This document shows positions 1 through 57,759 of a stretch of DNA of 57,759 nt, in pieces. How positions within the stretch are numbered: the stretch's first letter is position 1; every line of letters begins with the position of its first letter. The notes beneath the pieces were generated by a model. The model saw only the letters and a list, made by a program, of their open reading frames with translations. It was not told the origin of the DNA and searched no databases. The DNA is taken from assembly GCA_017436285.1 (NCBI GenBank), contig JAFSDL010000052.1:1-57759 (forward strand), written 5' to 3'. A program made the translations under genes and the position numbers. Origin of the DNA: Clostridia bacterium. GTDB taxonomy: Bacteria; Bacillota; Clostridia; Oscillospirales; Acutalibacteraceae.

Positions 1-993
1 GAAACGGAAAAAGAAACAGAAAAAGAAACAGAGAAAGAAACAGAGAAAGAAACAGAGCGGGAAACTGAAAAGCAAACAACCGAAAAGCCAACTCAAAGGC
101 CAGCATCCTCTCAAACAACCAAGCCCCAAGAAACTCAGGCGAGCAATGGTAGTCAGAATGTCAATGCTTTTGTAGAGGACAATGAACCTGCAAGGGAGCC
201 TGAAACTGTTGAAGAAAGCACAGAAGAACCTCTTCCCGAAGGGTCATTTTATGTGTATCTTGAGAGAAATAACGGACAAAGGCGATTGAAAACGGTTCTT
301 ACAGGTGAAGATTATCTGCCTGAGCCTGAAATACCCACCCGTAAGGGCTATGTTTTTGACGGATGGTACAGGGATTCCAAGTTTCAGAAAAAGTGGGATT
401 TCCTCAGAGATAAAGCAAAAAAAGAAATGGTTATTTATGCTAAGTGGACCACAGACGAAAGCACCATATCATACGATATAATAATTGATAAGGTGCCCGG
501 CGGGAAAATAGAGGTAAGCCCACAATCCGCCAGCTTGGGAGAGCCTGTGATGATAACAGTAACACCCGATGAAGGCAAGAGGCTCGTTCAAGGCAGCATA
601 AAAATAAATGGTAAGGCTACGGACTTTTTCAGCTTTGTAATGCCTAAGGGTGATGTTAAAATCACGGCATCATTTGAAGAAATTCCTGAAAATGCGGGGA
701 ATGAAAAAGACGATTTTAACATAGTACCTGTTATTGTAATTGGTGTTATTGTTCTCGGTATTCTTGTTGTGATTGCTGTTATAGCAAAGAAGAGACACGA
801 TTTTAATGCCGATTTAGACCCTGATGAAGAGGTTCAACTTGACGCGGAAGAATATTACGATGAATGGATTGATGAATCAATTGTTGTTGAGGATGGCTTC
901 GTGGAAGGTAAAAAAGTAGTGGAAAGCACAGAGCCTGATTACGGCACGCCGGAAGAATTAGTATCTTTAGAGGATTTAGAAGATTTAGAATAA
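1..993 (+). CDS. Surface-anchored repeat protein, 5' end outside window
   Basis: The reading frame is open from base 1, so the N-terminus and any signal peptide are missing; 330 residues remain. The visible part begins with a Glu-Thr-Glu-Lys tetrapeptide repeat that passes into a Thr/Pro/Glu-rich linker of about 80 residues, which is typical of a wall-spanning stalk. Next comes an InlB B-repeat (Listeria-Bacteroides repeat) type module with the motif KGYVFDGWY and an ending AKWT. A second small beta module follows (residues about 155-225). A membrane helix (IVPVIVIGVIVLGILVVIAV) and an acidic cytoplasmic tail end the protein. I infer an extracytoplasmic protein held by its C-terminal helix, with no LPXTG motif. 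Its ligand or substrate cannot be told from this fragment. Confidence 0.8.
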   Translation, partial: ETEKETEKETEKETEKETERETEKQTTEKPTQRPASSQTTKPQETQASNGSQNVNAFVEDNEPAREPETVEESTEEPLPEGSFYVYLERNNGQRRLKTVLTGEDYLPEPEIPTRKGYVFDGWYRDSKFQKKWDFLRDKAKKEMVIYAKWTTDESTISYDIIIDKVPGGKIEVSPQSASLGEPVMITVTPDEGKRLVQGSIKINGKATDFFSFVMPKGDVKITASFEEIPENAGNEKDDFNIVPVIVIGVIVLGILVVIAVIAKKRHDFNADLDPDEEVQLDAEEYYDEWIDESIVVEDGFVEGKKVVESTEPDYGTPEELVSLEDLEDLE

Positions 994-999
994 TAAGAA

Positions 1000-1040
1000 A
1001 GGGGCTGTAAAAAAACCACAAGTTTTTTACAGCCTCTTTT
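1000..1040 (+). terminator. Rho-independent terminator of the surface protein gene
   Basis: A GGCTGTAAAAAA arm pairs with TTTTTTACAGCC around a short loop and is followed by TCTTTTC. It lies directly behind the stop codon and abuts the repeat element that starts at 1042. Confidence 0.75.
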
Positions 1041-1041
1041 C

Positions 1042-1283
1042 GGGGATAGGAAAAAAAGATGCAGAACGGACAAACCGAGTCCCGATAAGGCTTCAGGCTT
1101 ATAGGGATTTGCCCGAAGGCGTACAAAGGTACGTCGAGTGGCGAGGTTTGTTCGTAGCATAAAACATTAATTTTTCCTGTTTTTTGAGTTTTGAGTATGT
1201 TTATGGGGTTCTTACAGCATTTTTACTGTAGGAACCCCTTGGTATATATGGTTTTATGCGGTCTGCGCTTTTTTTACATTCCC
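1042..1283 (+). repeat. About 240 bp interspersed element A, copy 1
   Basis: This segment is the near-exact reverse complement of 57521-57759 (about 95% identity by eye, with a few substitutions and one indel). Its outer ends start GGGGAT on both strands and are followed by A-rich tracts, giving an imperfect terminal inverted repeat. Inside are a hairpin with GATAAGGCTTC/AGGCTTAT arms, a GCGTACAAAGGTACG palindrome near 1109-1124, and a GGGGTTCTTACAG/CTGTAGGAACCCC hairpin at about 1205-1240. I see no ORF with coding character. It fills the gap between two convergent genes and could act as a bidirectional terminator. A MITE-like or other non-autonomous mobile repeat is the simplest reading. Confidence 0.8.
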
Positions 1284-1292
1284 TTAAAATAT

Positions 1293-2744
1293 TTATTGGT
1301 AATTTATTGCTACCATCAGTAGCATAATAAGAGCAGAAAAAGCAAATTCTGCAACAAAGAGCTTCCAGGACCATTTAATCCATTTGCCGTATGATACGCC
1401 GATAATGCCGATGGCGATTATCATTAATCCGTTTGTGGGGTAGAGGAGGTTTGTAAAGCCATCTGCAATGCAGAAGGTTGTAACAACACTTTGTCTTGTA
1501 ATACCAACCAAATCAGAAAGCGGTGCAACCAGTGGCATTATAAGGAATGCCTTTGCAGTACCGCTACCAATGAAAAATTCCAGCACTGCTATAACTGCGA
1601 ACAGGATAAATATTGCTCCGTAGGGGGAAACGCCCTGCATAGCATTATTTAATTCGTAAAGAATTGTGTGCATTATTTTTCCTTCGTTAAGAACATAGGA
1701 AATGGCAATAACGAAAATGATAAGCGGTATTGCAGGTGCGATTGTTTTTGCACCCTGGAAAAAGCTTGTAGCAAGATTTTTTCCTTTGAGTCCTGTAAAG
1801 TGACCTGCAAGAAGACCGCCCACTGTGAAGAGTATTCCCATTGCAGGGAGGGAAAGCCCACCACCTAAGCTGAACGCAAAATCAAGAATTATGAAAATTG
1901 TATCAATTAAAATGCAGATTACAAATGCCTTTGTGCCCTTGCGGATGCTTTCATTGGCTAATATGCTTTCCGCATCTGCCATAGTGAATTTTTCTCTCAG
2001 GGCTTTATCAGATTCATAAACAGGGGATTTTGTAGGGTCTTTTTCGATTTTTTTTGCATAGAAATACAGGAAAAGGAAAAGTATAAGATACACACCTGCA
2101 AAAATTATCAAACGAAGCCAGAGTCCTGAAAAAACCTCTAAGTCCGCAAGCTTCTGAACGGTTACAACATTGAACGGATTGAATGTTGCGGCGGTAAAGC
2201 CCCAGGCAATTGAAACAAGGCTTAATCCCAAGCCAACAAGAGAATCCCATCCGAGAGCCAGTGAAACCGCAACCGCAATGGGAACAAGGGTTATTGACTC
2301 CTCGAGTATGCCTGCAGTTGAGCTTAAAAGCATACAAACAAAAAGCACTGCAGCCATAAGGGTGTATTTTTTGTTGCTGTATTTCTTAATGAGCGTTGCC
2401 ATTATGAATTTCAGTATTCCGCATTTGTCGAGGATGAGAAATGCACCGCCAATAAGCACAATTATGGCAATTATTGCAATACCTGTTCCCGCGTAACTGC
2501 TACCCAAGCATAAAATCGGGGAGAGGATGATTTTCCAGATGGGCATTTTGTAATCCTCAAGAACTGTATAGGTTCCGTCAACAATTGCCTCGTGACCATC
2601 GTTTGTGATAATCTCATATTCTCCTCGGGGGAGGGTCTGGGTAAGCGCGCCAATGAAAGCGAGAATTACTATAAGCACAACCGAAATGGTTGCCATAGTT
2701 TTCTTGTTAAGGCTCAAGCCCAAAGAATCATTTTTGTTGTCCAT
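1293..2744 (-). CDS. YfcC/DcuC-family membrane transporter
   Basis: The gene encodes a 483-residue polytopic protein with about 12 hydrophobic segments. The first follows a short polar N-terminus (about residues 17-37), then comes an extracytoplasmic stretch with TLPRGEYE. Length, topology and the pattern around GWGFTAATFNPFNV and FFIGSGTAKAFLIMPL fit the YfcC branch of the C4-dicarboxylate/DcuC superfamily. Members are annotated as putative basic amino acid or dicarboxylate transporters, and the substrate is not firmly known. Its ATG follows an AAAGGA site, and a promoter lies upstream on the minus strand (2778-2806). It is divergent from the PP2C gene and appears monocistronic. Confidence 0.85.
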   Translation of the reverse strand: MDNKNDSLGLSLNKKTMATISVVLIVILAFIGALTQTLPRGEYEIITNDGHEAIVDGTYTVLEDYKMPIWKIILSPILCLGSSYAGTGIAIIAIIVLIGGAFLILDKCGILKFIMATLIKKYSNKKYTLMAAVLFVCMLLSSTAGILEESITLVPIAVAVSLALGWDSLVGLGLSLVSIAWGFTAATFNPFNVVTVQKLADLEVFSGLWLRLIIFAGVYLILFLFLYFYAKKIEKDPTKSPVYESDKALREKFTMADAESILANESIRKGTKAFVICILIDTIFIILDFAFSLGGGLSLPAMGILFTVGGLLAGHFTGLKGKNLATSFFQGAKTIAPAIPLIIFVIAISYVLNEGKIMHTILYELNNAMQGVSPYGAIFILFAVIAVLEFFIGSGTAKAFLIMPLVAPLSDLVGITRQSVVTTFCIADGFTNLLYPTNGLMIIAIGIIGVSYGKWIKWSWKLFVAEFAFSALIMLLMVAINYQ

Positions 2745-2777
2745 TTTTAATTTATCCTTTTAAAAATAATATCAAAC

Positions 2778-2806
2778 ATTATATATAAATTGTGTGGGAA
2801 AAACAA
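2778..2806 (-). promoter_or_regulatory. Sigma-A promoter of the YfcC-type gene
   Basis: On the minus strand a TTGTTT -35 (2801-2806) and a TATAAT -10 (2778-2783) are separated by 17 bp, upstream of the ATG at 2744. Confidence 0.7.
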
Positions 2807-2813
2807 GAGTAAA

Positions 2814-2841
2814 TTGACAAATGTTTTAATTATAGTATAAT
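2814..2841 (+). promoter_or_regulatory. Sigma-A promoter of the PP2C-trmB operon
   Basis: TTGACA (2814-2819) and TATAAT (2836-2841) are spaced by 16 bp. The predicted start of transcription is near 2848. This rules out the upstream TTG at 2845 as the start codon of the next gene and favours the GTG at 2866. Confidence 0.8.
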
Positions 2842-2865
2842 AATTTGGAATTTGGTGGTGATATT

Positions 2866-3660
2866 GTGGAAATTATCGAGGATTTTATCTGCGGTAAAAA
2901 GGCTTTGTTCAGCAAAAATGAAGATTTGCTTTTAAATACCTATGATTTTATTGCTGTTGTTGATGGCGTTTCCGCAAAAAACGGACGACTTTTTGATGGC
3001 GTAACAGGTGGCAGAAGAGCCGCAGAAAAGGTTTGCGAAGCAATAGTGGTTCTTGATAAAAAAGCCTGCGCTGAAAAAGCTGTAGAAAAAATTACTCAGG
3101 CGGTAGCAGAGCTTTATGAAGAAAATGAGCCAAAAGGCGCTGCTGCGGCAGGTGCAATTATTTTCAGTAGGGCGAGAAACGAAATCTGGAGTGTGGGAGA
3201 CTGCCAATGCCTTATAAATGGTGAATTGTTTTCTCACGAAAAGGAAATTGACAGAATAAATTCTGATATGCGGGCTCTGGTTCTTGAAATGGCTAAAAGA
3301 GAGGGTAAAACGCAAGAGGAGCTTCTGCAAAAGGATGTTGGCAGGGAGTTTATTATGCCTGTATTGGAAAATCAGCATATATTTGCCAACAAAACAGGTA
3401 GATTTTCTTACGGTGTTTTAAACGGAACAACGGTTCCTGATGAGCATATTATTATTCATAAGGTGAAAGCAGGGGACGAAATTGTTCTTGCTTCTGATGG
3501 GTATCCATACCTGAAGGAAACACTTGAAGAAAGCGAAAAGCTTCTTAAAGAAGCTTTGATAAACAATCCCCTTTGTGACGGAGAATACCGTTCCACAAAG
3601 GGCAAGGCAGAAGATAATATATCTTTTGATGACAGAACATATATAAGATTTAAGGTGTAA
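2866..3660 (+). CDS. PP2C-family serine/threonine phosphatase-like protein
   Basis: The 264-residue product carries the PP2C (PPM) metal-site signatures in order: VVDGVSA in place of the usual DGHG box, SVGDCQ (the GD box), VLASDGYP (the ASDG box) and AEDNIS near the C-terminus. These residues would bind the two metal ions that hydrolyse phosphoserine or phosphothreonine. It is soluble, with no membrane segment. I take the GTG at 2866 as the start: a GGTGGTGAT ribosome binding site precedes it and the promoter's start point lies downstream of the alternative TTG (2845). It is separated by 9 bases from trmB and probably co-transcribed. No partner kinase is visible nearby, so the target is unknown. 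Confidence 0.75.
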   Translation: MEIIEDFICGKKALFSKNEDLLLNTYDFIAVVDGVSAKNGRLFDGVTGGRRAAEKVCEAIVVLDKKACAEKAVEKITQAVAELYEENEPKGAAAAGAIIFSRARNEIWSVGDCQCLINGELFSHEKEIDRINSDMRALVLEMAKREGKTQEELLQKDVGREFIMPVLENQHIFANKTGRFSYGVLNGTTVPDEHIIIHKVKAGDEIVLASDGYPYLKETLEESEKLLKEALINNPLCDGEYRSTKGKAEDNISFDDRTYIRFKV

Positions 3661-3669
3661 GATAAAAAT

Positions 3670-4311
3670 ATGAGAGTACATAAGAAAAAACACGGAGCAG
3701 AGCGTCTTGAAGCCTGCGGAAATATTGTTATAAAGGATTTAAAAGCAGAGGGCAACACATCACAAGCTCTTTTCGGGAATGATAATCCCATAAGAATTGA
3801 AATCGGTTGCGGTAAGGGTGACTTCATTGTGGGCACTGCGGCAAAAGAGCCTGATGTGAATTTTCTTGCAGTTGAAAAGGTTTCGGATGTTCTTGTTATT
3901 GCGGCGGAAAAGGTTAAAAATTCAGGCCTTGCAAACGTAAGAGTTTGTTGCGTTGATGCAAAGGAGCTTGAAGAAATTTTCCCCGAGGGCAGTATCGACA
4001 GAATTTACCTTAACTTTTCTGACCCATGGCCTAAAGCACGTCACGAAAAACGCAGACTTACATACAGAAGCTTCCTTGCAATTTATAAAAAAATTCTCAA
4101 AAAAGACGGTGCAATCCATTTTAAAACCGATAACAGAGGTCTCTTCGATTTCTCTTTGGAAGAGTTTAAAGAGTTTGGTATGAGATTGGAAAAGCTTACC
4201 TTTGACCTTCATAATTCCGAGTATATGGAAGGAAATGTAATGACAGAATACGAGAAAAGATTTTCTTCTATGGGTGTGCCGATAAATAGGGTTGAATGCT
4301 ATTTTGAATAA
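3670..4311 (+). CDS. trmB: tRNA (guanine-N7-)-methyltransferase
   Basis: TrmB transfers a methyl group from S-adenosylmethionine to G46 in the variable loop of tRNA. The 213-residue protein has the family hallmarks: the SAM-binding IEIGCGKGDFI loop at about residue 40, then FSDPWPKARHEKRRL (the strongly conserved catalytic PWPKxRHxKRR motif) at about residue 117, and FKTDNRGLF further on. Its length is normal for the family. It follows the PP2C gene by 9 bases and is the last gene before a hairpin terminator at 4372-4401. Confidence 0.95.
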   Translation: MRVHKKKHGAERLEACGNIVIKDLKAEGNTSQALFGNDNPIRIEIGCGKGDFIVGTAAKEPDVNFLAVEKVSDVLVIAAEKVKNSGLANVRVCCVDAKELEEIFPEGSIDRIYLNFSDPWPKARHEKRRLTYRSFLAIYKKILKKDGAIHFKTDNRGLFDFSLEEFKEFGMRLEKLTFDLHNSEYMEGNVMTEYEKRFSSMGVPINRVECYFE

Positions 4312-4500
4312 GTTGAAAGTGGCAAATGGAAAGTGGAAACTTTAGGGACCTGCGGTCAGCATTATATAAAAAGATTCAGGATGTTTAGTTCTCCTGAATC
4401 TTATTATTTATATGGTAATTTTACTTCTATAATGTTTGGAAGCAAAGCTTCCCCAAAACTTTCCATTTTCAACTTTCAATTTTCCACTTTTTTCTGAAAA
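4312..4500. repeat. Intergenic region with hairpin and short dispersed repeat
   Basis: This 190 bp stretch holds a hairpin (AGATTCAGGA at 4372-4381 against TCCTGAATCT at 4392-4401) that can end the trmB transcript. A 29 bp repeat unit at 4451-4479 (CCCCAAAACTTTCCATTTTC followed by AACTTTCAA) recurs identically at 50045-50073. A related sequence in the opposite sense lies at 4312-4340, so the region may itself be the remains of a terminal-inverted-repeat element. No coding sequence is apparent. Confidence 0.6.
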
Positions 4501-4532
4501 GAAAAAAGCAACCACTCTATTGAGTGATTGCT
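4501..4532 (-). terminator. Terminator of the 5S rRNA gene
   Basis: Read on the minus strand, GCAATCACTC and GAGTGGTTGC pair around a 4-base loop and are followed by a run of U. Confidence 0.75.
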
Positions 4533-4539
4533 TTATAGT

Positions 4540-4656
4540 GTCGGCATCGCCCTATTTTCCCAGGCGGCTTCCCACCAAGTATCTTCGGCGCTGTTGAGCT
4601 TAACTACCGTGTTCGGGATGGGAACGGGTGGACCCTCAACGCCATCAACACCGACT
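4540..4656 (-). rRNA. rrf: 5S ribosomal RNA
   Basis: Read on the minus strand, the 5' arm GTCGGTGTTGATGGCG pairs with the 3' end CGATGCCGACAC. The universal segments CCCATCCCGAACACGG and GTTAAGCTC are present, as is the loop E / helix IV-V region GTGGGAAGCCGCCTGGGAA. Total length is about 117 nt. No 16S, 23S or tRNA gene is near, so this is a stand-alone 5S gene. It has its own consensus promoter (4692-4719) and terminator (4501-4532). The ends are set by pairing and could move by one or two bases. Confidence 0.93.
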
Positions 4657-4691
4657 TCGAAGAACTGTTCGTCCGTCGAACAACATCAACC

Positions 4692-4719
4692 ATTATAGCA
4701 GAATATTTTTAAATGTCAA
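4692..4719 (-). promoter_or_regulatory. Promoter of the solitary 5S rRNA gene
   Basis: On the minus strand, TTGACA (4714-4719) and TATAAT (4692-4697) are spaced by 16 bp. Both boxes are perfect consensus. A leader of about 30 nt separates it from the mature 5S sequence. Confidence 0.75.
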
Positions 4720-4810
4720 CACTTTTTTTCGATTTTTTTCAAAAATTTTTTATTGTGATTAAAAACAAGCAAAGTCAATAAATTTTGTGCAAGTTTTTGG
4801 GTTCTCACTG

Positions 4811-4839
4811 TTGATTATTTACATAAAATAGTGCATAAT
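4811..4839 (+). promoter_or_regulatory. Promoter of the FGGY kinase gene
   Basis: TTGATT and CATAAT are separated by 17 bp, about 40 bp ahead of the GGAGG ribosome binding site. Confidence 0.6.
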
Positions 4840-4880
4840 TAAAATAAGATACTCTTTGGAAATATTGTGGAGGGTTATAA

Positions 4881-6470
4881 ATGGGTAAATATGCTATTAC
4901 ATACGATATAGGAACAACAGGTGTTAAAACCTGTATTTTTGAATTGGGCGATACTATAAAATTAGTGTCTGCTGCTTCAGAAGGTTATAACCTTTATGTT
5001 TTCCCCGATGGCGGTGCAGAGCAGGAGCCTCAGGAATGGTGGGATGCAATGTGCTCCACAACCAAAAAGGTTCTTGAAAAATGTGATGTGGATACAAAGG
5101 ATATTTGCGGTATTTCCTTCTGCTCACAGATGCAGGGCATTGTTCTTGTTGATAAAGAGGGTAAGCCGGTTCGCAGAGCTATGAGCTATATGGACCAGAG
5201 AGCGAGAAAAGAGCTTAAGGAGGGTATGGCATATGGTCCTCAGATTGCAGGTGCGTTTATTCCCAAGCTTCTTAAATCTCTTATGATAACAGGTGCGGTT
5301 TCCGCTTCTGTAAAAGACCCTGTATGGAAATATAAATGGGTTGAGAAGAATGAACCCGAAAACTTCAAGAAGGTACATAAATGGCTTGATGTTAAAGAGT
5401 ATTTCATTACAAGAATGACAGGCGAATTCTGTATGACTCACGATTCTGCCTTTGCAACTCTTCTTTATGATATTAAAAAGCACGAGTTCAGTCCTGCAAT
5501 GTGTAAAATGCTTGGCGTGAATTTTGACCACCTTCCCCAAATCAAGAAATCTGCAGAAAAGGTTGGCGAGCTTTTAGAGCAGCCTGCAAAGGAGCTTGGT
5601 CTTATGCCCGGCACTGCAGTTTTCGGTGGTGGCGGTGATGCTTCCCTTATCGGTGTTGGTGCAGGCTCTGTTGCTCTTGGTGATACTCATATTTACAGCG
5701 GCACATCAGGTTGGGTTTCAACCGTTGTTGATAAGAGCATTGTTGATGCATCTGCTATGATTGCTGCTGTTGTTGGTGCAGAAGAGGGCAGATACAATTA
5801 CTTTGGTGAGCTTGAAACTGCGGGTAAATGTCTTGAATGGGTGAAGGATCACCTTGCTCTTGATGAAATCGGCATTTATCTTGATAAGAAAAATATAACC
5901 GATGGCTACGAGGCTAAATACACAAGCCTTTATGACTATATGACCGATGTGGTTAAGGAGGTTCCTGCAGGTGCAGGCGGTGTTATTTTCACACCCTGGC
6001 TTCACGGTAATCGTTGTCCCTTTGAAGACCCCAACGCTCGCGGTATGTTCTTTAATATCAGCCTTGAAACAGGCAAGAGCGAAATGATAAGAGCAGTTCT
6101 TGAGGGCGTTTGCTACCATCTTCGCTGGTTCCTTGAAACAGAGGAAAAGAAGGTTAAATCCTCTGAAAAGGTTCGTTTTGTAGGCGGTGGTGCACTTTCT
6201 GACCTTACCTGCCAGATTCTTGCAGATTGCCTGGGCAAAACAGTTGAAACAGTTGATACACCTCAGAATGTTGGTGCTATGGGTGCGGCAGTTCTTATTG
6301 CGGTTGGTCTCGGTCAATGCAAATCCATTGAGGATGCAAAGAGCCTCATACCCGTAAGCAAAACCTTTGAGCCCAATATGGAAAACAAAAAGTCTTACGA
6401 TAAATATTACGAGGTTTATAAAAATCTTTATAAATCCAATAAAGAGAATTTTGCAAAACTTAATTCGTAA
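4881..6470 (+). CDS. FGGY-family carbohydrate kinase (xylulokinase-like)
   Basis: The 529-residue cytoplasmic enzyme has the sugar kinase/actin fold. The phosphate-1 motif YDIGTTGVKTCIF is at the N-terminus, SFCSQMQGIVLVD at about residue 78, the GGGGDASLIGVGAG nucleotide loop at about residue 250, and VRFVGGGALSDLTCQILAD with GAMGAAVLIAVG at the C-terminus. Such enzymes phosphorylate a pentose, pentulose or polyol with ATP. The best general match is the xylulokinase branch, but no isomerase or sugar transporter is adjacent, so the substrate is not settled. It starts at ATG 4881 behind GGAGGG and has its own promoter. Confidence 0.85.
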   Translation: MGKYAITYDIGTTGVKTCIFELGDTIKLVSAASEGYNLYVFPDGGAEQEPQEWWDAMCSTTKKVLEKCDVDTKDICGISFCSQMQGIVLVDKEGKPVRRAMSYMDQRARKELKEGMAYGPQIAGAFIPKLLKSLMITGAVSASVKDPVWKYKWVEKNEPENFKKVHKWLDVKEYFITRMTGEFCMTHDSAFATLLYDIKKHEFSPAMCKMLGVNFDHLPQIKKSAEKVGELLEQPAKELGLMPGTAVFGGGGDASLIGVGAGSVALGDTHIYSGTSGWVSTVVDKSIVDASAMIAAVVGAEEGRYNYFGELETAGKCLEWVKDHLALDEIGIYLDKKNITDGYEAKYTSLYDYMTDVVKEVPAGAGGVIFTPWLHGNRCPFEDPNARGMFFNISLETGKSEMIRAVLEGVCYHLRWFLETEEKKVKSSEKVRFVGGGALSDLTCQILADCLGKTVETVDTPQNVGAMGAAVLIAVGLGQCKSIEDAKSLIPVSKTFEPNMENKKSYDKYYEVYKNLYKSNKENFAKLNS

Positions 6471-6502
6471 AAATTCTTTTTTCGAAAAATGTTCTTAAGT
6501 TA

Positions 6503-6531
6503 TTGAAAAAAATGTCTTTTTCTGTTAGAAT
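6503..6531 (+). promoter_or_regulatory. Promoter of mgsA
   Basis: TTGAAA and TAGAAT are spaced by 17 bp, 43 bp ahead of the mgsA ATG, which follows an AAGGAGTGAGG site. Confidence 0.65.
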
Positions 6532-6574
6532 ATTAAAAAGTTGGTAATAACTACATAATAAGGAGTGAGGTTTA

Positions 6575-6979
6575 ATGAATATAGCTTTAATTGCACACGA
6601 CTCCAAGAAAGAACTTATGACTCAGTTCTGTATTGCTTATTGCGGTATTTTAAGTAAGCACAGCATCTGTGCTACCGGCACAACAGGTAAGCTTGTTTCC
6701 GAAGCAACAGGACTTGATATAGAAAAATATCTCAGTGGCTCTCAGGGTGGCGCTCAGCAGATCGGTTCAAGAATTGCCTGCGATGAAATTGACCTTTTGC
6801 TTTTGTTTCGCGACCCGCTTAATCCAAAGCCCGGTGAACCCAACGAAGCAAACCTTTTAAGACTTTGCGATGTTCATAATATTCCCGTTGCAACCAATAT
6901 TGCAACTGCGGAAGCTCTCATTCACAGTCTTGAAAACGGTGACCTTGACTGGCGTGATATTGTTAATCCCAAGAATTAA
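6575..6979 (+). CDS. mgsA: Methylglyoxal synthase
   Basis: MgsA converts dihydroxyacetone phosphate to methylglyoxal and phosphate, a bypass of lower glycolysis used when sugar phosphates build up. The 134-residue product has the family's normal length and motifs: N-terminal [13 protein letters not shown], the phosphate-binding CATGTTGKL, the [11 protein letters not shown] loop, and [20 protein letters not shown], which contains the catalytic Asp. The C-terminal [12 protein letters not shown] is also typical. Its own promoter precedes it and a hairpin terminator (7043-7078) follows before hisS. Confidence 0.95.
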
Positions 6980-7042
6980 GGGGTTTTGGTCTGTTTTTTC
7001 TTTAACGGACTTGATTTTGTCGGCATTTTGTTGTATAACTAT

Positions 7043-7078
7043 CGGGTAATCAGGTTTATTCTTGGTTACCCGTTTTTA
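7043..7078 (+). terminator. Hairpin terminator between mgsA and hisS
   Basis: CGGGTAA (7043-7049) pairs with TTACCCG (7066-7072) and is followed by TTTTTATTTG. It lies only about 40 bp ahead of the hisS start, so it could also attenuate read-through into hisS. Confidence 0.7.
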
Positions 7079-7111
7079 TTTGTAATTAATATCATTTTAA
7101 GGAGATTTAAA

Positions 7112-8458
7112 ATGGCTGGAAATATTCAGGCAATCAAAGGCACAAAAGATACTTTACCAAGCGAAAGCTATAAATCACAGTATATTGAGCAGGCGGCTCT
7201 TGATACTGCAAAAACCTATGGCTTTCACGAAATGAGAACACCTGTTTTTGAATATACAGAGCTTTTTGACCGTTCAGTTGGCGAAACAACTGACGTTGTT
7301 CAGAAGGAAATGTATACCTTCAACGATAAGGGCGACCGTTCAATAACTCTTCGTCCCGAGGGTACTGCAGGTGCTGTGCGTGCATTCCTTGAGCACGGAC
7401 TTTTCAACGAGCCTCTTCCTCAGAAGGTTTGCTATCTTACATCCTGCTACCGCTATGAAAAGCCTCAGGCAGGCAGACTTCGTGAGTTCCACCAGTTTGG
7501 TATTGAGTGCTTCGGTGCAGGCTCTCCTCTTGCAGATGCAGAGGTTATCGCCCTTGCTAACAGTTATTTCACTTTCCTCGGTCTTGAGGAATATAGCCTT
7601 GAAATCAACTCAATCGGTTGTCCCGAATGCAGAAAAAAATATCAGGAGGCTCTCAAAGCATATTTTGAGGAAAGAAAGGGTGACCTTTGTGAAACCTGCC
7701 TTTCCCGTCTTGAAAGAAATCCTATGAGAATTCTTGACTGCAAGAGCCCCGTTTGTTCCAAAATTGCAGAAAACGCACCCGTTGTTCTTGATTATATCTG
7801 TGATGATTGTAAGGAGCATTTCGAGAAGCTTCAGAAATATCTCGATACAATGAATATTCCATACACAATCAACGCTCAGATTGTTCGCGGTCTTGATTAT
7901 TACACAAGAACTGTTTTTGAATTTGTTTCACAGCACGAAAAAACAAAGGGTCTTGTTCTCTGCGGTGGCGGACGCTATGACGGTCTTGTAGAAGAGTTGG
8001 GCGGTTCTGCTCTTCCTGCCTGCGGTCTTGCAATTGGTCTTGAAAGACTTTTGATGGCTATGGAGGAAAGCGGTGTTCAGTTCCCAGAAGCACCCAAATG
8101 CAACCTTTCAATTGTTACTGCAGGGGAAAATGCAATGCTTAAGGCAGTTGAGCTTTCTGCGGATTTACGTGCTCAGGGTTATAGCGTAAATGTTGATACA
8201 GTTGGCAGGTCAATTAAGGCACAGATGAAATATGCAAACAAAATCGGCTCTGAATTTACTGTTGTTATCGGTGATAACGAGCTTGAAAGCAATATCGCTC
8301 AGCTTAAATGTATGGAGGATGGCTCTCAGACTGAGGTTTCCCTTGCAGAATTTACAGAGTGCTTTGAAAGAGCATATATGAATCAGGCAGTAGCCGCATT
8401 CGGCAATGCGGATTTTTCAAATCTTACACAGGTTGATATAAATAATCTTTTAAAATAA
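7112..8458 (+). CDS. hisS: Histidyl-tRNA synthetase
   Basis: This class II aminoacyl-tRNA synthetase charges tRNA-His. The 448-residue protein begins MAGNIQAIKGTKDTLP, typical of bacterial HisRS. Motif 2 is seen in CYRYEKPQAGRLREFHQFGIE. The histidine-specific loop VRGLDYYTRTVFEF is present, as is the motif 3 segment ACGLAIGLERLLMAM. The C-terminal anticodon-binding domain occupies roughly residues 330-425. I place the start at ATG 7112 because it follows AAGGAGATTTAAA. The longer open frame to 6986 would run through the hairpin terminator at 7043. The gene is separated by 10 bases from the next one. Confidence 0.95.
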   Translation: MAGNIQAIKGTKDTLPSESYKSQYIEQAALDTAKTYGFHEMRTPVFEYTELFDRSVGETTDVVQKEMYTFNDKGDRSITLRPEGTAGAVRAFLEHGLFNEPLPQKVCYLTSCYRYEKPQAGRLREFHQFGIECFGAGSPLADAEVIALANSYFTFLGLEEYSLEINSIGCPECRKKYQEALKAYFEERKGDLCETCLSRLERNPMRILDCKSPVCSKIAENAPVVLDYICDDCKEHFEKLQKYLDTMNIPYTINAQIVRGLDYYTRTVFEFVSQHEKTKGLVLCGGGRYDGLVEELGGSALPACGLAIGLERLLMAMEESGVQFPEAPKCNLSIVTAGENAMLKAVELSADLRAQGYSVNVDTVGRSIKAQMKYANKIGSEFTVVIGDNELESNIAQLKCMEDGSQTEVSLAEFTECFERAYMNQAVAAFGNADFSNLTQVDINNLLK

Positions 8459-8468
8459 AGGTGCAATT

Positions 8469-9074
8469 ATGGAAATAATTGATATTTCGAGAGATTTATT
8501 AAAAACTCCCGTTTACCCCGGTGACCCGGAGTGTTATGTTGATAATATAAAAAGTATGAGAGCTGGGGAGAACTGCAACCTTAACGCAGTTTATACCTGC
8601 CTTCACACCGCAACCCATGTTGATGCACCCTTGCATTTTGTTGAGGGCGCAGGTGCTATGGAAACGCTTCCGTTGGATTTGTTTATCGGTGAATGTCTTG
8701 TAGTTGAAACACCTCCCGGACCTGTTACAGGGGCATTTGCAGAGGAGCATTTTCCTTGGCGCGGTTGTGAGAGACTTCTGATTAAAGGCAACGGACTTTC
8801 TCATTTGATGGATAGTGCCGCATATTATATTGCGGATTCGGGAATAAAGCTTGTAGGTACTGATTCACAGACTATCGGTATAAGTGGCGCAAATGAAACT
8901 GTTCATCGTGCGCTTCTTTCTGAAAATATTCCCATAATTGAGGGTCTTGACCTTACAGATGTTGCCCCCGGCAGATATTTTCTTATGGCTCAGCCTCTTA
9001 AAATTGCAGGGGTTGAAGCAGCACCACTGAGGGCAGTGCTTGTTAAAGAACATCTTTTCTGGTCAGGAAGATAA
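8469..9074 (+). CDS. Cyclase/kynurenine-formamidase-family metal hydrolase
   Basis: The 201-residue protein belongs to the cyclase family (PF04199 type), whose members include kynurenine formamidase and isatin hydrolase. The signature HTATHVDAPLHF (residues about 47-58) supplies the metal-binding His and Asp ligands. N-terminal DISRDLLKTPVYPGDPE and the later LVGTDSQTIG segment are also family-typical. It follows hisS by 10 bases and may be co-transcribed with it. No tryptophan degradation genes are nearby, so the substrate (an amide, ester or lactone) is open. Its stop codon sits on the edge of the palindromic element at 9074-9179. Confidence 0.8.
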   Translation: MEIIDISRDLLKTPVYPGDPECYVDNIKSMRAGENCNLNAVYTCLHTATHVDAPLHFVEGAGAMETLPLDLFIGECLVVETPPGPVTGAFAEEHFPWRGCERLLIKGNGLSHLMDSAAYYIADSGIKLVGTDSQTIGISGANETVHRALLSENIPIIEGLDLTDVAPGRYFLMAQPLKIAGVEAAPLRAVLVKEHLFWSGR

Positions 9075-9179
9075 AAATTGCGTATTTCACGCGTCTTTTG
9101 CTTTTTTCTCACCAAACTCGCGTACCTTTGTACGCTTCGGGTTCGTAAAAAACAAAATACACGTAAACTACACAATTTT
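9074..9179. repeat. 106 bp imperfect palindromic element
   Basis: The whole stretch can fold on itself: AAAATTG at 9074-9080 pairs with CAATTTT at 9173-9179, and complementarity continues inwards through the ACG, GT, TTTTG and TTTTTT blocks. The centre is GCGTACCTTTGTACGC. The same core occurs in element A (1109-1124 and its copy near 57680). It lies between the cyclase gene and rqcP and begins exactly at the cyclase stop codon. It has no convincing ORF. I read it as a non-autonomous interspersed repeat. Confidence 0.65.
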
Positions 9180-9211
9180 ATAAAACCACACTATTTCAGA
9201 CAACTACAAGA

Positions 9212-9232
9212 GGAACGGGCAAGCCACGTTCC
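9212..9232. repeat. Small GGAACG hairpin repeat
   Basis: GGAACG and CGTTCC arms enclose GGCAAGCCA. A closely related hairpin, GGAACGGTC/GACCGTTCC, lies at 50088-50107, so this is a dispersed short repeat found in non-coding DNA here. Confidence 0.5.
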
Positions 9233-9252
9233 TTACAGACAAGGTATAAGAT

Positions 9253-9495
9253 ATGAGATTGGATAAATATTTAAAGGTATCAAGAATTATAAAGAGACGT
9301 ACCGTTGCAAACGAGGTTTGCGATGCAAAGCACGTTGAGGTCAACGGTAAAATTGCAAGAGCATCATACGAGGTAAAGGTTGGCGATGTTATTGCAATTC
9401 AGATGGGCAATAGCCTTACAAAATACAAGGTGCTTGCAGTAAACGAGTTTGCCAAAAAGGACGATGCGGCAAATATGTATGAGGTTATTAACTGA
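9253..9495 (+). CDS. rqcP: S4-domain RNA-binding protein RqcP
   Basis: The 80-residue protein is almost entirely an S4 RNA-binding domain: MRLDKYLKVSRIIKRRTVANE, then VEVNGKIARASYEVKVGDVIAI. This matches RqcP (YabO), the Hsp15-like partner of RqcH that stabilises the P-site tRNA while alanine tails are added to nascent chains on stalled 50S subunits. Its length is right for RqcP. It begins at ATG 9253 behind AAGG, just after the palindromic repeat region. A terminator follows at 9505-9539. Confidence 0.85.
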   Translation: MRLDKYLKVSRIIKRRTVANEVCDAKHVEVNGKIARASYEVKVGDVIAIQMGNSLTKYKVLAVNEFAKKDDAANMYEVIN

Positions 9496-9504
9496 ATAAA
9501 AAAC

Positions 9505-9539
9505 GAAAAACTCCTCTGCATAAAGCAGGGGAGCTTTTC
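9505..9539 (+). terminator. Terminator of rqcP
   Basis: CTCCTCTGC pairs with GCAGGGGAG around a short A-rich loop. An A-run precedes the stem and CTTTTCTT follows it. Confidence 0.75.
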
Positions 9540-9579
9540 TTAGGGGTAAATATGGAAATAAGGAGATAGGAATGAAAAC

Positions 9580-9625
9580 GTGTAATCAACTGAAACGGGT
9601 TCCTTTCCCGTTCCGTTGATTACAC
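9580..9625. repeat. Long hairpin between convergent genes
   Basis: GTGTAATCAAC (9580-9590) pairs with GTTGATTACAC (9615-9625), and an inner AACGGG/CCCGTT stem extends the structure. No U-run follows either arm, so it is not a standard terminator. Its role is unknown. Confidence 0.6.
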
Positions 9626-9720
9626 TATACAGCACATTCTTTAATTGCGTATGAAAAAGTTGTGAACAATTTTCGATTTTTAATGAACGTTTTGTGAATT
9701 TAAAATCGAATTTTGTTCTT

Positions 9721-10890
9721 TTATTTCTTCAGGTATCTGCTGTTGAAGCTTTGCTTCAAGTCAATTGAGCTGTCATTATGAATTGTTGTAAGGGTTACGC
9801 CCTGCTGCCATTCCTCTTCGGGACGGGATGTGCCTCTGAAATCACCAAGGCTATATGCGTTATAGCTTCCCATCTGGTTATAAACAAGCCAGATACCCTC
9901 ATATTTTGCCGCCCAGTCGTTAACATGGTCGTGACCGCAGAAAATACCCTGTGCACTATTTCTTTTCATAGCCTCAAAAAGACCGTTGTTGAAGGGGGAG
10001 CAGCCAACGCTTTCAAACATTCTTCCGTAGAGAATTTCTGCCTTGCCTGTGGGAACATATTCTTCTTTTTCATTAAGGGTGAAAACCTCTTCATATTCCT
10101 TTATCGGAATATGCATATAAAGAAGATTGGGACATTTTCCGTATTCTTCTTTAAGTGCAGTCATTTCCTTTTCATACCAATTAATCTGGTCGGGCTTTAT
10201 GTAGTCGTAGCCACCCTCCATTTCTGCAGGAACACCGTCACGAGCCATATATTCGGGAATAATATCTCTGCCCGAATCCATAAACACAAGGCTTTGCTTT
10301 AATTCGGTTTCGGAATTCATAATGTTAACGATAAAGTTGCCATAACCGAAAAGGTTTGGGTCGCCGAATTTTGAAAGACAATGGGGAGCATCTGAAAGGC
10401 TTTTCATAAGAAGATATTTATGGAATTCCTTTTCCTCTCTTGCCTCGTGGTTGCCGAAAACATATACCCAATATACACCAAGCTTTTCCATCATCTGAGC
10501 AAAGTGAATTGCTTCAAACTGCTGATATTTTGACTGAATGCAGTCACCTGTGAGAATAACCAAATCAGGCTTTTCGTCACGAATCTGGTTAATGAAAAGC
10601 TGAAGAGATTTATTGTTGAGGGAATAATCCTCATCTGTGTGCATATCGGTGGTGGCAAGAAGCTTGAAATCACCGTTGTCGATAGTTCCGTTATCGTTGA
10701 ATTTTGCAATAAAGGTTGATGTTTCGGTTTCTTTTATAATTCTTACCTTGCTTCCCACATAGGGCACATCAAGAGCGGATAAAAACCTGTTCTGAGCAAG
10801 CTTACCCTTGCTTAAGTCATATATAATTTTTTCTGCGTCAAGGCAGAATTTAATACCGTTTTGCTGAATGAAAGTTCTTACGGGCTTCAT
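9721..10890 (-). CDS. Calcineurin-like metallophosphoesterase
   Basis: The 389-residue protein has the metal-ligand blocks of calcineurin-like phosphoesterases: TDMHTDED (the usual DxH block, residues about 81-88), ILTGDCIQ (GD), VFGNHEARE (GNH) and GIFCGHDHVND (GHDH). About 75 residues precede the catalytic core and may form a small beta domain. There is no signal peptide. Such enzymes cleave phosphomonoesters or diesters with two metal ions; the substrate cannot be told. It converges on rqcP and has its own promoter at 10921-10949. Confidence 0.85.
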   Translation of the reverse strand: MKPVRTFIQQNGIKFCLDAEKIIYDLSKGKLAQNRFLSALDVPYVGSKVRIIKETETSTFIAKFNDNGTIDNGDFKLLATTDMHTDEDYSLNNKSLQLFINQIRDEKPDLVILTGDCIQSKYQQFEAIHFAQMMEKLGVYWVYVFGNHEAREEKEFHKYLLMKSLSDAPHCLSKFGDPNLFGYGNFIVNIMNSETELKQSLVFMDSGRDIIPEYMARDGVPAEMEGGYDYIKPDQINWYEKEMTALKEEYGKCPNLLYMHIPIKEYEEVFTLNEKEEYVPTGKAEILYGRMFESVGCSPFNNGLFEAMKRNSAQGIFCGHDHVNDWAAKYEGIWLVYNQMGSYNAYSLGDFRGTSRPEEEWQQGVTLTTIHNDSSIDLKQSFNSRYLKK

Positions 10891-10920
10891 AAAATACCTC
10901 TTTTCCGTGATTGTAAAAAT

Positions 10921-10949
10921 ATCTTATCACAATAGTTTTTTTATTTCAA
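10921..10949 (-). promoter_or_regulatory. Promoter of the metallophosphoesterase gene
   Basis: On the minus strand, TTGAAA (10944-10949) and TAAGAT (10921-10926) are spaced by 17 bp, about 30 bp ahead of the ATG. Confidence 0.6.
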
Positions 10950-11093
10950 TATTTTATCAGATATTGAGCATTTGTTAACTACTTATTTCGGTGGTTTTAA
11001 TTGTTTTTTAATATTTTTGGAATTCTGTTTTTTATGTATAAAAACTGACAATAAACTTTGGCTATTTTTACATTTTATTTAAAGGTTAATTCA

Positions 11094-11123
11094 TTGACAC
11101 AGCAAGGCTTTTTATGGTATATT
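11094..11123 (+). promoter_or_regulatory. Promoter of the FN3 protein cluster
   Basis: TTGACA (11094-11099) and TATATT (11118-11123) are spaced by 18 bp. A leader of about 115 nt follows, with a small ATGGATT/AATCCAT inverted repeat just before the ribosome binding site. I do not recognise a known riboswitch in the leader. Confidence 0.65.
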
Positions 11124-11246
11124 TACTATGTAACATTATATAGTAGGGACGAGTGCGCCTGATTGGTGGAAGGTCGCTTTTTCCCTCTTCAGATTTACAA
11201 AAATATAAATGGATTTAATCCATAAAACCGAAAGGAAGAAACTAAA

Positions 11247-13121
11247 ATGAAAAAAAGTATCTCATTGGTGTTATGCCTGGCTATGCTTATTTCGGTATTC
11301 TCTTGCTTAGGGCTTACTGCTTCTGCAGCAGGTAATCCAAAGGATTTGTTTACCGTTAAGGAAAGTGGCTTTAAAAACGACAAAATCACATACACCATTT
11401 ATCTTAATAAGGGTGTGAATTTGTCGGGTGCAATTATATATGCAAAGTTTGATGCAGATGTTCTTGCCATTGATAAAGCAAATTCAGGAGCATATATGGT
11501 TGACGATGGTGATGGTGGCGAACGCGAAAACATCAATGGTATGTATGAAGCTGATTTTATGGCAGGCTATGATAACCAGTTCTCTATAGCTCATGCTTAT
11601 GGTAATACTACAGATTTTAAAAACGGTACCTCCAACAAGCCTTATATTCAGTTTACTTTTAAGGCTATTGACGGAAACCGCCCTGCAACAGAGGTTAAAT
11701 TCTATTGCTATGAATTCAATAGTGCAAGCATTCCCGAAAACAACATTGCAAACGGAAGCTCTGCACTTATATATTCCTATGAGGGCACAACTCTCGGTCA
11801 GGCTGTTATCAGCTCTGTTTCATCTGAGAAATCCGGTGTAAGAATTAACTGGAAAAAGGTTACAGGTGCTGATTTCTACAGAGTTTACAGAGTAGAAGAT
11901 GGCAAAAATACACTTATTAAAAGCACCATTGATGGTGATGAATTAACATATCTTGATAAAAATGTTGAAAACAACAAGGTTTATAAGTATGTAGTAAGAG
12001 CTGTTAATGAAGCAAGCTCTGACTTTGCAGCACCCTGCAGCAGCTCTGCTTCCACAAGATACACAGTTGCTCCTTCAAAAATCACTCTTGCAAATGGTGA
12101 TGGTAAGGTTGATGTGAGCTGGTCAGCAGTTGACGGTGCAACAGGCTACAGAGTTTACAGAAGAACAATCGGTGCTGACGGTACAGCTTATGACTGGAAT
12201 TATTTAAGCAATAAAATTACCGAGCGTAAATATTCTGACAAAACCGCCAAAAGCGGAAAAACCTATGAATATGCAGTTCGTGTATATTCAGACGGTGGCA
12301 ACAGTGACTTGTATTCTCAGAAGAAAATAGTTTATCTTGATGCTCCCGAGTTTACCGCTTCAGCAACCACAAAGGGCATTAAAATTGTTTGGGATAAGGT
12401 TAGCGGTGCATCCTTCTACAGAATTTACAGAAAAACCGGTAGTGGCTCCTGGTCAAGAATTGCTTCTGTTACTGATGCTACCTCATATTTAGATAAGAGC
12501 GCATCAAGTGGCAAAAAGGTTTATTATCTCATTAAAGCTGTTAAAGGCGATTATATAAGTGCTTACGAAAAGCACTCCGTAAATTACCTTAAAACTCCCG
12601 AGGTAAGCGTTAAAAATATTACTACAGGCGTAAATGTTTCCTGGAGTAAGGTAAGCGGTGCAACAAAATATTATATTTACCGCAAAGCAGGCAGTGCATC
12701 ATCCTGGTCCTTTGTTGGCAGCACAACAAATGCATCCTACACAGATAAAACTGCTAAGAGCGGCACGCTCTATAAATACTGTGTAAGAGCAATAAGCGGT
12801 AGTGCCAAATCTGCCTTTGGCGGAACTGCTTATAAAACAATTCGCTTCCTTGCTGCTCCCGAGCTCAAGAAAATTGCAAGCACTGAATATGGTGTAACAG
12901 TTTATTGGGGCGAGGTAAAGGGCGCAACAAAATATATAGTTTACAGAAAAACAGGCTCAGGCAGCTATAAAGAGCTTGCAACCGTAACAGGAAGCGATAC
13001 AGTTAAATATCGCGATAACACTGCTAAAAAGGGCACAACCTACACTTATAAGGTTTGTGCAGGCTATAGCTCATATACCAGCAGCTTCAATTCAAGCCTT
13101 TCAATAAAGGATAAATATTAA
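11247..13121 (+). CDS. Secreted cohesin-like/FN3 repeat protein 1 (5 FN3)
   Basis: The 624-residue product has a Sec signal peptide (MKKSISLVLCLAMLISVFSC, cleavage near TASAA). A domain of about 140 residues follows whose pattern (ITYTIYLNKGVNLSGAIIYA, then FDADVLAID) fits the cohesin-like/carbohydrate-binding beta-sandwich group. Five fibronectin type III modules follow, each with a strand of the form xYRVYRKxGxG and the ending SYxDKTAKSGKxYxYxVRA. There is no LPXTG, SLH or membrane anchor; the chain ends at SLSIKDKY, an ending shared by the two paralogs downstream. It is the first gene of a three-gene cluster. I infer an extracellular adhesion or scaffold role; the ligand is unknown. Confidence 0.85.
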   Translation: MKKSISLVLCLAMLISVFSCLGLTASAAGNPKDLFTVKESGFKNDKITYTIYLNKGVNLSGAIIYAKFDADVLAIDKANSGAYMVDDGDGGERENINGMYEADFMAGYDNQFSIAHAYGNTTDFKNGTSNKPYIQFTFKAIDGNRPATEVKFYCYEFNSASIPENNIANGSSALIYSYEGTTLGQAVISSVSSEKSGVRINWKKVTGADFYRVYRVEDGKNTLIKSTIDGDELTYLDKNVENNKVYKYVVRAVNEASSDFAAPCSSSASTRYTVAPSKITLANGDGKVDVSWSAVDGATGYRVYRRTIGADGTAYDWNYLSNKITERKYSDKTAKSGKTYEYAVRVYSDGGNSDLYSQKKIVYLDAPEFTASATTKGIKIVWDKVSGASFYRIYRKTGSGSWSRIASVTDATSYLDKSASSGKKVYYLIKAVKGDYISAYEKHSVNYLKTPEVSVKNITTGVNVSWSKVSGATKYYIYRKAGSASSWSFVGSTTNASYTDKTAKSGTLYKYCVRAISGSAKSAFGGTAYKTIRFLAAPELKKIASTEYGVTVYWGEVKGATKYIVYRKTGSGSYKELATVTGSDTVKYRDNTAKKGTTYTYKVCAGYSSYTSSFNSSLSIKDKY

Positions 13122-13156
13122 TTAAAAATTCTGATTAATTCCAAGGAGGAATTAGC

Positions 13157-16100
13157 TTGAGAAGAGTTATATCATTGCTTCTTTGTTTAGTAATGTGCAT
13201 TTCTGTTTTTTCAGCAACTGCAACAACTGTTTATGCTTCAAGCTTAACAGATGATATTTTTACAGTTGAAAAAACAGATTTTGAGAACGAAAGAATAACC
13301 TATACGATTTCACTTAATGCAAATCAGAAGAATGTTTTAGGCGCTATTCTTAAATTTAAATTTGACAGTACTGTTTTAGAGGTTTCTTCCGCTAGCGGTG
13401 CAGTAGGTACGGTTAATGATTTTGGTGAATTTGCGGCTAATGTAACAGGCTATTACGAAAGTGGCGTTGAATGGGATGATGAGAACACTTATTCAATTGC
13501 ATATATGAATCCTAATGGCTTCAATATTGGTTCAACAAGCAAGAATTTTGTGAAAATTACCTTTGTTGCAATTGGTGATTCTCGCCCTGTAACGGATGTC
13601 GATTTTTATTGTGAAGAGTTCATTACTGATGATGGTGACGATACCAATGATATCAGAAAAAGTGATGGCGCACAGAAATTCTTCAGTGATTCATTCCTTA
13701 CACTCAGTCCTGCGAAAAATGTTGAAGTATCTTCTTCTGAAACAGGTCTTAAATTTGCATGGTCAGTCGCAACAGGTGCAGAATGGTATAAGGTCTATCG
13801 CAGACAGCTAAAAAAAGACGGAAGCTTTTCAGATTGGAAAATGCTTGCGCAGGTTCCCGCAGGAACAACAGAATATATTGACGAGACCATTGAAAAAGGC
13901 GTTGAATATTATTATTCTGTTGAAACAGGAAATCAATTCGGAACAATAGAACACGATGAAGATGGTCTTGCCGGCTTCTTCTTCGGAACAATTACAAAAA
14001 TTAATGCTTCCCTTACCCAAAGAGGTGCTAAGATTAGCTGGGGTGCTCTTAATGGTGCAGGAAGCTATTCTGTTTATAGAAATGCAGAGGGTCAAACTGA
14101 TGCAAATGGTGAGTTGATCTGGGAAAAGGTCGGCGAAACAGATGGTGCAACATCTTATGATGATGAACCTCTTACAAGTGGTGTGAAATATTACTACACA
14201 GTTAAAGCCCATAAGGGAGCTTACAATGCAGAGGCTTCTGTTGCTCCCGCAGAAATTACCTTCATTGCAAGTGCAAGTATTGTTGGATATAAAATAAATC
14301 AAGCTGATATTGTGATTAACTGGCCTTTTGTTGACGGTGCAGAGCGCTACAGAGTTTACAGAAAGGCTTATGGCGAAAGCGAATATGCCTACATAGGTGC
14401 AACAAGTACTAATAGCTTCACAGATACTGATGTAACAGATACTACAAAATATTATTATAAGCTTCGCACTGTTGCGGAAAATGGTGATCTCAGTGTGCTT
14501 GGCGAGGCTTATACTGTAATTAAGCTTCCTATTACAACAAAGGTTAAAGCAACCTCAGTCAATGACCATATTACTGTAAGTTGGGAAGCTGTAGAGCTTG
14601 CAGAAGAGTATATTATTTATAGAAAAACAACAACAGGAAACTGGATTATGCTTACTACAGTTCCTGCAACTAAAACAAAGCTTGTTGATAATAGTGTGGA
14701 AAGTGGCGTTACTTATGTTTACGCAGTTGCTTCCAAGACTGAGAAATTCACAACAGAAATTTCAGATGTTTCTAACCAAGTATTTTTCCTCTCCACGCCT
14801 CAGATTGTTAGTGTCGTTAATGGCTCTAAGGGTATTGAATTAACATTCGAAAAGGTTGAGGGCGCAGAAAAATATAATATCTACAGAAGAAAAGCTAATG
14901 GTGAGTTTGGTGATCCGATTGCTACTGTAACTCAGCCAACCTCTGAACAGTATGTTTACGTTGATTCTAAAGCTACTTCAGGTGTTCAGTATGTTTACGG
15001 TGTTCAGTCCGTTTGCGGAAAAACAACCACAGCTATTGTAGAATCTGACTTGGCTTGTTGCCTTAGTGAACCTGAAATGGAGCTTAAGTCTGTTTATACA
15101 GGTGTTTACATTAAATGGGATAAGGTTCCCGGGGCAGAGAAATACGAAATCTACTATTCACAAAGCAGAAAAGCAGATAGTATGGAGCTTGTTACCACTG
15201 TAACCGGCACCTCTTACACTCATAAGGCGGCAGAAAGCGGTCGAAAAAATTATTATTGGGTTAAGGCTGTTTGCGGTGATACTACAAGTATTGCGGATGA
15301 TGGAATTTATCATCTTGCTGCTCCTAAAATTGTTGAATTTAAAAACTATAAATCCTGTGTTCAGCTTAAATGGAAAGATGTTCTCGGTGCAGATGAATAT
15401 ATTGTTTATCGCAAAATCTATGGCGAAAGCAACTGGACAGAGATAAAGGTTTCATTAGAGTACAAAACTGTTAAAGAGGGGTCCGACAGTGTTACATATG
15501 TTGTTGCAAAGGACTCCGGTGTTACTGCGGGTAAGAAATATGTTTATACAGTTGTAAGCGGTGACGGTGAGGATTATAGCGGAAAATACGAAAAGGGTTG
15601 GTCTCACAGATTTCTGAAGAATCCCACAATTAAGAGTGTTGCTAATTCCTATAGTGGACCAAAGATTACATGGAGCAAGGCCTCAGGTGCAACCAAGTAT
15701 TATATTTACCGTAAAACTAAATCTACAAGCTGGAAATATATCGCTTCAACTACCGGCACATCATATGTAGATAAAACTGCTAAGAGCGGTACAAAGTATT
15801 ATTATGCAGTAAAATCATTGAATGGTGATTATGCGGCATACCATAACACATCTCACTTTAACGATATCTGTAAGACCGTAAACTATCTCGCAGCTCCTGC
15901 TGTTACGGTTGCAAACACATCAAGCTCAATTAAAGTATCTTGGGGCAAGGTTACTGGTGCTGAGTCATACTATGTTTATCGTAAGGCAGGCTCTGCAACA
16001 AAGTGGACTAAGGTAAGGACAACTGCTGCAACCTCGTTCACAGATAGTGATGTAAAGAATGGCACATCATACAGATATATGGTTAAGGCTGTTGACGGAA

Positions 16101-16417
16101 GCATTGTTTCAAGCTATGATTCTGATGGTGAATATATCAGACGCATTTCTGCTCCTAAGGCATCGAGCGTTACTAGTTCAAAGAGCGGAATCACATTCAA
16201 ATGGAGCAAGGTTTCAGGCGTGTCCGGTTATTATGTGTATCGTAAAACAGGTTCCGGAAGCTATTCAAAAATTGCTACTGTTAAAGGTAGTACAAATATA
16301 AGCTATCTTGATAAGTCCGCTCAAAAGGGTAAAACCTATACTTATATGGTAAAAGCATATTATGGCTCATCAACCAGTGCTTATAACGGAACTCTTAAAA
16401 TTACAGATAAATATTGA
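13157..16417 (+). CDS. Secreted cohesin-like/FN3 repeat protein 2 (10 FN3)
   Basis: The 1086-residue paralog starts at a TTG, chosen because AAGGAGG lies 8 bases upstream and the signal peptide (MRRVISLLLCLVMCISVFSA) begins there. After the signal peptide comes the same cohesin-like domain (ITYTISLNANQKNVLGAILK, then FDSTVLEV). About ten FN3 modules follow, countable by their central strands (for example RYRVYRKAYG, EYIIYRKTTTG, KYNIYRRKANG, GYYVYRKTGSG). It ends NGTLKITDKY. The gap to the gene before is 35 bp with no terminator, so co-transcription is likely. Like its neighbours it lacks any visible wall anchor. Confidence 0.85.
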   Translation: MRRVISLLLCLVMCISVFSATATTVYASSLTDDIFTVEKTDFENERITYTISLNANQKNVLGAILKFKFDSTVLEVSSASGAVGTVNDFGEFAANVTGYYESGVEWDDENTYSIAYMNPNGFNIGSTSKNFVKITFVAIGDSRPVTDVDFYCEEFITDDGDDTNDIRKSDGAQKFFSDSFLTLSPAKNVEVSSSETGLKFAWSVATGAEWYKVYRRQLKKDGSFSDWKMLAQVPAGTTEYIDETIEKGVEYYYSVETGNQFGTIEHDEDGLAGFFFGTITKINASLTQRGAKISWGALNGAGSYSVYRNAEGQTDANGELIWEKVGETDGATSYDDEPLTSGVKYYYTVKAHKGAYNAEASVAPAEITFIASASIVGYKINQADIVINWPFVDGAERYRVYRKAYGESEYAYIGATSTNSFTDTDVTDTTKYYYKLRTVAENGDLSVLGEAYTVIKLPITTKVKATSVNDHITVSWEAVELAEEYIIYRKTTTGNWIMLTTVPATKTKLVDNSVESGVTYVYAVASKTEKFTTEISDVSNQVFFLSTPQIVSVVNGSKGIELTFEKVEGAEKYNIYRRKANGEFGDPIATVTQPTSEQYVYVDSKATSGVQYVYGVQSVCGKTTTAIVESDLACCLSEPEMELKSVYTGVYIKWDKVPGAEKYEIYYSQSRKADSMELVTTVTGTSYTHKAAESGRKNYYWVKAVCGDTTSIADDGIYHLAAPKIVEFKNYKSCVQLKWKDVLGADEYIVYRKIYGESNWTEIKVSLEYKTVKEGSDSVTYVVAKDSGVTAGKKYVYTVVSGDGEDYSGKYEKGWSHRFLKNPTIKSVANSYSGPKITWSKASGATKYYIYRKTKSTSWKYIASTTGTSYVDKTAKSGTKYYYAVKSLNGDYAAYHNTSHFNDICKTVNYLAAPAVTVANTSSSIKVSWGKVTGAESYYVYRKAGSATKWTKVRTTAATSFTDSDVKNGTSYRYMVKAVDGSIVSSYDSDGEYIRRISAPKASSVTSSKSGITFKWSKVSGVSGYYVYRKTGSGSYSKIATVKGSTNISYLDKSAQKGKTYTYMVKAYYGSSTSAYNGTLKITDKY

Positions 16418-16426
16418 TAAAATAGG

Positions 16427-16452
16427 CAGTTCCCTCGGAATCGGGGGAACTG
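16427..16452 (+). promoter_or_regulatory. Hairpin just ahead of the third FN3 gene
   Basis: CAGTTCCC (16427-16434) pairs with GGGAACTG (16445-16452). The stem ends 6 bases before the AAGGAGG ribosome binding site of the next gene and has no U-run. It looks more like an mRNA-processing or translation-modulating hairpin than a terminator. Confidence 0.55.
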
Positions 16453-16474
16453 TTATGTGCAAGGAGGTGCGCTT

Positions 16475-19400
16475 TTGAAAAGAGCGTTATCTTTAATATT
16501 GTGCCTGATAATGTGCTTTTCCGTATTTAGCAGTACTGTGCTGCAGGCTGGAGCAGTTGGTATGGCTGACAAGCTTTTTTCAGTTAAAAGCAGTGTTGTT
16601 AAAAACGGAAAAATTACTTACACAGTAAGCCTCAACGGTGGGGTTGAAGGCTTTGGTGGTACAGTTATATTAATTGAATATGACAATACTGTGCTGGCAC
16701 CGGCAGAGGAAGGCTTCAAGCCTGCATATAAAAGCTCAGGAGTTCAGCAGTTCAATGGTGTTTATGTTAACGGAATTACCGCGACAGACCCAAATGTGTA
16801 TTCCGTTGCTTATACAAACACAGTTCCTGAATCAGTGGAGAGTAATACGGAGTTTTTCAGTATAACATTTGATGTTATAAATGAAGAAAGACCCACAACG
16901 AAAGTAACATTTATATGTAAAGAATTTTTCTCAACAACCGATTCCGAGCAATCAATTACTGTTGCAGATGGTTTGAAGACAATTGAAAGAATAGAAAATG
17001 TTGTTACAATTGAATCTCCCGAAAGCATTACTGCCAAGCTTGCCACAGGTAAAATTGTTGTTAAATGGAAGGCATCACAGGGTGCTGTCAGCTACCGTCT
17101 TCAAAGAAAAACTCTTGATGGTGCATGGGGCAGTGAATATACTACTGTTTCTGCAGATAAGCTTTACTATAACGATGTTTTAGAGCTTGAAAGCGGAGAA
17201 ACATACGTGTATCGGATTCAGGCAGTTAATGAAGATGGTGTTACAAGCGTCCATAATTCCACAACAGCATCCTGCAGATATATTGCAAAACCCACAGATG
17301 TTAAGGCAGTTAACGGTGTTGGTGGCATTGATATAACCTGGTCTGAAGTCAAAGGTGCAGATAGCTATAAAATAATGCGACGTGAATCAGGTGAAAAGGA
17401 GTGGACTGTTCTTACAGAACGTTCATCAACTCTGGCAACCTCTTATAAGGATACAACTGTTGAAAGCGGAAAAAACTACGAGTATGATGTTAACTCAACT
17501 CTTGGAGATTTTACAACAGAAACTCTCGAGGAGGGAAAAACAGTTGCTTATCTGGCTTCACCTGAGGAGGTTACAGGCTCTAATATCAGTGGCGGAATTG
17601 AACTGAAATGGAAAGCGGTAGAAAACGCATCCTATTATGTAATTTACAGAAAAGCAATAAGCACTGAAACTAAATTCACAAAATACGCTACCGTGTTTTC
17701 AAACAGTTTTATTGACCCTGATGGTGATGTTGAGGTCAGAAAGGCTTATACATACAGGATTAAAGCGGTTAATGATTATGGCGAAAGCGCTCTTACCAAA
17801 ACAGGCTGTACCATTACACGAGTTCCTGCAACAACTGTAACAAAGGTTGAGCCTTTGGCTGATAAGGTTGTTGTTTATTTTAAAAATATTGCCGATGTTG
17901 ATGGTTACTACATTTACAGAAAAACCAAATCAACCGATTGGAGAAAGGCAGGCATAGCCTCTGCAGATGCCCAATATTTTGAAGATACCAAGGCTACAAG
18001 TGGCATAAGCTACTACTATTGTGCGGTTCCCTTTATAGGCAACTCAGAAAGTGAAAAAATTTCTACAACTACAAGCTGTTATTACCTTAAGGCACCTCAG
18101 AATGTGAAGGCTGTAAACACAAAGGATGCTTTAAAGGTTACCTGGGATGCAGTTGGCGGTGCAGAGGAATATTATGTTTACCGCAAAATTGGTAAAACAG
18201 GCGAATTTGCGCTTGTAAAAACTGTTAAAGCAGAATCAACTCTTAAATATATTGATGAGGATGTTAAGGTTAACAGTATCTGCTACTATAAGGTTATGGC
18301 AGCAAGCTCAAGGGGAAAAAGCCTTGAAAGTGAAATTTCACCCGCAACAATGCGTATTCTCTGCGTAAAGGGTCTGGAATCAAAAATAGTTTCCAAGGGT
18401 GTTTATATTGAATGGAGCAGCCATAAATCTGCCGATACTTATTTTGTTTACAGAAAAGAAAGTGGAGAAGAATGGAAGAAAATCGGTGAAACAGACGAGA
18501 GAAAGTTTACCGATTCCACCGTTAAAAGCGGAAAAACATATTCTTACGGAATTGTTCCCGTTGTTGATTCTTATAAAGGTGATATAGATGAGGATGAAAT
18601 TATTACCATTAAATATATTTCCTCACCTGCCATAACCAAAATAACCAACTATAAGACAACCGTTAAGGTTGAGTGGAAAAAGGTTGAGGGTGCAAAAAAA
18701 TATCGTTTGCAAAGAGTTGCTCTTGATGCCGATTGGGAGCCCAAAGGCTCTTATAAAACAATAGCAACTGTTTCTGCCTCTGAAACAAGCTTTAAGGATA
18801 CCGACCTTGTGGAAGGTCGTAGATACAGATACAGAGTTTATGCAGTTGCAGGCGATACTGTAAGTGTTGCATCAACCTCCGTTAAGAACATTTTCCTTGC
18901 TACACCCAAAATTACTTCTCTTGCTAATTCTTATGGTGGCATAAGAATTTATTGGAGCGATGTTAAAAATGCCCAAGATTATAGCATTATGCGTAAGGAA
19001 AGTGGAGGAGAATGGAAAACAATAAAAACTGTTAAAGCCTCAAGAACTGCATATACAGATAAAACAGCTGAAAATGGTGTTAAATATTATTATGCAGTGA
19101 GAGCTCTTGCAAGTGATTGCAGAAGCTATTATGCATCAAAAAGCTTTACTTACTACGCTTCACCCGAGGTTACATTATCAAATAAAACCTCTGCAATAAC
19201 TGTTACATGGAAGAAAATTTCAGGAACAAAAAGTTATTATGTTTATCGTAAAGCCCCCGGTGAAAACTCGTGGAAGAGAATTGCTATTGTAACAAAGAAT
19301 ATTTATACCGATAAGGATGTTAAAGCCGGTAAAACCTATAAATATACAGTAAAGGCTTACAATGGCAAAATCTTTTCAGGCTATAACACAAGCGGATGGT

Positions 19401-19948
19401 CTATAAAACGTCTTACAGCACCAAAGCTTAAGGCGATATCAAACAAGGCAGCAGGTGTTTATGTTGATTGGAGTAAGGTTACAGGTGCATCCGGTTATAT
19501 TGTTTACCGAAAAACCTCTTCTACAAACTGGACTGCGGTAGGCAAAACCAAAAAGGGAACCTCATTTGTAGATGAAACTGCAGTAGCGGGTAAGGTTTAT
19601 ACTTATACTGTTGTTGCTACATCGGGAAGCTATCGCTCAACTTATATTGCAGACGGGCTTAAAATAAAACGCCTTAAAAGACCTAAGCTCGAAAGTGTTA
19701 AGAGCTACAGAACCGGTATAAAGTTCAAATGGGAAACTGTTACGGGTGCATCAGGCTACTATGTTTATCGTAAAACCGGCTCTGGTGATTGGGAACAGAT
19801 TGCCAAGGTAACAGATGCTTCAACTACCTCTTATTTCGATAAAACTGCTAAAAAAGGCAAAACCTATTACTATTCGGTTCGTGCTTACAGCGGTTCTTAT
19901 AAGAGTGCATATAACACAACAGGACTTAAAATCAAAGATAAATATTAA
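16475..19948 (+). CDS. Secreted cohesin-like/FN3 repeat protein 3 (11 FN3)
   Basis: This is the largest paralog, 1157 residues from the TTG at 16475. That start follows AAGGAGGTGCGC and gives a signal peptide beginning MKRALSLILCLIMCFSVFSS; an upstream GTG at 16457 would put the ribosome binding site inside the gene. The cohesin-like domain (KITYTVSLNGGVEGFGGTVI) covers about residues 30-170. About eleven FN3 modules follow (SYRLQRKTLDG, SYKIMRRESG, EYYVYRKIGK, TYFVYRKESG, GYYVYRKTGSG and others). It ends GLKIKDKY. The C-terminal module is very similar across the three genes, which suggests duplication with repeat expansion. Its terminator appears to be split by the element at 19963-20187. 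Confidence 0.85.
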   Translation: MKRALSLILCLIMCFSVFSSTVLQAGAVGMADKLFSVKSSVVKNGKITYTVSLNGGVEGFGGTVILIEYDNTVLAPAEEGFKPAYKSSGVQQFNGVYVNGITATDPNVYSVAYTNTVPESVESNTEFFSITFDVINEERPTTKVTFICKEFFSTTDSEQSITVADGLKTIERIENVVTIESPESITAKLATGKIVVKWKASQGAVSYRLQRKTLDGAWGSEYTTVSADKLYYNDVLELESGETYVYRIQAVNEDGVTSVHNSTTASCRYIAKPTDVKAVNGVGGIDITWSEVKGADSYKIMRRESGEKEWTVLTERSSTLATSYKDTTVESGKNYEYDVNSTLGDFTTETLEEGKTVAYLASPEEVTGSNISGGIELKWKAVENASYYVIYRKAISTETKFTKYATVFSNSFIDPDGDVEVRKAYTYRIKAVNDYGESALTKTGCTITRVPATTVTKVEPLADKVVVYFKNIADVDGYYIYRKTKSTDWRKAGIASADAQYFEDTKATSGISYYYCAVPFIGNSESEKISTTTSCYYLKAPQNVKAVNTKDALKVTWDAVGGAEEYYVYRKIGKTGEFALVKTVKAESTLKYIDEDVKVNSICYYKVMAASSRGKSLESEISPATMRILCVKGLESKIVSKGVYIEWSSHKSADTYFVYRKESGEEWKKIGETDERKFTDSTVKSGKTYSYGIVPVVDSYKGDIDEDEIITIKYISSPAITKITNYKTTVKVEWKKVEGAKKYRLQRVALDADWEPKGSYKTIATVSASETSFKDTDLVEGRRYRYRVYAVAGDTVSVASTSVKNIFLATPKITSLANSYGGIRIYWSDVKNAQDYSIMRKESGGEWKTIKTVKASRTAYTDKTAENGVKYYYAVRALASDCRSYYASKSFTYYASPEVTLSNKTSAITVTWKKISGTKSYYVYRKAPGENSWKRIAIVTKNIYTDKDVKAGKTYKYTVKAYNGKIFSGYNTSGWSIKRLTAPKLKAISNKAAGVYVDWSKVTGASGYIVYRKTSSTNWTAVGKTKKGTSFVDETAVAGKVYTYTVVATSGSYRSTYIADGLKIKRLKRPKLESVKSYRTGIKFKWETVTGASGYYVYRKTGSGDWEQIAKVTDASTTSYFDKTAKKGKTYYYSVRAYSGSYKSAYNTTGLKIKDKY

Positions 19949-20210
19949 AAATCACCCGAAAAGGGGAGTGTAAATTAGGGATTTAATAGGTTTTAATCTA
20001 ATATTTTCCGTTAATACTTTATGAAAAATCACCATAAGGCGTCAGCCTTATGGTGATTTTGTCATTTCGTCTAAACGAAAACTATTCAGATTTAAACTGC
20101 TTCGCACCTTAAATCTTTTAAATTTGGATGCATAGCTTCGTTAAAGTTAATGATTTAAGGCTAATAAATCCCTATTTTACACTCCCCAACTATGGTTCTC
20201 GGGTATTTTT
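19947..20210 (+). terminator. FN3-cluster terminator apparently split by an insertion
   Basis: The left arm AAAAATCACCCGA lies at 19947-19959 and a complementary right arm TCTCGGGTATTTTT at 20197-20210. Brought together without the 225 bp element between them they make a normal stem with a T-run. The element contains its own 16 bp perfect stem (20025-20060) ending in TTTT, which may now do the job. Confidence 0.5.
19963..20187. mobile_element. 225 bp MITE-like element with 23 bp terminal inverted repeats
   Basis: The ends 19963-19985 and 20165-20187 are inverted copies that differ at one position; they start GGGGAGTGTAAA and finish TTTACACTCCCC. Inside, AAAATCACCATAAGGC and GCCTTATGGTGATTTT (20025-20060) form a perfect hairpin, and AACGAAAACTAT/ATAGCTTCGTT form another. 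The dinucleotide AA flanks both sides and could be a target duplication, though that is weak. There is no ORF. This is the structure of a miniature inverted-repeat element moved by a transposase encoded elsewhere. The GGGGA(G/T)GTAAA-like ends resemble those of element A. Confidence 0.75.
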
Positions 20211-20211
20211 A

Positions 20212-20240
20212 TTGACAACAGAATAATTTTTTTATACAAT
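20212..20240 (+). promoter_or_regulatory. Promoter of the ABC exporter operon
   Basis: TTGACA (20212-20217) and TACAAT (20235-20240) are spaced by 17 bp, starting two bases after the split terminator arm. Confidence 0.7.
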
Positions 20241-20270
20241 TTAAACACTTTAGTTTATTTGGAGAAAAGC

Positions 20271-22091
20271 ATGAGCAGAAAGAATAAAGGTGTTAAACAA
20301 AAAGCGCATATTATTAAAAACACAGCTTTTATGTTAGGCTGTGCGCTTAAGTGCGCCCCATTCTCTCTTTTTATAATTTATTTTTCGTATATAGCTGAGA
20401 ATGTTTACTATGCAGTTGTTATAAATGTTATGTTTCTTGAAACAGCACTGTCTATTATAGAAAACAACGGGAGCTTTCAGGAGTTTGCCATAAGAATGTG
20501 CATTATTGTTATAGGAAAGCTTCTTGTTGATTTAATCGGCTATATTGATGTTTATACCGTAAGAATAAAATTTGAAATCAAATGTGAAAGCTATATAAAC
20601 GCACTTATTTTCAAAAAAGCTCAGGAGGTAGAATTAGGTTGCTATGAAAATCCTGAGTTCTTTGACAAATATAACAGAGCAACCTGGGTTGTAAATCAGG
20701 GTGGCTTTAAAAGGATTATTGAAGGCTCAGCCTGGACATTAGGTTCAGTTGTCAGTATTGTTTTCCTTGTCAGCTATCTTATTTCAATTGACCCTTGGCT
20801 TCTTGTGTTTATTCTTTGTCCTGTTGTTGTTATGTGGTTCAGAGTGCGTAAAAACAATGTGGAGCTTGAAAAAGAAAAGGAAATGACCCCTTTTGAAAGG
20901 GAAAAGGACTATGTCAGAAGAACAATTCTTCTTAAGGATTTTGCAAAGGAAATAAAAACAACAAATATTTTTGTGGTTCTGGAAAAGCGCTTCCGTTCTG
21001 CAATTGAGAAGAATATAAATGTAATAAAAAAATATGGTTGGAAAATAGCTCTTTATGAATGTGTTTCTGATTATTTTGCAGAAATCATTCCTGTTACAGG
21101 GGGCTTTGTTTATGGTTGCTACAGACTTCTTGTGGCGCAAAACATACCTGTTTCACAGTTTTCTGTTCTGGTTTCTGCCATCACAACCTGCAGAAATAAA
21201 ACAAATCAATTGGCAAGATATTTTGCAATGCAGCAAAAGCACTGCTTATGGGTGCAGAATTTAAGAGAATTTCTTGAATATGAAATTAAAATTCAGGGCG
21301 GTGATATAATTCCCGAGGATTTTCAGAGTCTTGAATTCAAAAATGTTTCCTTCAGATATAAGGATGACAGTGATTATATTTTAAAGGATGTTTCCTTCAG
21401 AATTGAAAAAGGGCAGACTATTGCAGTTGTTGGTCACAATGGCGCAGGTAAAACTACTCTTTCAAAGCTTATAATGCGTCTTTATGATGTAACTGACGGT
21501 GAAATTCTTTATAATGGTATCAATATCAAGGAATATGACCTTTTGAAATATCGTGAGAAATTTGCTTGCGTTTTTCAGGATTACAGAATTTTCGCAATGA
21601 CCGTTGCAGAAAATGTTCTGACAGAAGAGGTTAATGAAGAAAACAGAAAAATCGCTGTTGAGGCTCTTAAGAGGGCAGGCGTTTACGAAAAAATAGGTAA
21701 GCTGCCAAATAAAGAGAATTCGATGCTCACAAAGGAGTTTGATAAGGACGGTATTCTTCTTTCGGGAGGGGAAACTCAAAAGGTTACTATTTCCCGTCTT
21801 TTCGCCAGAGAGTTTGATATTGCTGTTCTTGATGAACCCTCATCTGCTCTTGACCCTGTTGCGGAAAGCAAGATGTATGATGCACTTATTGAGGGCACAA
21901 GGGGTAAAACGGTAATTTATATTTCCCATCGTCTTTCAAGTGCAACCCGTTCTGATAATATATTGGTGTTCAACAAAGGTGTTCTTGAAGAGCAGGGTAA
22001 TCACGAAAGGCTTATGAGCAATAATGGTTACTATCAGCAAATGTTCACGCTTCAGGCTTCCGGTTATAAGGAGGTGGGCATAGATGAATAA
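20271..22091 (+). CDS. ABC exporter half-transporter, subunit 1
   Basis: The 606-residue protein joins an N-terminal membrane domain of about six helices (to about residue 330) to an ATPase domain. The ATPase shows Walker A GHNGAGKTT, Q-loop FQDYRIF, signature LLSGGETQK and Walker B IAVLDEPSSALD, with the H-loop in YISHRLSSATRS. All catalytic residues are present. The start is ATG 20271 behind TTTGGAGAAA; the TTG at 20259 overlaps that site. It overlaps the next gene by 8 bases, so the two probably form a heterodimeric exporter. The substrate is unknown. Linkage to the FN3 proteins upstream is weak because those carry Sec signals and this operon has its own promoter. Confidence 0.88.
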   Translation: MSRKNKGVKQKAHIIKNTAFMLGCALKCAPFSLFIIYFSYIAENVYYAVVINVMFLETALSIIENNGSFQEFAIRMCIIVIGKLLVDLIGYIDVYTVRIKFEIKCESYINALIFKKAQEVELGCYENPEFFDKYNRATWVVNQGGFKRIIEGSAWTLGSVVSIVFLVSYLISIDPWLLVFILCPVVVMWFRVRKNNVELEKEKEMTPFEREKDYVRRTILLKDFAKEIKTTNIFVVLEKRFRSAIEKNINVIKKYGWKIALYECVSDYFAEIIPVTGGFVYGCYRLLVAQNIPVSQFSVLVSAITTCRNKTNQLARYFAMQQKHCLWVQNLREFLEYEIKIQGGDIIPEDFQSLEFKNVSFRYKDDSDYILKDVSFRIEKGQTIAVVGHNGAGKTTLSKLIMRLYDVTDGEILYNGINIKEYDLLKYREKFACVFQDYRIFAMTVAENVLTEEVNEENRKIAVEALKRAGVYEKIGKLPNKENSMLTKEFDKDGILLSGGETQKVTISRLFAREFDIAVLDEPSSALDPVAESKMYDALIEGTRGKTVIYISHRLSSATRSDNILVFNKGVLEEQGNHERLMSNNGYYQQMFTLQASGYKEVGIDE

Positions 22092-23871
22092 AAAAACAAA
22101 AGAAAAAACAAATACAATAAAAAACAACATTTATATGTTAAGGTTTATTTTTAAGCACACACCATTTATGGTTTGCGGTTATTTGTTTTTTGATGTTCTT
22201 GCAAATCTTCCGTGGACTCTTTCCAATGTTGTTTTATTGAAATATATAATTGATGTTGCAACAGAGGGCAGGGATTATTACAGGGTGGCGGTTGCCCTGG
22301 CTGTATTTGTTGTGTTTGTTATTGTAACAAATCTGTTTACCACGCTTTTTTATGAAATTTCAATGCCCAAGCAAAAGGAAAAGCTGTATTTTGCGGTGTA
22401 TAAAACCATTTATGAAAAAGCGGCAAAAATGGATTATGAGGCTTATGATAACCCCGAGTATTATAACGACCTTGTTCTTGCAATGAACTCTATGAATGAA
22501 CGGTCGTATACTGTTCTTCAGGATGTTCAGGATGTTCTCACAAATGTTATAAGTGTTTTAACTATTGGTACTGTTATTGTTTCAATTGACCCCATTTGCC
22601 TTCTTTTTGTTATAGTCTGCGTTGCAATTATGACACCTATCGGCAGACTTATCGCAAAGGTCAATGTGGAAAGAACAGAGGCTATGACTCCTCTTGACAG
22701 AAAAAATCTGTATTTCAGTCGTGTTTTCTATTTGCAGGATTATGCAAAGGAATTAAGGCTTTCCCGCGCAGGCGAAATGGTTGAAAGAAGATATAATCAG
22801 AATATTTTTGACAGATTAAAAACAGTTTCACCATACCTTACTAAGCAGTGGAAATTATATTTCTGTCAGGAATCTCTTCCGATGACATTGCTGATTTATC
22901 TTGGCATAACTCTTCTGATGGGTTATAAAGCTATTGTTACAAAAGAAGTTACAATGGGTGATTTTGCCGCAACCTTTAACGGAGCAGCATCAATCAGCAC
23001 AAGTGTTTTTGCATTAACAAGCCATCTGGCAATTAATGTAAGAGAAAACGGTCTTTATGTTGAAAAATTCCGAAGCTTTATGAATGCGAAGGAAAAAATG
23101 ATTTCGGGTACAAAAACAACTGTGTTTGAAAAACCACCCGTTATTAAATTTGAAAATGTTTCATTCAAATATCCGGGTACTGAAAAATATGTTCTCAAAA
23201 ACATTAATCTTGAAATTTCACCCTATAAAAAAATAGCCCTTGTTGGCTATAACGGTGCAGGTAAAACAACTCTTACCAATTTACTTTTAAGGCTTTATGA
23301 TGTTACCGATGGTGCAATAACCATTGACGGTGTTAATATCAAGGAATGGGATATTAAGGAATATCATAAAAACTTTGCGGCAGTTTTTCAGGATTTTTCC
23401 CTTTTTGGTGCAACCTTGGGTGAGAATGTTTCAATGGATGCCAAGCCCCATAAGGAAAGGGTTGAAGAGGCTGTGAAGGCGGCAGATTTCAACCGCACCC
23501 TTCCTGATGGTACGGACAGTATTCTTTTAAGGGAGTTTGATGATGAGGGCGTTTCCTTGTCAGGTGGTGAGGCGCAGAAAATTGCTATTGCCCGAGCCTT
23601 TTATAAGAATTGTGCCTTTGCAATTCTTGATGAGCCAAGTGCAAACCTTGACCCTGTTGCAGAATATGCACTTAATCAGTCAATGACTAAAGCGGCAAAC
23701 GATAAAACAGTTTTATTTATTTCTCATCGCCTTTCAACAACCATTATGGCAGATGAAATTTATATGCTTGAAAAGGGTGAGATTATAGAACACGGTTCCC
23801 ACGAGGAGCTTATGAAGCTTGATGGCAAATATGCCTATATGTTCAAGCTTCAGGCAGAAAAATACAACTAA
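22084..23871 (+). CDS. ABC exporter half-transporter, subunit 2
   Basis: The 595-residue partner has the same plan: membrane helices to about residue 320 and then an ATPase domain with Walker A GYNGAGKTT, Q-loop FQDFSLFG, signature SLSGGEAQK, Walker B FAILDEPSANLD and H-loop FISHRLSTT. Both nucleotide sites of the pair therefore look intact, unlike many heterodimeric exporters in which one is degenerate. Translation starts inside the previous gene (8-base overlap), which points to translational coupling. A bidirectional terminator follows. Peptide or drug export is possible; nothing nearby identifies the cargo. Confidence 0.88.
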   Translation: MNKKTKEKTNTIKNNIYMLRFIFKHTPFMVCGYLFFDVLANLPWTLSNVVLLKYIIDVATEGRDYYRVAVALAVFVVFVIVTNLFTTLFYEISMPKQKEKLYFAVYKTIYEKAAKMDYEAYDNPEYYNDLVLAMNSMNERSYTVLQDVQDVLTNVISVLTIGTVIVSIDPICLLFVIVCVAIMTPIGRLIAKVNVERTEAMTPLDRKNLYFSRVFYLQDYAKELRLSRAGEMVERRYNQNIFDRLKTVSPYLTKQWKLYFCQESLPMTLLIYLGITLLMGYKAIVTKEVTMGDFAATFNGAASISTSVFALTSHLAINVRENGLYVEKFRSFMNAKEKMISGTKTTVFEKPPVIKFENVSFKYPGTEKYVLKNINLEISPYKKIALVGYNGAGKTTLTNLLLRLYDVTDGAITIDGVNIKEWDIKEYHKNFAAVFQDFSLFGATLGENVSMDAKPHKERVEEAVKAADFNRTLPDGTDSILLREFDDEGVSLSGGEAQKIAIARAFYKNCAFAILDEPSANLDPVAEYALNQSMTKAANDKTVLFISHRLSTTIMADEIYMLEKGEIIEHGSHEELMKLDGKYAYMFKLQAEKYN

Positions 23872-23877
23872 AAGCTA

Positions 23878-23917
23878 AAAGAACCAAATGCCTTTTTAAG
23901 ACATTTGGTTCTTTTTG
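23878..23917. terminator. Bidirectional terminator between ABC operon and GPH transporter
   Basis: GAACCAAATG (23881-23890) pairs with CATTTGGTTC (23902-23911), with A-runs before and T-runs after, so it can serve both converging transcripts. Confidence 0.8.
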
Positions 23918-23922
23918 TATAA

Positions 23923-25425
23923 TCAATCAAATTGACCCTGCAATTGCTTTTCTGCCATTGCGTCAATTTCTTCTTTAGTTGCAGTTTTCATAAATTCTGC
24001 CATTGATGCTCTTCTTTCCTGAAGGTCTGCATACATCTTTTCACGGGTTTCTGCAGAAAGGGGGTAGAAGAATTTGGGAATGATACCTAAGCTTGAAGAG
24101 ATAATCGGAATACCTGTGCCAAGTGCGAAAATCCACCATTTTGTTTTGTCGGTCTGAGTGCCGATTTCAAGACCCTGAGTATAACCGATTTTACCCATAA
24201 CAACGTTATTTACGCTACCCATAACCGCACCCTGAAGCTTTGAAATAAGGCTCATTGAAACGCCTATCATAGCTTCTGAACGGTAGCCGTTCTGCCATTC
24301 GCAGTAGTCAAGAGCTTCATTACGGATTTCTGCAGGAATAACCCGGCGAAGACCGTAAACGCACATTTCAAAAATTTCTTCAATAGCCATCATAGGCAGG
24401 ATGATGGGCTTTTTCATAAAGTTTTTATTAATTGAGCCTATACCGAAAACAATCATCCATAGCATATCGGTCCAGAAATCCTCAAGAATCCAGAGGGTTT
24501 TTGTTGCGAATTTTCGTCTTAAGGGCTCAACGAAGCTATAGCTTATAAACTTAATGGGGAATGCAGGGATACCAACAATTGTTTTCCAGGTTACTGAGCC
24601 TAAAACATCTATGTAGAAGTTGGTTCTGCTCTTTGAAATACTGAAGCCCGCAAGGAACTCGGAAAGAAGATATGTTCTCATCGGCTTGTTGCTGATAACC
24701 GCCTTGAGACAGTGCTTGACCGAGGGCTGTTTAATTGACTGAGAAACACGCTCTCTTGATGTTGTAATAAAGAAAAGTGCCATTGCTGCGGAAGCTGCCG
24801 CGCAAGCGATACCAAAGCCCGAGAAGAGTTTTTGCAACGGAAGATTCAGCTTTTTGTTTGCAATAAGGTCATATATAATACCGAATGCCTGCTTGGGTAA
24901 GTCCTCAACCAAATGGGAGGATACGTTTGCCAGAGCAATCAGCCTTGAACGCTCCAGAGGCTCAGGGGTTATTGTGGAAAGGAAGCCTGTTTTTGCAACA
25001 GAGGTGAATGTTCCCGCAGTTTCGGTAATAATGCTCATTGCAAAATAGAAAATCCATTTTGGTAAATAGTTACCGGGAGTGTCGGGGAAAAGGAAGGGTA
25101 TTAACCAATACCACATACCAAGGATTGTCAGGGGAATTTCACCAAAAAGCACATAGGGCTTGAATTTACCCCAACGGGTACGGGTTTTGTCAACCATAAC
25201 ACCGATAAAGGTATCATTGAAGGTGTCCCACACAGTTGCAATAACATTCTGAATGGCAAGATAGTTGAAGTCGATTTTAACAACGTCATAAATATAACGC
25301 TCTTTATAATCGTCAATGTTAAGACTTGCCGCAACGTCGTTGAGAACATAAGCAAGAGTTTCCTTTTTGCCAACATACCGACGGGGCTCAGATGACAGAG
25401 TGGAAACTGTTTCTCTGTTTTCCAT
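23923..25425 (-). CDS. MFS transporter, GPH (glycoside-pentoside-hexuronide)-like
   Basis: The 500-residue protein has about 12 hydrophobic segments. The early VWDTFNDTFIGVMVDKTRTRWGKFKPYVLFG is the hallmark loop of the MFS_2/GPH family (MelB-like), including the conserved D(T/R)TRxRWGKFRP pattern. GPH carriers import sugars with Na+ or H+, although several Clostridia paralogs have unknown cargo. The N-terminal tail of about 30 residues and a charged C-terminal tail are longer than usual. It is the last gene on the minus strand of the hydrogenase-associated set, 21 bp after the PHP gene. Co-transcription is likely, though a metabolic link is not obvious. Confidence 0.8.
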   Translation of the reverse strand: MENRETVSTLSSEPRRYVGKKETLAYVLNDVAASLNIDDYKERYIYDVVKIDFNYLAIQNVIATVWDTFNDTFIGVMVDKTRTRWGKFKPYVLFGEIPLTILGMWYWLIPFLFPDTPGNYLPKWIFYFAMSIITETAGTFTSVAKTGFLSTITPEPLERSRLIALANVSSHLVEDLPKQAFGIIYDLIANKKLNLPLQKLFSGFGIACAAASAAMALFFITTSRERVSQSIKQPSVKHCLKAVISNKPMRTYLLSEFLAGFSISKSRTNFYIDVLGSVTWKTIVGIPAFPIKFISYSFVEPLRRKFATKTLWILEDFWTDMLWMIVFGIGSINKNFMKKPIILPMMAIEEIFEMCVYGLRRVIPAEIRNEALDYCEWQNGYRSEAMIGVSMSLISKLQGAVMGSVNNVVMGKIGYTQGLEIGTQTDKTKWWIFALGTGIPIISSSLGIIPKFFYPLSAETREKMYADLQERRASMAEFMKTATKEEIDAMAEKQLQGQFD

Positions 25426-25446
25426 TCACTTATCTCCTTTTATTTT

Positions 25447-26157
25447 TTAGCAGTTCAGGTAATCTAAAATAGCTTTAACAGTATTTTCAGCTACATCAAC
25501 GGTTTGTTGAGGTAACCGCATATTTTCAAGGTAATGAGCATCCGAATCTGAAAGAATTTTCAACTGATTTAAGTAAGGATGCTTTTGCTTTAACTCATCC
25601 TCTTTTGTTATATCAAATATTTCTGCACATTTAAAGCCGAAGTATTCATCAATCACACCTAAGTTTGAAAGAATGCTGAAGGAGGAACGGTCAATATGAG
25701 CAGGGTAGCAGATACCGTTGTATTCCTGAACCTTTTTCACAACCCTTTCTGTGCTTATACCGCTTGCGGTAACGAGCAAGGTTTCCTCCTGCCCTATAAC
25801 ATTATCGTTTTCATCGCATATTAACTGTTCGCCGAAAACAGAGGGCTTGTTTTTTATAGGTGGCATTGTGGATTTTACATAATCGGAAAAGCTCAATGCA
25901 TCCTCTAAGGTATAAAAAAGGCATACAATGTGTACCTCCTCAGAGGTGCATAATTCCATACCCGGAATGAAGGTTATTCCGTTTTTTTCTGCAATTTTTG
26001 CAACTGCAGGACAATTCAGTGCAGTGTTGTGGTCAGTAAGAGCGATAGCATCATACCCCATAAGCTTAGCAAAATTAACAATGTTATTGGGGGTCATATC
26101 ACTGTCGCCACAAGGGCTTAAGCAGGAATGGATGTGGAAATCGTAATGTAATTTCAT
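25447..26157 (-). CDS. PHP-domain phosphoesterase (hydrogenase-associated)
   Basis: The 236-residue protein has PHP metal-binding blocks: DFHIHSCLSPCGDSDMTP at the N-terminus, ALTDHNTALNCPA, PGMELCT, CYPAHIDRSS and a late SDSDAHYLENM. These fit a trinuclear-metal phosphoesterase of the TrpH/YciV type, for which 5'-3' exonuclease or nucleoside 3',5'-bisphosphate phosphatase activity is known in relatives. Its start overlaps the stop of the DRTGG gene (ATGA), so translation is coupled. A PHP protein in this position is a recurring part of hydrogenase gene neighbourhoods in Clostridia as I recall them; its role there is not established. Confidence 0.82.
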   Translation of the reverse strand: MKLHYDFHIHSCLSPCGDSDMTPNNIVNFAKLMGYDAIALTDHNTALNCPAVAKIAEKNGITFIPGMELCTSEEVHIVCLFYTLEDALSFSDYVKSTMPPIKNKPSVFGEQLICDENDNVIGQEETLLVTASGISTERVVKKVQEYNGICYPAHIDRSSFSILSNLGVIDEYFGFKCAEIFDITKEDELKQKHPYLNQLKILSDSDAHYLENMRLPQQTVDVAENTVKAILDYLNC

Positions 26158-26486
26158 ATCAGCTTTGAAATTTCAACGGCAACCTGATATGCGTTTTTTT
26201 CAGTGCCGAGAATAACAACATCATTTTCTTCTGCTCGTTTAATTGCATCTGCATCTGCAGGTGCATTTTCTGTAAGAATAATGCAGGCAACCTCTGTAAG
26301 CACTGCAACTCCTATGGAGGTTACATTACCCATAACAGTAAGCCAGGCGTCACCATCGGTAGCCTTTGACATAACCCAGCTGAGAAGGTCACCGCAATAG
26401 CAGCCTGTAACCTCTTTTTCTTCTGCAAGACCTTCGTTGCAGATGTACTGCAAATTTAATTTTTTCTGTAATTCTTTTACTGTCAT
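26154..26486 (-). CDS. DRTGG-domain protein, hydrogenase-associated (copy 1)
   Basis: The 110-residue protein resembles DRTGG-domain regulatory modules, which occur alone or next to CBS domains and phosphotransacetylase. Visible segments are VKELQKKLNLQYICNEG, EVTGCYCGDLLSWVMSKA and CIILTENAPADADAIKRAEE, followed by VVILGTEKNAYQVAVEI. A second, diverged copy lies at 28254-28604. The domain probably binds a small ligand and has no catalytic motif. It sits 5 bp behind the sensory-hydrogenase gene and overlaps the PHP gene by 4 bases. Confidence 0.75.
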   Translation of the reverse strand: MTVKELQKKLNLQYICNEGLAEEKEVTGCYCGDLLSWVMSKATDGDAWLTVMGNVTSIGVAVLTEVACIILTENAPADADAIKRAEENDVVILGTEKNAYQVAVEISKLI

Positions 26487-26491
26487 ATAAA

Positions 26492-27811
26492 TTAATCCTT
26501 TTTCTCTCTGAAGGGTGCAGGAATGAAGCGGTCAAGACTTTCATTACTGTCCAATTCCTGAAGCTCCTCTCTTGCTCTGAAAACGCAGTCGTGCTCTGTG
26601 GTGTAGCCTCTTACAATATCTTCTGCTAAGGCTCTGCAGCTTGGTGCACCGCAGGTGCCACAATCAAGACCCGGGAATACCTTGAGAAGCTCCTTCATTC
26701 TGTTCATTCTTGCCATAGCCTCTGCTACATTATCTGCAAGCTTCATAACATCATCGCAGGGCTCAACAGGGCTTGTGCAAAGAAGCTCTGAGGGAAGCAC
26801 TCTGTTACCTAAATGATTGCAGGAAATAGGGCTGTATTTTCTGAGCTTCATAAGTCGGGATTTTGCTATAAAGGGGTTTTCGGAGGTAAGGCTACCGCCA
26901 ACGCAACCACCCTGACAGGCGTTTAATTCAATGAAATCAACAGAATCAAGTGTTCCTCTGTCAACCTCTTCAAGAATTTTCATACAGTTTTCAATGCCAT
27001 CGGCAGCAAGAGCGTTATCGTGCAATGTGCCTGATGCCTCGCCGCCACTTGTTGCCCAACCAATTCCGATTACACCACTTTCGTGCAGGGCTTTAAGCTC
27101 ATCCGCTTCTTCGGTTTTTTCCATAGCCTTTAAGAGAAGAGGGTAGATATCATTAATTGCAATAGCACCGTCAACATGGGATTTTTCAATACCGATTGGT
27201 TGCTTGATAGCAGTAACCTTTGCAGGACAGGGAGTGATAAAGAAAATACCGATTTCTTCGGGCTTCAGACCTGTTTTTTGCACTGCCTTTATTCTTGCAA
27301 GGCGACCCGCCTCGTCAACGGGGGCAGTAATAGGCATAATGTTATCAACAAGCTCGGGAAAGCACACTCTTATAAGCCTTACCACTGCAGGACAAGCAGA
27401 GGATAGCAAGGGTCTTATGTGGGTGTTCTGTTGCATATAAATTCTTGTGGCTTCCGAAATAAGCTCTGCCGCCTTTGATACCTCAAAAACACTGTCAAAG
27501 CCTAAGGAGGGTAAAGCATTGAGAATTATATTCACATCATCTAAATTATTGAATTGTCCGTAAAGAGCGGGGGCGGGAAGAGCCACCTTGTATTTGTAAT
27601 CCTCAATCTGAGAAAGCACATCACGACTTGCGTATTTTGCGTGATGGGGGCAAACACGAATACATTCACCGCAGTCAATACAACGCTCTTTTATAATCAC
27701 AGCCTTGCCGTTTCGCACACGGATTGCTTGCGTGGGGCAACGCTTTATGCAGTTAGTACAGCCTCGGCATTTGTCTTTATCAAGACGTACCGAGTGGAAA
27801 TATGTATCCAT
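26492..27811 (-). CDS. Sensory-type [FeFe] hydrogenase with C-terminal Fe-S domain
   Basis: The 439-residue protein starts with two [4Fe-4S] ferredoxin motifs (CRGCTNCIKRCP, CIDCGECIRVCPHHA). A hydrogenase H-cluster domain follows with variant but cysteine-bearing motifs: SSACPAVVRL (for TSCCPxW), TPCPAKVTA (for MPCxxKxxE) and NACQGGCVGGSL (for ExMACxxGCxxGGG). The C-terminus has a further Fe-S module, GLDCGTCGAPSCRALAED. This layout fits the putative sensory group C/D enzymes rather than a bulk H2-producing enzyme. It lies 20 bases downstream of an anti-sigma-like ATPase gene. I infer that it senses H2 or redox state for control of the divergent hydABC operon. Confidence 0.82.
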   Translation of the reverse strand: MDTYFHSVRLDKDKCRGCTNCIKRCPTQAIRVRNGKAVIIKERCIDCGECIRVCPHHAKYASRDVLSQIEDYKYKVALPAPALYGQFNNLDDVNIILNALPSLGFDSVFEVSKAAELISEATRIYMQQNTHIRPLLSSACPAVVRLIRVCFPELVDNIMPITAPVDEAGRLARIKAVQKTGLKPEEIGIFFITPCPAKVTAIKQPIGIEKSHVDGAIAINDIYPLLLKAMEKTEEADELKALHESGVIGIGWATSGGEASGTLHDNALAADGIENCMKILEEVDRGTLDSVDFIELNACQGGCVGGSLTSENPFIAKSRLMKLRKYSPISCNHLGNRVLPSELLCTSPVEPCDDVMKLADNVAEAMARMNRMKELLKVFPGLDCGTCGAPSCRALAEDIVRGYTTEHDCVFRAREELQELDSNESLDRFIPAPFREKKD

Positions 27812-27831
27812 AGCAATTCCTTTCAGTCGGA

Positions 27832-28254
27832 TTATTTAACAAAAACCTTGAGCTTTATGGTTGTTCCTTTTCCGACCTCTGATTCTATAATCATTTCATC
27901 AGTATATTTTTTTATGTTGGGAAGACCCATACCTGCACCAAAGCCTAACTGACGAACATTATCGGGTGCAGTTGAATAACCCTCCTGCATAGCAAGAGCT
28001 ACATCGGGAATACCCGGTCCCTGGTCAGCAAGTACTATTGAAATGCACTCGGGAGAGATTTCAACATCGATAACACCGCCACCACCGTGTATAACTAAAT
28101 TGATTTCGCCTTCATAAACAGCAATGGCAACATTTCTTATAACTGATGTGGGGAAGCCCAATTCCTTAAGATTTCTTTTGATTTTGCTTGAGGCTTCGCC
28201 GGCGCAGGTGAAATCAGTTCCGCTTACATCATAGTGTAAAGAAAGAAGCTCCAT
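27832..28254 (-). CDS. Anti-sigma-factor-like GHKL ATPase
   Basis: The 140-residue protein is a stand-alone GHKL ATPase domain of the RsbW/SpoIIAB type: VAIAVYEGEINLVIH (N-box region), VLADQGPGIPD (G1 box) and LGFGAGMGLPNIKKYTDEM (G2 box). It lacks a kinase dimerisation domain, so it probably acts by binding a partner protein. Its start overlaps the stop of the DRTGG gene by one base. A similar ATPase gene lies on the other side, in the hydABC operon (29378-29911), which suggests a paired regulatory module around the hydrogenase. Confidence 0.8.
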   Translation of the reverse strand: MELLSLHYDVSGTDFTCAGEASSKIKRNLKELGFPTSVIRNVAIAVYEGEINLVIHGGGGVIDVEISPECISIVLADQGPGIPDVALAMQEGYSTAPDNVRQLGFGAGMGLPNIKKYTDEMIIESEVGKGTTIKLKVFVK

Positions 28255-28604
28255 TATATACCGCTGCCTCCTTTAAGACCGTTTTTGTAAAGAAGACCAC
28301 AGGAGGTGAACATTTCAAGCTTTGTTCCCAGAAGAACAATATCCCGCTCAACTGCAAGCTCAATCATATCCTCATCAGGCTGTTTGCCACGAACAAAAAC
28401 GATGCATTTCATATCCATCATTTCTGCAGTTCTTACAACCTGAGGATTAACAAGGCCTGAAAGAAGAACAGCTTGCTCCTTAACATAAGCTAAAACATCA
28501 CTCATCATATCACTACCGCAGGCGGTGTGAACCTCATTTTCAATAAATTCTTCACCGCAGATTAGCTCTGCATTTAGAATGGATTTAATTTCACTTATTT
28601 TCAT
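28254..28604 (-). CDS. DRTGG-domain protein, hydrogenase-associated (copy 2)
   Basis: This 116-residue protein has the same outline as the copy at 26154-26486: KISEIKSILNAELICGEE, VHTACGSDMMSDVLAYVKEQ, VVRTAEMMDMKCIVFVRG and IVLLGTKLEMFTSCGLLY. It is the first gene of the minus-strand regulatory set, with GGAGGAGC ahead of its ATG. It likely binds a small molecule or contacts a partner, and no enzyme motif is seen. The two copies differ widely, so the duplication is old. Confidence 0.75.
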   Translation of the reverse strand: MKISEIKSILNAELICGEEFIENEVHTACGSDMMSDVLAYVKEQAVLLSGLVNPQVVRTAEMMDMKCIVFVRGKQPDEDMIELAVERDIVLLGTKLEMFTSCGLLYKNGLKGGSGI

Positions 28605-28768
28605 ATAAGCTCCTCCGTATCAAAGAGATATTTATATACTATTTTATTTTAACATATAAAAATCTAAAATTATAGATAAAAAACTGAAAAAAGTTTTATT
28701 GTTCATTTGTGCAAAACAGAAAAATGTTAAAAAATTATCAAAAAAACAAAAAAAGTCGAAATTTGGTA

Positions 28769-28798
28769 TAGACATTATTATAAACAGTGTGATATAAT
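28769..28798 (+). promoter_or_regulatory. Promoter of the hydrogenase operon
   Basis: TAGACA (28769-28774) and TATAAT (28793-28798) are spaced by 18 bp, about 75 bp ahead of the hydC start. The 270 bp divergent region is otherwise very A/T-rich. I see no clear operator palindrome and no certain promoter for the minus-strand set. Confidence 0.55.
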
Positions 28799-28874
28799 TT
28801 CTATTGTATGTAAAGTGGTAAATTGCGATTTTGCGTTTACCCGCAACAAACACAATCTGAATGGAGGAAATCTA

Positions 28875-29372
28875 ATGCTCAAGAAAATCAGCACAATACC
28901 TTTTAACGGTACACCTGAGCAGAAAGCAAAACTCGATGCAGTAATTGCAGAGTGCAAGGATGACAAAAGTCAGCTTATGCACGTTATGCAGGAGGCACAA
29001 GGTATCTACGGTTACCTTCCTCGCGAAGTGCAGGTAATGATTGCAGAGGGTATGGACATTCCGTTGGAGAAAATTTATGGCGTAGCAACCTTCTATGCTC
29101 AGTTCTCACTTTCTCCCAAAGGTGAATATGACATCTCAGTTTGCCTTGGTACTGCTTGTTATGTTAAAGGTGCTCAGCCCATTATCGACAAAATCAGTGA
29201 AATTTTAGGAATTGAACCCGGCGAATGTACTGCAGACGGTAAATTCTCTCTTGAAGAATGTCGTTGCATCGGTGCTTGCGGTCTTGCTCCCGTTTTCACA
29301 ATCAATGGTGAGGTTTACGGTAAAATTACCGCAGACGATGTTCCCGGAATTCTCGCTAAATATATGAACTAA
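28875..29372 (+). CDS. hydC: NuoE-like [2Fe-2S] subunit of the bifurcating hydrogenase
   Basis: The 165-residue protein is a thioredoxin-fold [2Fe-2S] protein. The four cysteine ligands appear in VCLGTACYVKGAQ and CRCIGACGLAPVF, and VATFYAQFSLSPKGEYDI precedes them as in NuoE/HydC. In the trimeric HydABC enzymes this subunit transfers electrons next to the flavin subunit. I start it at ATG 28875 behind ATGGAGGAAATCTA; the longer frame upstream has no ribosome binding site. It heads the plus-strand operon. Confidence 0.92.
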   Translation: MLKKISTIPFNGTPEQKAKLDAVIAECKDDKSQLMHVMQEAQGIYGYLPREVQVMIAEGMDIPLEKIYGVATFYAQFSLSPKGEYDISVCLGTACYVKGAQPIIDKISEILGIEPGECTADGKFSLEECRCIGACGLAPVFTINGEVYGKITADDVPGILAKYMN

Positions 29373-29377
29373 GCCTT

Positions 29378-29911
29378 ATGCGCGAATTATCATTGAATGT
29401 TCTCGATATTGCCCAGAATTCCATTGTTGCAGGTGCTTCTCTTACAGAGATACTTGTGAAAGAGGATACCAAAGAAAAAACACTTCTTATCGGTATCTAT
29501 GACAACGGAAAGGGAATGACACCCGAACAGGTTGAGAATGTAAAGGACCCGTTTTTCACAACCCGAACAACCCGAAAGGTTGGTATGGGAATACCGCTTT
29601 TTAAGCTTGCGGCAGAGCAGACGGGTGGTAGCTTTACAATAACCTCTCAGGTAGGTGAGGGAACAAGAGTTGATGCTCTGTTTAAAACAGATAGTATCGA
29701 CTTTACCCCCTTGGGTGATATGGCATCCACAATAGCAACAATTGTGAGTATGAATGAGGACAAGGATTTCGTTTATACCCGTAATATTGATGGTAAAGAG
29801 TTCACATTTAAATCTGCTGATATAAAAATAATCCTTGACGGAGTTCCGCTTTCGGAACCATCTGTTATGAGCTGGATTGAGGATTATATCAGAGAAAACA
29901 CCCCAGGGTGA
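29378..29911 (+). CDS. GHKL-type ATPase in the hydrogenase operon, C-terminus ends in a repeat
   Basis: The 177-residue protein has a GHKL ATPase fold: MRELSLNVLDIAQNSIVAGA (N-box), IGIYDNGKGMTPEQ (G1), and GMGIPLFKLAAEQTGGSF (G2). No phospho-acceptor domain is present. It follows hydC by 5 bases. Its last codons and the TGA stop (29909-29911) lie inside the left inverted repeat of the element at 29904-30177. The natural C-terminus may therefore have been replaced by a few element-encoded residues. I infer a regulatory or assembly role shared with the similar protein at 27832-28254. Confidence 0.8.
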   Translation: MRELSLNVLDIAQNSIVAGASLTEILVKEDTKEKTLLIGIYDNGKGMTPEQVENVKDPFFTTRTTRKVGMGIPLFKLAAEQTGGSFTITSQVGEGTRVDALFKTDSIDFTPLGDMASTIATIVSMNEDKDFVYTRNIDGKEFTFKSADIKIILDGVPLSEPSVMSWIEDYIRENTPG

Positions 29912-30177
29912 AACGAATTATCCGAACCAGCCTAAAAGCGAATCTTTTTAAGTCTTTTCGGCGTTTCGGTCTCGAAAGACGGAAGCCTATCTTCGCCCTC
30001 AACACCAAAAATCCAATAAAAATCTTTCGTTTTTAGGTCTAAGATTTTATACAGTGCGGATTTTTGGTCAGCCAAGGCAAAAACGGAGCTAATCCTTTTG
30101 GATTAGCGAGTATTTTAACACAGGATGAACGGAAATCAGCCTGTATAAAACAGGTTTGGATAATTCTTTTCACCCTG
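29904..30177. mobile_element. 274 bp MITE-like element inside the hydrogenase operon
   Basis: The ends 29904-29928 and 30153-30177 are inverted copies with two mismatches in 25 bases; they begin CAGGGTGAAA and end TTTTCACCCTG. Several internal hairpins are visible (for example GCTAATCC/GGATTAGC near 30090-30108). No reading frame has coding character. It separates two genes of one operon without visible polarity signals, and the ribosome binding site of the next gene (GAAAGGA, 30182-30188) begins just after it. The insertion boundary is uncertain by a base or two because no clear target duplication is seen. Confidence 0.75.
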
Positions 30178-30197
30178 CATTGAAAGGAATGACTAAT

Positions 30198-30572
30198 ATG
30201 AAATCACTTGAAGAGTTACTTGCTATAAAAGAAAAAGCACAGGCTCAGATGGCAGCTCGTGATGCTGACGGTAACGACGGTATCAGAGTTGTTGTTGGTA
30301 TGGCAACCTGCGGTATCGCAGCAGGTGCTCGTCCTGTTCTTAAAGCAATTACAGATGAAATTGCAAAAAGAAATATTAAAAATGTTGCTGTTTCACAGAC
30401 CGGTTGCATCGGTATGTGTCAGTATGAACCCATTGTTGAGGTTTTTGAACCCGGCAAGGAAAAGGTTACTTATGTTCAGATGACTGCAGAAAAAGCAGTT
30501 AAAGTTGTTACCGAACATGTTGTTAACGGTAAGCCCGTAGCAGAATATACTGTTGGCGCAGTTACCGAATAA
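30198..30572 (+). CDS. (2Fe-2S) ferredoxin-domain protein of the hydrogenase operon
   Basis: The 124-residue protein is a thioredoxin-like [2Fe-2S] ferredoxin: VVVGMATCGIAAGARPVLKA carries the first cysteine and TGCIGMCQYEPIVEV two more, in the arrangement seen at the N-terminus of HydB/NuoF. It starts at ATG 30198 after GAAAGGA; an upstream start at 30156 would lie inside the MITE-like element. It is 14 bases ahead of hydB. Small proteins of this kind commonly accompany hydB and probably pass electrons within the complex. Confidence 0.85.
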   Translation: MKSLEELLAIKEKAQAQMAARDADGNDGIRVVVGMATCGIAAGARPVLKAITDEIAKRNIKNVAVSQTGCIGMCQYEPIVEVFEPGKEKVTYVQMTAEKAVKVVTEHVVNGKPVAEYTVGAVTE

Positions 30573-30586
30573 GGAGGAAAGAATAA

Positions 30587-32392
30587 ATGTATCGTTCTCA
30601 TGTACTTGTCTGCGGCGGTACCGGATGTACCTCCAGCCACAGCGGTGAGCTTATTGATGCACTTAATGCTAACATTAAGGAAAAAGGACTTGAAGAAGAA
30701 ATTCAGGTTGTAAGAACCGGTTGTTTCGGTCTTTGCGCATTAGGCCCCATTATGATTGTATATCCCGAAGGTTGTTTCTACAGCGAGGTTAAGGTTGAAG
30801 ATATTCCCGAAATCGTTGAAGAGCATCTTCTCAAAGGTAGAATTGTTAAAAGACTTCTTTACAGTGAGACTGTAACTGAAGATGCAGTTAAACCTTTGAA
30901 TGAAACAAACTTCTATAAAAAACAGCACCGTGTTGCTCTTCGTAACTGCGGTGTTATTGACCCCGAAAATATTGAAGAATATATTGCTTACGATGGCTAC
31001 CAGGCTCTTGCTAAGGCACTTACTCAGATGACTCCTCAGGATGTTATTCAGACAGTTATCGATTCAGGTCTTCGTGGCAGAGGCGGCGGTGGATTCCCCA
31101 CAGGCCGTAAATGGAGCTTTACTGCTGCTAACCAGGCAGACCAGAAATATGTTGTATGTAATGCTGACGAAGGTGACCCCGGTGCATTCATGGACCGTTC
31201 AGTTCTTGAAGGTGACCCCCACTGTATCGTTGAAGCAATGGCACTTTGCGGTTATGCAACAGGCGCAACAGAGGGTTATGTATATGTGCGTGCAGAATAC
31301 CCCATCGCTGTTCAGCGTTTGCAGAAGGCTATTGATGATGCTCGTGCATACGGTCTTCTCGGTAAAAATATCTTCGGTTCAGGCTTTGACTTTGACCTCT
31401 TCATCCGTCTTGGTGCAGGTGCATTCGTTTGCGGTGAGGAAACAGCTCTTATGACATCTATCGAAGGTAACCGCGGTGAGCCTCGTCCCCGTCCTCCCTA
31501 TCCGGCAGTTAAGGGTCTTTTTGGCAAGCCCACAACAGAAAACAATGTTGAAACCTTCGCAAATATTCCTCAGATTATTCTCCACGGTGCTGAATTCTTC
31601 AACACAATGGGTACTGAAACCAGCAAGGGTACAAAGGTATTTGCTCTCGGTGGTAAAATCAACAACACAGGTCTTGTTGAAGTTCCCATGGGTACAACCC
31701 TTCGCGAAATCGTTGAAGATATCGGTGGCGGTATCCCCAACGGCAAAAAATTCAAGGCAGCTCAGTCCGGTGGTCCTTCCGGTGGTTGTCTTCCTGCAAG
31801 TCTTCTTGATATCGAAATCGACTATGATAACCTTGTTGCTAAAGGTGCAATGATGGGTTCAGGCGGTCTTATCGTTATGGATGAAGACGACTGTATGGTT
31901 GATATTGCTAAATTCTTCCTTAAATTTACTGTTGACGAGTCTTGCGGTAAATGTACTCCCTGCCGTGTAGGTACAAGAAGACTTCTTGAAATTCTTGAAA
32001 AAATCACAAGCGGTAAGGGTACAATGGAAGACCTTGACAGAATGGAAAAGCTCTGCCACTACATCAAAGAAAACTCTCTTTGCGGTCTTGGTCAGACAGC
32101 TCCCAACCCCGTTCTTTCAACATATCAGTTCTTTAAAGACGAATATATTGCTCACGTTGTTGACAAGAAATGTCCTGCAGGTGCTTGTAAAGACCTTGTT
32201 ACATTCTCCATTGATAAAGAAAAATGTATCGGTTGCGGTATCTGTGCAAAGAACTGTCCCGTTGACGCTATTACAAGAACTGACTACATCGCTCCCGGTC
32301 ACAAATTGGCATCATTCACAATTGATACTGATAAGTGCGTAAAATGTGGCGTATGTATCGGTAACTGTAAGTTTAAAGCAGTAAATAAATAA
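30587..32392 (+). CDS. hydB: NuoF-like flavin/NAD(H) subunit of the bifurcating hydrogenase
   Basis: The 601-residue protein has three parts. Residues 1-110 form a [2Fe-2S] thioredoxin-like domain (CGGTGCTSSHS, TGCFGLCALGP). The NuoF core follows with the nucleotide loop GRGGGGFPTGRKW, the FMN region CNADEGDPGAFMDR and the [4Fe-4S] site SCGKCTPCRVGTRR. The C-terminus adds two ferredoxin clusters (CIGCGICAKNCPVDA, CVKCGVCIGNCKFKA). This is the expected subunit that couples NADH and ferredoxin oxidation to H2 formation in the trimeric enzymes. AAGGAGG precedes the ATG. Confidence 0.95.
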   Translation: MYRSHVLVCGGTGCTSSHSGELIDALNANIKEKGLEEEIQVVRTGCFGLCALGPIMIVYPEGCFYSEVKVEDIPEIVEEHLLKGRIVKRLLYSETVTEDAVKPLNETNFYKKQHRVALRNCGVIDPENIEEYIAYDGYQALAKALTQMTPQDVIQTVIDSGLRGRGGGGFPTGRKWSFTAANQADQKYVVCNADEGDPGAFMDRSVLEGDPHCIVEAMALCGYATGATEGYVYVRAEYPIAVQRLQKAIDDARAYGLLGKNIFGSGFDFDLFIRLGAGAFVCGEETALMTSIEGNRGEPRPRPPYPAVKGLFGKPTTENNVETFANIPQIILHGAEFFNTMGTETSKGTKVFALGGKINNTGLVEVPMGTTLREIVEDIGGGIPNGKKFKAAQSGGPSGGCLPASLLDIEIDYDNLVAKGAMMGSGGLIVMDEDDCMVDIAKFFLKFTVDESCGKCTPCRVGTRRLLEILEKITSGKGTMEDLDRMEKLCHYIKENSLCGLGQTAPNPVLSTYQFFKDEYIAHVVDKKCPAGACKDLVTFSIDKEKCIGCGICAKNCPVDAITRTDYIAPGHKLASFTIDTDKCVKCGVCIGNCKFKAVNK

Positions 32393-32406
32393 GGAGGAAC
32401 TAAATA

Positions 32407-34158
32407 ATGGAAAATGCAGTAAATATTAAAATTAACGGCTTCGATTATCAGGTTCCTGCCGGTTCCACAATTCTTGAAGCTGCTCATTCAGTAGGTATTG
32501 AAATTCCTACTCTTTGCTATCTTAAAGAAATCAACGCTATCGGTGCTTGCCGTATCTGCGTTGTTGAAGTTAAAGGCGCAAGAAGCCTTGTTGCTGCTTG
32601 TGTATTCCCCGTTAACGAGGGTATGGAAATATTCACAAATACTCCCAAGGTTATCGAGGCAAGAAAAACAACTCTTGAGCTTATCCTTTCAACTCACAAG
32701 AAGGAATGCCTTTCTTGTGTGAGAAGCGGTAGCTGTGAATTGCAGAAGCTCTGCCACGAATACGGTATTGAGGATGAAAATGCATTCTCGGGCGATTTCG
32801 TAAACTATGATATCGACAGAAGTGCAACTCATATGTATCGCGACAATGAAAAATGTATTCTTTGCCGTCGTTGTGTAGCAGTTTGTGACAAAACTCAGGC
32901 TGTTTCCGTTATCGGTGCAAATGCTCGTGGCTTTGATACTCATATCGGTTCTGCTTTTAAATATGGTCTTGGTGATGTTGCTTGTATCTCCTGCGGTCAG
33001 TGTATTACAGCTTGTCCCACAGGTGCTCTTGCAGAAAGAGACGATACTCAGAAGGTATTTGATGCTCTTAACGACCCCACAAAGCACGTTGTTGTTCAGA
33101 CTGCTCCTGCAGTTCGTGTAGGTCTTGGTGAAGAGTTCGGCTACGAAATGGGTACTGTTGTTACAGGCAAAATGGTATCTGCTCTCAAAATGCTCGGCTT
33201 TGACGGTGTGTTTGATACAAACTTTGCTGCCGACCTTACAATTATGGAAGAGGCAACAGAGTTCCTTGCAAGATTCAAAGAAGGCAAAAACCTTCCTCTT
33301 ATCACATCCTGCTCACCCGGTTGGGTTAAATATTGCGAACATTATTACCCCGACTTTATTAAGAACCTTTCTTCCTGTAAGTCACCTCAGGGTATGTTCG
33401 GTTCTGTAGCAAAAACATTCTATGCAGAAAAAATGGGTATCGACCCCAAAGATATCTTTGTTGTTTCTGTAATGCCCTGTACTGCTAAGAAATTCGAAGC
33501 AGAAAGAACAGATTACAGCGCAGTTAAAGGCCTTGCTGATATTGATGCTTCAATCACAGTAAGAGAGCTTGCAAGAATGATTAAAAAAGCGGGTATCAAC
33601 TTCAGAGCAATCCCCGATGCAGAGTTTGACGCACCCTTCGGACTTGGTTCAGGTGCAGGTACAATCTTCGGTGCAACAGGTGGCGTTATGGAGGCTGCTC
33701 TTCGTACAGCTTATGAGGTTGTTACAGGCAAAGAGCTTACAGACCTTGCAACATTCAAGGCAGTTCGTGGCGTTGAAGGTGTTAAGGAAGCAAGCTATGA
33801 CCTTGATGGTGTAACAGTTAATGTTGCAGTTGCTTCAGGCCTTGCAAATGCCAAGAAGGTTCTTGAAATGGTAAAATCCGGCGAAAAGAAATATGATTTC
33901 ATTGAAATTATGGCTTGTCCCGGTGGTTGCGTAAACGGTGGCGGTCAGCCCATCGTTCCCGCATCAGTTCGTAACTTTGAAGATGTAAGAGCTCTTCGTG
34001 CAGCAGGTCTTTACAATGATGATGCAAATCTTCCTGTAAGAAAATCACACGAAAATGCAGACGTAAAAGCAATTTACGACGAATTCTTCGGTGAACCCGG
34101 CAGCCACAAGGCTCACGATATTCTTCATACAGGATATACAGAGCGTAAGGTTTACTAA
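32407..34158 (+). CDS. hydA: [FeFe] hydrogenase catalytic subunit
   Basis: The 583-residue enzyme reduces protons to H2. It has an N-terminal [2Fe-2S] domain (CYLKEINAIGACRICVVE), the His/Cys [4Fe-4S] site (HKKECLSCVRSGSCELQKLC) and two [4Fe-4S] clusters (CILCRRCVAVCDK, CISCGQCITACPTGA). The H-cluster motifs are TSCSPGWVKYCE, VMPCTAKKFEAER and EIMACPGGCVNGGGQP. The small-subunit tail with HDILHTGY closes the chain. The middle position of the first H-cluster motif is Ser rather than Cys (TSCSP), which is common in this group. It is 15 bases behind hydB, with AAGGAGG ahead of the ATG. The genes and domains fit an electron-bifurcating HydABC complex. Confidence 0.95.
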   Translation: MENAVNIKINGFDYQVPAGSTILEAAHSVGIEIPTLCYLKEINAIGACRICVVEVKGARSLVAACVFPVNEGMEIFTNTPKVIEARKTTLELILSTHKKECLSCVRSGSCELQKLCHEYGIEDENAFSGDFVNYDIDRSATHMYRDNEKCILCRRCVAVCDKTQAVSVIGANARGFDTHIGSAFKYGLGDVACISCGQCITACPTGALAERDDTQKVFDALNDPTKHVVVQTAPAVRVGLGEEFGYEMGTVVTGKMVSALKMLGFDGVFDTNFAADLTIMEEATEFLARFKEGKNLPLITSCSPGWVKYCEHYYPDFIKNLSSCKSPQGMFGSVAKTFYAEKMGIDPKDIFVVSVMPCTAKKFEAERTDYSAVKGLADIDASITVRELARMIKKAGINFRAIPDAEFDAPFGLGSGAGTIFGATGGVMEAALRTAYEVVTGKELTDLATFKAVRGVEGVKEASYDLDGVTVNVAVASGLANAKKVLEMVKSGEKKYDFIEIMACPGGCVNGGGQPIVPASVRNFEDVRALRAAGLYNDDANLPVRKSHENADVKAIYDEFFGEPGSHKAHDILHTGYTERKVY

Positions 34159-34183
34159 TAAAACCGCGTTTTTTGCGCATAAC

Positions 34184-34216
34184 ACCCCCGACCTTTATAG
34201 TCGGGGGTTAGTCATT
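34184..34216 (+). terminator. Terminator of the hydrogenase operon
   Basis: ACCCCCGAC pairs with GTCGGGGGT around an A/T loop and is followed by the weaker U-rich AGTCATTTTA. The 235 bp to the next gene hold no ORF; a TATAAT at about 34354-34359 probably belongs to the Fic gene's promoter. Confidence 0.7.
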
Positions 34217-34394
34217 TTATCCTGCTAGGAGTATCCACATACACCTTCGCAGTATAAAAAGCCTTCTGCATCAAAAAGCGACGGTTTTTACTTTGGCTTT
34301 TGGAGTGAGTATTTTTGTAACAAATGTATATGGATTTATTTCGTTGTTTATAGTATAATAAAACTATCAACTATTATTGAAAGGAGTTTTTTGT

Positions 34395-35441
34395 GTGCAA
34401 GATATTTTTGAAGAGTATTTAAGAGAAAAAGAGCCTCAAAAAAAAGAAAAGGGCTACGCTTGGCACACTGCAATAGGACTCCAGGCAGTTGATGGTCTTG
34501 AAACAAGTGAATATCTTATTGATACTGCAAAGAAAAATATTGAAGGTGATATTACCTTTGAAGAAGCAAATAAGCTTATTCACAGTTATTATAAAGAAAA
34601 TATTAAGCATATAGGGAATGATAGGACAGAAGAGGCAGACAAGGTTTCTGTTCGTATCGCTCAGATTCTTTCTGAAAAGTCATTCGTTTTTTCACCTGCT
34701 CAGTATATTTCAATTCATAAACGATTGTTTGATGGCGTTTATAAGCACGCAGGGGAGATAAGGGATTACAATATCACAAAGGCTGAGTGGGTGCTTGATG
34801 GTGATACTGTTATGTATGGTGGTGCTTTGGATTTAAGGGCAACCCTTGACTACGATTTTTCTGTTGAAAAGGAGTTTTCCTATAAAGGTCTTTCAATTGA
34901 TGAAACAATAAAGCATTTAGCAGTTTTTATTTCTCGTCTTTGGCAGATACACGTTTTCGGTGAGGGTAACACAAGAACTACAGCAGTATTTTTTATAAAA
35001 TATCTTAAAACATTGGGCTTTGATGTTACAAATGATATTTTTGCTGAAAATGCTTGGTATTTCAGAAATTCATTAGTAAGAGCTAATTATACCAATCTAA
35101 AAAAAGATGTTCACGAAACAACCGAATTTCTTGAATTCTTTTTAAGAAACTTGCTTTTAGGAGAAAATAACGAGTTGAAAAACAGATATTTGCATATAAA
35201 ATCCTTTTCAAAGTGCCAAAATGACACTTTGGATGATGGTTTAAATGTCACTTTGGAAGAAAGTGTTGTTTTAAATTTATTAAAAGAAAACCCAAAGATA
35301 ACACAAAAACAAATATCAACGGAGATAAAAAAGTCTGACAGAACGGTAAAAAGAATAATTTTATCCTTGCAAGAAAAAGAAATTATTGTCCGTGAGGGCG
35401 GAAAGCGTTTCGGTTATTGGAAAATTTTAAAGGAAATATAA
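34395..35441 (+). CDS. Fic/DOC-family protein with C-terminal winged helix
   Basis: The 348-residue protein contains the Fic active-site motif as HVFGEGNTRTTAVFF (residues about 198-212), compared with the usual HPFxxGNGR; the second Gly is Thr. Fic enzymes transfer AMP or related groups to target hydroxyls. Near the N-terminus, AKKNIEGDITFEEANKLI looks like the helix that inhibits Fic enzymes in cis. The last 60 residues (LNLLKENPKITQKQISTEIK, then SDRTVKRIILSLQEKEI) are a winged helix, so the protein may bind DNA and control its own gene. I choose GTG 34395, spaced 10 bases after AAAGGAG, over the TTG at 34377. The gene is 10 bases ahead of dcd. Confidence 0.85.
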   Translation: MQDIFEEYLREKEPQKKEKGYAWHTAIGLQAVDGLETSEYLIDTAKKNIEGDITFEEANKLIHSYYKENIKHIGNDRTEEADKVSVRIAQILSEKSFVFSPAQYISIHKRLFDGVYKHAGEIRDYNITKAEWVLDGDTVMYGGALDLRATLDYDFSVEKEFSYKGLSIDETIKHLAVFISRLWQIHVFGEGNTRTTAVFFIKYLKTLGFDVTNDIFAENAWYFRNSLVRANYTNLKKDVHETTEFLEFFLRNLLLGENNELKNRYLHIKSFSKCQNDTLDDGLNVTLEESVVLNLLKENPKITQKQISTEIKKSDRTVKRIILSLQEKEIIVREGGKRFGYWKILKEI

Positions 35442-35451
35442 GGAGCTTGTT

Positions 35452-35988
35452 ATGATACTTTCAGATAAAACATTAATGAAAATGCTTGAAGAAAAGAAAC
35501 TTGTTGTTGAGCCTATTGAAAAGGAACAGTTTCAACCTGCAAGTATTGATATTCGTTTGGGAAACACTTTTAGTATAGTTGAAGATACATCAACAGGCAT
35601 TATAAATCTTGAAAATGAAATTAAATACAAAACCATAACAAGCGATACATATATTCTTCTCCCAAATCAATTTGTTTTAGCAACAACTATGGAATATTTT
35701 GATTTGCCGGATGACTTAACCGCTTTTGTTGAAGGCAGAAGCTCTTTAGGCAGAATGGGATTATTTATTCAGAATGCAGGTTGGGTTGATCCGGGCTTTA
35801 AAGGTGAAATCACACTTGAGCTTTATAATGCTAACAGATGTGCCATTGAGCTTAAAGCAGGCAGAAGAGTAGGTCAGCTTGTTTTTGCAAAAATGGATGA
35901 TAAAGCAATAAATCCATATAACGGTAAGTATCAGGGTCAGCGTGGTGCAACAGGTTCAAGAGTTTTTATGGATAAAGAAATGAAGTAA
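35452..35988 (+). CDS. dcd: dCTP deaminase
   Basis: The 178-residue enzyme converts dCTP to dUTP (and in bifunctional members on to dUMP). Family motifs are MILSDKTLMKML, FQPASIDIRLGNTF, EGRSSLGRMGLFIQNAGWVD with the catalytic Glu region downstream (GFKGEITLELYNA), and GRRVGQLVF. The C-terminal YQGQRGATGSRV is the nucleotide-gating tail. It starts at ATG 35452 behind AAGGAGC and is tightly linked to the Fic gene. A terminator follows at 36023-36067. Besides thymidylate supply, dCTP deaminases are known in some phage-defence systems; the pairing with Fic makes that worth noting but does not show it. Confidence 0.93.
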   Translation: MILSDKTLMKMLEEKKLVVEPIEKEQFQPASIDIRLGNTFSIVEDTSTGIINLENEIKYKTITSDTYILLPNQFVLATTMEYFDLPDDLTAFVEGRSSLGRMGLFIQNAGWVDPGFKGEITLELYNANRCAIELKAGRRVGQLVFAKMDDKAINPYNGKYQGQRGATGSRVFMDKEMK

Positions 35989-36022
35989 CATTTAACCTTT
36001 TCTTAACTTTTATGTAATTTAG

Positions 36023-36067
36023 TCGTTCCTTTACTGTGGTTTAATACAGTAAAGGGGCGATTTTTTT
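36023..36067 (+). terminator. Strong terminator of dcd, overlapping the next gene's ribosome binding site
   Basis: TCGTTCCTTTACTGT (36023-36037) pairs over 15 positions with ACAGTAAAGGGGCGA (36046-36060) and is followed by seven T. The AAGGGG in its right arm is the only ribosome binding site for the TTG at 36066. Confidence 0.85.
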
Positions 36068-36962
36068 GAAAAAGGAAGTAAAAAACAACAGAAGAAGGAA
36101 GAAAAGGAACGGAACAAAAATACTTGTTCTGTTATGGGCTTTGGTTTTCCTTGTAATCGGCTTTGAATTGTTTTTCAGAAACGAAATTAAGTTTATAACT
36201 CTTGATTATCTTTCGAGAGTTTCAACATGTGAAATAAGTAAGGTTAAAGAAACAAAGCTTTCAGAGACGGAATCTGTATCACTTGATGAATTTTTGAGAT
36301 ATGAAAATGTAACTGCAAACGAAGCCTTGCTTCTGGTAAATGAAAAATATAAAATTAGCGAAGATTATATTCCGAAAACTGTTTATCACGATGAACGCGC
36401 GGTGGAAATGAACGCTTGTGCTAAAGATTCTTTTGATAATTTAAGTGAAGCTCTTTTTGATGAAACAGGGGAAACACTTTTTATTTCAAGTGCATACAGA
36501 GATTATGAAAAGCAAAAGGAAGTAAAAGCAGAAGAGGGCGAAACGGCGCAGGAAGCAGGTTGCAGTGAGCATCAGACAGGGCTTGCACTTGATGTTTTTG
36601 TTAAGAATTTTGCAGGTGAAAGCTTTATAAAAAGTGAATCGGGTCAATTTATAAATGAAAATTGTGGTGATTACGGATTTATAATAAGATACCCGATTTT
36701 TGGTGAGAAAAAGACAGGTATTTCCTTTGAACCCTGGCATTTGAGATATGTAGGGCTTCCCCATTCCAAAATAATAAACGAAAGCAAAATTACCTTTGAA
36801 GATTATATTGATTCCTTTGAGATGGGCAAGCTTTATTCATACGAAAATTATATAATAACAAGGCAAAACACAGATACCATTTCTGTTCCTGAAGGCTTTG
36901 AAGGTGCAGTTGCTTCTGAGGATAATACAGGTGCTGTAATAATAACATTCAAAATGGAATAA
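36066..36962 (+). CDS. D-alanyl-D-alanine carboxypeptidase, VanY/M15B type
   Basis: The 298-residue protein has one N-terminal membrane helix (ILVLLWALVFLVIGFELFF) after a very basic start (KNNRRRKKRNGTK). An M15 peptidase domain follows, with SSAYRDYEKQKEV, the zinc-binding SEHQTGLALDVFV and EPWHLRYVG. It would trim the terminal D-Ala from cell-wall peptides outside the membrane. The last 60 residues form an extra domain. The start is a TTG whose ribosome binding site lies in the dcd terminator stem, so translation or transcript supply is unusual. If this TTG is wrong, the next in-frame start would lose the membrane helix. Confidence 0.85.
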   Translation: MKKEVKNNRRRKKRNGTKILVLLWALVFLVIGFELFFRNEIKFITLDYLSRVSTCEISKVKETKLSETESVSLDEFLRYENVTANEALLLVNEKYKISEDYIPKTVYHDERAVEMNACAKDSFDNLSEALFDETGETLFISSAYRDYEKQKEVKAEEGETAQEAGCSEHQTGLALDVFVKNFAGESFIKSESGQFINENCGDYGFIIRYPIFGEKKTGISFEPWHLRYVGLPHSKIINESKITFEDYIDSFEMGKLYSYENYIITRQNTDTISVPEGFEGAVASEDNTGAVIITFKME

Positions 36963-36964
36963 AA

Positions 36965-36993
36965 TTGACGAAAACCGTCTTTTGTGGTATATA
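36965..36993 (+). promoter_or_regulatory. Promoter of trmO
   Basis: TTGACG (36965-36970) and TATATA (36988-36993) are spaced by 17 bp. The predicted transcript start is near 37000, so trmO must start downstream of 36965. Confidence 0.6.
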
Positions 36994-37027
36994 TTATACA
37001 GTATATATCATGAAGGGCGGTGTTGTT

Positions 37028-37717
37028 TTGGAAAAGAATGATGCGCTTTTAATTGAACCGATTGCATATATAAAAAATGGTTATAAAGAAAAATTCGGAG
37101 TACCTCGTCAGAGCGGACTTGCACCATCGGTTAAATCAGTAATTGAGTTTTGCGAGAGGTATCGTGACGAGAACTGTATAAGAGATATTGAGCAGTATTC
37201 TCACCTTTGGCTTATATGGAGGTTTTCAAAAAATGAAAAGCAATGGTCGCCCACAGTAAGACCGCCTCGTTTGGGTGGCAATAAAAGGGTAGGAGTGTTT
37301 GCAACCCGTTCACCATTCAGACCAAATTCTTTAGGACTTTCCTGTGTAGTGCTTGAAAAAATCGAGGACAGTAAAAATGGAAAAATTCTTATTGTAAGCG
37401 GTGGGGATTTGGCAGACGGAACACCGATTTATGATATCAAGCCATATCTACCCTATGTTGATAGCATTGAAAATGCCAAAGGTGGCTTTTCCGAAGACCA
37501 CAAAAATGATTTTTTGAAGGTTGAAATGCCTGATGAATTAAAAGAAAAGCTTACCGGAAGGCAAATTGAAAACATAACCGAGCTTCTTTCTCTTGACCCC
37601 AGACCCTCATATCAGGAGGATGAAGAAAGAATTTACGGTCTCAGCTTTGAGGATTTACAGATTAAATTCAGATATGAAGAAGAAAAAATTATAATTGTTG
37701 ACATTGTAAGAGGTTGA
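37028..37717 (+). CDS. trmO: tRNA t6A37 N6-methyltransferase TrmO
   Basis: TrmO methylates N6-threonylcarbamoyladenosine at position 37 of tRNA-Thr. The 229-residue product shows the TrmO fold motifs: EPIAYIKNGYKEKFGVPRQ, then RLGGNKRVGVFATRSPFRPN, GLSCVVLEKIE and GTPIYDIKPYLPYVD. The start could be TTG 37028 (after GGGCGGTG) or ATG 37010, which lies only about 10 bases from the predicted transcript start; I prefer 37028. It is followed by the FliB-like gene after one base. Confidence 0.9.
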   Translation: MEKNDALLIEPIAYIKNGYKEKFGVPRQSGLAPSVKSVIEFCERYRDENCIRDIEQYSHLWLIWRFSKNEKQWSPTVRPPRLGGNKRVGVFATRSPFRPNSLGLSCVVLEKIEDSKNGKILIVSGGDLADGTPIYDIKPYLPYVDSIENAKGGFSEDHKNDFLKVEMPDELKEKLTGRQIENITELLSLDPRPSYQEDEERIYGLSFEDLQIKFRYEEEKIIIVDIVRG

Positions 37718-37718
37718 A

Positions 37719-38708
37719 ATGTTTTATATTAAGCCTGATTTTTATGATAGCTTTAAATGTATTGCTGATAAATGCACTGATAGCTGTTGCATCGGTTGGG
37801 AAATTGATGTGGATGAAGTTGCATTTGATAAATACCAAAAATTGCAGTCGCCCCTTGGTGACGAAATTCGTTCTTGCATAACAGAATCGGAAGATGGTAG
37901 TTCTTGCTTTAAATTATCGGAAAATGAAAGATGTCCTTTCCTTAACGAAAACAATCTTTGTGATATAATAATCAAATGCGGTGAAAGTTTTTTATGTGAC
38001 ATCTGCAGTGAGCATCCTCGTTTTTATGAATGGTTCCCGGGTGTGACCGAATGCGGTCTTGGTCTTTGCTGTGAAGAGGTATGCAGAATTTTGTTAGAGA
38101 ATGAAGAGCCTTTTTCACTTATTGAAGAAAGTGACGGAGAAGAAATTGTTTTAGAAGCAAAAGAGGATGTTGCAGAGTCAGATGCTTATATTTTCCTTTC
38201 TGCATTCCGTGAGAAGCTGTTTGAAATTCTTTTTAATAAGGAAATTGATTTTGAAGAAAAGCTTGTTAAGGTGCTTTCAAAAACAGAAGAGTTTTGTGGT
38301 GAAAGAATTAAAATAAGAGATTATAAAAGCAGTCTTGAGCTATATAAAAAAACAGAGCCCATTGATGAACAATGGACTAATTATATAAATGATTTAAGTG
38401 AAAAGCATAACAGCATATTAAAATTTGAAAAAGAGTTCAATGAAAAAACAAAGGGAGATATGCTATATTCTAAAATTCTCGCTTATGTTTTGTACCGTCA
38501 TTTTACTAAAGCGGTTTTTGATAAAAGCATAAAAGAAAGAATTTGCTTTGCAGTTGAAAGCGTGAGATTTATTCGACTTTGTGATATGAAAGCATATTCC
38601 GAAAAAGGCAAGCTAACCTTAAAGGACAGAATTGAAAATCTGAAAAACTGGTCTAAGCAGATTGAATATAGCGAAGAAAATACAGAGTTGTTGATATACG
38701 GAGAATAA
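37719..38708 (+). CDS. FliB-family protein (flagellin lysine N-methylase-like)
   Basis: The 329-residue protein carries the cysteine-rich core of the FliB family: FKCIADKCTDSCCIGWEIDV at the N-terminus, CPFLNENNLCDIIIKCGE, FLCDICSEHPRFYEW and ECGLGLCCEEVCRILL. These clusters suggest an Fe-S or zinc site as in YkgJ-like proteins. FliB methylates flagellin lysines in Salmonella, but no flagellar gene is in this window and many Clostridia carry fliB-like genes away from flagellar loci. Its real substrate here is unknown. It starts one base after trmO ends. Confidence 0.8.
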   Translation: MFYIKPDFYDSFKCIADKCTDSCCIGWEIDVDEVAFDKYQKLQSPLGDEIRSCITESEDGSSCFKLSENERCPFLNENNLCDIIIKCGESFLCDICSEHPRFYEWFPGVTECGLGLCCEEVCRILLENEEPFSLIEESDGEEIVLEAKEDVAESDAYIFLSAFREKLFEILFNKEIDFEEKLVKVLSKTEEFCGERIKIRDYKSSLELYKKTEPIDEQWTNYINDLSEKHNSILKFEKEFNEKTKGDMLYSKILAYVLYRHFTKAVFDKSIKERICFAVESVRFIRLCDMKAYSEKGKLTLKDRIENLKNWSKQIEYSEENTELLIYGE

Positions 38709-38714
38709 ACTATT

Positions 38715-39191
38715 ATGGCAAAACAAGAAAAAACAAATGTAATGCGCCTTTTAGAGCAAAAGAAAATCCCCTACAAGATGCATGATTATACTGCAAGTGG
38801 TGCAATAGCAGGTGAGGATGTTGCAAGAGTGTTGGGTGAAAATCCCGATGAGGTTTTCAAAACCCTTGTTACTGTTGGTAAATCGAAACAAAACTATGTT
38901 TTTATTGTGCCCGTTAATAAAGAGCTTAATCTTAAAAAGGCGGCAAGTGCAGTTGGCGAAAAAAACATTGAGATGATAAGGTCTAAGGATTTATTAGGTC
39001 TTACAGGCTATGTTCACGGGGGATGCTCGCCAATTGGTATGAAAAAGCAGTTCCCCACAGTTGTTCACAACACTGCAGAAAATATGGAAAACATACTTTT
39101 CAGTGGTGGAAAAATCGGTATGCAGGTTGAGATAGCCACAAAAGATATAGAAAAAATACTAAAAATAAAATTTGCAGATATAGCAAATTGA
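38715..39191 (+). CDS. ybaK: Cys-tRNA(Pro)/Cys-tRNA(Cys) deacylase YbaK
   Basis: YbaK hydrolyses Cys wrongly attached to tRNA-Pro. The 158-residue protein has the expected length and motifs: NVMRLLEQKKIPYKMHDYTA, DEVFKTLVTVGKS, FIVPVNKELNLKKAASAVGE and GYVHGGCSPIGMKKQFPT with the conserved GGxSPxG. It follows the FliB-like gene by 6 bases, ending the operon that starts at trmO. The small-peptide locus described at 39194-39547 follows at once. Confidence 0.92.
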   Translation: MAKQEKTNVMRLLEQKKIPYKMHDYTASGAIAGEDVARVLGENPDEVFKTLVTVGKSKQNYVFIVPVNKELNLKKAASAVGEKNIEMIRSKDLLGLTGYVHGGCSPIGMKKQFPTVVHNTAENMENILFSGGKIGMQVEIATKDIEKILKIKFADIAN

Positions 39192-39193
39192 TA

Positions 39194-39222
39194 TTGATTT
39201 TCAAAATATCAAATGTTAATAT
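39194..39222 (+). promoter_or_regulatory. Promoter of small-peptide locus, copy 1
   Basis: TTGATT (39194-39199) and TAATAT (39217-39222) are spaced by exactly 17 bp. Copy 2 has the matching arrangement (TTGCTT, 17, TAATAT). Confidence 0.7.
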
Positions 39223-39263
39223 ATTAGCGGAGTTTTTCTCCCTTGGAGCTATTTGAAACGGAT

Positions 39264-39353
39264 AGGTGGTTAGTCTCTTTAACAGAGAGACTGAACTCTC
39301 TGATTACATAGAAATCCCGAAAGGGAAATTTGCAGTCAGCAGAGGTGATAGCT
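39264..39353 (+). promoter_or_regulatory. Structured mRNA leader of small-peptide locus, copy 1
   Basis: About 50 nt of the leader (39269-39316) are identical to copy 2 (from 49284). Two hairpins compete for the same bases: AGTCTCT (39272-39278) with AGAGACT (39286-39292), or CAGAGAG (39283-39289) with CTCTCTG (39296-39302). A third small stem, ATCCC-GAAA-GGGA, sits before the AGAGGTGAT ribosome binding site; in copy 2 its loop differs but the CC/GG stem remains. Confidence 0.65.
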
Positions 39354-39419
39354 ATGAACGAAACAATCGTTGTATTAGCCATCATTTTCTTTACGGTTCT
39401 TATTATCAGAACTAAATAA
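39354..39419 (+). CDS. 21-residue hydrophobic peptide, candidate type I toxin (copy 1)
   Basis: The ORF begins MNETIVVLAIIFF and ends in IIRTK. It is almost wholly a single membrane-spanning stretch with a polar N-terminus and a basic C-terminus. It starts at ATG behind AGAGGTGATAGCT. The copy at 49369 encodes the same peptide apart from two conservative changes; two of the four altered codons are silent, which suggests selection on the protein. The ORF lies between a promoter and a bidirectional terminator, with an oppositely directed promoter beyond it. This is how Fst/par-like and TxpA-like type I toxin genes are built, but this peptide is shorter than those and I do not recognise a named family. 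Toxicity is inference. Confidence 0.75.
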   Translation: MNETIVVLAIIFFTVLIIRTK

Positions 39420-39512
39420 GAAAACAACCGCCTAACTTCCCAATAAGGCGATTGTTTTCAATAATCAAATTATTACGCGGAGGCTAACCGTCTATCGGAT
39501 AGCTCCTTGTTT
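39415..39512 (-). ncRNA. Candidate antisense antitoxin RNA (copy 1)
   Basis: The transcript would start near 39512, about 7 bases after the TATAAT at 39519-39524, and stop in the U-rich tail of the shared hairpin at 39420-39459. Its 5' part forms a long hairpin (39479-39506: GGAGCTA/TAGCCTCC plus CCG/CGG). Its 3' part is fully complementary to the end of the peptide mRNA. The CTATCCG near its 5' end can also pair with CGGATAG (39259-39265) in the mRNA leader. Confidence 0.6.
39420..39459. terminator. Shared bidirectional terminator, copy 1
   Basis: GAAAACAACCGCCT (39420-39433) faces AGGCGATTGTTTTC (39446-39459). The single mismatch is a C-A pair in the plus transcript but a G-U pair in the minus transcript, so the stem is complete for the antisense RNA. 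Confidence 0.8.
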
Positions 39513-39518
39513 ATTTAT

Positions 39519-39547
39519 ATTATATTCTATTGTTTTGCAAAAATCAA
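39519..39547 (-). promoter_or_regulatory. Antisense promoter, copy 1
   Basis: On the minus strand, TTGATT (39542-39547) and a perfect TATAAT (39519-39524) are spaced by exactly 17 bp. Confidence 0.75.
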
Positions 39548-39552
39548 CACTT

Positions 39553-40230
39553 TTATAATATTTTCTCAATATCGCATAATCTGTCAATTATATATGTCGG
39601 CTTAATATCTTCAGGTGGATCATCGCCATTTTTATTGAACCACACACAGTCAATGCCATAATTCAGACCGCCTGTTATATCTGCCGAAAGACTGTCACCA
39701 ATAAGAATTACCTCTTCTTTTTTGGGGTTGCCTAATTTATCAAAGCAATAGTCAAAAAATTCTTTTGCAGGCTTTTGTACTCCGATATCTTCCGAAAGGA
39801 AAATATCTTTAAAATATTTCCTGAAATCACCGATTTTAAGGCGACTTTCCTGCACAAAGCGAAAACCGTTTGAAACGATATAAAGCTCATATTTCGGGAA
39901 AAGGTAATCCAATAATTCATAAGCCCCCTCAACTGCATAAGCACCCTGAGCAACTCCGTTTTCAAACTCTTCCTCAATTATTGTACCATCATAGTCAATT
40001 CCTAATTTGCCGAGAATAATATTCCAACGGTTTGCCCGAAGCTCTGCTTTTGTGATTTCACCTTTTTCAAGGCGTTTCCATATTTTAACGTTTTCTGTAA
40101 TAAAGGTTTTAAAAACATCCTCTGTATATGTAAATCCGTGTTTATTAAAGCTGTTTATAATGGAATGTCTTGCACATTCATTGAAGTCGATTAAAGTGTT
40201 ATCCAAATCTAAAAGCACAATCTTTTTCAT
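39553..40230 (-). CDS. YjjG-type HAD nucleotidase
   Basis: The 225-residue protein has haloacid dehalogenase motifs: LLDLDNTLIDF (motif I with nucleophile Asp), LYIVSNGFRF (motif II), then KPAKEFFDYCFDKLG and ILIGDSLSADITGG (motifs III and IV). It matches YjjG/YfnB-type nucleotidases, which clear non-canonical pyrimidine nucleotides such as 5-fluoro or oxidised forms. The length is normal. It lies one base downstream of the glycerate kinase gene on the same strand and probably shares its transcript. Confidence 0.85.
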   Translation of the reverse strand: MKKIVLLDLDNTLIDFNECARHSIINSFNKHGFTYTEDVFKTFITENVKIWKRLEKGEITKAELRANRWNIILGKLGIDYDGTIIEEEFENGVAQGAYAVEGAYELLDYLFPKYELYIVSNGFRFVQESRLKIGDFRKYFKDIFLSEDIGVQKPAKEFFDYCFDKLGNPKKEEVILIGDSLSADITGGLNYGIDCVWFNKNGDDPPEDIKPTYIIDRLCDIEKIL

Positions 40231-40231
40231 A

Positions 40232-41341
40232 CTAAAACTTTAAATCCTTTAATAAATTTTCTGTTGCGGAAATTAACCGCAATTTTGCATTTTTTATAGC
40301 ATCCTCGGTGGAATCAGAGGGTAGTCTGCATTTGCAGGCTTTATAAAAATAATCGGATAAATCAACTGCAGCTTCAATATCACCACTTAATAAAATGCAG
40401 GGCTTGTTGTGTTTTTTTGTAAGCCTTGCAACGCCTATCGGAAGCTTTCCTGATAATGTTGAATTATCAGTTTTTCCCTCGCCTGTTATTACCAAATCAC
40501 AGTCTTTTATCTTTTCTTCTAAGCTTAGAGCGTTGCTCACCGCATCAAAGCCTGAGGTGAGCTTACCGCCACAGTAGGCTACAAGTGCAAAGCCTAAACC
40601 ACCTGCCGCACCTGTGCCTGAAAGTGTTGAATAGTCTTCATATAAGACTTCTTTTGATTTTTCGCTGAAATGTATAAGTGCATTTTCAAGTTTTTCGATT
40701 TGTCGGTTATCAGCACCCTTCTGACGTGCGAAAACCTTTGTTGCTCCGTTTTCACCAAAGAGGGGTGAGGTTACATCGCAGGCAATTATAAGCTCTGCGT
40801 AATCAGAAGCTCTTTTAAAGCCTGTAAGGTCTATGCTTTCAAGCTCCTTAAGTGATGCACCACCGGGATTGAGTGGTGTGCCGTTTTTGTCTGTGAAAAC
40901 TGCACCCAAGGCTTCAAGGCAACCCTTTCCGCCATCATTTGTGGCACTTCCGCCAATGCCGATTATAATTTTTGTGCAACCGCTTTCAATAGCGTGAAGA
41001 ATAAGCTCGCCTGTGCCATAGGTAGAGGTGATTTCAGGATTAAGCTCATTTTCTTTAAGAAGAGTTATACCCGAGGCAGCAGCCATTTCAATAATTGCAG
41101 TGTTTTCTGAAATTGCATACTGAGCAGATATTTCCCTCATAAGCGGGTCGTGTACTGTTACTGTTTTAACCTCGCATTTTAAAGCATTGCGAAAAGCATC
41201 AACAGTACCCTCACCACCGTCTGCCAGAGGGCATACGATAGTATCAATATCTGCTTTGTTCAGTATTTCGGAAATTGTTCCGCAAACCTCTGCAGAAGAA
41301 AGAGAGCCTTTAAACGAATCGCAAGCTACAAGAATATTCAT
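40232..41341 (-). CDS. Glycerate kinase (GlxK/GarK family)
   Basis: The enzyme phosphorylates D-glycerate with ATP. The 369-residue product has family features in order: VACDSFKGSLSSAEV at the N-terminus, CPLADGGEGTVDAF, the glycine-rich IIGIGGSATNDGGKG at about residue 135, TGTGAAGGLGFALVAYCGGK and a late LVITGEGKTDNSTLSGK. This is the class I bacterial type that makes 2-phosphoglycerate. It is the first gene after the terminator behind mrp. No glyoxylate or serine-pathway gene is next to it. Confidence 0.92.
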   Translation of the reverse strand: MNILVACDSFKGSLSSAEVCGTISEILNKADIDTIVCPLADGGEGTVDAFRNALKCEVKTVTVHDPLMREISAQYAISENTAIIEMAAASGITLLKENELNPEITSTYGTGELILHAIESGCTKIIIGIGGSATNDGGKGCLEALGAVFTDKNGTPLNPGGASLKELESIDLTGFKRASDYAELIIACDVTSPLFGENGATKVFARQKGADNRQIEKLENALIHFSEKSKEVLYEDYSTLSGTGAAGGLGFALVAYCGGKLTSGFDAVSNALSLEEKIKDCDLVITGEGKTDNSTLSGKLPIGVARLTKKHNKPCILLSGDIEAAVDLSDYFYKACKCRLPSDSTEDAIKNAKLRLISATENLLKDLKF

Positions 41342-41357
41342 AACAAAGACCTTTCAA

Positions 41358-41387
41358 AAAAGACTTGTCCGCGGACAAGTCTTTTTT
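41358..41387. terminator. Perfect palindromic terminator between mrp and glycerate kinase
   Basis: AAAAAAGACTTGTCC is followed directly by its exact reverse complement, GGACAAGTCTTTTTT, with only a CG step at the centre. Both genes are on the minus strand, so it ends the mrp transcript. Confidence 0.8.
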
Positions 41388-41394
41388 AGTGTAA

Positions 41395-42222
41395 TTAAAG
41401 TGTTTCCAATAATTTGTCTGCAATATTGTCAAGCCAGTCACCGTCGAAAAGCTCAACTGCGCCTGCATCAACTGCAGCAGCAAGCTTATTGTTAATGGGA
41501 ATTTGTGCAACTGTATCAACATTATATTCCTTTGCAATTTCTTCTATATGGCTTTCACCGAATACCTTGTGCTTTTTGCCACAGTCGGGGCATTCAAAAT
41601 ATGCCATATTCTCTGCAAAGGCAAGAACGGGAATGTTCATAAGCCCTGCCATTTTAGCAGCCTTTTCAACAATCATTCCAACAAGCTCCTGAGGTGAAGC
41701 AACTATAACAATGCCGTCAACGGGAAGACTCTGGAAAACAGTAAGAGGAACATCGCCTGTTCCGGGAGGCATATCAACAAACATAAAGTCAACATCATCC
41801 CAGATAACATCTGTCCAGAACTGCTTTACCGCGCCTGCAATAACGGGACCGCGCCATACAACAGGGTCAGTATCATTCTCTAAAAGAAGGTTAACGGACA
41901 TAATCTCAATGCCTGTTTTTGTTTTGCAGGGAATAATACCATTTTCTGTTCCTTGTGCTTTAGCCTTGATGCCAAAAGCTTTGGGGATAGACGGACCTGT
42001 AATATCTGCATCAAGAATTGCAGTTTTAAAGCCTCTTCTCTGCATTGTTACAGCGAGCAGGGTTGTAACAAGAGATTTACCAACGCCACCCTTACCGCTT
42101 ACAACACCGATAACCTTTTTGATGCTGGAAAGCTCGTGGGGCTTTTCAAGCAGACTCTGGGGCTCTGTTCTTGAAGAACAATTCTGCCCACAGGTACTGC
42201 AATTATGTGTGCATTCGCTCAT
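41395..42222 (-). CDS. mrp: Mrp/NBP35-family Fe-S carrier ATPase
   Basis: The 275-residue P-loop ATPase has the deviant Walker A motif GVVSGKGGVGKSLVTTLLA and ILDADITGPSIPKAFG. VDMPPGTGDVPLTVFQS is the switch region. CPDC (in YFECPDCGKKHKVFG) is the metal-binding cysteine pair that bridges the dimer. An added cysteine-rich N-terminus (CTHNCSTCGQNCSS) is common in anaerobes. Such proteins hold and pass on Fe-S clusters, which suits a cell with a large hydrogenase inventory. Confidence 0.92.
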   Translation of the reverse strand: MSECTHNCSTCGQNCSSRTEPQSLLEKPHELSSIKKVIGVVSGKGGVGKSLVTTLLAVTMQRRGFKTAILDADITGPSIPKAFGIKAKAQGTENGIIPCKTKTGIEIMSVNLLLENDTDPVVWRGPVIAGAVKQFWTDVIWDDVDFMFVDMPPGTGDVPLTVFQSLPVDGIVIVASPQELVGMIVEKAAKMAGLMNIPVLAFAENMAYFECPDCGKKHKVFGESHIEEIAKEYNVDTVAQIPINNKLAAAVDAGAVELFDGDWLDNIADKLLETL

Positions 42223-42298
42223 TTAAAATCATCTCCTAAAATATCGTTAAATAATATACCACAACAATGCTCAAATATCAACCGTAAAAGATATAAAA

Positions 42299-42331
42299 AA
42301 TACCCGTTGCGATTTATTTCGCAACGGGTAT
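42299..42331 (-). terminator. Terminator of the secreted PHP gene
   Basis: ATACCCGTTGCG pairs with CGCAACGGGTAT around an A/T loop. On the minus strand it is followed by a U-rich run. Confidence 0.7.
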
Positions 42332-42342
42332 AGAATAACAGC

Positions 42343-43809
42343 TTATTCAACGGGATTTGTTTCTGCATCTGCTTCTGCTTCGGGGTCATAGCCCATAAGG
42401 ACAATTTTGAAAATTCTTATACCGGGATTCTGGAAAGCTATTTTATCAAGCCAGGTTATTAAATCACGAAGGAAGGTTGAGATATCTTTTGTTACGGGGA
42501 CATCAACTGCATCATATTGAGTGTTTTCTTCGCGGATAACAAATGGCTGTGAATAGCAGATACCATCTTCACCTGTAATATAGAAGCGAACAAAGTAGTT
42601 TATATCAAAATCATTCAAGTCAATTGTAATGCTTTCATCTTCGTTGCAATCATAGGTTCTTTCAATAACATTTCCGTCTGCAACCCAGGTGATTGTGTCA
42701 AAATTTTCGCCCCAGATGGTAATTGTGTCATTTTTTTCATCAATTTCTACTCTTGTTACCATTGGACTGTCGTTAGATTCGTGGTCAACCTCTTCTTCAA
42801 TATATTCAGGCATTTCTCTCATACCATTAAGCTCAAAACCATTTGAATAATGAGAAACGCTGAAGAATGTTCCGTTTTCCATACTTGTTCTGAGCTCATC
42901 GTTAGAAAGCTCAGGCATATAGTGCATTGTATAAGCGAAGTTTATGGATTCAGCATCGTGAGAATCGGAGAATGTAAAGCCCCACGGAACAACATCATTC
43001 GGAATAGTTTTCTTGAGGATCTGGTCATAGAGAATTCGGTCGCAACGAGTGTGTGCATCCGTTGCACTGTTAATACCCATACCAACGGCTGAACCGGGAT
43101 TGTCAAGGAAAAGGCGGGCAAATTTATTTACGTAATATTCATCAATGGGCTTGCCAACGTGGTCCTCGGAATCCTTATCGGGATAAACATATTCGCCTAT
43201 GTGAGAAAGCATAGTAATACCGCCGGCTTCATTTACTCCTGCCGCAGGGGTTTCATAGTCACCGAAAACACCCATAAGTCCCTGACCATATTCTGCATAA
43301 TAACCGGTAAGATGACAGTCAGCAATGGGCGTTGCAAAATTAAGCTCTATTCCAAGAGGAACATCAATCATACCATTTTCGCGGATTGTGCCGTTTGTGG
43401 TGGCAGCAGTTCCGTTAAGATAGGAGTTATATACATCATCTGCAAGAGGAACAATAGGAGCCATCTGTGTTCTTTCGTATTTTACCAGACGGAGAACGGG
43501 TATAAGTTCAGGAGCATTATTCCAGCCTTTGTTAAGGGTTCCGTGGTCGGTAATGGCAAGAATGTCATAGCCCTTGTCATAATGGGCCTGAACTGATTCG
43601 TCAACCTCAAGATAGCCGTCGCTTGCGGTTGTGTGACAGTGGAGCTGGGCTTTATAAGCCTTCCAGGCATCCCAATCAATAAGCTCATAAGGACTTGTTA
43701 TTTCATAGCGTTTTTGCGATGCAACAACATTTCCTGCCGCAACACCTAAAGGTGCTGTTATAATAAGAAGGGAAAGGGTGATTGCAACAAGTTTAAACAG
43801 TTTTTTCAT
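42343..43809 (-). CDS. Secreted PHP-domain protein (CehA/McbA-like)
   Basis: The 488-residue protein has a Sec signal peptide (MKKLFKLVAITLSLLIITAP, cleavage near VAAGN). A PHP metal-hydrolase domain follows: QLHCHTTASDGYLEVDE, ILAITDHGTLN, GIELNFA, MLSHIGEY and late TFSDSHDAES. After about residue 340 a beta-rich domain follows (VTRVEIDEKNDTITIWG). The domain order fits the CehA/McbA-type metallophosphoesterases and secreted PHP proteins of gut Clostridia; the substrate is unknown. No anchor is seen and the acidic tail ends in ETNPVE. It is monocistronic, between its own promoter and terminator. Confidence 0.8.
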   Translation of the reverse strand: MKKLFKLVAITLSLLIITAPLGVAAGNVVASQKRYEITSPYELIDWDAWKAYKAQLHCHTTASDGYLEVDESVQAHYDKGYDILAITDHGTLNKGWNNAPELIPVLRLVKYERTQMAPIVPLADDVYNSYLNGTAATTNGTIRENGMIDVPLGIELNFATPIADCHLTGYYAEYGQGLMGVFGDYETPAAGVNEAGGITMLSHIGEYVYPDKDSEDHVGKPIDEYYVNKFARLFLDNPGSAVGMGINSATDAHTRCDRILYDQILKKTIPNDVVPWGFTFSDSHDAESINFAYTMHYMPELSNDELRTSMENGTFFSVSHYSNGFELNGMREMPEYIEEEVDHESNDSPMVTRVEIDEKNDTITIWGENFDTITWVADGNVIERTYDCNEDESITIDLNDFDINYFVRFYITGEDGICYSQPFVIREENTQYDAVDVPVTKDISTFLRDLITWLDKIAFQNPGIRIFKIVLMGYDPEAEADAETNPVE

Positions 43810-43842
43810 ATAAGTGCTCCTCCTCTAAAATATTCCATAATT

Positions 43843-43870
43843 ATAATATACTACGATAAAACGATTGCAA
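43843..43870 (-). promoter_or_regulatory. Promoter of the secreted PHP gene
   Basis: On the minus strand, TTGCAA (43865-43870) and TATTAT (43843-43848) are spaced by 16 bp. Confidence 0.5.
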
Positions 43871-43989
43871 CAATGAGTTGAATTAACGAAAAAACTATGC
43901 TATATATGTTGGAAATGACCAAATTCTTGGAGTTTATGAGGATAACAGTTTTCAAAAATATCAAGAATTTTATAAATGTCTTTTTACTA

Positions 43990-44018
43990 TTGACTTTTTT
44001 CGTGATTTTTTATATAAT
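43990..44018 (+). promoter_or_regulatory. Promoter of the rpmH operon
   Basis: TTGACT (43990-43995) and TATAAT (44013-44018) are spaced by 17 bp, with a leader of about 115 nt to rpmH. The region 43871-43989 shows nothing else that I recognise: no DnaA-box cluster and no dnaA gene. Confidence 0.75.
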
Positions 44019-44140
44019 GCTATGTGCTACTGTCGGAATGTATGGTTTCCGGTGGTGATAATACTTAAACAACAGGCTTATTTTTAATACTTCTCATACT
44101 TCGTAAAATTGCCTGAATATACAGATAGGAGAAATAAAAA

Positions 44141-44275
44141 ATGAAAAGAACTTATCAGCCCAAGAAAAGACACAGAAAGATGGAACACGGCTTCCGCAAA
44201 AGAATGGCAGACAGAAACGGTCGCAAGGTGCTTGCTCGTCGTCGTAAAAAAGGCAGAAAACAGCTCACATACTAA
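44141..44275 (+). CDS. rpmH: Ribosomal protein L34
   Basis: The 44-residue, very basic protein of the 50S subunit begins [18 protein letters not shown] and continues [17 protein letters not shown], both universally conserved in L34. It starts at ATG 44141 behind ATAGGAGAAATAAAAA. It is the first gene of the classical rpmH-rnpA-yidD-yidC-jag run. Confidence 0.97.
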
Positions 44276-44302
44276 TCCTGCCAAATAATTCGGGAGAATA
44301 AT

Positions 44303-44656
44303 GTGTCAGATTTCGTCACACTTAAATCAAATTCCGACTTTCGTCGGCTATATAATAGAGGTAAGGCTGTAACTGATCCTGCGTTGGTTGTTTATTATTC
44401 AAAGAACCGCGCGGGAATTTGTCGCATAGGTATAACTACAAGTAAAAAAATCGGCAATGCAGTTGAGAGAAACCGCTCAAGAAGAGTTATCAGAGAGGCT
44501 TTCCGTAAGGTGTGCCCTCAGCTTAATCCCTGCTATGATATAGTTCTGGTTGCCCGTTCAAAGACGAAATATTTGAAAAGCACCTATATTGAAGAGGTTT
44601 TGAAAAAAATTTTTGAAAATGAAGGTATGTTAAAATCGGAGAGTGATGGGGAATGA
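44303..44656 (+). CDS. rnpA: Ribonuclease P protein component
   Basis: RnpA binds the RNase P RNA and helps it cut 5' leaders from pre-tRNAs. The 117-residue protein has the central RNP motif [14 protein letters not shown] and the start [20 protein letters not shown]. It starts at GTG 44303 behind GGGAGAATAAT; an ATG two bases earlier is out of frame. It overlaps yidD by 4 bases (ATGA). Confidence 0.95.
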
Positions 44657-44880
44657 AGGAATTTCTCACCAAAGCAATCCGCTTTTATCAGAAGCGCATT
44701 TCACCTCTTTTTCCGCCTAAATGCCGTTATTACCCTACCTGCTCTCACTATGCCCTTGAGGCAATTGAGGTGCACGGAGTATTTAAGGGGATGCTTTTAG
44801 CAATCGGCAGGCTTATGCGGTGCAACATTTTCTTTCCCGGTGGGGTGGACCCTGTGCCACCAAAAAAGGAGAAAAAATAA
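44653..44880 (+). CDS. yidD: Membrane protein insertion efficiency factor YidD
   Basis: The 75-residue protein has the YidD core: [20 protein letters not shown] followed by [12 protein letters not shown], with the three conserved cysteines (the third in RCNIFFPGG). It aids insertion of membrane proteins by YidC and is peripheral to the membrane. It begins inside the end of rnpA, so translation is coupled. Confidence 0.93.
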
Positions 44881-44917
44881 ATCTCCTTTGTAAACGACAG
44901 AAAGGAATATTATTCTA

Positions 44918-45871
44918 ATGGAATTTATCAGAGATGTACTTGCAGTACCTTTCGGATTTGCTCTCAGCTTATTCTATAACCTCACAGATAGCTATATTTT
45001 AGCAATCGTTTTGCTTACTGTTATTATAAGAGCGGCTCTTTTGCCAACATCTATCAGTCAGCAGAAAAATAGCGCAAAGCAAGTGCGCCTTAACACAAAG
45101 GTTAATAAAATCAAACAGAAATATGCAGGCAATCAGCAGAAAATTCAGGAGGAAACCCAGGCTCTTTATCAGAGAGAGGGCTTTGGTGCAGCCAATATGG
45201 GCTGTATGCCTCTTATGATTCAGATGATTGTTATGATTGGTCTTTACGGCGTTATTTACACACCTCTTTCAAGTGTTCTTCGTTTCGGCGATGATACAAT
45301 TGAAAAAATCAAAACAGCAATGAATATTGTTGTTGAAACAGGCAAAAACAACGCCAATAACTCAAGAATGGTTGAGCTTCAGATTCTCGGTAAGGTAGAA
45401 GAATTTGCAGAAGTGCTTTCAGGTGTTATCGATTCTGAACAGATTACGGAGCTTCTTGACTTTAAAGAGAGATTTACCATATTTGGTCTTGACCTTTCTC
45501 TTACACCCAACTATAAAGAGCCCGGCGTAATCTGGATTATTCCCATTCTTGCTTTTGTTACTGCTATGGCATCCTCTCTTTATATGTATGCCCGTCAGAG
45601 AAAGCAGAATCCTACAATGGCTAAGAATCCCACTATGGGTTGTATGACATTTATGTCACCCATGATGTCCCTTTGGTTTACATTTATGTTCCCTGCAGGT
45701 GTTGGCTTTTATTGGATTATCTCCAACATTTTATCATTCATTCAGCAGGTGATTCTTACAAACATTTACAGTCCTAAAAAGGTTTTGGCTCAGCAGATGG
45801 TTGACGAAACTGTTGAAAGACGTTCAAAGGAAAACAATACGAAGATGCGTATTGATAATGAGAAGAAATAA
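44918..45871 (+). CDS. yidC: Membrane protein insertase YidC/OxaA
   Basis: The 317-residue insertase has the Gram-positive short form. A first helix (VPFGFALSLFYNLTDSYILA) is followed by the cytosolic hairpin region with the hydrophilic-groove Arg in VIIRAALLPTSISQQKN. Further helices are MPLMIQMIVMIGLYGVI, IIPILAFVTAMASSLYMYA and FMFPAGVGFYWIISN. A loop of about 70 residues between helices 2 and 3 (roughly residues 120-185) is longer than usual. No clear lipoprotein Cys is present at the N-terminus. It lies 37 bp after yidD. Confidence 0.93.
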   Translation: MEFIRDVLAVPFGFALSLFYNLTDSYILAIVLLTVIIRAALLPTSISQQKNSAKQVRLNTKVNKIKQKYAGNQQKIQEETQALYQREGFGAANMGCMPLMIQMIVMIGLYGVIYTPLSSVLRFGDDTIEKIKTAMNIVVETGKNNANNSRMVELQILGKVEEFAEVLSGVIDSEQITELLDFKERFTIFGLDLSLTPNYKEPGVIWIIPILAFVTAMASSLYMYARQRKQNPTMAKNPTMGCMTFMSPMMSLWFTFMFPAGVGFYWIISNILSFIQQVILTNIYSPKKVLAQQMVDETVERRSKENNTKMRIDNEKK

Positions 45872-45880
45872 GGTGAAATT

Positions 45881-46861
45881 ATGATAAAAGAAGCAATCGG
45901 CGTTGCAGCTACTGTTGACGATGCCAGAAAAATGGCTGTGGAAAATCTTCACGCTCCCATTGATGCGGATGTTAAGGTTGAAATTCTCACTTTCCCTAAA
46001 AAGAAGGTTTTAGGTCTCTTCGGTGGCTCAGATGCCAAGGTAAGAGCATATTATGACGATGGCAAAGAGGAGAAGAAGGAAGCTCCCAAGGCAGAAAAAA
46101 AGCCTGCGCCTCAGAAAAAAGATGCTCCCGTTAAGAAAAATGCTGAGAAAAAGCCTCAGCCTAAAAAGGAAGCAAAAAAAGATGCTCCCAAAAAAGAGGC
46201 AGTGAAAAAGGAAGCTGCTCCCGCAGTTGATATTTCTGCAATTGAGCCCGTAGAAAATGCTGCAACAGAATATCTTAAATCTATTCTTGTTGGTATGGGC
46301 TTTACAGATGTAAGCGTTGTTGCAAGAGAAACAAAGGAAGATGTTTATTTCGAAATCAATTGCAACGAGGATTACGGTAACATCATCGGCAGACGCGGTG
46401 AAACTCTTGATGCTTTGCAGTATCTTACAAGACTTTTTGTTAACCGCGCTAACGATAACAACAAAAGGGTTGCTCTCAATGTTGGTGATTACAGAGCCCG
46501 CAGAGAGGAAACTCTTCGCGCTCTTGCAAAAAGACAGGCTCAGCGCGTTCTCAAATATGGCAGAAGCTCATCTCTTGAGCCTATGAACCCCTATGAGAGA
46601 AGAATTATTCACACCGCTATTCAGGAAATTGAGGGCGTTACCTCTTATTCTGTTGGCGAGGGTGACAGAAGAAGAGTTGTTGTTACTCCCGAGGGTGGCG
46701 ACAGACGCGGTAATTACAGAAACGACCGCCGAGGCAACAGAGACAGAAAAGAAAAATATGTTCCTCAGGTATCTGCTGAAAGAGAGCAGAAGGTTGATGC
46801 TGTTTCTTCTTCAAGATATGGCAAAATCGAGCCTAAAAAGCCTGTTGTAACAGAAGAATAA
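45881..46861 (+). CDS. jag: RNA-binding protein Jag/KhpB
   Basis: The 326-residue protein has three parts. Residues 1-55 are the Jag N-terminal domain (EAIGVAATVDDARKMAVENL, then KKVLGLFGG). Residues about 60-115 are a Lys/Ala/Pro-rich, low-complexity linker. The C-terminal half has a KH domain (GNIIGRRGETLDALQYL) and an R3H domain (MNPYERRIIHTAIQEIEG). KhpB, with KhpA, binds RNA and affects cell elongation and division. An Arg/Gly/Asn-rich tail (RRGNYRNDRRGNRDRKEK) is an extra RNA-binding feature. In many relatives mnmE follows; here a T-box and thrS follow instead. Confidence 0.93.
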   Translation: MIKEAIGVAATVDDARKMAVENLHAPIDADVKVEILTFPKKKVLGLFGGSDAKVRAYYDDGKEEKKEAPKAEKKPAPQKKDAPVKKNAEKKPQPKKEAKKDAPKKEAVKKEAAPAVDISAIEPVENAATEYLKSILVGMGFTDVSVVARETKEDVYFEINCNEDYGNIIGRRGETLDALQYLTRLFVNRANDNNKRVALNVGDYRARREETLRALAKRQAQRVLKYGRSSSLEPMNPYERRIIHTAIQEIEGVTSYSVGEGDRRRVVVTPEGGDRRGNYRNDRRGNRDRKEKYVPQVSAEREQKVDAVSSSRYGKIEPKKPVVTEE

Positions 46862-46868
46862 TTATTTA

Positions 46869-46897
46869 TTGACTTTTTAAAGGTTTAGAGTTATTAT
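46869..46897 (+). promoter_or_regulatory. Promoter of the thrS T-box transcript
   Basis: TTGACT (46869-46874) and TATTAT (46892-46897) are spaced by 17 bp, with a predicted start near 46904. Confidence 0.7.
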
Positions 46898-46903
46898 TTT
46901 AAT

Positions 46904-47172
46904 GTGAATACACCTTAAATCTGTGACGAAGAGAGTAAGGAAAACCACCTTTTCAGAGAGTGCGCCGGTTGGTGAAAGGCGCAAAAGGAATTTTCCCGAA
47001 AACCACTTCCGAGTGCTGTGCGAAGCGAAAGATAAGCATAGCCGCCTGAGTCCCGTTAAGACTTCTCGAGTGATAGTGTAATTGAATTTTACATTATAAT
47101 TTGGGTGGAACCGTGGAGTTAATGCACTTCACCCCAAATGCTTCAGGGCATTTAGGGTGAAGTGCTTGTTTT
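46904..47172 (+). promoter_or_regulatory. T-box riboswitch controlling thrS
   Basis: The leader has the T-box hallmark GGGTGGAACCGTGG at 47103-47116, which pairs with the CCA end of uncharged tRNA. Upstream is a long Stem I region with the AGAGAGTA segment near 46931. An ACC triplet at 47002-47004 is the best candidate for the threonine specifier codon. The terminator arms GCACTTCACCC (47124-47134) and GGGTGAAGTGC (47155-47165) are followed by TTGTTTTTTT. When uncharged tRNA-Thr binds, the antiterminator that uses the T-box sequence should form and thrS is read. Confidence 0.92.
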
Positions 47173-47198
47173 TTTAAATTTATGAAAGGATGATATAT

Positions 47199-49139
47199 AT
47201 GGTAAAAATCAAACTTCGTGATGACATTAAGGAGTTCGAAAACGGCATTACTCCTGCAGATGTCTGCAAGGAAATCAGTATGGGTCTTTACAGAAATCTT
47301 TGCGCTTGTCTTATAAACGGACAGAGTGCAGATATCCGTACTCCCATTAATGAAGATTGTGAGCTTGAGCTCTTAACCTTTGACAGTGAAGAGGGTAAGC
47401 ACGCCTTCTGGCATACTGCTTCTCATATTCTTGCTCAGGCAGTTAAACGCCTTTATCCCGAAGCAAAGCTTGCTATCGGCCCTGCTATTGATAACGGCTT
47501 CTATTATGATATTGACAGTGAAATTTCCTTCACTCCTGAAATTCTTACAAAGATTGAAGCGGAAATGAAGAAAATTGTTAAAGAGGATTTACCTCTTGAG
47601 AAATTCGAAATGGAGCCTCAGGCTGCAATTGAAGAAATGAAGGCAAAGGGCGAAATCTATAAGGTTGAGCTTATTGAAGAGCACGCAGGCAAAAACGAGC
47701 CTATCAGCTTTTATAAGCAGGGCGAATTCGTTGATGTTTGTGCAGGTCCTCATATTCCCTCAACAGGCAGAGTAAAGGCATTCAAGCTTACTGCCTGCAC
47801 AGGTGCATATTGGAGAGGCGACCAGAACAACAAAATGCTTCAGCGTGTTTACGGTACTGCCTTCCCCAAGAATGCAGAGCTTGAAGAGCATCTTCAGAGA
47901 GTTGAAGAGGCAAAGAAGCGCGACCATAATAAATTAGGTCGTGAGCTTGAAATCTTCACAACTGTTGATACAATCGGTCAGGGACTTCCAATTCTTCTTC
48001 CCAAGGGTACATTTATTGTTCAGACTCTTCAGAGATTTGTTGAGGATGAGGAAGCAAGAAGAGGCTGGGTCCGCACAAAAACTCCTCTTATGGCAAAGAG
48101 CGACCTTTATAAAATTTCAGGTCACTGGGACCATTATAAAGACGGTATGTTCGTTTTAGGTGACGAGGAAAAGGATGATGAGGTATTCGCTCTCCGTCCT
48201 ATGACCTGCCCCTTCCAGTATCAGGCATATCTCAACAGAGCCCGTTCATATCGTGACCTTCCTATGCGACTTGCTGAAACATCAACTCTTTTCAGAAACG
48301 AGTCCTCAGGCGAAATGCACGGTCTTATCCGTGTTCGTCAGTTCACAATTTCCGAGGGTCACTTAATGTGCCTTCCCGAGCAGCTTGCAGATGAGTTCAA
48401 GCGTTGCCTTGACCTTTGCATATTTATGCTTAAAACTCTCGGTCTTTATGAGGATGTTTCTTACCGCTTCTCTCAGTGGGACCCCGAGGATACAGAAAAA
48501 TACATCGGTACAAAAGAGCAGTGGGATGAGGCTCAGGGTATAATGAAAGAAATCCTTGACGATATCGGTCTTTCTTATAAGGTTGGTATCGGTGAGGCTG
48601 CCTTCTATGGACCTAAGCTTGATATTCAGATTAAGAACGTTTACGGTAAAGAGGATACTCTTATCACAATTCAGATTGACCAAATGCTTGCTGAAAAATT
48701 CGGTATGGAATATGTTGACCGTGACGGAACAAAGAAAAATCCCTACATTATTCACAGAACCTCAATCGGTTGCTATGAAAGAACTCTCGCTCTTCTTATT
48801 GAAAAATATGCAGGTGCATTCCCGATGTGGCTTGCTCCCGAGCAGATGAGAATTCTCCCCATTTCCGAAAGACATCACGATGCCTGCTATGAGCTCAAAA
48901 ACGAGCTTGAAGCAAAGGGCTTCCGTGTAACTGTTGATGACAGAGCGGAAAAAACAGGCTACAAAATCCGCGAGGCACAGCTTCAGAAAATTCCTTATAT
49001 GCTTGTTCTCGGCGATAAGGAAATTGAAAATAAAGAGGTTGCAGTCCGTGGCAGAAAAGCCGGCGATATGGGTACAATGAGCGTTGAAGCATTCTGCGAA
49101 ATGGCTCAAAAAGAGGTTGACGACAAGGTTATTAACTGA
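47199..49139 (+). CDS. thrS: Threonyl-tRNA synthetase
   Basis: The 646-residue class II synthetase has the full domain set. An N-terminal TGS domain covers residues 1-60. The editing domain carries HTASHILAQAVKRL and CAGPHIPSTG (zinc/editing site). The catalytic core shows MTCPFQYQAYLNRARSYRDL, TLFRNESSGEMHGLIRVRQF (motif 2) and PYIIHRTSIGCYERTLALLI (motif 3). The anticodon-binding domain is at the C-terminus. I start it at ATG 47199, eight bases after GAAAGGA, instead of ATG 47190, which overlaps that site. A terminator follows at 49163-49205. Confidence 0.96.
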   Translation: MVKIKLRDDIKEFENGITPADVCKEISMGLYRNLCACLINGQSADIRTPINEDCELELLTFDSEEGKHAFWHTASHILAQAVKRLYPEAKLAIGPAIDNGFYYDIDSEISFTPEILTKIEAEMKKIVKEDLPLEKFEMEPQAAIEEMKAKGEIYKVELIEEHAGKNEPISFYKQGEFVDVCAGPHIPSTGRVKAFKLTACTGAYWRGDQNNKMLQRVYGTAFPKNAELEEHLQRVEEAKKRDHNKLGRELEIFTTVDTIGQGLPILLPKGTFIVQTLQRFVEDEEARRGWVRTKTPLMAKSDLYKISGHWDHYKDGMFVLGDEEKDDEVFALRPMTCPFQYQAYLNRARSYRDLPMRLAETSTLFRNESSGEMHGLIRVRQFTISEGHLMCLPEQLADEFKRCLDLCIFMLKTLGLYEDVSYRFSQWDPEDTEKYIGTKEQWDEAQGIMKEILDDIGLSYKVGIGEAAFYGPKLDIQIKNVYGKEDTLITIQIDQMLAEKFGMEYVDRDGTKKNPYIIHRTSIGCYERTLALLIEKYAGAFPMWLAPEQMRILPISERHHDACYELKNELEAKGFRVTVDDRAEKTGYKIREAQLQKIPYMLVLGDKEIENKEVAVRGRKAGDMGTMSVEAFCEMAQKEVDDKVIN

Positions 49140-49162
49140 AAAAAGTGATTAACTAAAAATTT

Positions 49163-49205
49163 AATGCCCCTATTCATTTTACAAGGGAATGAATAGGGGC
49201 ATTTC
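49163..49205 (+). terminator. Terminator of thrS
   Basis: AATGCCCCTATTCATT (49163-49178) pairs perfectly with AATGAATAGGGGCATT (49188-49203), followed by TCTGTTGCTTT. The small-peptide locus copy 2 begins directly behind it. Confidence 0.85.
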
Positions 49206-49207
49206 TG

Positions 49208-49236
49208 TTGCTTTAATATTTGTTTTGTGTTAATAT
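49208..49236 (+). promoter_or_regulatory. Promoter of small-peptide locus, copy 2
   Basis: TTGCTT (49208-49213) and TAATAT (49231-49236) are spaced by exactly 17 bp. Confidence 0.7.
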
Positions 49237-49278
49237 ATTTTTTGAGCTCAGGCTCAGCAAGGAGTTGTCCTTTGCGGT

Positions 49279-49368
49279 AGGCGGTTAGTCTCTTTAACAG
49301 AGAGACTGAACTCTCTGATTACATAGAAATCCATTTTTGGAAATTTGTTATCAGAAGAGGTGATTGCT
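49279..49368 (+). promoter_or_regulatory. Structured mRNA leader of small-peptide locus, copy 2
   Basis: It carries the same block as copy 1 (GGTTAGTCTCTTTAACAGAG and onwards, about 50 identical bases) with the same two competing hairpins. AAGAGGTGATTGCT is the ribosome binding site. Upstream of the block the two copies differ strongly, although each keeps a small hairpin near its 5' end (AGGAGTTGTCCT here). Confidence 0.65.
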
Positions 49369-49434
49369 ATGAACGAAACAATCGTTGTATTAGCCATCAT
49401 TTTCTTTATAGTTCTTCTTATTAGAACCAAATAA
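49369..49434 (+). CDS. 21-residue hydrophobic peptide, candidate type I toxin (copy 2)
   Basis: The ORF begins MNETIVVLAIIFF and ends in LLIRTK. Against copy 1, Thr has become Ile and Ile has become Leu, and two further codons differ silently. A single membrane-spanning helix with a basic end is predicted. The locus order is promoter, conserved leader, ORF, shared terminator, antisense hairpin and antisense promoter, identical to copy 1. The genes on either side of the two copies are unrelated, which argues that the roughly 310-370 bp cassette is the unit of duplication. Function as a membrane toxin is inferred from architecture only. Confidence 0.75.
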   Translation: MNETIVVLAIIFFIVLLIRTK

Positions 49435-49527
49435 GAAAACAACCGCCTGACTTCGAAATAAGGCGGTTGTTTTCTTAATCAATCACTTAACTCGGAGGCT
49501 AACCGTCTATCGGATAGCTCCTTGTTC
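49430..49527 (-). ncRNA. Candidate antisense antitoxin RNA (copy 2)
   Basis: It would start near 49527 behind a perfect consensus promoter and end after the shared hairpin at 49435-49474. The 5' hairpin (49494-49521) is identical in sequence to that of copy 1. The unpaired loop AUAGA and the flanking CTATCCG are the likely first contact sites. Confidence 0.62.
49435..49474. terminator. Shared bidirectional terminator, copy 2
   Basis: GAAAACAACCGCCT (49435-49448) and AGGCGGTTGTTTTC (49461-49474) form a perfect 14 bp stem, with an A-rich flank on the left and T-rich flank on the right. Confidence 0.85.
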
Positions 49528-49533
49528 ATTTAT

Positions 49534-49562
49534 ATTATAGGTTAATTTGTTTTATTTGTCAA
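49534..49562 (-). promoter_or_regulatory. Antisense promoter, copy 2 (perfect consensus)
   Basis: On the minus strand, TTGACA (49557-49562) and TATAAT (49534-49539) are spaced by exactly 17 bp, the ideal sigma-A arrangement. Confidence 0.85.
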
Positions 49563-49583
49563 CATAAATAAAAGATTGCGTTG

Positions 49584-49715
49584 TTATAGCTTTTTTGAAA
49601 TATCGGTAAGACCCAATATATAATCGGCAGAAACATTATAATATCTGCATAAAGTAATCAGGTGGTCGATGTGAACAAGACAGGATGTTTCTTTATAAAT
49701 CAATTGTGATTTAAA
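49584..49715 (-). pseudogene. Remnant of an XRE-family helix-turn-helix regulator
   Basis: The minus-strand frame reads DHLITLCRYYNVSADYILGL followed by TDISKKL and a stop. This is the typical end of the HTH_3/XRE domain (compare LxxLAxYYNVSxDYLLGxTD). Upstream in the same frame the helix-turn-helix itself is not recognisable and no plausible start with a ribosome binding site exists. I take it as the decayed 3' end of a phage- or element-type repressor. Confidence 0.6.
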
Positions 49716-49776
49716 ATCATATATTAGTATGTATATGTGATATAGTGTATATACTCTACTTGTTGTCACGCAAAAT

Positions 49777-49820
49777 CACATCCGCTGTTTCCCGGAAAGG
49801 TGCGATGGATGTGGTTTTTT
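49777..49820 (+). terminator. Isolated hairpin with T-run
   Basis: CACATCC (49777-49783) pairs with GGATGTG (49807-49813), with inner pairing possible, followed by GTTTTTTGTTTT. No intact gene precedes it, so it may belong to decayed DNA. Confidence 0.5.
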
Positions 49821-50150
49821 GTTTTAAAATCGTTTATTGTCCTCTCAACAACGAAGGGTAATCTTTACGTGGCTACCCACCACCATTCCGTTTAAACAAA
49901 AAGAATAATGAGCATATTCACACGGAATATACTCATCCGCAAAATATATTTCATTCAAGAATGGTCCCCCTCCCTATGCCTTCGGCACAGGGATGATAGG
50001 CTTCGCAACATTTTTTACAAAAACTTCTACGGCGCATTTTCGCGCCCCAAAACTTTCCATTTTCAACTTTCAACTTTCAACCACAACGGAACGGTCAAGA
50101 CCGTTCCCTACATTGCTAATTGCTATTTGCTGGCAACTGGCGACTGGTGA
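49821..50150. repeat. Non-coding, repeat-rich gap
   Basis: I see no credible gene in these 330 bases. They hold a hairpin ATATTC/GAATAT near 49914-49930, the 29 bp repeat unit at 50045-50073 that also occurs at 4451-4479, and the hairpin GGAACGGTC/GACCGTTCC at 50088-50107, related to 9212-9232. With the XRE remnant this looks like a graveyard of small elements. Confidence 0.6.
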
Positions 50151-50153
50151 CTA

Positions 50154-52703
50154 TCAGATGCTCGCCTCGTAGCCTTCATCAACAATAGCCTTAATTAAAA
50201 CATCATCTGCAACATCTTTTAAAAGAACTACTTTTGCGATATTTTCTTCGTGGCTTGCAGTTGCACTTTCAACACCGTCGATGGCAGTGAGAGCTTTAAC
50301 AACGTGAGCCTCGCAACGAGGGCACATCATACCCTCAACCTTGATAATTTTTTCCATAGCAGTATTTCCTTTCTCTTCCGTTTCGGTTATTTCTTCCGAA
50401 GCAGGTTTTTTATTTTCTTCTGTAATATATTTAGATTTGAAAAATCTTAATCTTAAAGCATTTGTTACAACACAAAGGGAGCTCATACTCATTGCCGCAG
50501 AGCCAATCATAGGTGTTAATCTGAGCGCAAATGCAGGGTAGAGCACACCTGCCGCAAGAGGAATTCCCAGAGCATTGTAGAAAAATGCCCAGAACAGATT
50601 CATTTTAATGTTCCGCATAACAGCCTTGCTTAATTCAACCGCCTTTGCACCATCCGAAAGGGAGCTTTTTATAAGCACAATATCTGCCGAGTCGATAGCA
50701 ATATCTGTGCCCGCACCTATTGCAATACCCACATCTGCTCTTGTGAGGGCAGGGGCATCGTTTATACCATCACCTATAAAGGCGATTTTTTCGCCTTTTT
50801 CCTGCAAGGAACGGATGATTCTCTCTTTATCGGTGGGCAAAAGCTCTGCGTATATTTCATCAATGCCTGCCATTTTTCCTATGAACTCTGCGGCGGATTT
50901 GTTATCACCCGTAAGCATAACTGTTTTTTTGCCAAGCTTTTTGAAGGAGTCAATGGCTTTTACGCTATCCTCACGGATTGTATCGGAAACCGCAATGATT
51001 CCAAGAATTTCATTCCCCTTGCAGAAAATCAAGGGCGTTTTGCCTTGTGAGGAAAATTCATCTATTTTGTTTTCAATACCCGAATAATCGATATTGTTTT
51101 CTTTTAAAAATCTGATGTTACCCGAAATATAAATTTCACCGTTTATTGTTCCGCTTATACCCTTACCCTCAAGGGCTTTAAAATCACTGACAAGGGGTAA
51201 AGTGAGACCGTCACCTTTTTTTCTTATAGCATTTGCAAGAGGGTGCTCACTGCCTTTTTCAAGGGCAGTGCAGATTGCAAGGAATTCATTTTCCGAAAGT
51301 GATTTATCATAAACAAAAATATCACTTACACTCATTTCACCACTTGTAACAGTGCCCGTTTTATCTAAAACGATTTTATCAACGCTTCCGAGGGCTTCGA
51401 GAGCCTCTGCAGATTTAATCAAAATTCCGTTTTCTGCTGCCTTTCCCGTGCCCGCCATAATGGCAACGGGAGTGGCAAGCCCCAAGGCGCAGGGACAGGA
51501 AATAACAAGAACGGTTATGGCAAAGGAAAGGGCATTTTCAAAATCCTTGCCGAGCAACAGCCACATAACAAAGGTTATTGCAGAAATACCCATTACAACG
51601 GGAACAAAAATACCGCTTACCTTATCTGCAAGTCGGGCAATCGGTGCTTTTGAAGAGCCTGCTTCATCCACAAGGCGAATTATTTGTGACAGGGTTGTGT
51701 TTTCGCCAACCCTTGTAGCCCTCATTGTGAATGTTCCGTTTTTGTTTAATGTGGCGGAAATTATTTCCTCACCGGTTACTTTCTCAACAGGAAGGCTTTC
51801 ACCTGTAACTGCAGATTGGTCAACAAATCCGTTTCCGTTTAAAACAATTCCGTCAACTGCAATTCTTTCGCCCGGGCGGATTATGAGGGTGTCGCCCTCT
51901 TTTATTTCTTCGGCATCAATTGTGATTTCATTACCGTTTCTTATAACATTTGCAGTTTTAGGTGAAAGGTCAACAAGCTTTTTCAAGGCGTCACTCGTTT
52001 TACCCTTTGAACGGGTTTCAAGGAATTTGCCCACAGTAACAAGTGTTAAAATCATAGCACTGGATTCGAAATAAAGCTCGTGGGAATAATGCTCTAAAAC
52101 CTCAAGATTTCCTCTCGGTGCGGCATAAGCCATCATAACTACCGCGAAAACACCATAAAGAAATGATGCGGAAGAGCCAAGGGCTACAAGTGAGTCCATA
52201 TTGGCAGCTCTTTTAACAAGCCCTTTAAAGCCCGAAATGAAGAACTTTTTATTTATTATCATTACAGGGATTACGAGAAGCATCTGAATAATTGCATTTA
52301 AAAGAGCGTTTTCTGTACCGTGAAGAAAATGGGGGAGAGGAAGACCTGCCATATGCCCCATAGCAATATACATAACAATAACGAGGAAAACTATCGAAGA
52401 AATAAGTCTCTTCTTCATAGAAGAAATATTATCTTCTTCAGTTTTTTTTCTTTCCTGCCATTCTGTTTTCAGGTGGCTTTTTTTATTTTCGCCGAAAATA
52501 CTTGCTCCGTAGCCGATATTGTTTACCGCATCTATAAAATCCTGCTCTGTAAGCTTTGCTTCGTCAAAGGCTACTGTCATTGTGCCGGAAAGCAGATTAA
52601 CATCCGCTTTTTCTGTTCCCTCGAGCTTCAGGGCAGCTTTGGTAACATTTGCCTGGCAGGCGGCACAGGTCATACCCGTAACATTGAATTTGCAGGTTTT
52701 CAT
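50154..52703 (-). CDS. copA: Copper-translocating P-type ATPase with HMA domains at both ends
   Basis: The 849-residue protein exports Cu+ across the membrane at the cost of ATP. Residues 1-65 are a heavy-metal-associated domain (GMTCAACQANV). The P1B core follows: TGESLPVEK (actuator), VISCPCALGLATPVAI (the CPC ion site), DKTGTVTSGEM (phosphorylated Asp), SEHPLA (HP motif) and MLTGDNKSAAEF with GDGINDAPAL. After the last helices and a linker (residues about 760-785) a second HMA domain is fused at the C-terminus (GMMCPRCEAHVVKALTAIDG). A C-terminal copy of the CopZ-like domain is unusual; most CopA have it only at the N-terminus. The gene is divergent from the NifU-like gene. Confidence 0.92.
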   Translation of the reverse strand: MKTCKFNVTGMTCAACQANVTKAALKLEGTEKADVNLLSGTMTVAFDEAKLTEQDFIDAVNNIGYGASIFGENKKSHLKTEWQERKKTEEDNISSMKKRLISSIVFLVIVMYIAMGHMAGLPLPHFLHGTENALLNAIIQMLLVIPVMIINKKFFISGFKGLVKRAANMDSLVALGSSASFLYGVFAVVMMAYAAPRGNLEVLEHYSHELYFESSAMILTLVTVGKFLETRSKGKTSDALKKLVDLSPKTANVIRNGNEITIDAEEIKEGDTLIIRPGERIAVDGIVLNGNGFVDQSAVTGESLPVEKVTGEEIISATLNKNGTFTMRATRVGENTTLSQIIRLVDEAGSSKAPIARLADKVSGIFVPVVMGISAITFVMWLLLGKDFENALSFAITVLVISCPCALGLATPVAIMAGTGKAAENGILIKSAEALEALGSVDKIVLDKTGTVTSGEMSVSDIFVYDKSLSENEFLAICTALEKGSEHPLANAIRKKGDGLTLPLVSDFKALEGKGISGTINGEIYISGNIRFLKENNIDYSGIENKIDEFSSQGKTPLIFCKGNEILGIIAVSDTIREDSVKAIDSFKKLGKKTVMLTGDNKSAAEFIGKMAGIDEIYAELLPTDKERIIRSLQEKGEKIAFIGDGINDAPALTRADVGIAIGAGTDIAIDSADIVLIKSSLSDGAKAVELSKAVMRNIKMNLFWAFFYNALGIPLAAGVLYPAFALRLTPMIGSAAMSMSSLCVVTNALRLRFFKSKYITEENKKPASEEITETEEKGNTAMEKIIKVEGMMCPRCEAHVVKALTAIDGVESATASHEENIAKVVLLKDVADDVLIKAIVDEGYEASI

Positions 52704-52773
52704 TATATCACCTCAATACTTGAAAATCATTTCTTATATTATATTACCAAAAACAAATTAAATCAATTTATAA

Positions 52774-52802
52774 TTGACAAAATATTCAGATGTGTGTTAC
52801 GA
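52774..52802 (+). promoter_or_regulatory. Candidate promoter of the NifU-like/mannosidase pair
   Basis: TTGACA (52774-52779) is consensus; the -10 TTACGA at a spacing of 17 bp is weak. Confidence 0.45.
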
Positions 52803-52829
52803 TTTTTCCATAATGAAAGAGGCGATTCT

Positions 52830-53063
52830 ATGGAAAAATATATAAATGAGGTTCTTGCCCCAAAGCTTCAGGGTGACGGTGGTTGGGTTGAATTTGTTTC
52901 TCTGAACGAGGGGGAATTAACCCTGCGGTTCAGAGGGGAATGCTCAAAATGCCTGATTCTTCACCGTTGCACAGAATGGATTGAGCAGGAAATTAAAAGA
53001 GATTTGAAAAAGAATGTTAAGGTTGTTGCAATACGGAAAAGACCTTACTTCCAGGATGTTTGA
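52830..53063 (+). CDS. NifU C-terminal-domain-like protein
   Basis: The 77-residue protein resembles the NifU/NFU C-terminal domain, which carries transient Fe-S clusters. APKLQGDGGWVEFV and LRFRGECSKCLILHRCTEWI match the family's DGGxxEL and CxxC blocks. A third Cys follows five residues on. I start it at ATG 52830, behind AAAGAGG; the longer open frame through 52320 runs across copA on the other strand. It is followed after 8 bases by the mannosidase gene, an odd neighbour. Confidence 0.7.
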   Translation: MEKYINEVLAPKLQGDGGWVEFVSLNEGELTLRFRGECSKCLILHRCTEWIEQEIKRDLKKNVKVVAIRKRPYFQDV

Positions 53064-53071
53064 GGTAGATT

Positions 53072-55996
53072 ATGGCACATATAAAGGTTGAAAGACGCTC
53101 AATGCGACCTGAAGAGTGGACAGATTTGCGCTTCGGTTGGCTTAAGCGTTATATATATAATGAAAAATGGGAAATAGAAAATCTTCAAATCCGTGATGCC
53201 CGTCAGGTTAAGGAAATGGAATTTGAATACTATTCCGAGGATTATCGCCCTCTTAAAAAGGGTGATATGTATTTCACTCCTGACGGAACTGCATTTATAA
53301 AAGCAGATGTTAATATTCCCGATAATTTAAAGGGTAAGGAGCTGTGGTTTTCCCTTAAAACTGCGGCGGAAATCTGTGTTAAGGTAAACGGAAAATATAT
53401 TGGCGGTGTTGACCCCAACAGAGAAAGAATGCTCCTTTCTCCCTATGTTGATGTGAATTCAACCCTTCATTTTGATATGATGGGCTATAACCGCAGTAAG
53501 CCCGATGATGAACGGAATCCCGAAAGCCTTTCGGTGCGTGGCTGTCGTCAGATTTTTGAGGGCGCATATATCTGCACAATCAATGAGGCTGTGCAAAGCC
53601 TTGTTTATGATTTTGAGCTTCTTCTTGATATTGCAAAAAGTGACCTCTTTAATGAGGATTACAGAGCCTTTTTGAACCGCGAGCTTAACAATGCTATGAA
53701 CTGCATTGATTTTGACGGTGATGAATTAACAGGCGTAAAAGAAGCAAAACAGTATCTTGAAGAGGTGGTTTTCAGTAACGATACATATAAGGGTACGGGC
53801 GATGTTGCTCTTGTGGCACATTCTCACCTTGATATTGCATATTATTGGCGCAGAATTCACGCGGTACAGAAAAATCTGAGAACTGTTCTTATTCAGCTTC
53901 GTCTTATGGACAGATACCCTCATTTCAAATATGCCCACACCCAACCCTATACCTACGAAACTCTCGAAAAATATTACCCCGATGTTTTCGAGGAATTAAA
54001 GGAAAAGGTTAAAAACGGACAATTTGAGCCTGTTGGTGCTATGTATGTTGAGCCCGACTGCAATGTGCCCAATGCAGAAAGCCTTATAAGGCAATGCCTT
54101 TACGGACAGAAGACCTATGAGAGAATGTTCGGTAAGCGTGTTAATAATGCGTGGCTTCCCGATGTTTTCGGCAACAGCTGGATTCTTCCGCAGATTCTCA
54201 AAAAGAGTGGTGTTGACTATTTTGTTTCCAATAAGATGTCCACCTGGAACGACACTAACCGCTTCCCTCACAATAATTTTATATGGCGGGGTATTGATGG
54301 CAGCGATGTTTATGCCTGCGTTCCGCCCACTCATTTCATAACCTGGAATATGCCAAGTCAGATTCAGGCAAACTGGGAGGCATATATTGATAAGGACCAA
54401 GGGGGACAAACCCTTAATATGTTCGGCTATGGTGACGGTGGCTCAGGCTGTACGGAAGAAATGCTTGAAATGATGAATCGTTTTGAAAAGCTTTCCGTTA
54501 TGCCGAAATGCACCCACACAAGCGGTGCAGAGTTCCTTGAAAAGAACTTGAAGAATAATAAAAAGCTTCAGGTGTGGGACGGGGAATTGTACCTTGAAAT
54601 GCACAGGGGCACCTTTACCACAAAAAGCTATATAAAAAGAGCAAATCGCAGACTTGAAGAAAAATTCAGGACTGCAGAAATGCTTACTGTAGTGCGTGGT
54701 GAAGATAAAAAAGAGGAAATCACAGAGCTTTATAAAAAATTCCTTATAAATCAGTTCCACGATATTCTTCCCGGCTCCCATATTCACCCCGTTTACCTTG
54801 ATGCTATGGCGGATTATGAGGAAATTGAGAATGCACTTGATAAGATTATCGGTAGTGGCAGTAAATATTTCAATACTCTCAATTTCAGGCGTGATGCTCT
54901 TACCTTTGTTGAAAACAAAAAGGGTACTGCAACCCGCTATGGTAAAAAGGGTAATTGGTTGCTTCCCGATATGCCTGCACTTTCTTCTGCTAATCTCAGA
55001 AAATCGGGCTTCTCGGGTAATTGGTTTACAGTCAACAATAACAAGGTAGAAACACCCTTTTACACAATTGTTTTTAATAATGACGGTTCATTTGCTTCTC
55101 TTTACGATAAAGAGCTGTCAAGAGAGTGGGTCAAGGGTGATTTCAACAAGCTGAAAATTTATGTTGATTGCCCCGGTAACTATGATGCCTGGGATATTCT
55201 TCCCAATTACCGCGAAAAAGAAATTACTGTTAATGTGGTTTCACCCGTTTCTCTTGTTGAAGGTGATGGGGAAAGTGCAACCTTTGGTGTGACTCTCGGC
55301 ACAGAAAAATCCACCTGGGAAATGAAAATAAGATTTTTCAGAAGAGGTCGCGGAATTGAGGTTGAAAATAATGTGAATTGGAATGAAAAGCATAAGCTTG
55401 CAAAAGCCGAATTCAATTGCAACATTCTCACAAGAAAAGCCCTTTGTGATACCTCTGCAGGCTTTATTGAAAGAGAAACTCACCGCAACACAACCTGGCA
55501 ACAGGCTCGTTTTGAAACTTGCCACCATAAATGGTGCGATATGTCTGAATCAGGCGGTGGTATTGCTCTTATTAATGACGGTAAATATGGCGTGGGCTTC
55601 CTTGATAATTCAATGAGCCTTTCTCTTCTTCGTGCAACAGAACGCCCTGATGTAACATCAGATATAGGGGAGCATAGCTTCTGCTATATGCTTGTGCCCC
55701 ACGAAAATGATGCGGTAAACGCAGGAATAAACAGGCTTGCCTTGCAGTATAATACCCCTCTTGTTAAAGCGGATTGTGAATGGAAGCTACCAACATTTGA
55801 GCCTTTATATTTGCAAGCAATTAAAAAGAGTGAAGATGGCAAAATGACTGTTATCAGGCTCTGCGAGCAGGATGGCAAACGAGGAAAAATTAAGCTTGCG
55901 GAAAAGGTGAAGCTTCTCAATATGCTTGAGGATGTTGAGGGCGAAGCAGATACAATTGAATACAAGCCATTTGAGATAATAACAATTGGCATTTAG
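53072..55996 (+). CDS. Alpha-mannosidase, glycoside hydrolase family 38
   Basis: The 974-residue protein has the GH38 layout. An N-terminal beta domain covers residues 1-240. The catalytic domain opens with VALVAHSHLDIAYYWRR, which has the His and Asp zinc ligands. GAMYVEPDCNVPNAESLIRQ and LPDVFGNSWILPQILKK follow (the Asp in PDVFG is the expected nucleophile). QFHDILPGSHIHPVYLDAM closes the metal site. The large C-terminal beta-sandwich region completes the normal length. There is no signal peptide, so it acts on internalised mannosides. A terminator follows at 55998-56039. Confidence 0.9.
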   Translation: MAHIKVERRSMRPEEWTDLRFGWLKRYIYNEKWEIENLQIRDARQVKEMEFEYYSEDYRPLKKGDMYFTPDGTAFIKADVNIPDNLKGKELWFSLKTAAEICVKVNGKYIGGVDPNRERMLLSPYVDVNSTLHFDMMGYNRSKPDDERNPESLSVRGCRQIFEGAYICTINEAVQSLVYDFELLLDIAKSDLFNEDYRAFLNRELNNAMNCIDFDGDELTGVKEAKQYLEEVVFSNDTYKGTGDVALVAHSHLDIAYYWRRIHAVQKNLRTVLIQLRLMDRYPHFKYAHTQPYTYETLEKYYPDVFEELKEKVKNGQFEPVGAMYVEPDCNVPNAESLIRQCLYGQKTYERMFGKRVNNAWLPDVFGNSWILPQILKKSGVDYFVSNKMSTWNDTNRFPHNNFIWRGIDGSDVYACVPPTHFITWNMPSQIQANWEAYIDKDQGGQTLNMFGYGDGGSGCTEEMLEMMNRFEKLSVMPKCTHTSGAEFLEKNLKNNKKLQVWDGELYLEMHRGTFTTKSYIKRANRRLEEKFRTAEMLTVVRGEDKKEEITELYKKFLINQFHDILPGSHIHPVYLDAMADYEEIENALDKIIGSGSKYFNTLNFRRDALTFVENKKGTATRYGKKGNWLLPDMPALSSANLRKSGFSGNWFTVNNNKVETPFYTIVFNNDGSFASLYDKELSREWVKGDFNKLKIYVDCPGNYDAWDILPNYREKEITVNVVSPVSLVEGDGESATFGVTLGTEKSTWEMKIRFFRRGRGIEVENNVNWNEKHKLAKAEFNCNILTRKALCDTSAGFIERETHRNTTWQQARFETCHHKWCDMSESGGGIALINDGKYGVGFLDNSMSLSLLRATERPDVTSDIGEHSFCYMLVPHENDAVNAGINRLALQYNTPLVKADCEWKLPTFEPLYLQAIKKSEDGKMTVIRLCEQDGKRGKIKLAEKVKLLNMLEDVEGEADTIEYKPFEIITIGI

Positions 55997-55997
55997 T

Positions 55998-56039
55998 AAA
56001 AAGAACGAGTCAGATCTGATGATTTGATTCGTTCTTTTT
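55998..56039 (+). terminator. Terminator of the mannosidase gene
   Basis: AAAAAGAACGA pairs with TCGTTCTTTTT, with an inner TCAGATC/GATTTGA stem. Confidence 0.8.
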
Positions 56040-56088
56040 CACATTCTGCTGATTTAAGAATAATATATACCGAGAGGATTGATTATTA

Positions 56089-56943
56089 ATGAAAGAAAAT
56101 ACTTTTTTAATTTTAGGTGGAGATAACCGTTCCTTGTATCTGGGAGAATTTCTTGAAAATCAGGGCTACAAGGTTTGTTATTATGCCTTTAATCATACAG
56201 AGTGCTACAATAGCTTGGAGGAGGCTATGAATGCCTCTGATATAATTATTCTGCCTTTGCCCTTTACACGAGACAGGCTGACTCTTAATACCCCCTTGTT
56301 TGATGACAAGGTTCTGATTTCCGATGTTATAGCCTTGCTTTCTTCCAAAAAAATGGTTTTCGGCGGTCAGCTGCCAAAAAGCTTTTGTGAGGAATCTGAG
56401 GCAAGGGGCTGTGTATATTGTGATTATTTTCTTCTTCCTGAATTGGCAATATATAATGCAGTGCCCACTGCAGAGGGTGTGGTTCAGGTGCTTATAGAAG
56501 AGCTCCCCATAACCATTCACGGAATGAAATGTGCAGTTCTGGGCTATGGCAGGGTCGGTAAAATTCTTGCAGATACCCTGCACTCCTTAGGTGCAGAGGT
56601 AACTGTTTTTGCAAGAAGGGAAAGTGCCTTTGCAGAGATTCACGCTTCTTCTATGAATTATAAGCATTTTGATGACTTGAAAACAGAATACGCTGATTTT
56701 GACGCAGTTATAAACACTGTACCTACAAGGGTTTTAGGTGAGGCACAGCTTTCAAAGCTCAATAGCGAATGTGTTTTGGTTGAGGTGGCATCCGCACCAT
56801 TTGGTATTGATTTTCAAGTGGCAAAGGAAAGGGCGTTCAAGGTAATCAAGGCGGGCTCGCTTCCGGGTAAGGTTGCACCCAAAACTGCAGGAGAAATAAT
56901 CGGTCGCTCAATACTTCCTATGATAAAGGAGGAGAAAATGTGA
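56089..56943 (+). CDS. dpaA: Dipicolinate synthase subunit A
   Basis: DpaA with DpaB turns dihydroxytetrahydrodipicolinate into dipicolinic acid, which fills the spore core; both act in the mother cell during sporulation. The 284-residue protein has FLILGGDNRSLYLGEFLENQ at the N-terminus and a NAD(P)-binding loop CAVLGYGRVGKILADTLHSL at about residue 145. SLPGKVAPKTAGEIIG near the C-terminus is typical of the family. The start is ATG 56089; AGAGGATTG lies a little upstream. It overlaps dpaB by 4 bases. No vegetative promoter is evident, consistent with sporulation-sigma control. Confidence 0.92.
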   Translation: MKENTFLILGGDNRSLYLGEFLENQGYKVCYYAFNHTECYNSLEEAMNASDIIILPLPFTRDRLTLNTPLFDDKVLISDVIALLSSKKMVFGGQLPKSFCEESEARGCVYCDYFLLPELAIYNAVPTAEGVVQVLIEELPITIHGMKCAVLGYGRVGKILADTLHSLGAEVTVFARRESAFAEIHASSMNYKHFDDLKTEYADFDAVINTVPTRVLGEAQLSKLNSECVLVEVASAPFGIDFQVAKERAFKVIKAGSLPGKVAPKTAGEIIGRSILPMIKEEKM

Positions 56944-57515
56944 CAAAAATCGGTTTTGCTGTTTGCGGTTCCTTTTGTACATTTAAAGCAGTTTTTGAGG
57001 AAATAAAAAAGCTGAAAAATTCGGGCTATGAAATAATCCCCATAATGTCGGAGAATTCTTATAGCTTTGATACCCGTTTCGGTGATGCGGCACATTGGAG
57101 AGAGCAGTTCAGAACCATAACAGGTAAAGCTATTATTCATACAATTCCTCAGGCTGAGCCCATAGGGCCGAAGAAAATGCTGGATGCCCTTATAATTGCA
57201 CCCTGCACGGGAAACACTCTTGCAAAGCTTTCAAGCGGTGTGGCAGATACCTGTGTAACCCTTGCGGCAAAGGCTCATCTGAGAAACGGAAGACCGCTAA
57301 TAATTGCACCGTCAACAAATGATGCTCTGAGCAATGCAGGTAAGAATATCGGGGCACTTCTGAATTATAAAAATATTTATTTTGTACCCTTCGGTCAGGA
57401 TAGCTTTCAGAATAAGCCTACCTCAATGGTAGCAGATTTTTCCCGTATAGCAGAAGCGCTTGAGTGCGCGTTGAAGGGTGAACAGCTACAGCCTGTTATA
57501 ATTGAGCCGAAATAA
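56940..57515 (+). CDS. dpaB: Dipicolinate synthase subunit B
   Basis: The 191-residue flavoprotein-fold subunit (Dfp/UbiX-like) begins TKIGFAVCGSFCTFKAVFEE and contains ALIIAPCTGNTLAKLSSGVA and RPLIIAPSTNDAL, all typical of SpoVFB. It starts at GTG 56940 within the end of dpaA, behind a perfect AAAGGAGGAG site, so translation is coupled. Element A, copy 2, begins 6 bases after its stop codon and may terminate the operon. Together the pair supports an endospore-forming host. Confidence 0.93.
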   Translation: MTKIGFAVCGSFCTFKAVFEEIKKLKNSGYEIIPIMSENSYSFDTRFGDAAHWREQFRTITGKAIIHTIPQAEPIGPKKMLDALIIAPCTGNTLAKLSSGVADTCVTLAAKAHLRNGRPLIIAPSTNDALSNAGKNIGALLNYKNIYFVPFGQDSFQNKPTSMVADFSRIAEALECALKGEQLQPVIIEPK

Positions 57516-57520
57516 AAATT

Positions 57521-57759
57521 GGGGATGTAAAAAAAGCGCAGACCGCAAAAAACCATATATACCAAGGGGTTCCTACAGTAAAAAAGCTGTAAGAACCCCA
57601 TAAACATATTCAAAACTCAAAAACAAGAAAAATTAATGTTTTATGCTACGAACAAACCTCGCCACTCGACGTACCTTTGTACGCCTTCGGGCAAATCCCG
57701 ATAAGCCTGAAGCCTTATCGGGACTCGGTTTGTCCGTTCTGCATCTTTTTTTCCTATCC
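57521..57759 (-). repeat. About 240 bp interspersed element A, copy 2 (cut by window end)
   Basis: It is the inverted copy of 1042-1283, differing at a handful of positions, for example within the poly-T stretch of the loop at 57580-57590. The inner hairpin GGGGTTCCTACAG/CTGTAAGAACCCC (about 57569-57600) and the GTACCTTTGTACG palindrome are kept. The compensated stem GATAAGCCTGAAGCCTTATC is perfect here but carries one change in copy 1. It directly follows dpaB. Confidence 0.8.

Follow-up and report, generated by a model that had tools for sequence, protein, structure and literature searches.

At positions 39194-39547 of the window, the whole stretch of 57,759 nucleotides that was analysed, lies a compact cassette: a plus-strand promoter, a structured leader, a Shine-Dalgarno (SD) sequence, a short open reading frame (ORF) for a hydrophobic peptide, a hairpin terminator and, facing them, a minus-strand promoter (Table 1). 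We refer to this cassette as copy 1, to its putative toxin mRNA as RNA I and to the predicted antisense RNA as RNA II. The parts listed in the first-pass annotation are all present in this interval by sequence reading and promoter scan; the exact 17-bp spacing given there for the convergent promoter was borne out (TTGATT-17-TATAAT, minus strand, 39547-39519), and an antisense RNA of about 95 nt agrees with the span, from about 39512 to 39417, that comparative evidence predicts.

The RNA I promoter of copy 1 is weak (8/12 consensus positions, counted by eye) and is missing from the promoter scan only because the threshold there was 9. The scan returned 7 promoter-like sites in the stretch versus 5.8 in shuffled sequences; thus, lone promoter matches prove nothing by themselves. 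The terminator stem (39420-39459) has A/T flanks on both strands and was not flagged by a simple terminator scan. Copy 1 folds better than its shuffled versions on both strands (z -5.3 and -4.95). An upstream anti-SD is predicted (39295-39307 with 39332-39345, extending into the SD), as is an alternative pairing of the SD within the ORF (39342-39349 with 39381-39389). The core of the RNA I head, GGTGGTTA, is complementary to the 5' arm of the terminator, AACCGCC, and resembles the head of RNA II.

Table 1. Coordinates of the parts of the two cassettes in the window
Feature	Positions	Strand	Basis
Copy 1, RNA I (putative toxin mRNA) promoter, TTGATT (39194-39199)-17-TAATAT (39217-39222)	39194..39222	+	sequence; same spacing in copy 2
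Copy 1, RNA I 5' terminal small hairpin, GGAG-uuuuu-CUCC	39229..39241	+	sequence, alignments
Copy 1, RNA I 5' head, core GGTGGTTA at 39265-39272	39245..39276	+	sequence, fold, head comparisons
Copy 1, leader hairpins	39273..39345	+	predicted fold
Copy 1, SD sequence, AGAGGTG	39341..39347	+	sequence
Copy 1, ORF of 21-aa membrane peptide MNETIVVLAIIFFTVLIIRTK, ATG 39354 to TAA 39419	39354..39419	+	sequence, orthologue in G018
Copy 1, bidirectional hairpin terminator common to both RNAs	39420..39459	both	sequence, fold, covariation
Copy 1, predicted RNA II (antisense, about 95 nt)	39417..39512	-	model R1 match 39419-39516
Copy 1, RNA II 5' head hairpin	39479..39506	-	fold, covariation
Copy 1, RNA II promoter, TTGATT-17-TATAAT, 10/12	39519..39547	-	promoter scan
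Copy 2, RNA I promoter, TTGCTT-17-TAATAT	49208..49236	+	by eye
Copy 2, ORF MNETIVVLAIIFFIVLLIRTK	49369..49434	+	sequence
Copy 2, bidirectional terminator	49435..49477	both	repeat comparison, fold
Copy 2, predicted RNA II	49432..49527	-	model R1 match 49434-49531
Copy 2, RNA II promoter, TTGACA-17-TATAAT, 12/12	49534..49562	-	by eye

A second cassette with the same set of parts, copy 2, occupies 49208-49562. The DNA of the two copies is 89% identical over 197 nt and 77% identical over a further 88 nt, and copy 2 also folds better than shuffles (z -7.95 and -6.65 on the two strands). Four cassettes are found in the genome as a whole: two in the window, one on contig C46 (peptide MEYLTFVVIILIVATGYIISIKK) and one on contig C62 (peptide MITYNELFLLGTLIVSIIALVVDITKKK). 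The small hairpin at the 5' end of RNA I varies among them, being GAGC-ucag-GCUC in copy 2 and GGAA-cuuuu-GUUCC in the C46 copy. The covariance model R1, which describes RNA II (the minus-strand RNA) and was built from 16 sequences with both copies among them, scores copy 1 at 96.1 bits and copy 2 at 90.3 bits; a fifth R1 match in this genome (49388-49475, plus strand) lies inside copy 2 and is the other strand of its terminator. Copy 2 comes just after a threonyl-tRNA synthetase-like gene, upstream of which there is a T-box leader (RF00230, 46914-47139).

Distribution of the cassette and conservation of its parts

With the whole-cassette DNA as a query (E 0.01), 10 of the 22 genomes of the genus gave a match, our own genome counted; one of the ten, G006, had no cassette on inspection. 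Among 200 genomes of the family, R1 found matches in 67 (E 0.01); at E 0.001 it did so in 75 of 295 genomes from the order and in 27 of 398 from the phylum. These genome samples overlap, and within the family four genomes contain 10-18 matches each. As judged from these sequence searches, the cassette recurs far beyond chance. The first-pass annotation had held that its reading would fall if other genomes lacked homologues with the ORF; the covariance-model search of related Clostridia that it proposed found such homologues. A pattern scan of named genomes gave 55 sites in 54 stretches, 53 of which have titles naming Clostridia, Clostridiales, Clostridium, Eubacterium, Eubacteriaceae, Ruminococcus, Ruminococcaceae or Oscillospiraceae, and one only "bacterium"; an animal (goat, sheep, reindeer, roe deer or water deer) is named in 17 of the 54 titles. 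Tandem cassettes are present, mostly 330-410 bp apart, with one pair at 185 bp. They are seen at G104:C12:497222-498009 and at L043, L059, L066 and L141, and the two neighbours at L066 differ in terminators and head variants. A THF riboswitch lies at positions 82-178 of L069, about 1.3 kb from a cassette.

A blastn search of phage and plasmid records, with copy 1 (296 nt) as its only query, gave no match, and we rejected a phage or plasmid origin for copy 1 on this ground. The cassette reached no Rfam gathering score in the scan of the window, in copy 1 searched at a permissive threshold or in 16 family loci. Six weak permissive matches of copy 1 were far under gathering (e.g., psRNA14 with 19.8 bits versus 60) and were rejected as its identity.

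To be counted, an ORF had to start with ATG, have 15-45 codons, be hydrophobic, carry a ribosome-binding site (RBS) and end at the terminator. Such an ORF is present in 50 of the 65 loci found by the model, with the stop at one exact position in 49, and in those 49 the terminator arm, UAACCGCC or one of its variants (UAGCCGCC, UGACCGCC, UAAUCGCC), supplies the stop codon with its first three bases. Random stretches of the same loci contained any such ORF in 38 of 1300 cases and one at the exact position in 0 of 1300; the opposite strand gave 1 of 65. At the named sites, 41 of 55 have an ORF ending in TAACCGCC. A filter-passing ORF at the terminator is absent from 15 of the 65 loci and from 14 of the 55 named sites, some of them at contig ends. 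Copies 1 and 2 have a few bases between the stop and the terminator arm that follows it.

The annotation had also named divergence at non-synonymous sites as fast as at silent sites as a reason to abandon its reading. Between copy 1 and its G018 orthologue there are three synonymous changes and no non-synonymous one, which does not refute the reading; the peptides are identical, while the adjacent proteins show 79% (HAD) and 74% (YbaK) identity. Within the 21-aa group, pN/pS reaches up to 0.79 against more distant members, and the variable columns of six ORFs fall at codon positions 1, 2 and 3 in numbers of 7, 7 and 10, a weak signal. A pN/pS of 0.19 over 124 pairs is biased downward because the pairs were preselected at peptide identity of at least 70%, and we relied on the within-group counts. 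One copy, L121, appears decayed: from midway on, its frame no longer follows the MEMYFIFALILLYSIGFILSIKK peptide seen in its relatives. The sequence evidence supports a real small ORF that is conserved as a reading frame with an RBS, one of the features looked for in a type I toxin-antitoxin (TA) locus.

In an alignment of 84 RNA II rows, 96.5% of cells form standard pairs, and double-sided changes occur in 11 of 15 pairs. Cells with double changes number 66, compared with 7.9 in shuffles and 2-23 when the partner is slid by 1-3 columns, in an alignment that was fitted to the model and is therefore biased toward the structure. Against mononucleotide shuffles, the 5' hairpin of RNA II has a mean z of -2.3 (83 sequences, 74 of them below -1). 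The RNA II promoter, counted in 57 of the 65 loci, scores 12/12 in 35 and at least 10/12 in 48, and shuffled upstream sequences reach 10 in 1.8% of cases; for RNA I the promoters are weaker, averaging 9.8 of 12 (n = 36) despite the wider stretch searched. The predicted terminator duplex has -100.7 kcal/mol for cognate and -40.9 kcal/mol for non-cognate partners, as expected for a cis-antisense RNA. The structure and promoter comparisons support a putative antisense RNA gene with its own promoter that overlaps the candidate toxin mRNA, a further type I feature.

Leader folding and the 5' heads of the two RNAs

The SD is predicted to be closed, with a mean unpaired value of 0.17 over 108 cassettes (92 below 0.3); for 31 ordinary genes that we picked from the window, the mean is 0.39 (12 below 0.3). 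In copies 1 and 2, the predicted partners are the leader arm and ORF codons 10-12. Leader and terminator share complementarity of at least 6 pairs in 82 of 95 cases versus 19% of shuffled ones, a figure biased upward by the choice of leader cores by pattern; no core was found in 13 of the 108 cassettes. The 5'-3' interaction is predicted to be favoured in six of 16 cassettes (0.94-0.98; L003, L017, L018, L019, L032 and L033) and partial in two (L013 and L039). For the other eight, copies 1 and 2 among them (0.19 and 0.02), a weak interaction is predicted. When the 3' end of RNA I is removed, the predicted opening of the SD barely rises (from 0.05 to 0.19 at the most), so the 5'-3' interaction is not needed for SD closure in the model. 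This modelling speaks against it as the main lock on the SD.

The heads were compared in 35 cassettes that remained after removing those at least 85% alike, with permutations that ignore relatedness. The RNA I head is more similar to the RNA II head of its own cassette than to those of other cassettes (31.4 versus 20.5; 0 of 2000 permutations), and so is the variable 5' arm (18.5 versus 9.9). The RNA I arm is nearer to its own RNA II than, on average, to other RNA I arms in 34 of the 35, nearer to it than to the RNA IIs of the five nearest neighbours in 33, and at least as near to it as to every other RNA I arm in 15. This match by identity suggests that the ends of RNA I and RNA II co-evolve. 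The head repeats are inverted: within a cassette they score 32.1 for identity and 14.8 for complementarity, against 12.6 when shuffled. Because the heads are near-palindromic hairpins, equal heads can pair with each other. The cognate preference in head duplex energy is modest (-20.65 versus -19.26 kcal/mol; 0 of 2000), and the gain on cofolding is not clear (-3.41 versus -2.99; 151 of 2000). Specific pairing of the RNA I leader with its cognate RNA II was considered for 16 cassettes of the genus and rejected, with -25.0 for cognate and -24.2 for non-cognate partners.

Peptides and known type I systems

All 88 distinct peptides contain a hydrophobic 15-residue stretch (Kyte-Doolittle at least 1.90; 3.25 in copy 1), and 87 have a net positive tail. 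For alignment and family searches we used 86 of 93 distinct peptides, omitting seven near-duplicates or odd ones. The peptides on the scaffold diverge widely, with a mean column identity of 26%. At E values of at most 0.01, Pfam Hol_Tox (PF16935) matched 14 of the 86 (best 8e-8), NCBIfam ComI matched 5 (best 1.1e-6), the type I toxin PepG1 matched 3 (best 6.2e-4) and a PHROG labelled holin matched 5 (best 0.0015); two relatives on the scaffold exceed the curated Hol_Tox cut-off of 23.3 bits, with 32.0 and 25.0 bits. The copy 1 peptide has no match to Hol_Tox or to any other family in Pfam or NCBIfam, no peptide of its genome is above the Hol_Tox cut-off, and seven short peptides (21-25 aa) scanned singly have no Pfam match. 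The earlier statement that the peptide matches no family thus holds for the 21-aa peptide itself and fails for the scaffold. Because the longer scaffold peptides match Hol_Tox, ComI and PepG1, we place the cassette beside the TxpA/BsrE/Hol_Tox toxins and not beside Fst; the shared scaffold ties the short peptides to the TxpA/BsrE/SprG toxin type by linkage, not by their own sequence. Single matches among the 86 peptides to Proton_antipo_N and CBP_BcsF (Pfam), to BcsF, SecE and SLATT_6 (NCBIfam), to two unnamed PHROGs and to a PADLOC 2TM effector were taken as chance.

Passages of PMC6562991 describe TxpA/RatA, BsrE/SR5, BsrG/SR4 and SprG1 (PepG1)/SprF1 as combining a small hydrophobic peptide, antisense pairing at the 3' end and a sequestered RBS. 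The cassette resembles TxpA/BsrE-type loci in the 3' overlap of its putative toxin mRNA and antitoxin and in an RBS that is predicted to be sequestered, and it resembles the TxpA group and Hol_Tox in that longer peptides on the scaffold match Hol_Tox and PepG1. It differs from them in its 21-aa peptide without a match and, as far as the TxpA group is concerned, in one terminator shared by both RNAs, in a stop codon that lies within the terminator arm in most relatives, in its matched 5' heads and in having no Rfam family found for it. The Fst/par locus (RNA I/RNA II of pAD1), as outlined in parts of PMC7472228, has convergent promoters, a bidirectional terminator, an SD in a leader hairpin, a 5' hairpin and a second repeat pair. 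The cassette shares, in sequence and structure, the convergent promoters and the bidirectional terminator, and likewise has an SD in a leader hairpin, a 5' hairpin and a second repeat pair beyond the terminator. However, the Fst/par repeats DRa and DRb are direct and yield complementary RNAs, whereas those of the cassette are inverted and yield the same sequence in both RNAs. The PXXXG motif is absent, neither 21-aa peptide having a proline, and no Fst match was listed for the 21-aa peptide or among the families matched by the 86 peptides. Membership in Fst was rejected for want of PXXXG and because the repeats are inverted.

With 21 residues, the peptide is shorter than Fst, as had been noted from the sequence, yet it is not the shortest type I toxin: IbsC of IbsC/SibC, a very short hydrophobic toxin, has 19 residues and appears in a section of PMC8309996 among the toxins without a positive C-terminal charge. 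For aapA/IsoA and hok/Sok, part of PMC6733600 describes a 5'-3' long-distance interaction, with an anti-SD downstream of the SD in aapA3. The cassette peptide is like IbsC in being very short and hydrophobic, and the cassette is like aapA and hok in its 5'-3' interaction, which for the cassette is no more than a prediction, and a weak one for copies 1 and 2. The RNA layout of IbsC/SibC, and both the peptides and the antisense layout of aapA/IsoA and hok/Sok, are other than those of the cassette. With its par-like shared terminator and a peptide that is presumably toxic, the cassette is a short-peptide branch of a Hol_Tox/TxpA-like class of type I TA loci.

Type I TA loci are a known kind; apparently new, within the databases and literature searched, are the scaffold itself, its design with the stop inside the terminator, the match between the heads and the payload of 21 aa. 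None of these four came up among the matches listed in these searches, the coverage of which is incomplete, and an earlier description is possible. Gut Clostridia commonly carry the class, with as many as 18 model matches in one genome, and no Rfam entry for it was found. Its members form a natural series of very different membrane peptides borne by a single regulatory scaffold, and they pose the puzzle of why both RNAs of each cassette have the same 5' hairpin. In genomes with many cassettes, the question of how each antitoxin RNA finds its own mRNA can now be asked.

Proposed mechanism and alternatives

Comparison establishes, at the level of sequence, the parts and their conservation, the ORF, the structure and promoter of RNA II and the matching of the heads. 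We read the locus, with a probability of about 0.72, as a chromosomal type I TA-like cassette; the annotation had proposed such a layout with a shared terminator, and spread, covariation, ORF and promoter support it. Transcription, repression, toxicity and head function are presumed as follows. RNA I (about 230 nt) would encode a 21-residue single-pass membrane peptide, and the leader anti-SD and the first ORF codons would fold away the SD and the start codon. The stronger convergent promoter would make RNA II (about 95 nt), which would meet RNA I first and mainly via the shared terminator, a mode for which passages of PMC7472228 and PMC6562991 offer precedent in par and bsrG/SR4. Pairing there may lead to RNA I decay or keep the RBS closed. 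Within one mRNA, the leader core GGYGGUUA and the terminator arm AACCGCC may pair, a 5'-3' long-distance interaction comparable to those of aapA and hok, and the matched near-palindromic heads may add a second, cassette-specific contact. When RNA II falls, the peptide would be made and would act on the cell's own membrane.

The same RNA logic could instead control a regulatory small membrane protein, for example one that binds a membrane complex. The wide divergence of the peptides and the matches to ComI, which is named for competence inhibition, would suit such a role, as would the lack of a blastn match of copy 1 in phage or plasmid records and its position at one chromosomal place, from ybaK to a HAD gene, in three species. 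Hol_Tox and the type I toxin PepG1 are also matched on this scaffold, however, and an SD that is predicted to be closed in two ways is in keeping with a harmful product; we consider a non-toxic peptide unlikely, if well worth keeping in mind. The same chromosomal place bears on another explanation, a mobile, MITE-like repeat with inverted repeats that resemble RNA heads by chance. The ybaK gene adjoins the HAD gene at 7 of 17 HAD loci of the genus, and the cassette lies between them in G000, G017 and G018 and is missing in G007, G011, G019 and G020. This patchy presence is in line with mobility, as are the multiple copies found in a genome, the usual spacing of 330-410 bp between tandem copies and the imperfect inverted repeats. 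On the other hand, no target-site duplication was seen by eye at the empty sites, and promoter, terminator and stop-at-terminator ORF are all conserved; this conserved ORF already disfavours a mobile repeat, which we regard as very improbable.

Within the type I reading, the matched heads are in our view best taken as a second contact that serves as a cassette-specific address. The main rival to this, which concerns the heads only, is that they are quasi-palindromic inverted repeats homogenised by template switching, its chief form, or by gene conversion, or else shaped by one common binding factor; we give it a serious chance, somewhat short of even. The match being one of identity, with little gain in cognate pairing energy, speaks for this rival. 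Gene conversion is less well served, as it works poorly on short arms that lie about 200 bp from each other, and the different head types carried by cassettes within G000 do not fit a single sequence-specific factor. If the address reading holds, the cassettes may form a large, Clostridia-wide, RNA-defined type I TA class whose palindromic 5' heads, nearly identical between toxin mRNA and antitoxin RNA, evolve together and serve as a private address at which the two meet, on a fixed scaffold with the stop in a two-way terminator and interchangeable membrane peptides of 20-36 residues; we put this forward tentatively, as rather less likely than its converse.

Elsewhere in the window, no tRNA was found by ARAGORN, and a 5S rRNA lies at 4539-4655 on the minus strand. 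Positions 1044-1184 and 57619-57759 form a 141-nt inverted repeat that is 99% complementary and has one arm at the contig end, which may be an assembly fold-back or a repeat. Three long ORFs at 11247-19948 contain up to 14 copies of a 53-nt repeat, and a pyrimidine-rich 37-nt repeat occurs at 4451-4487 and 50045-50081 with 95% identity.
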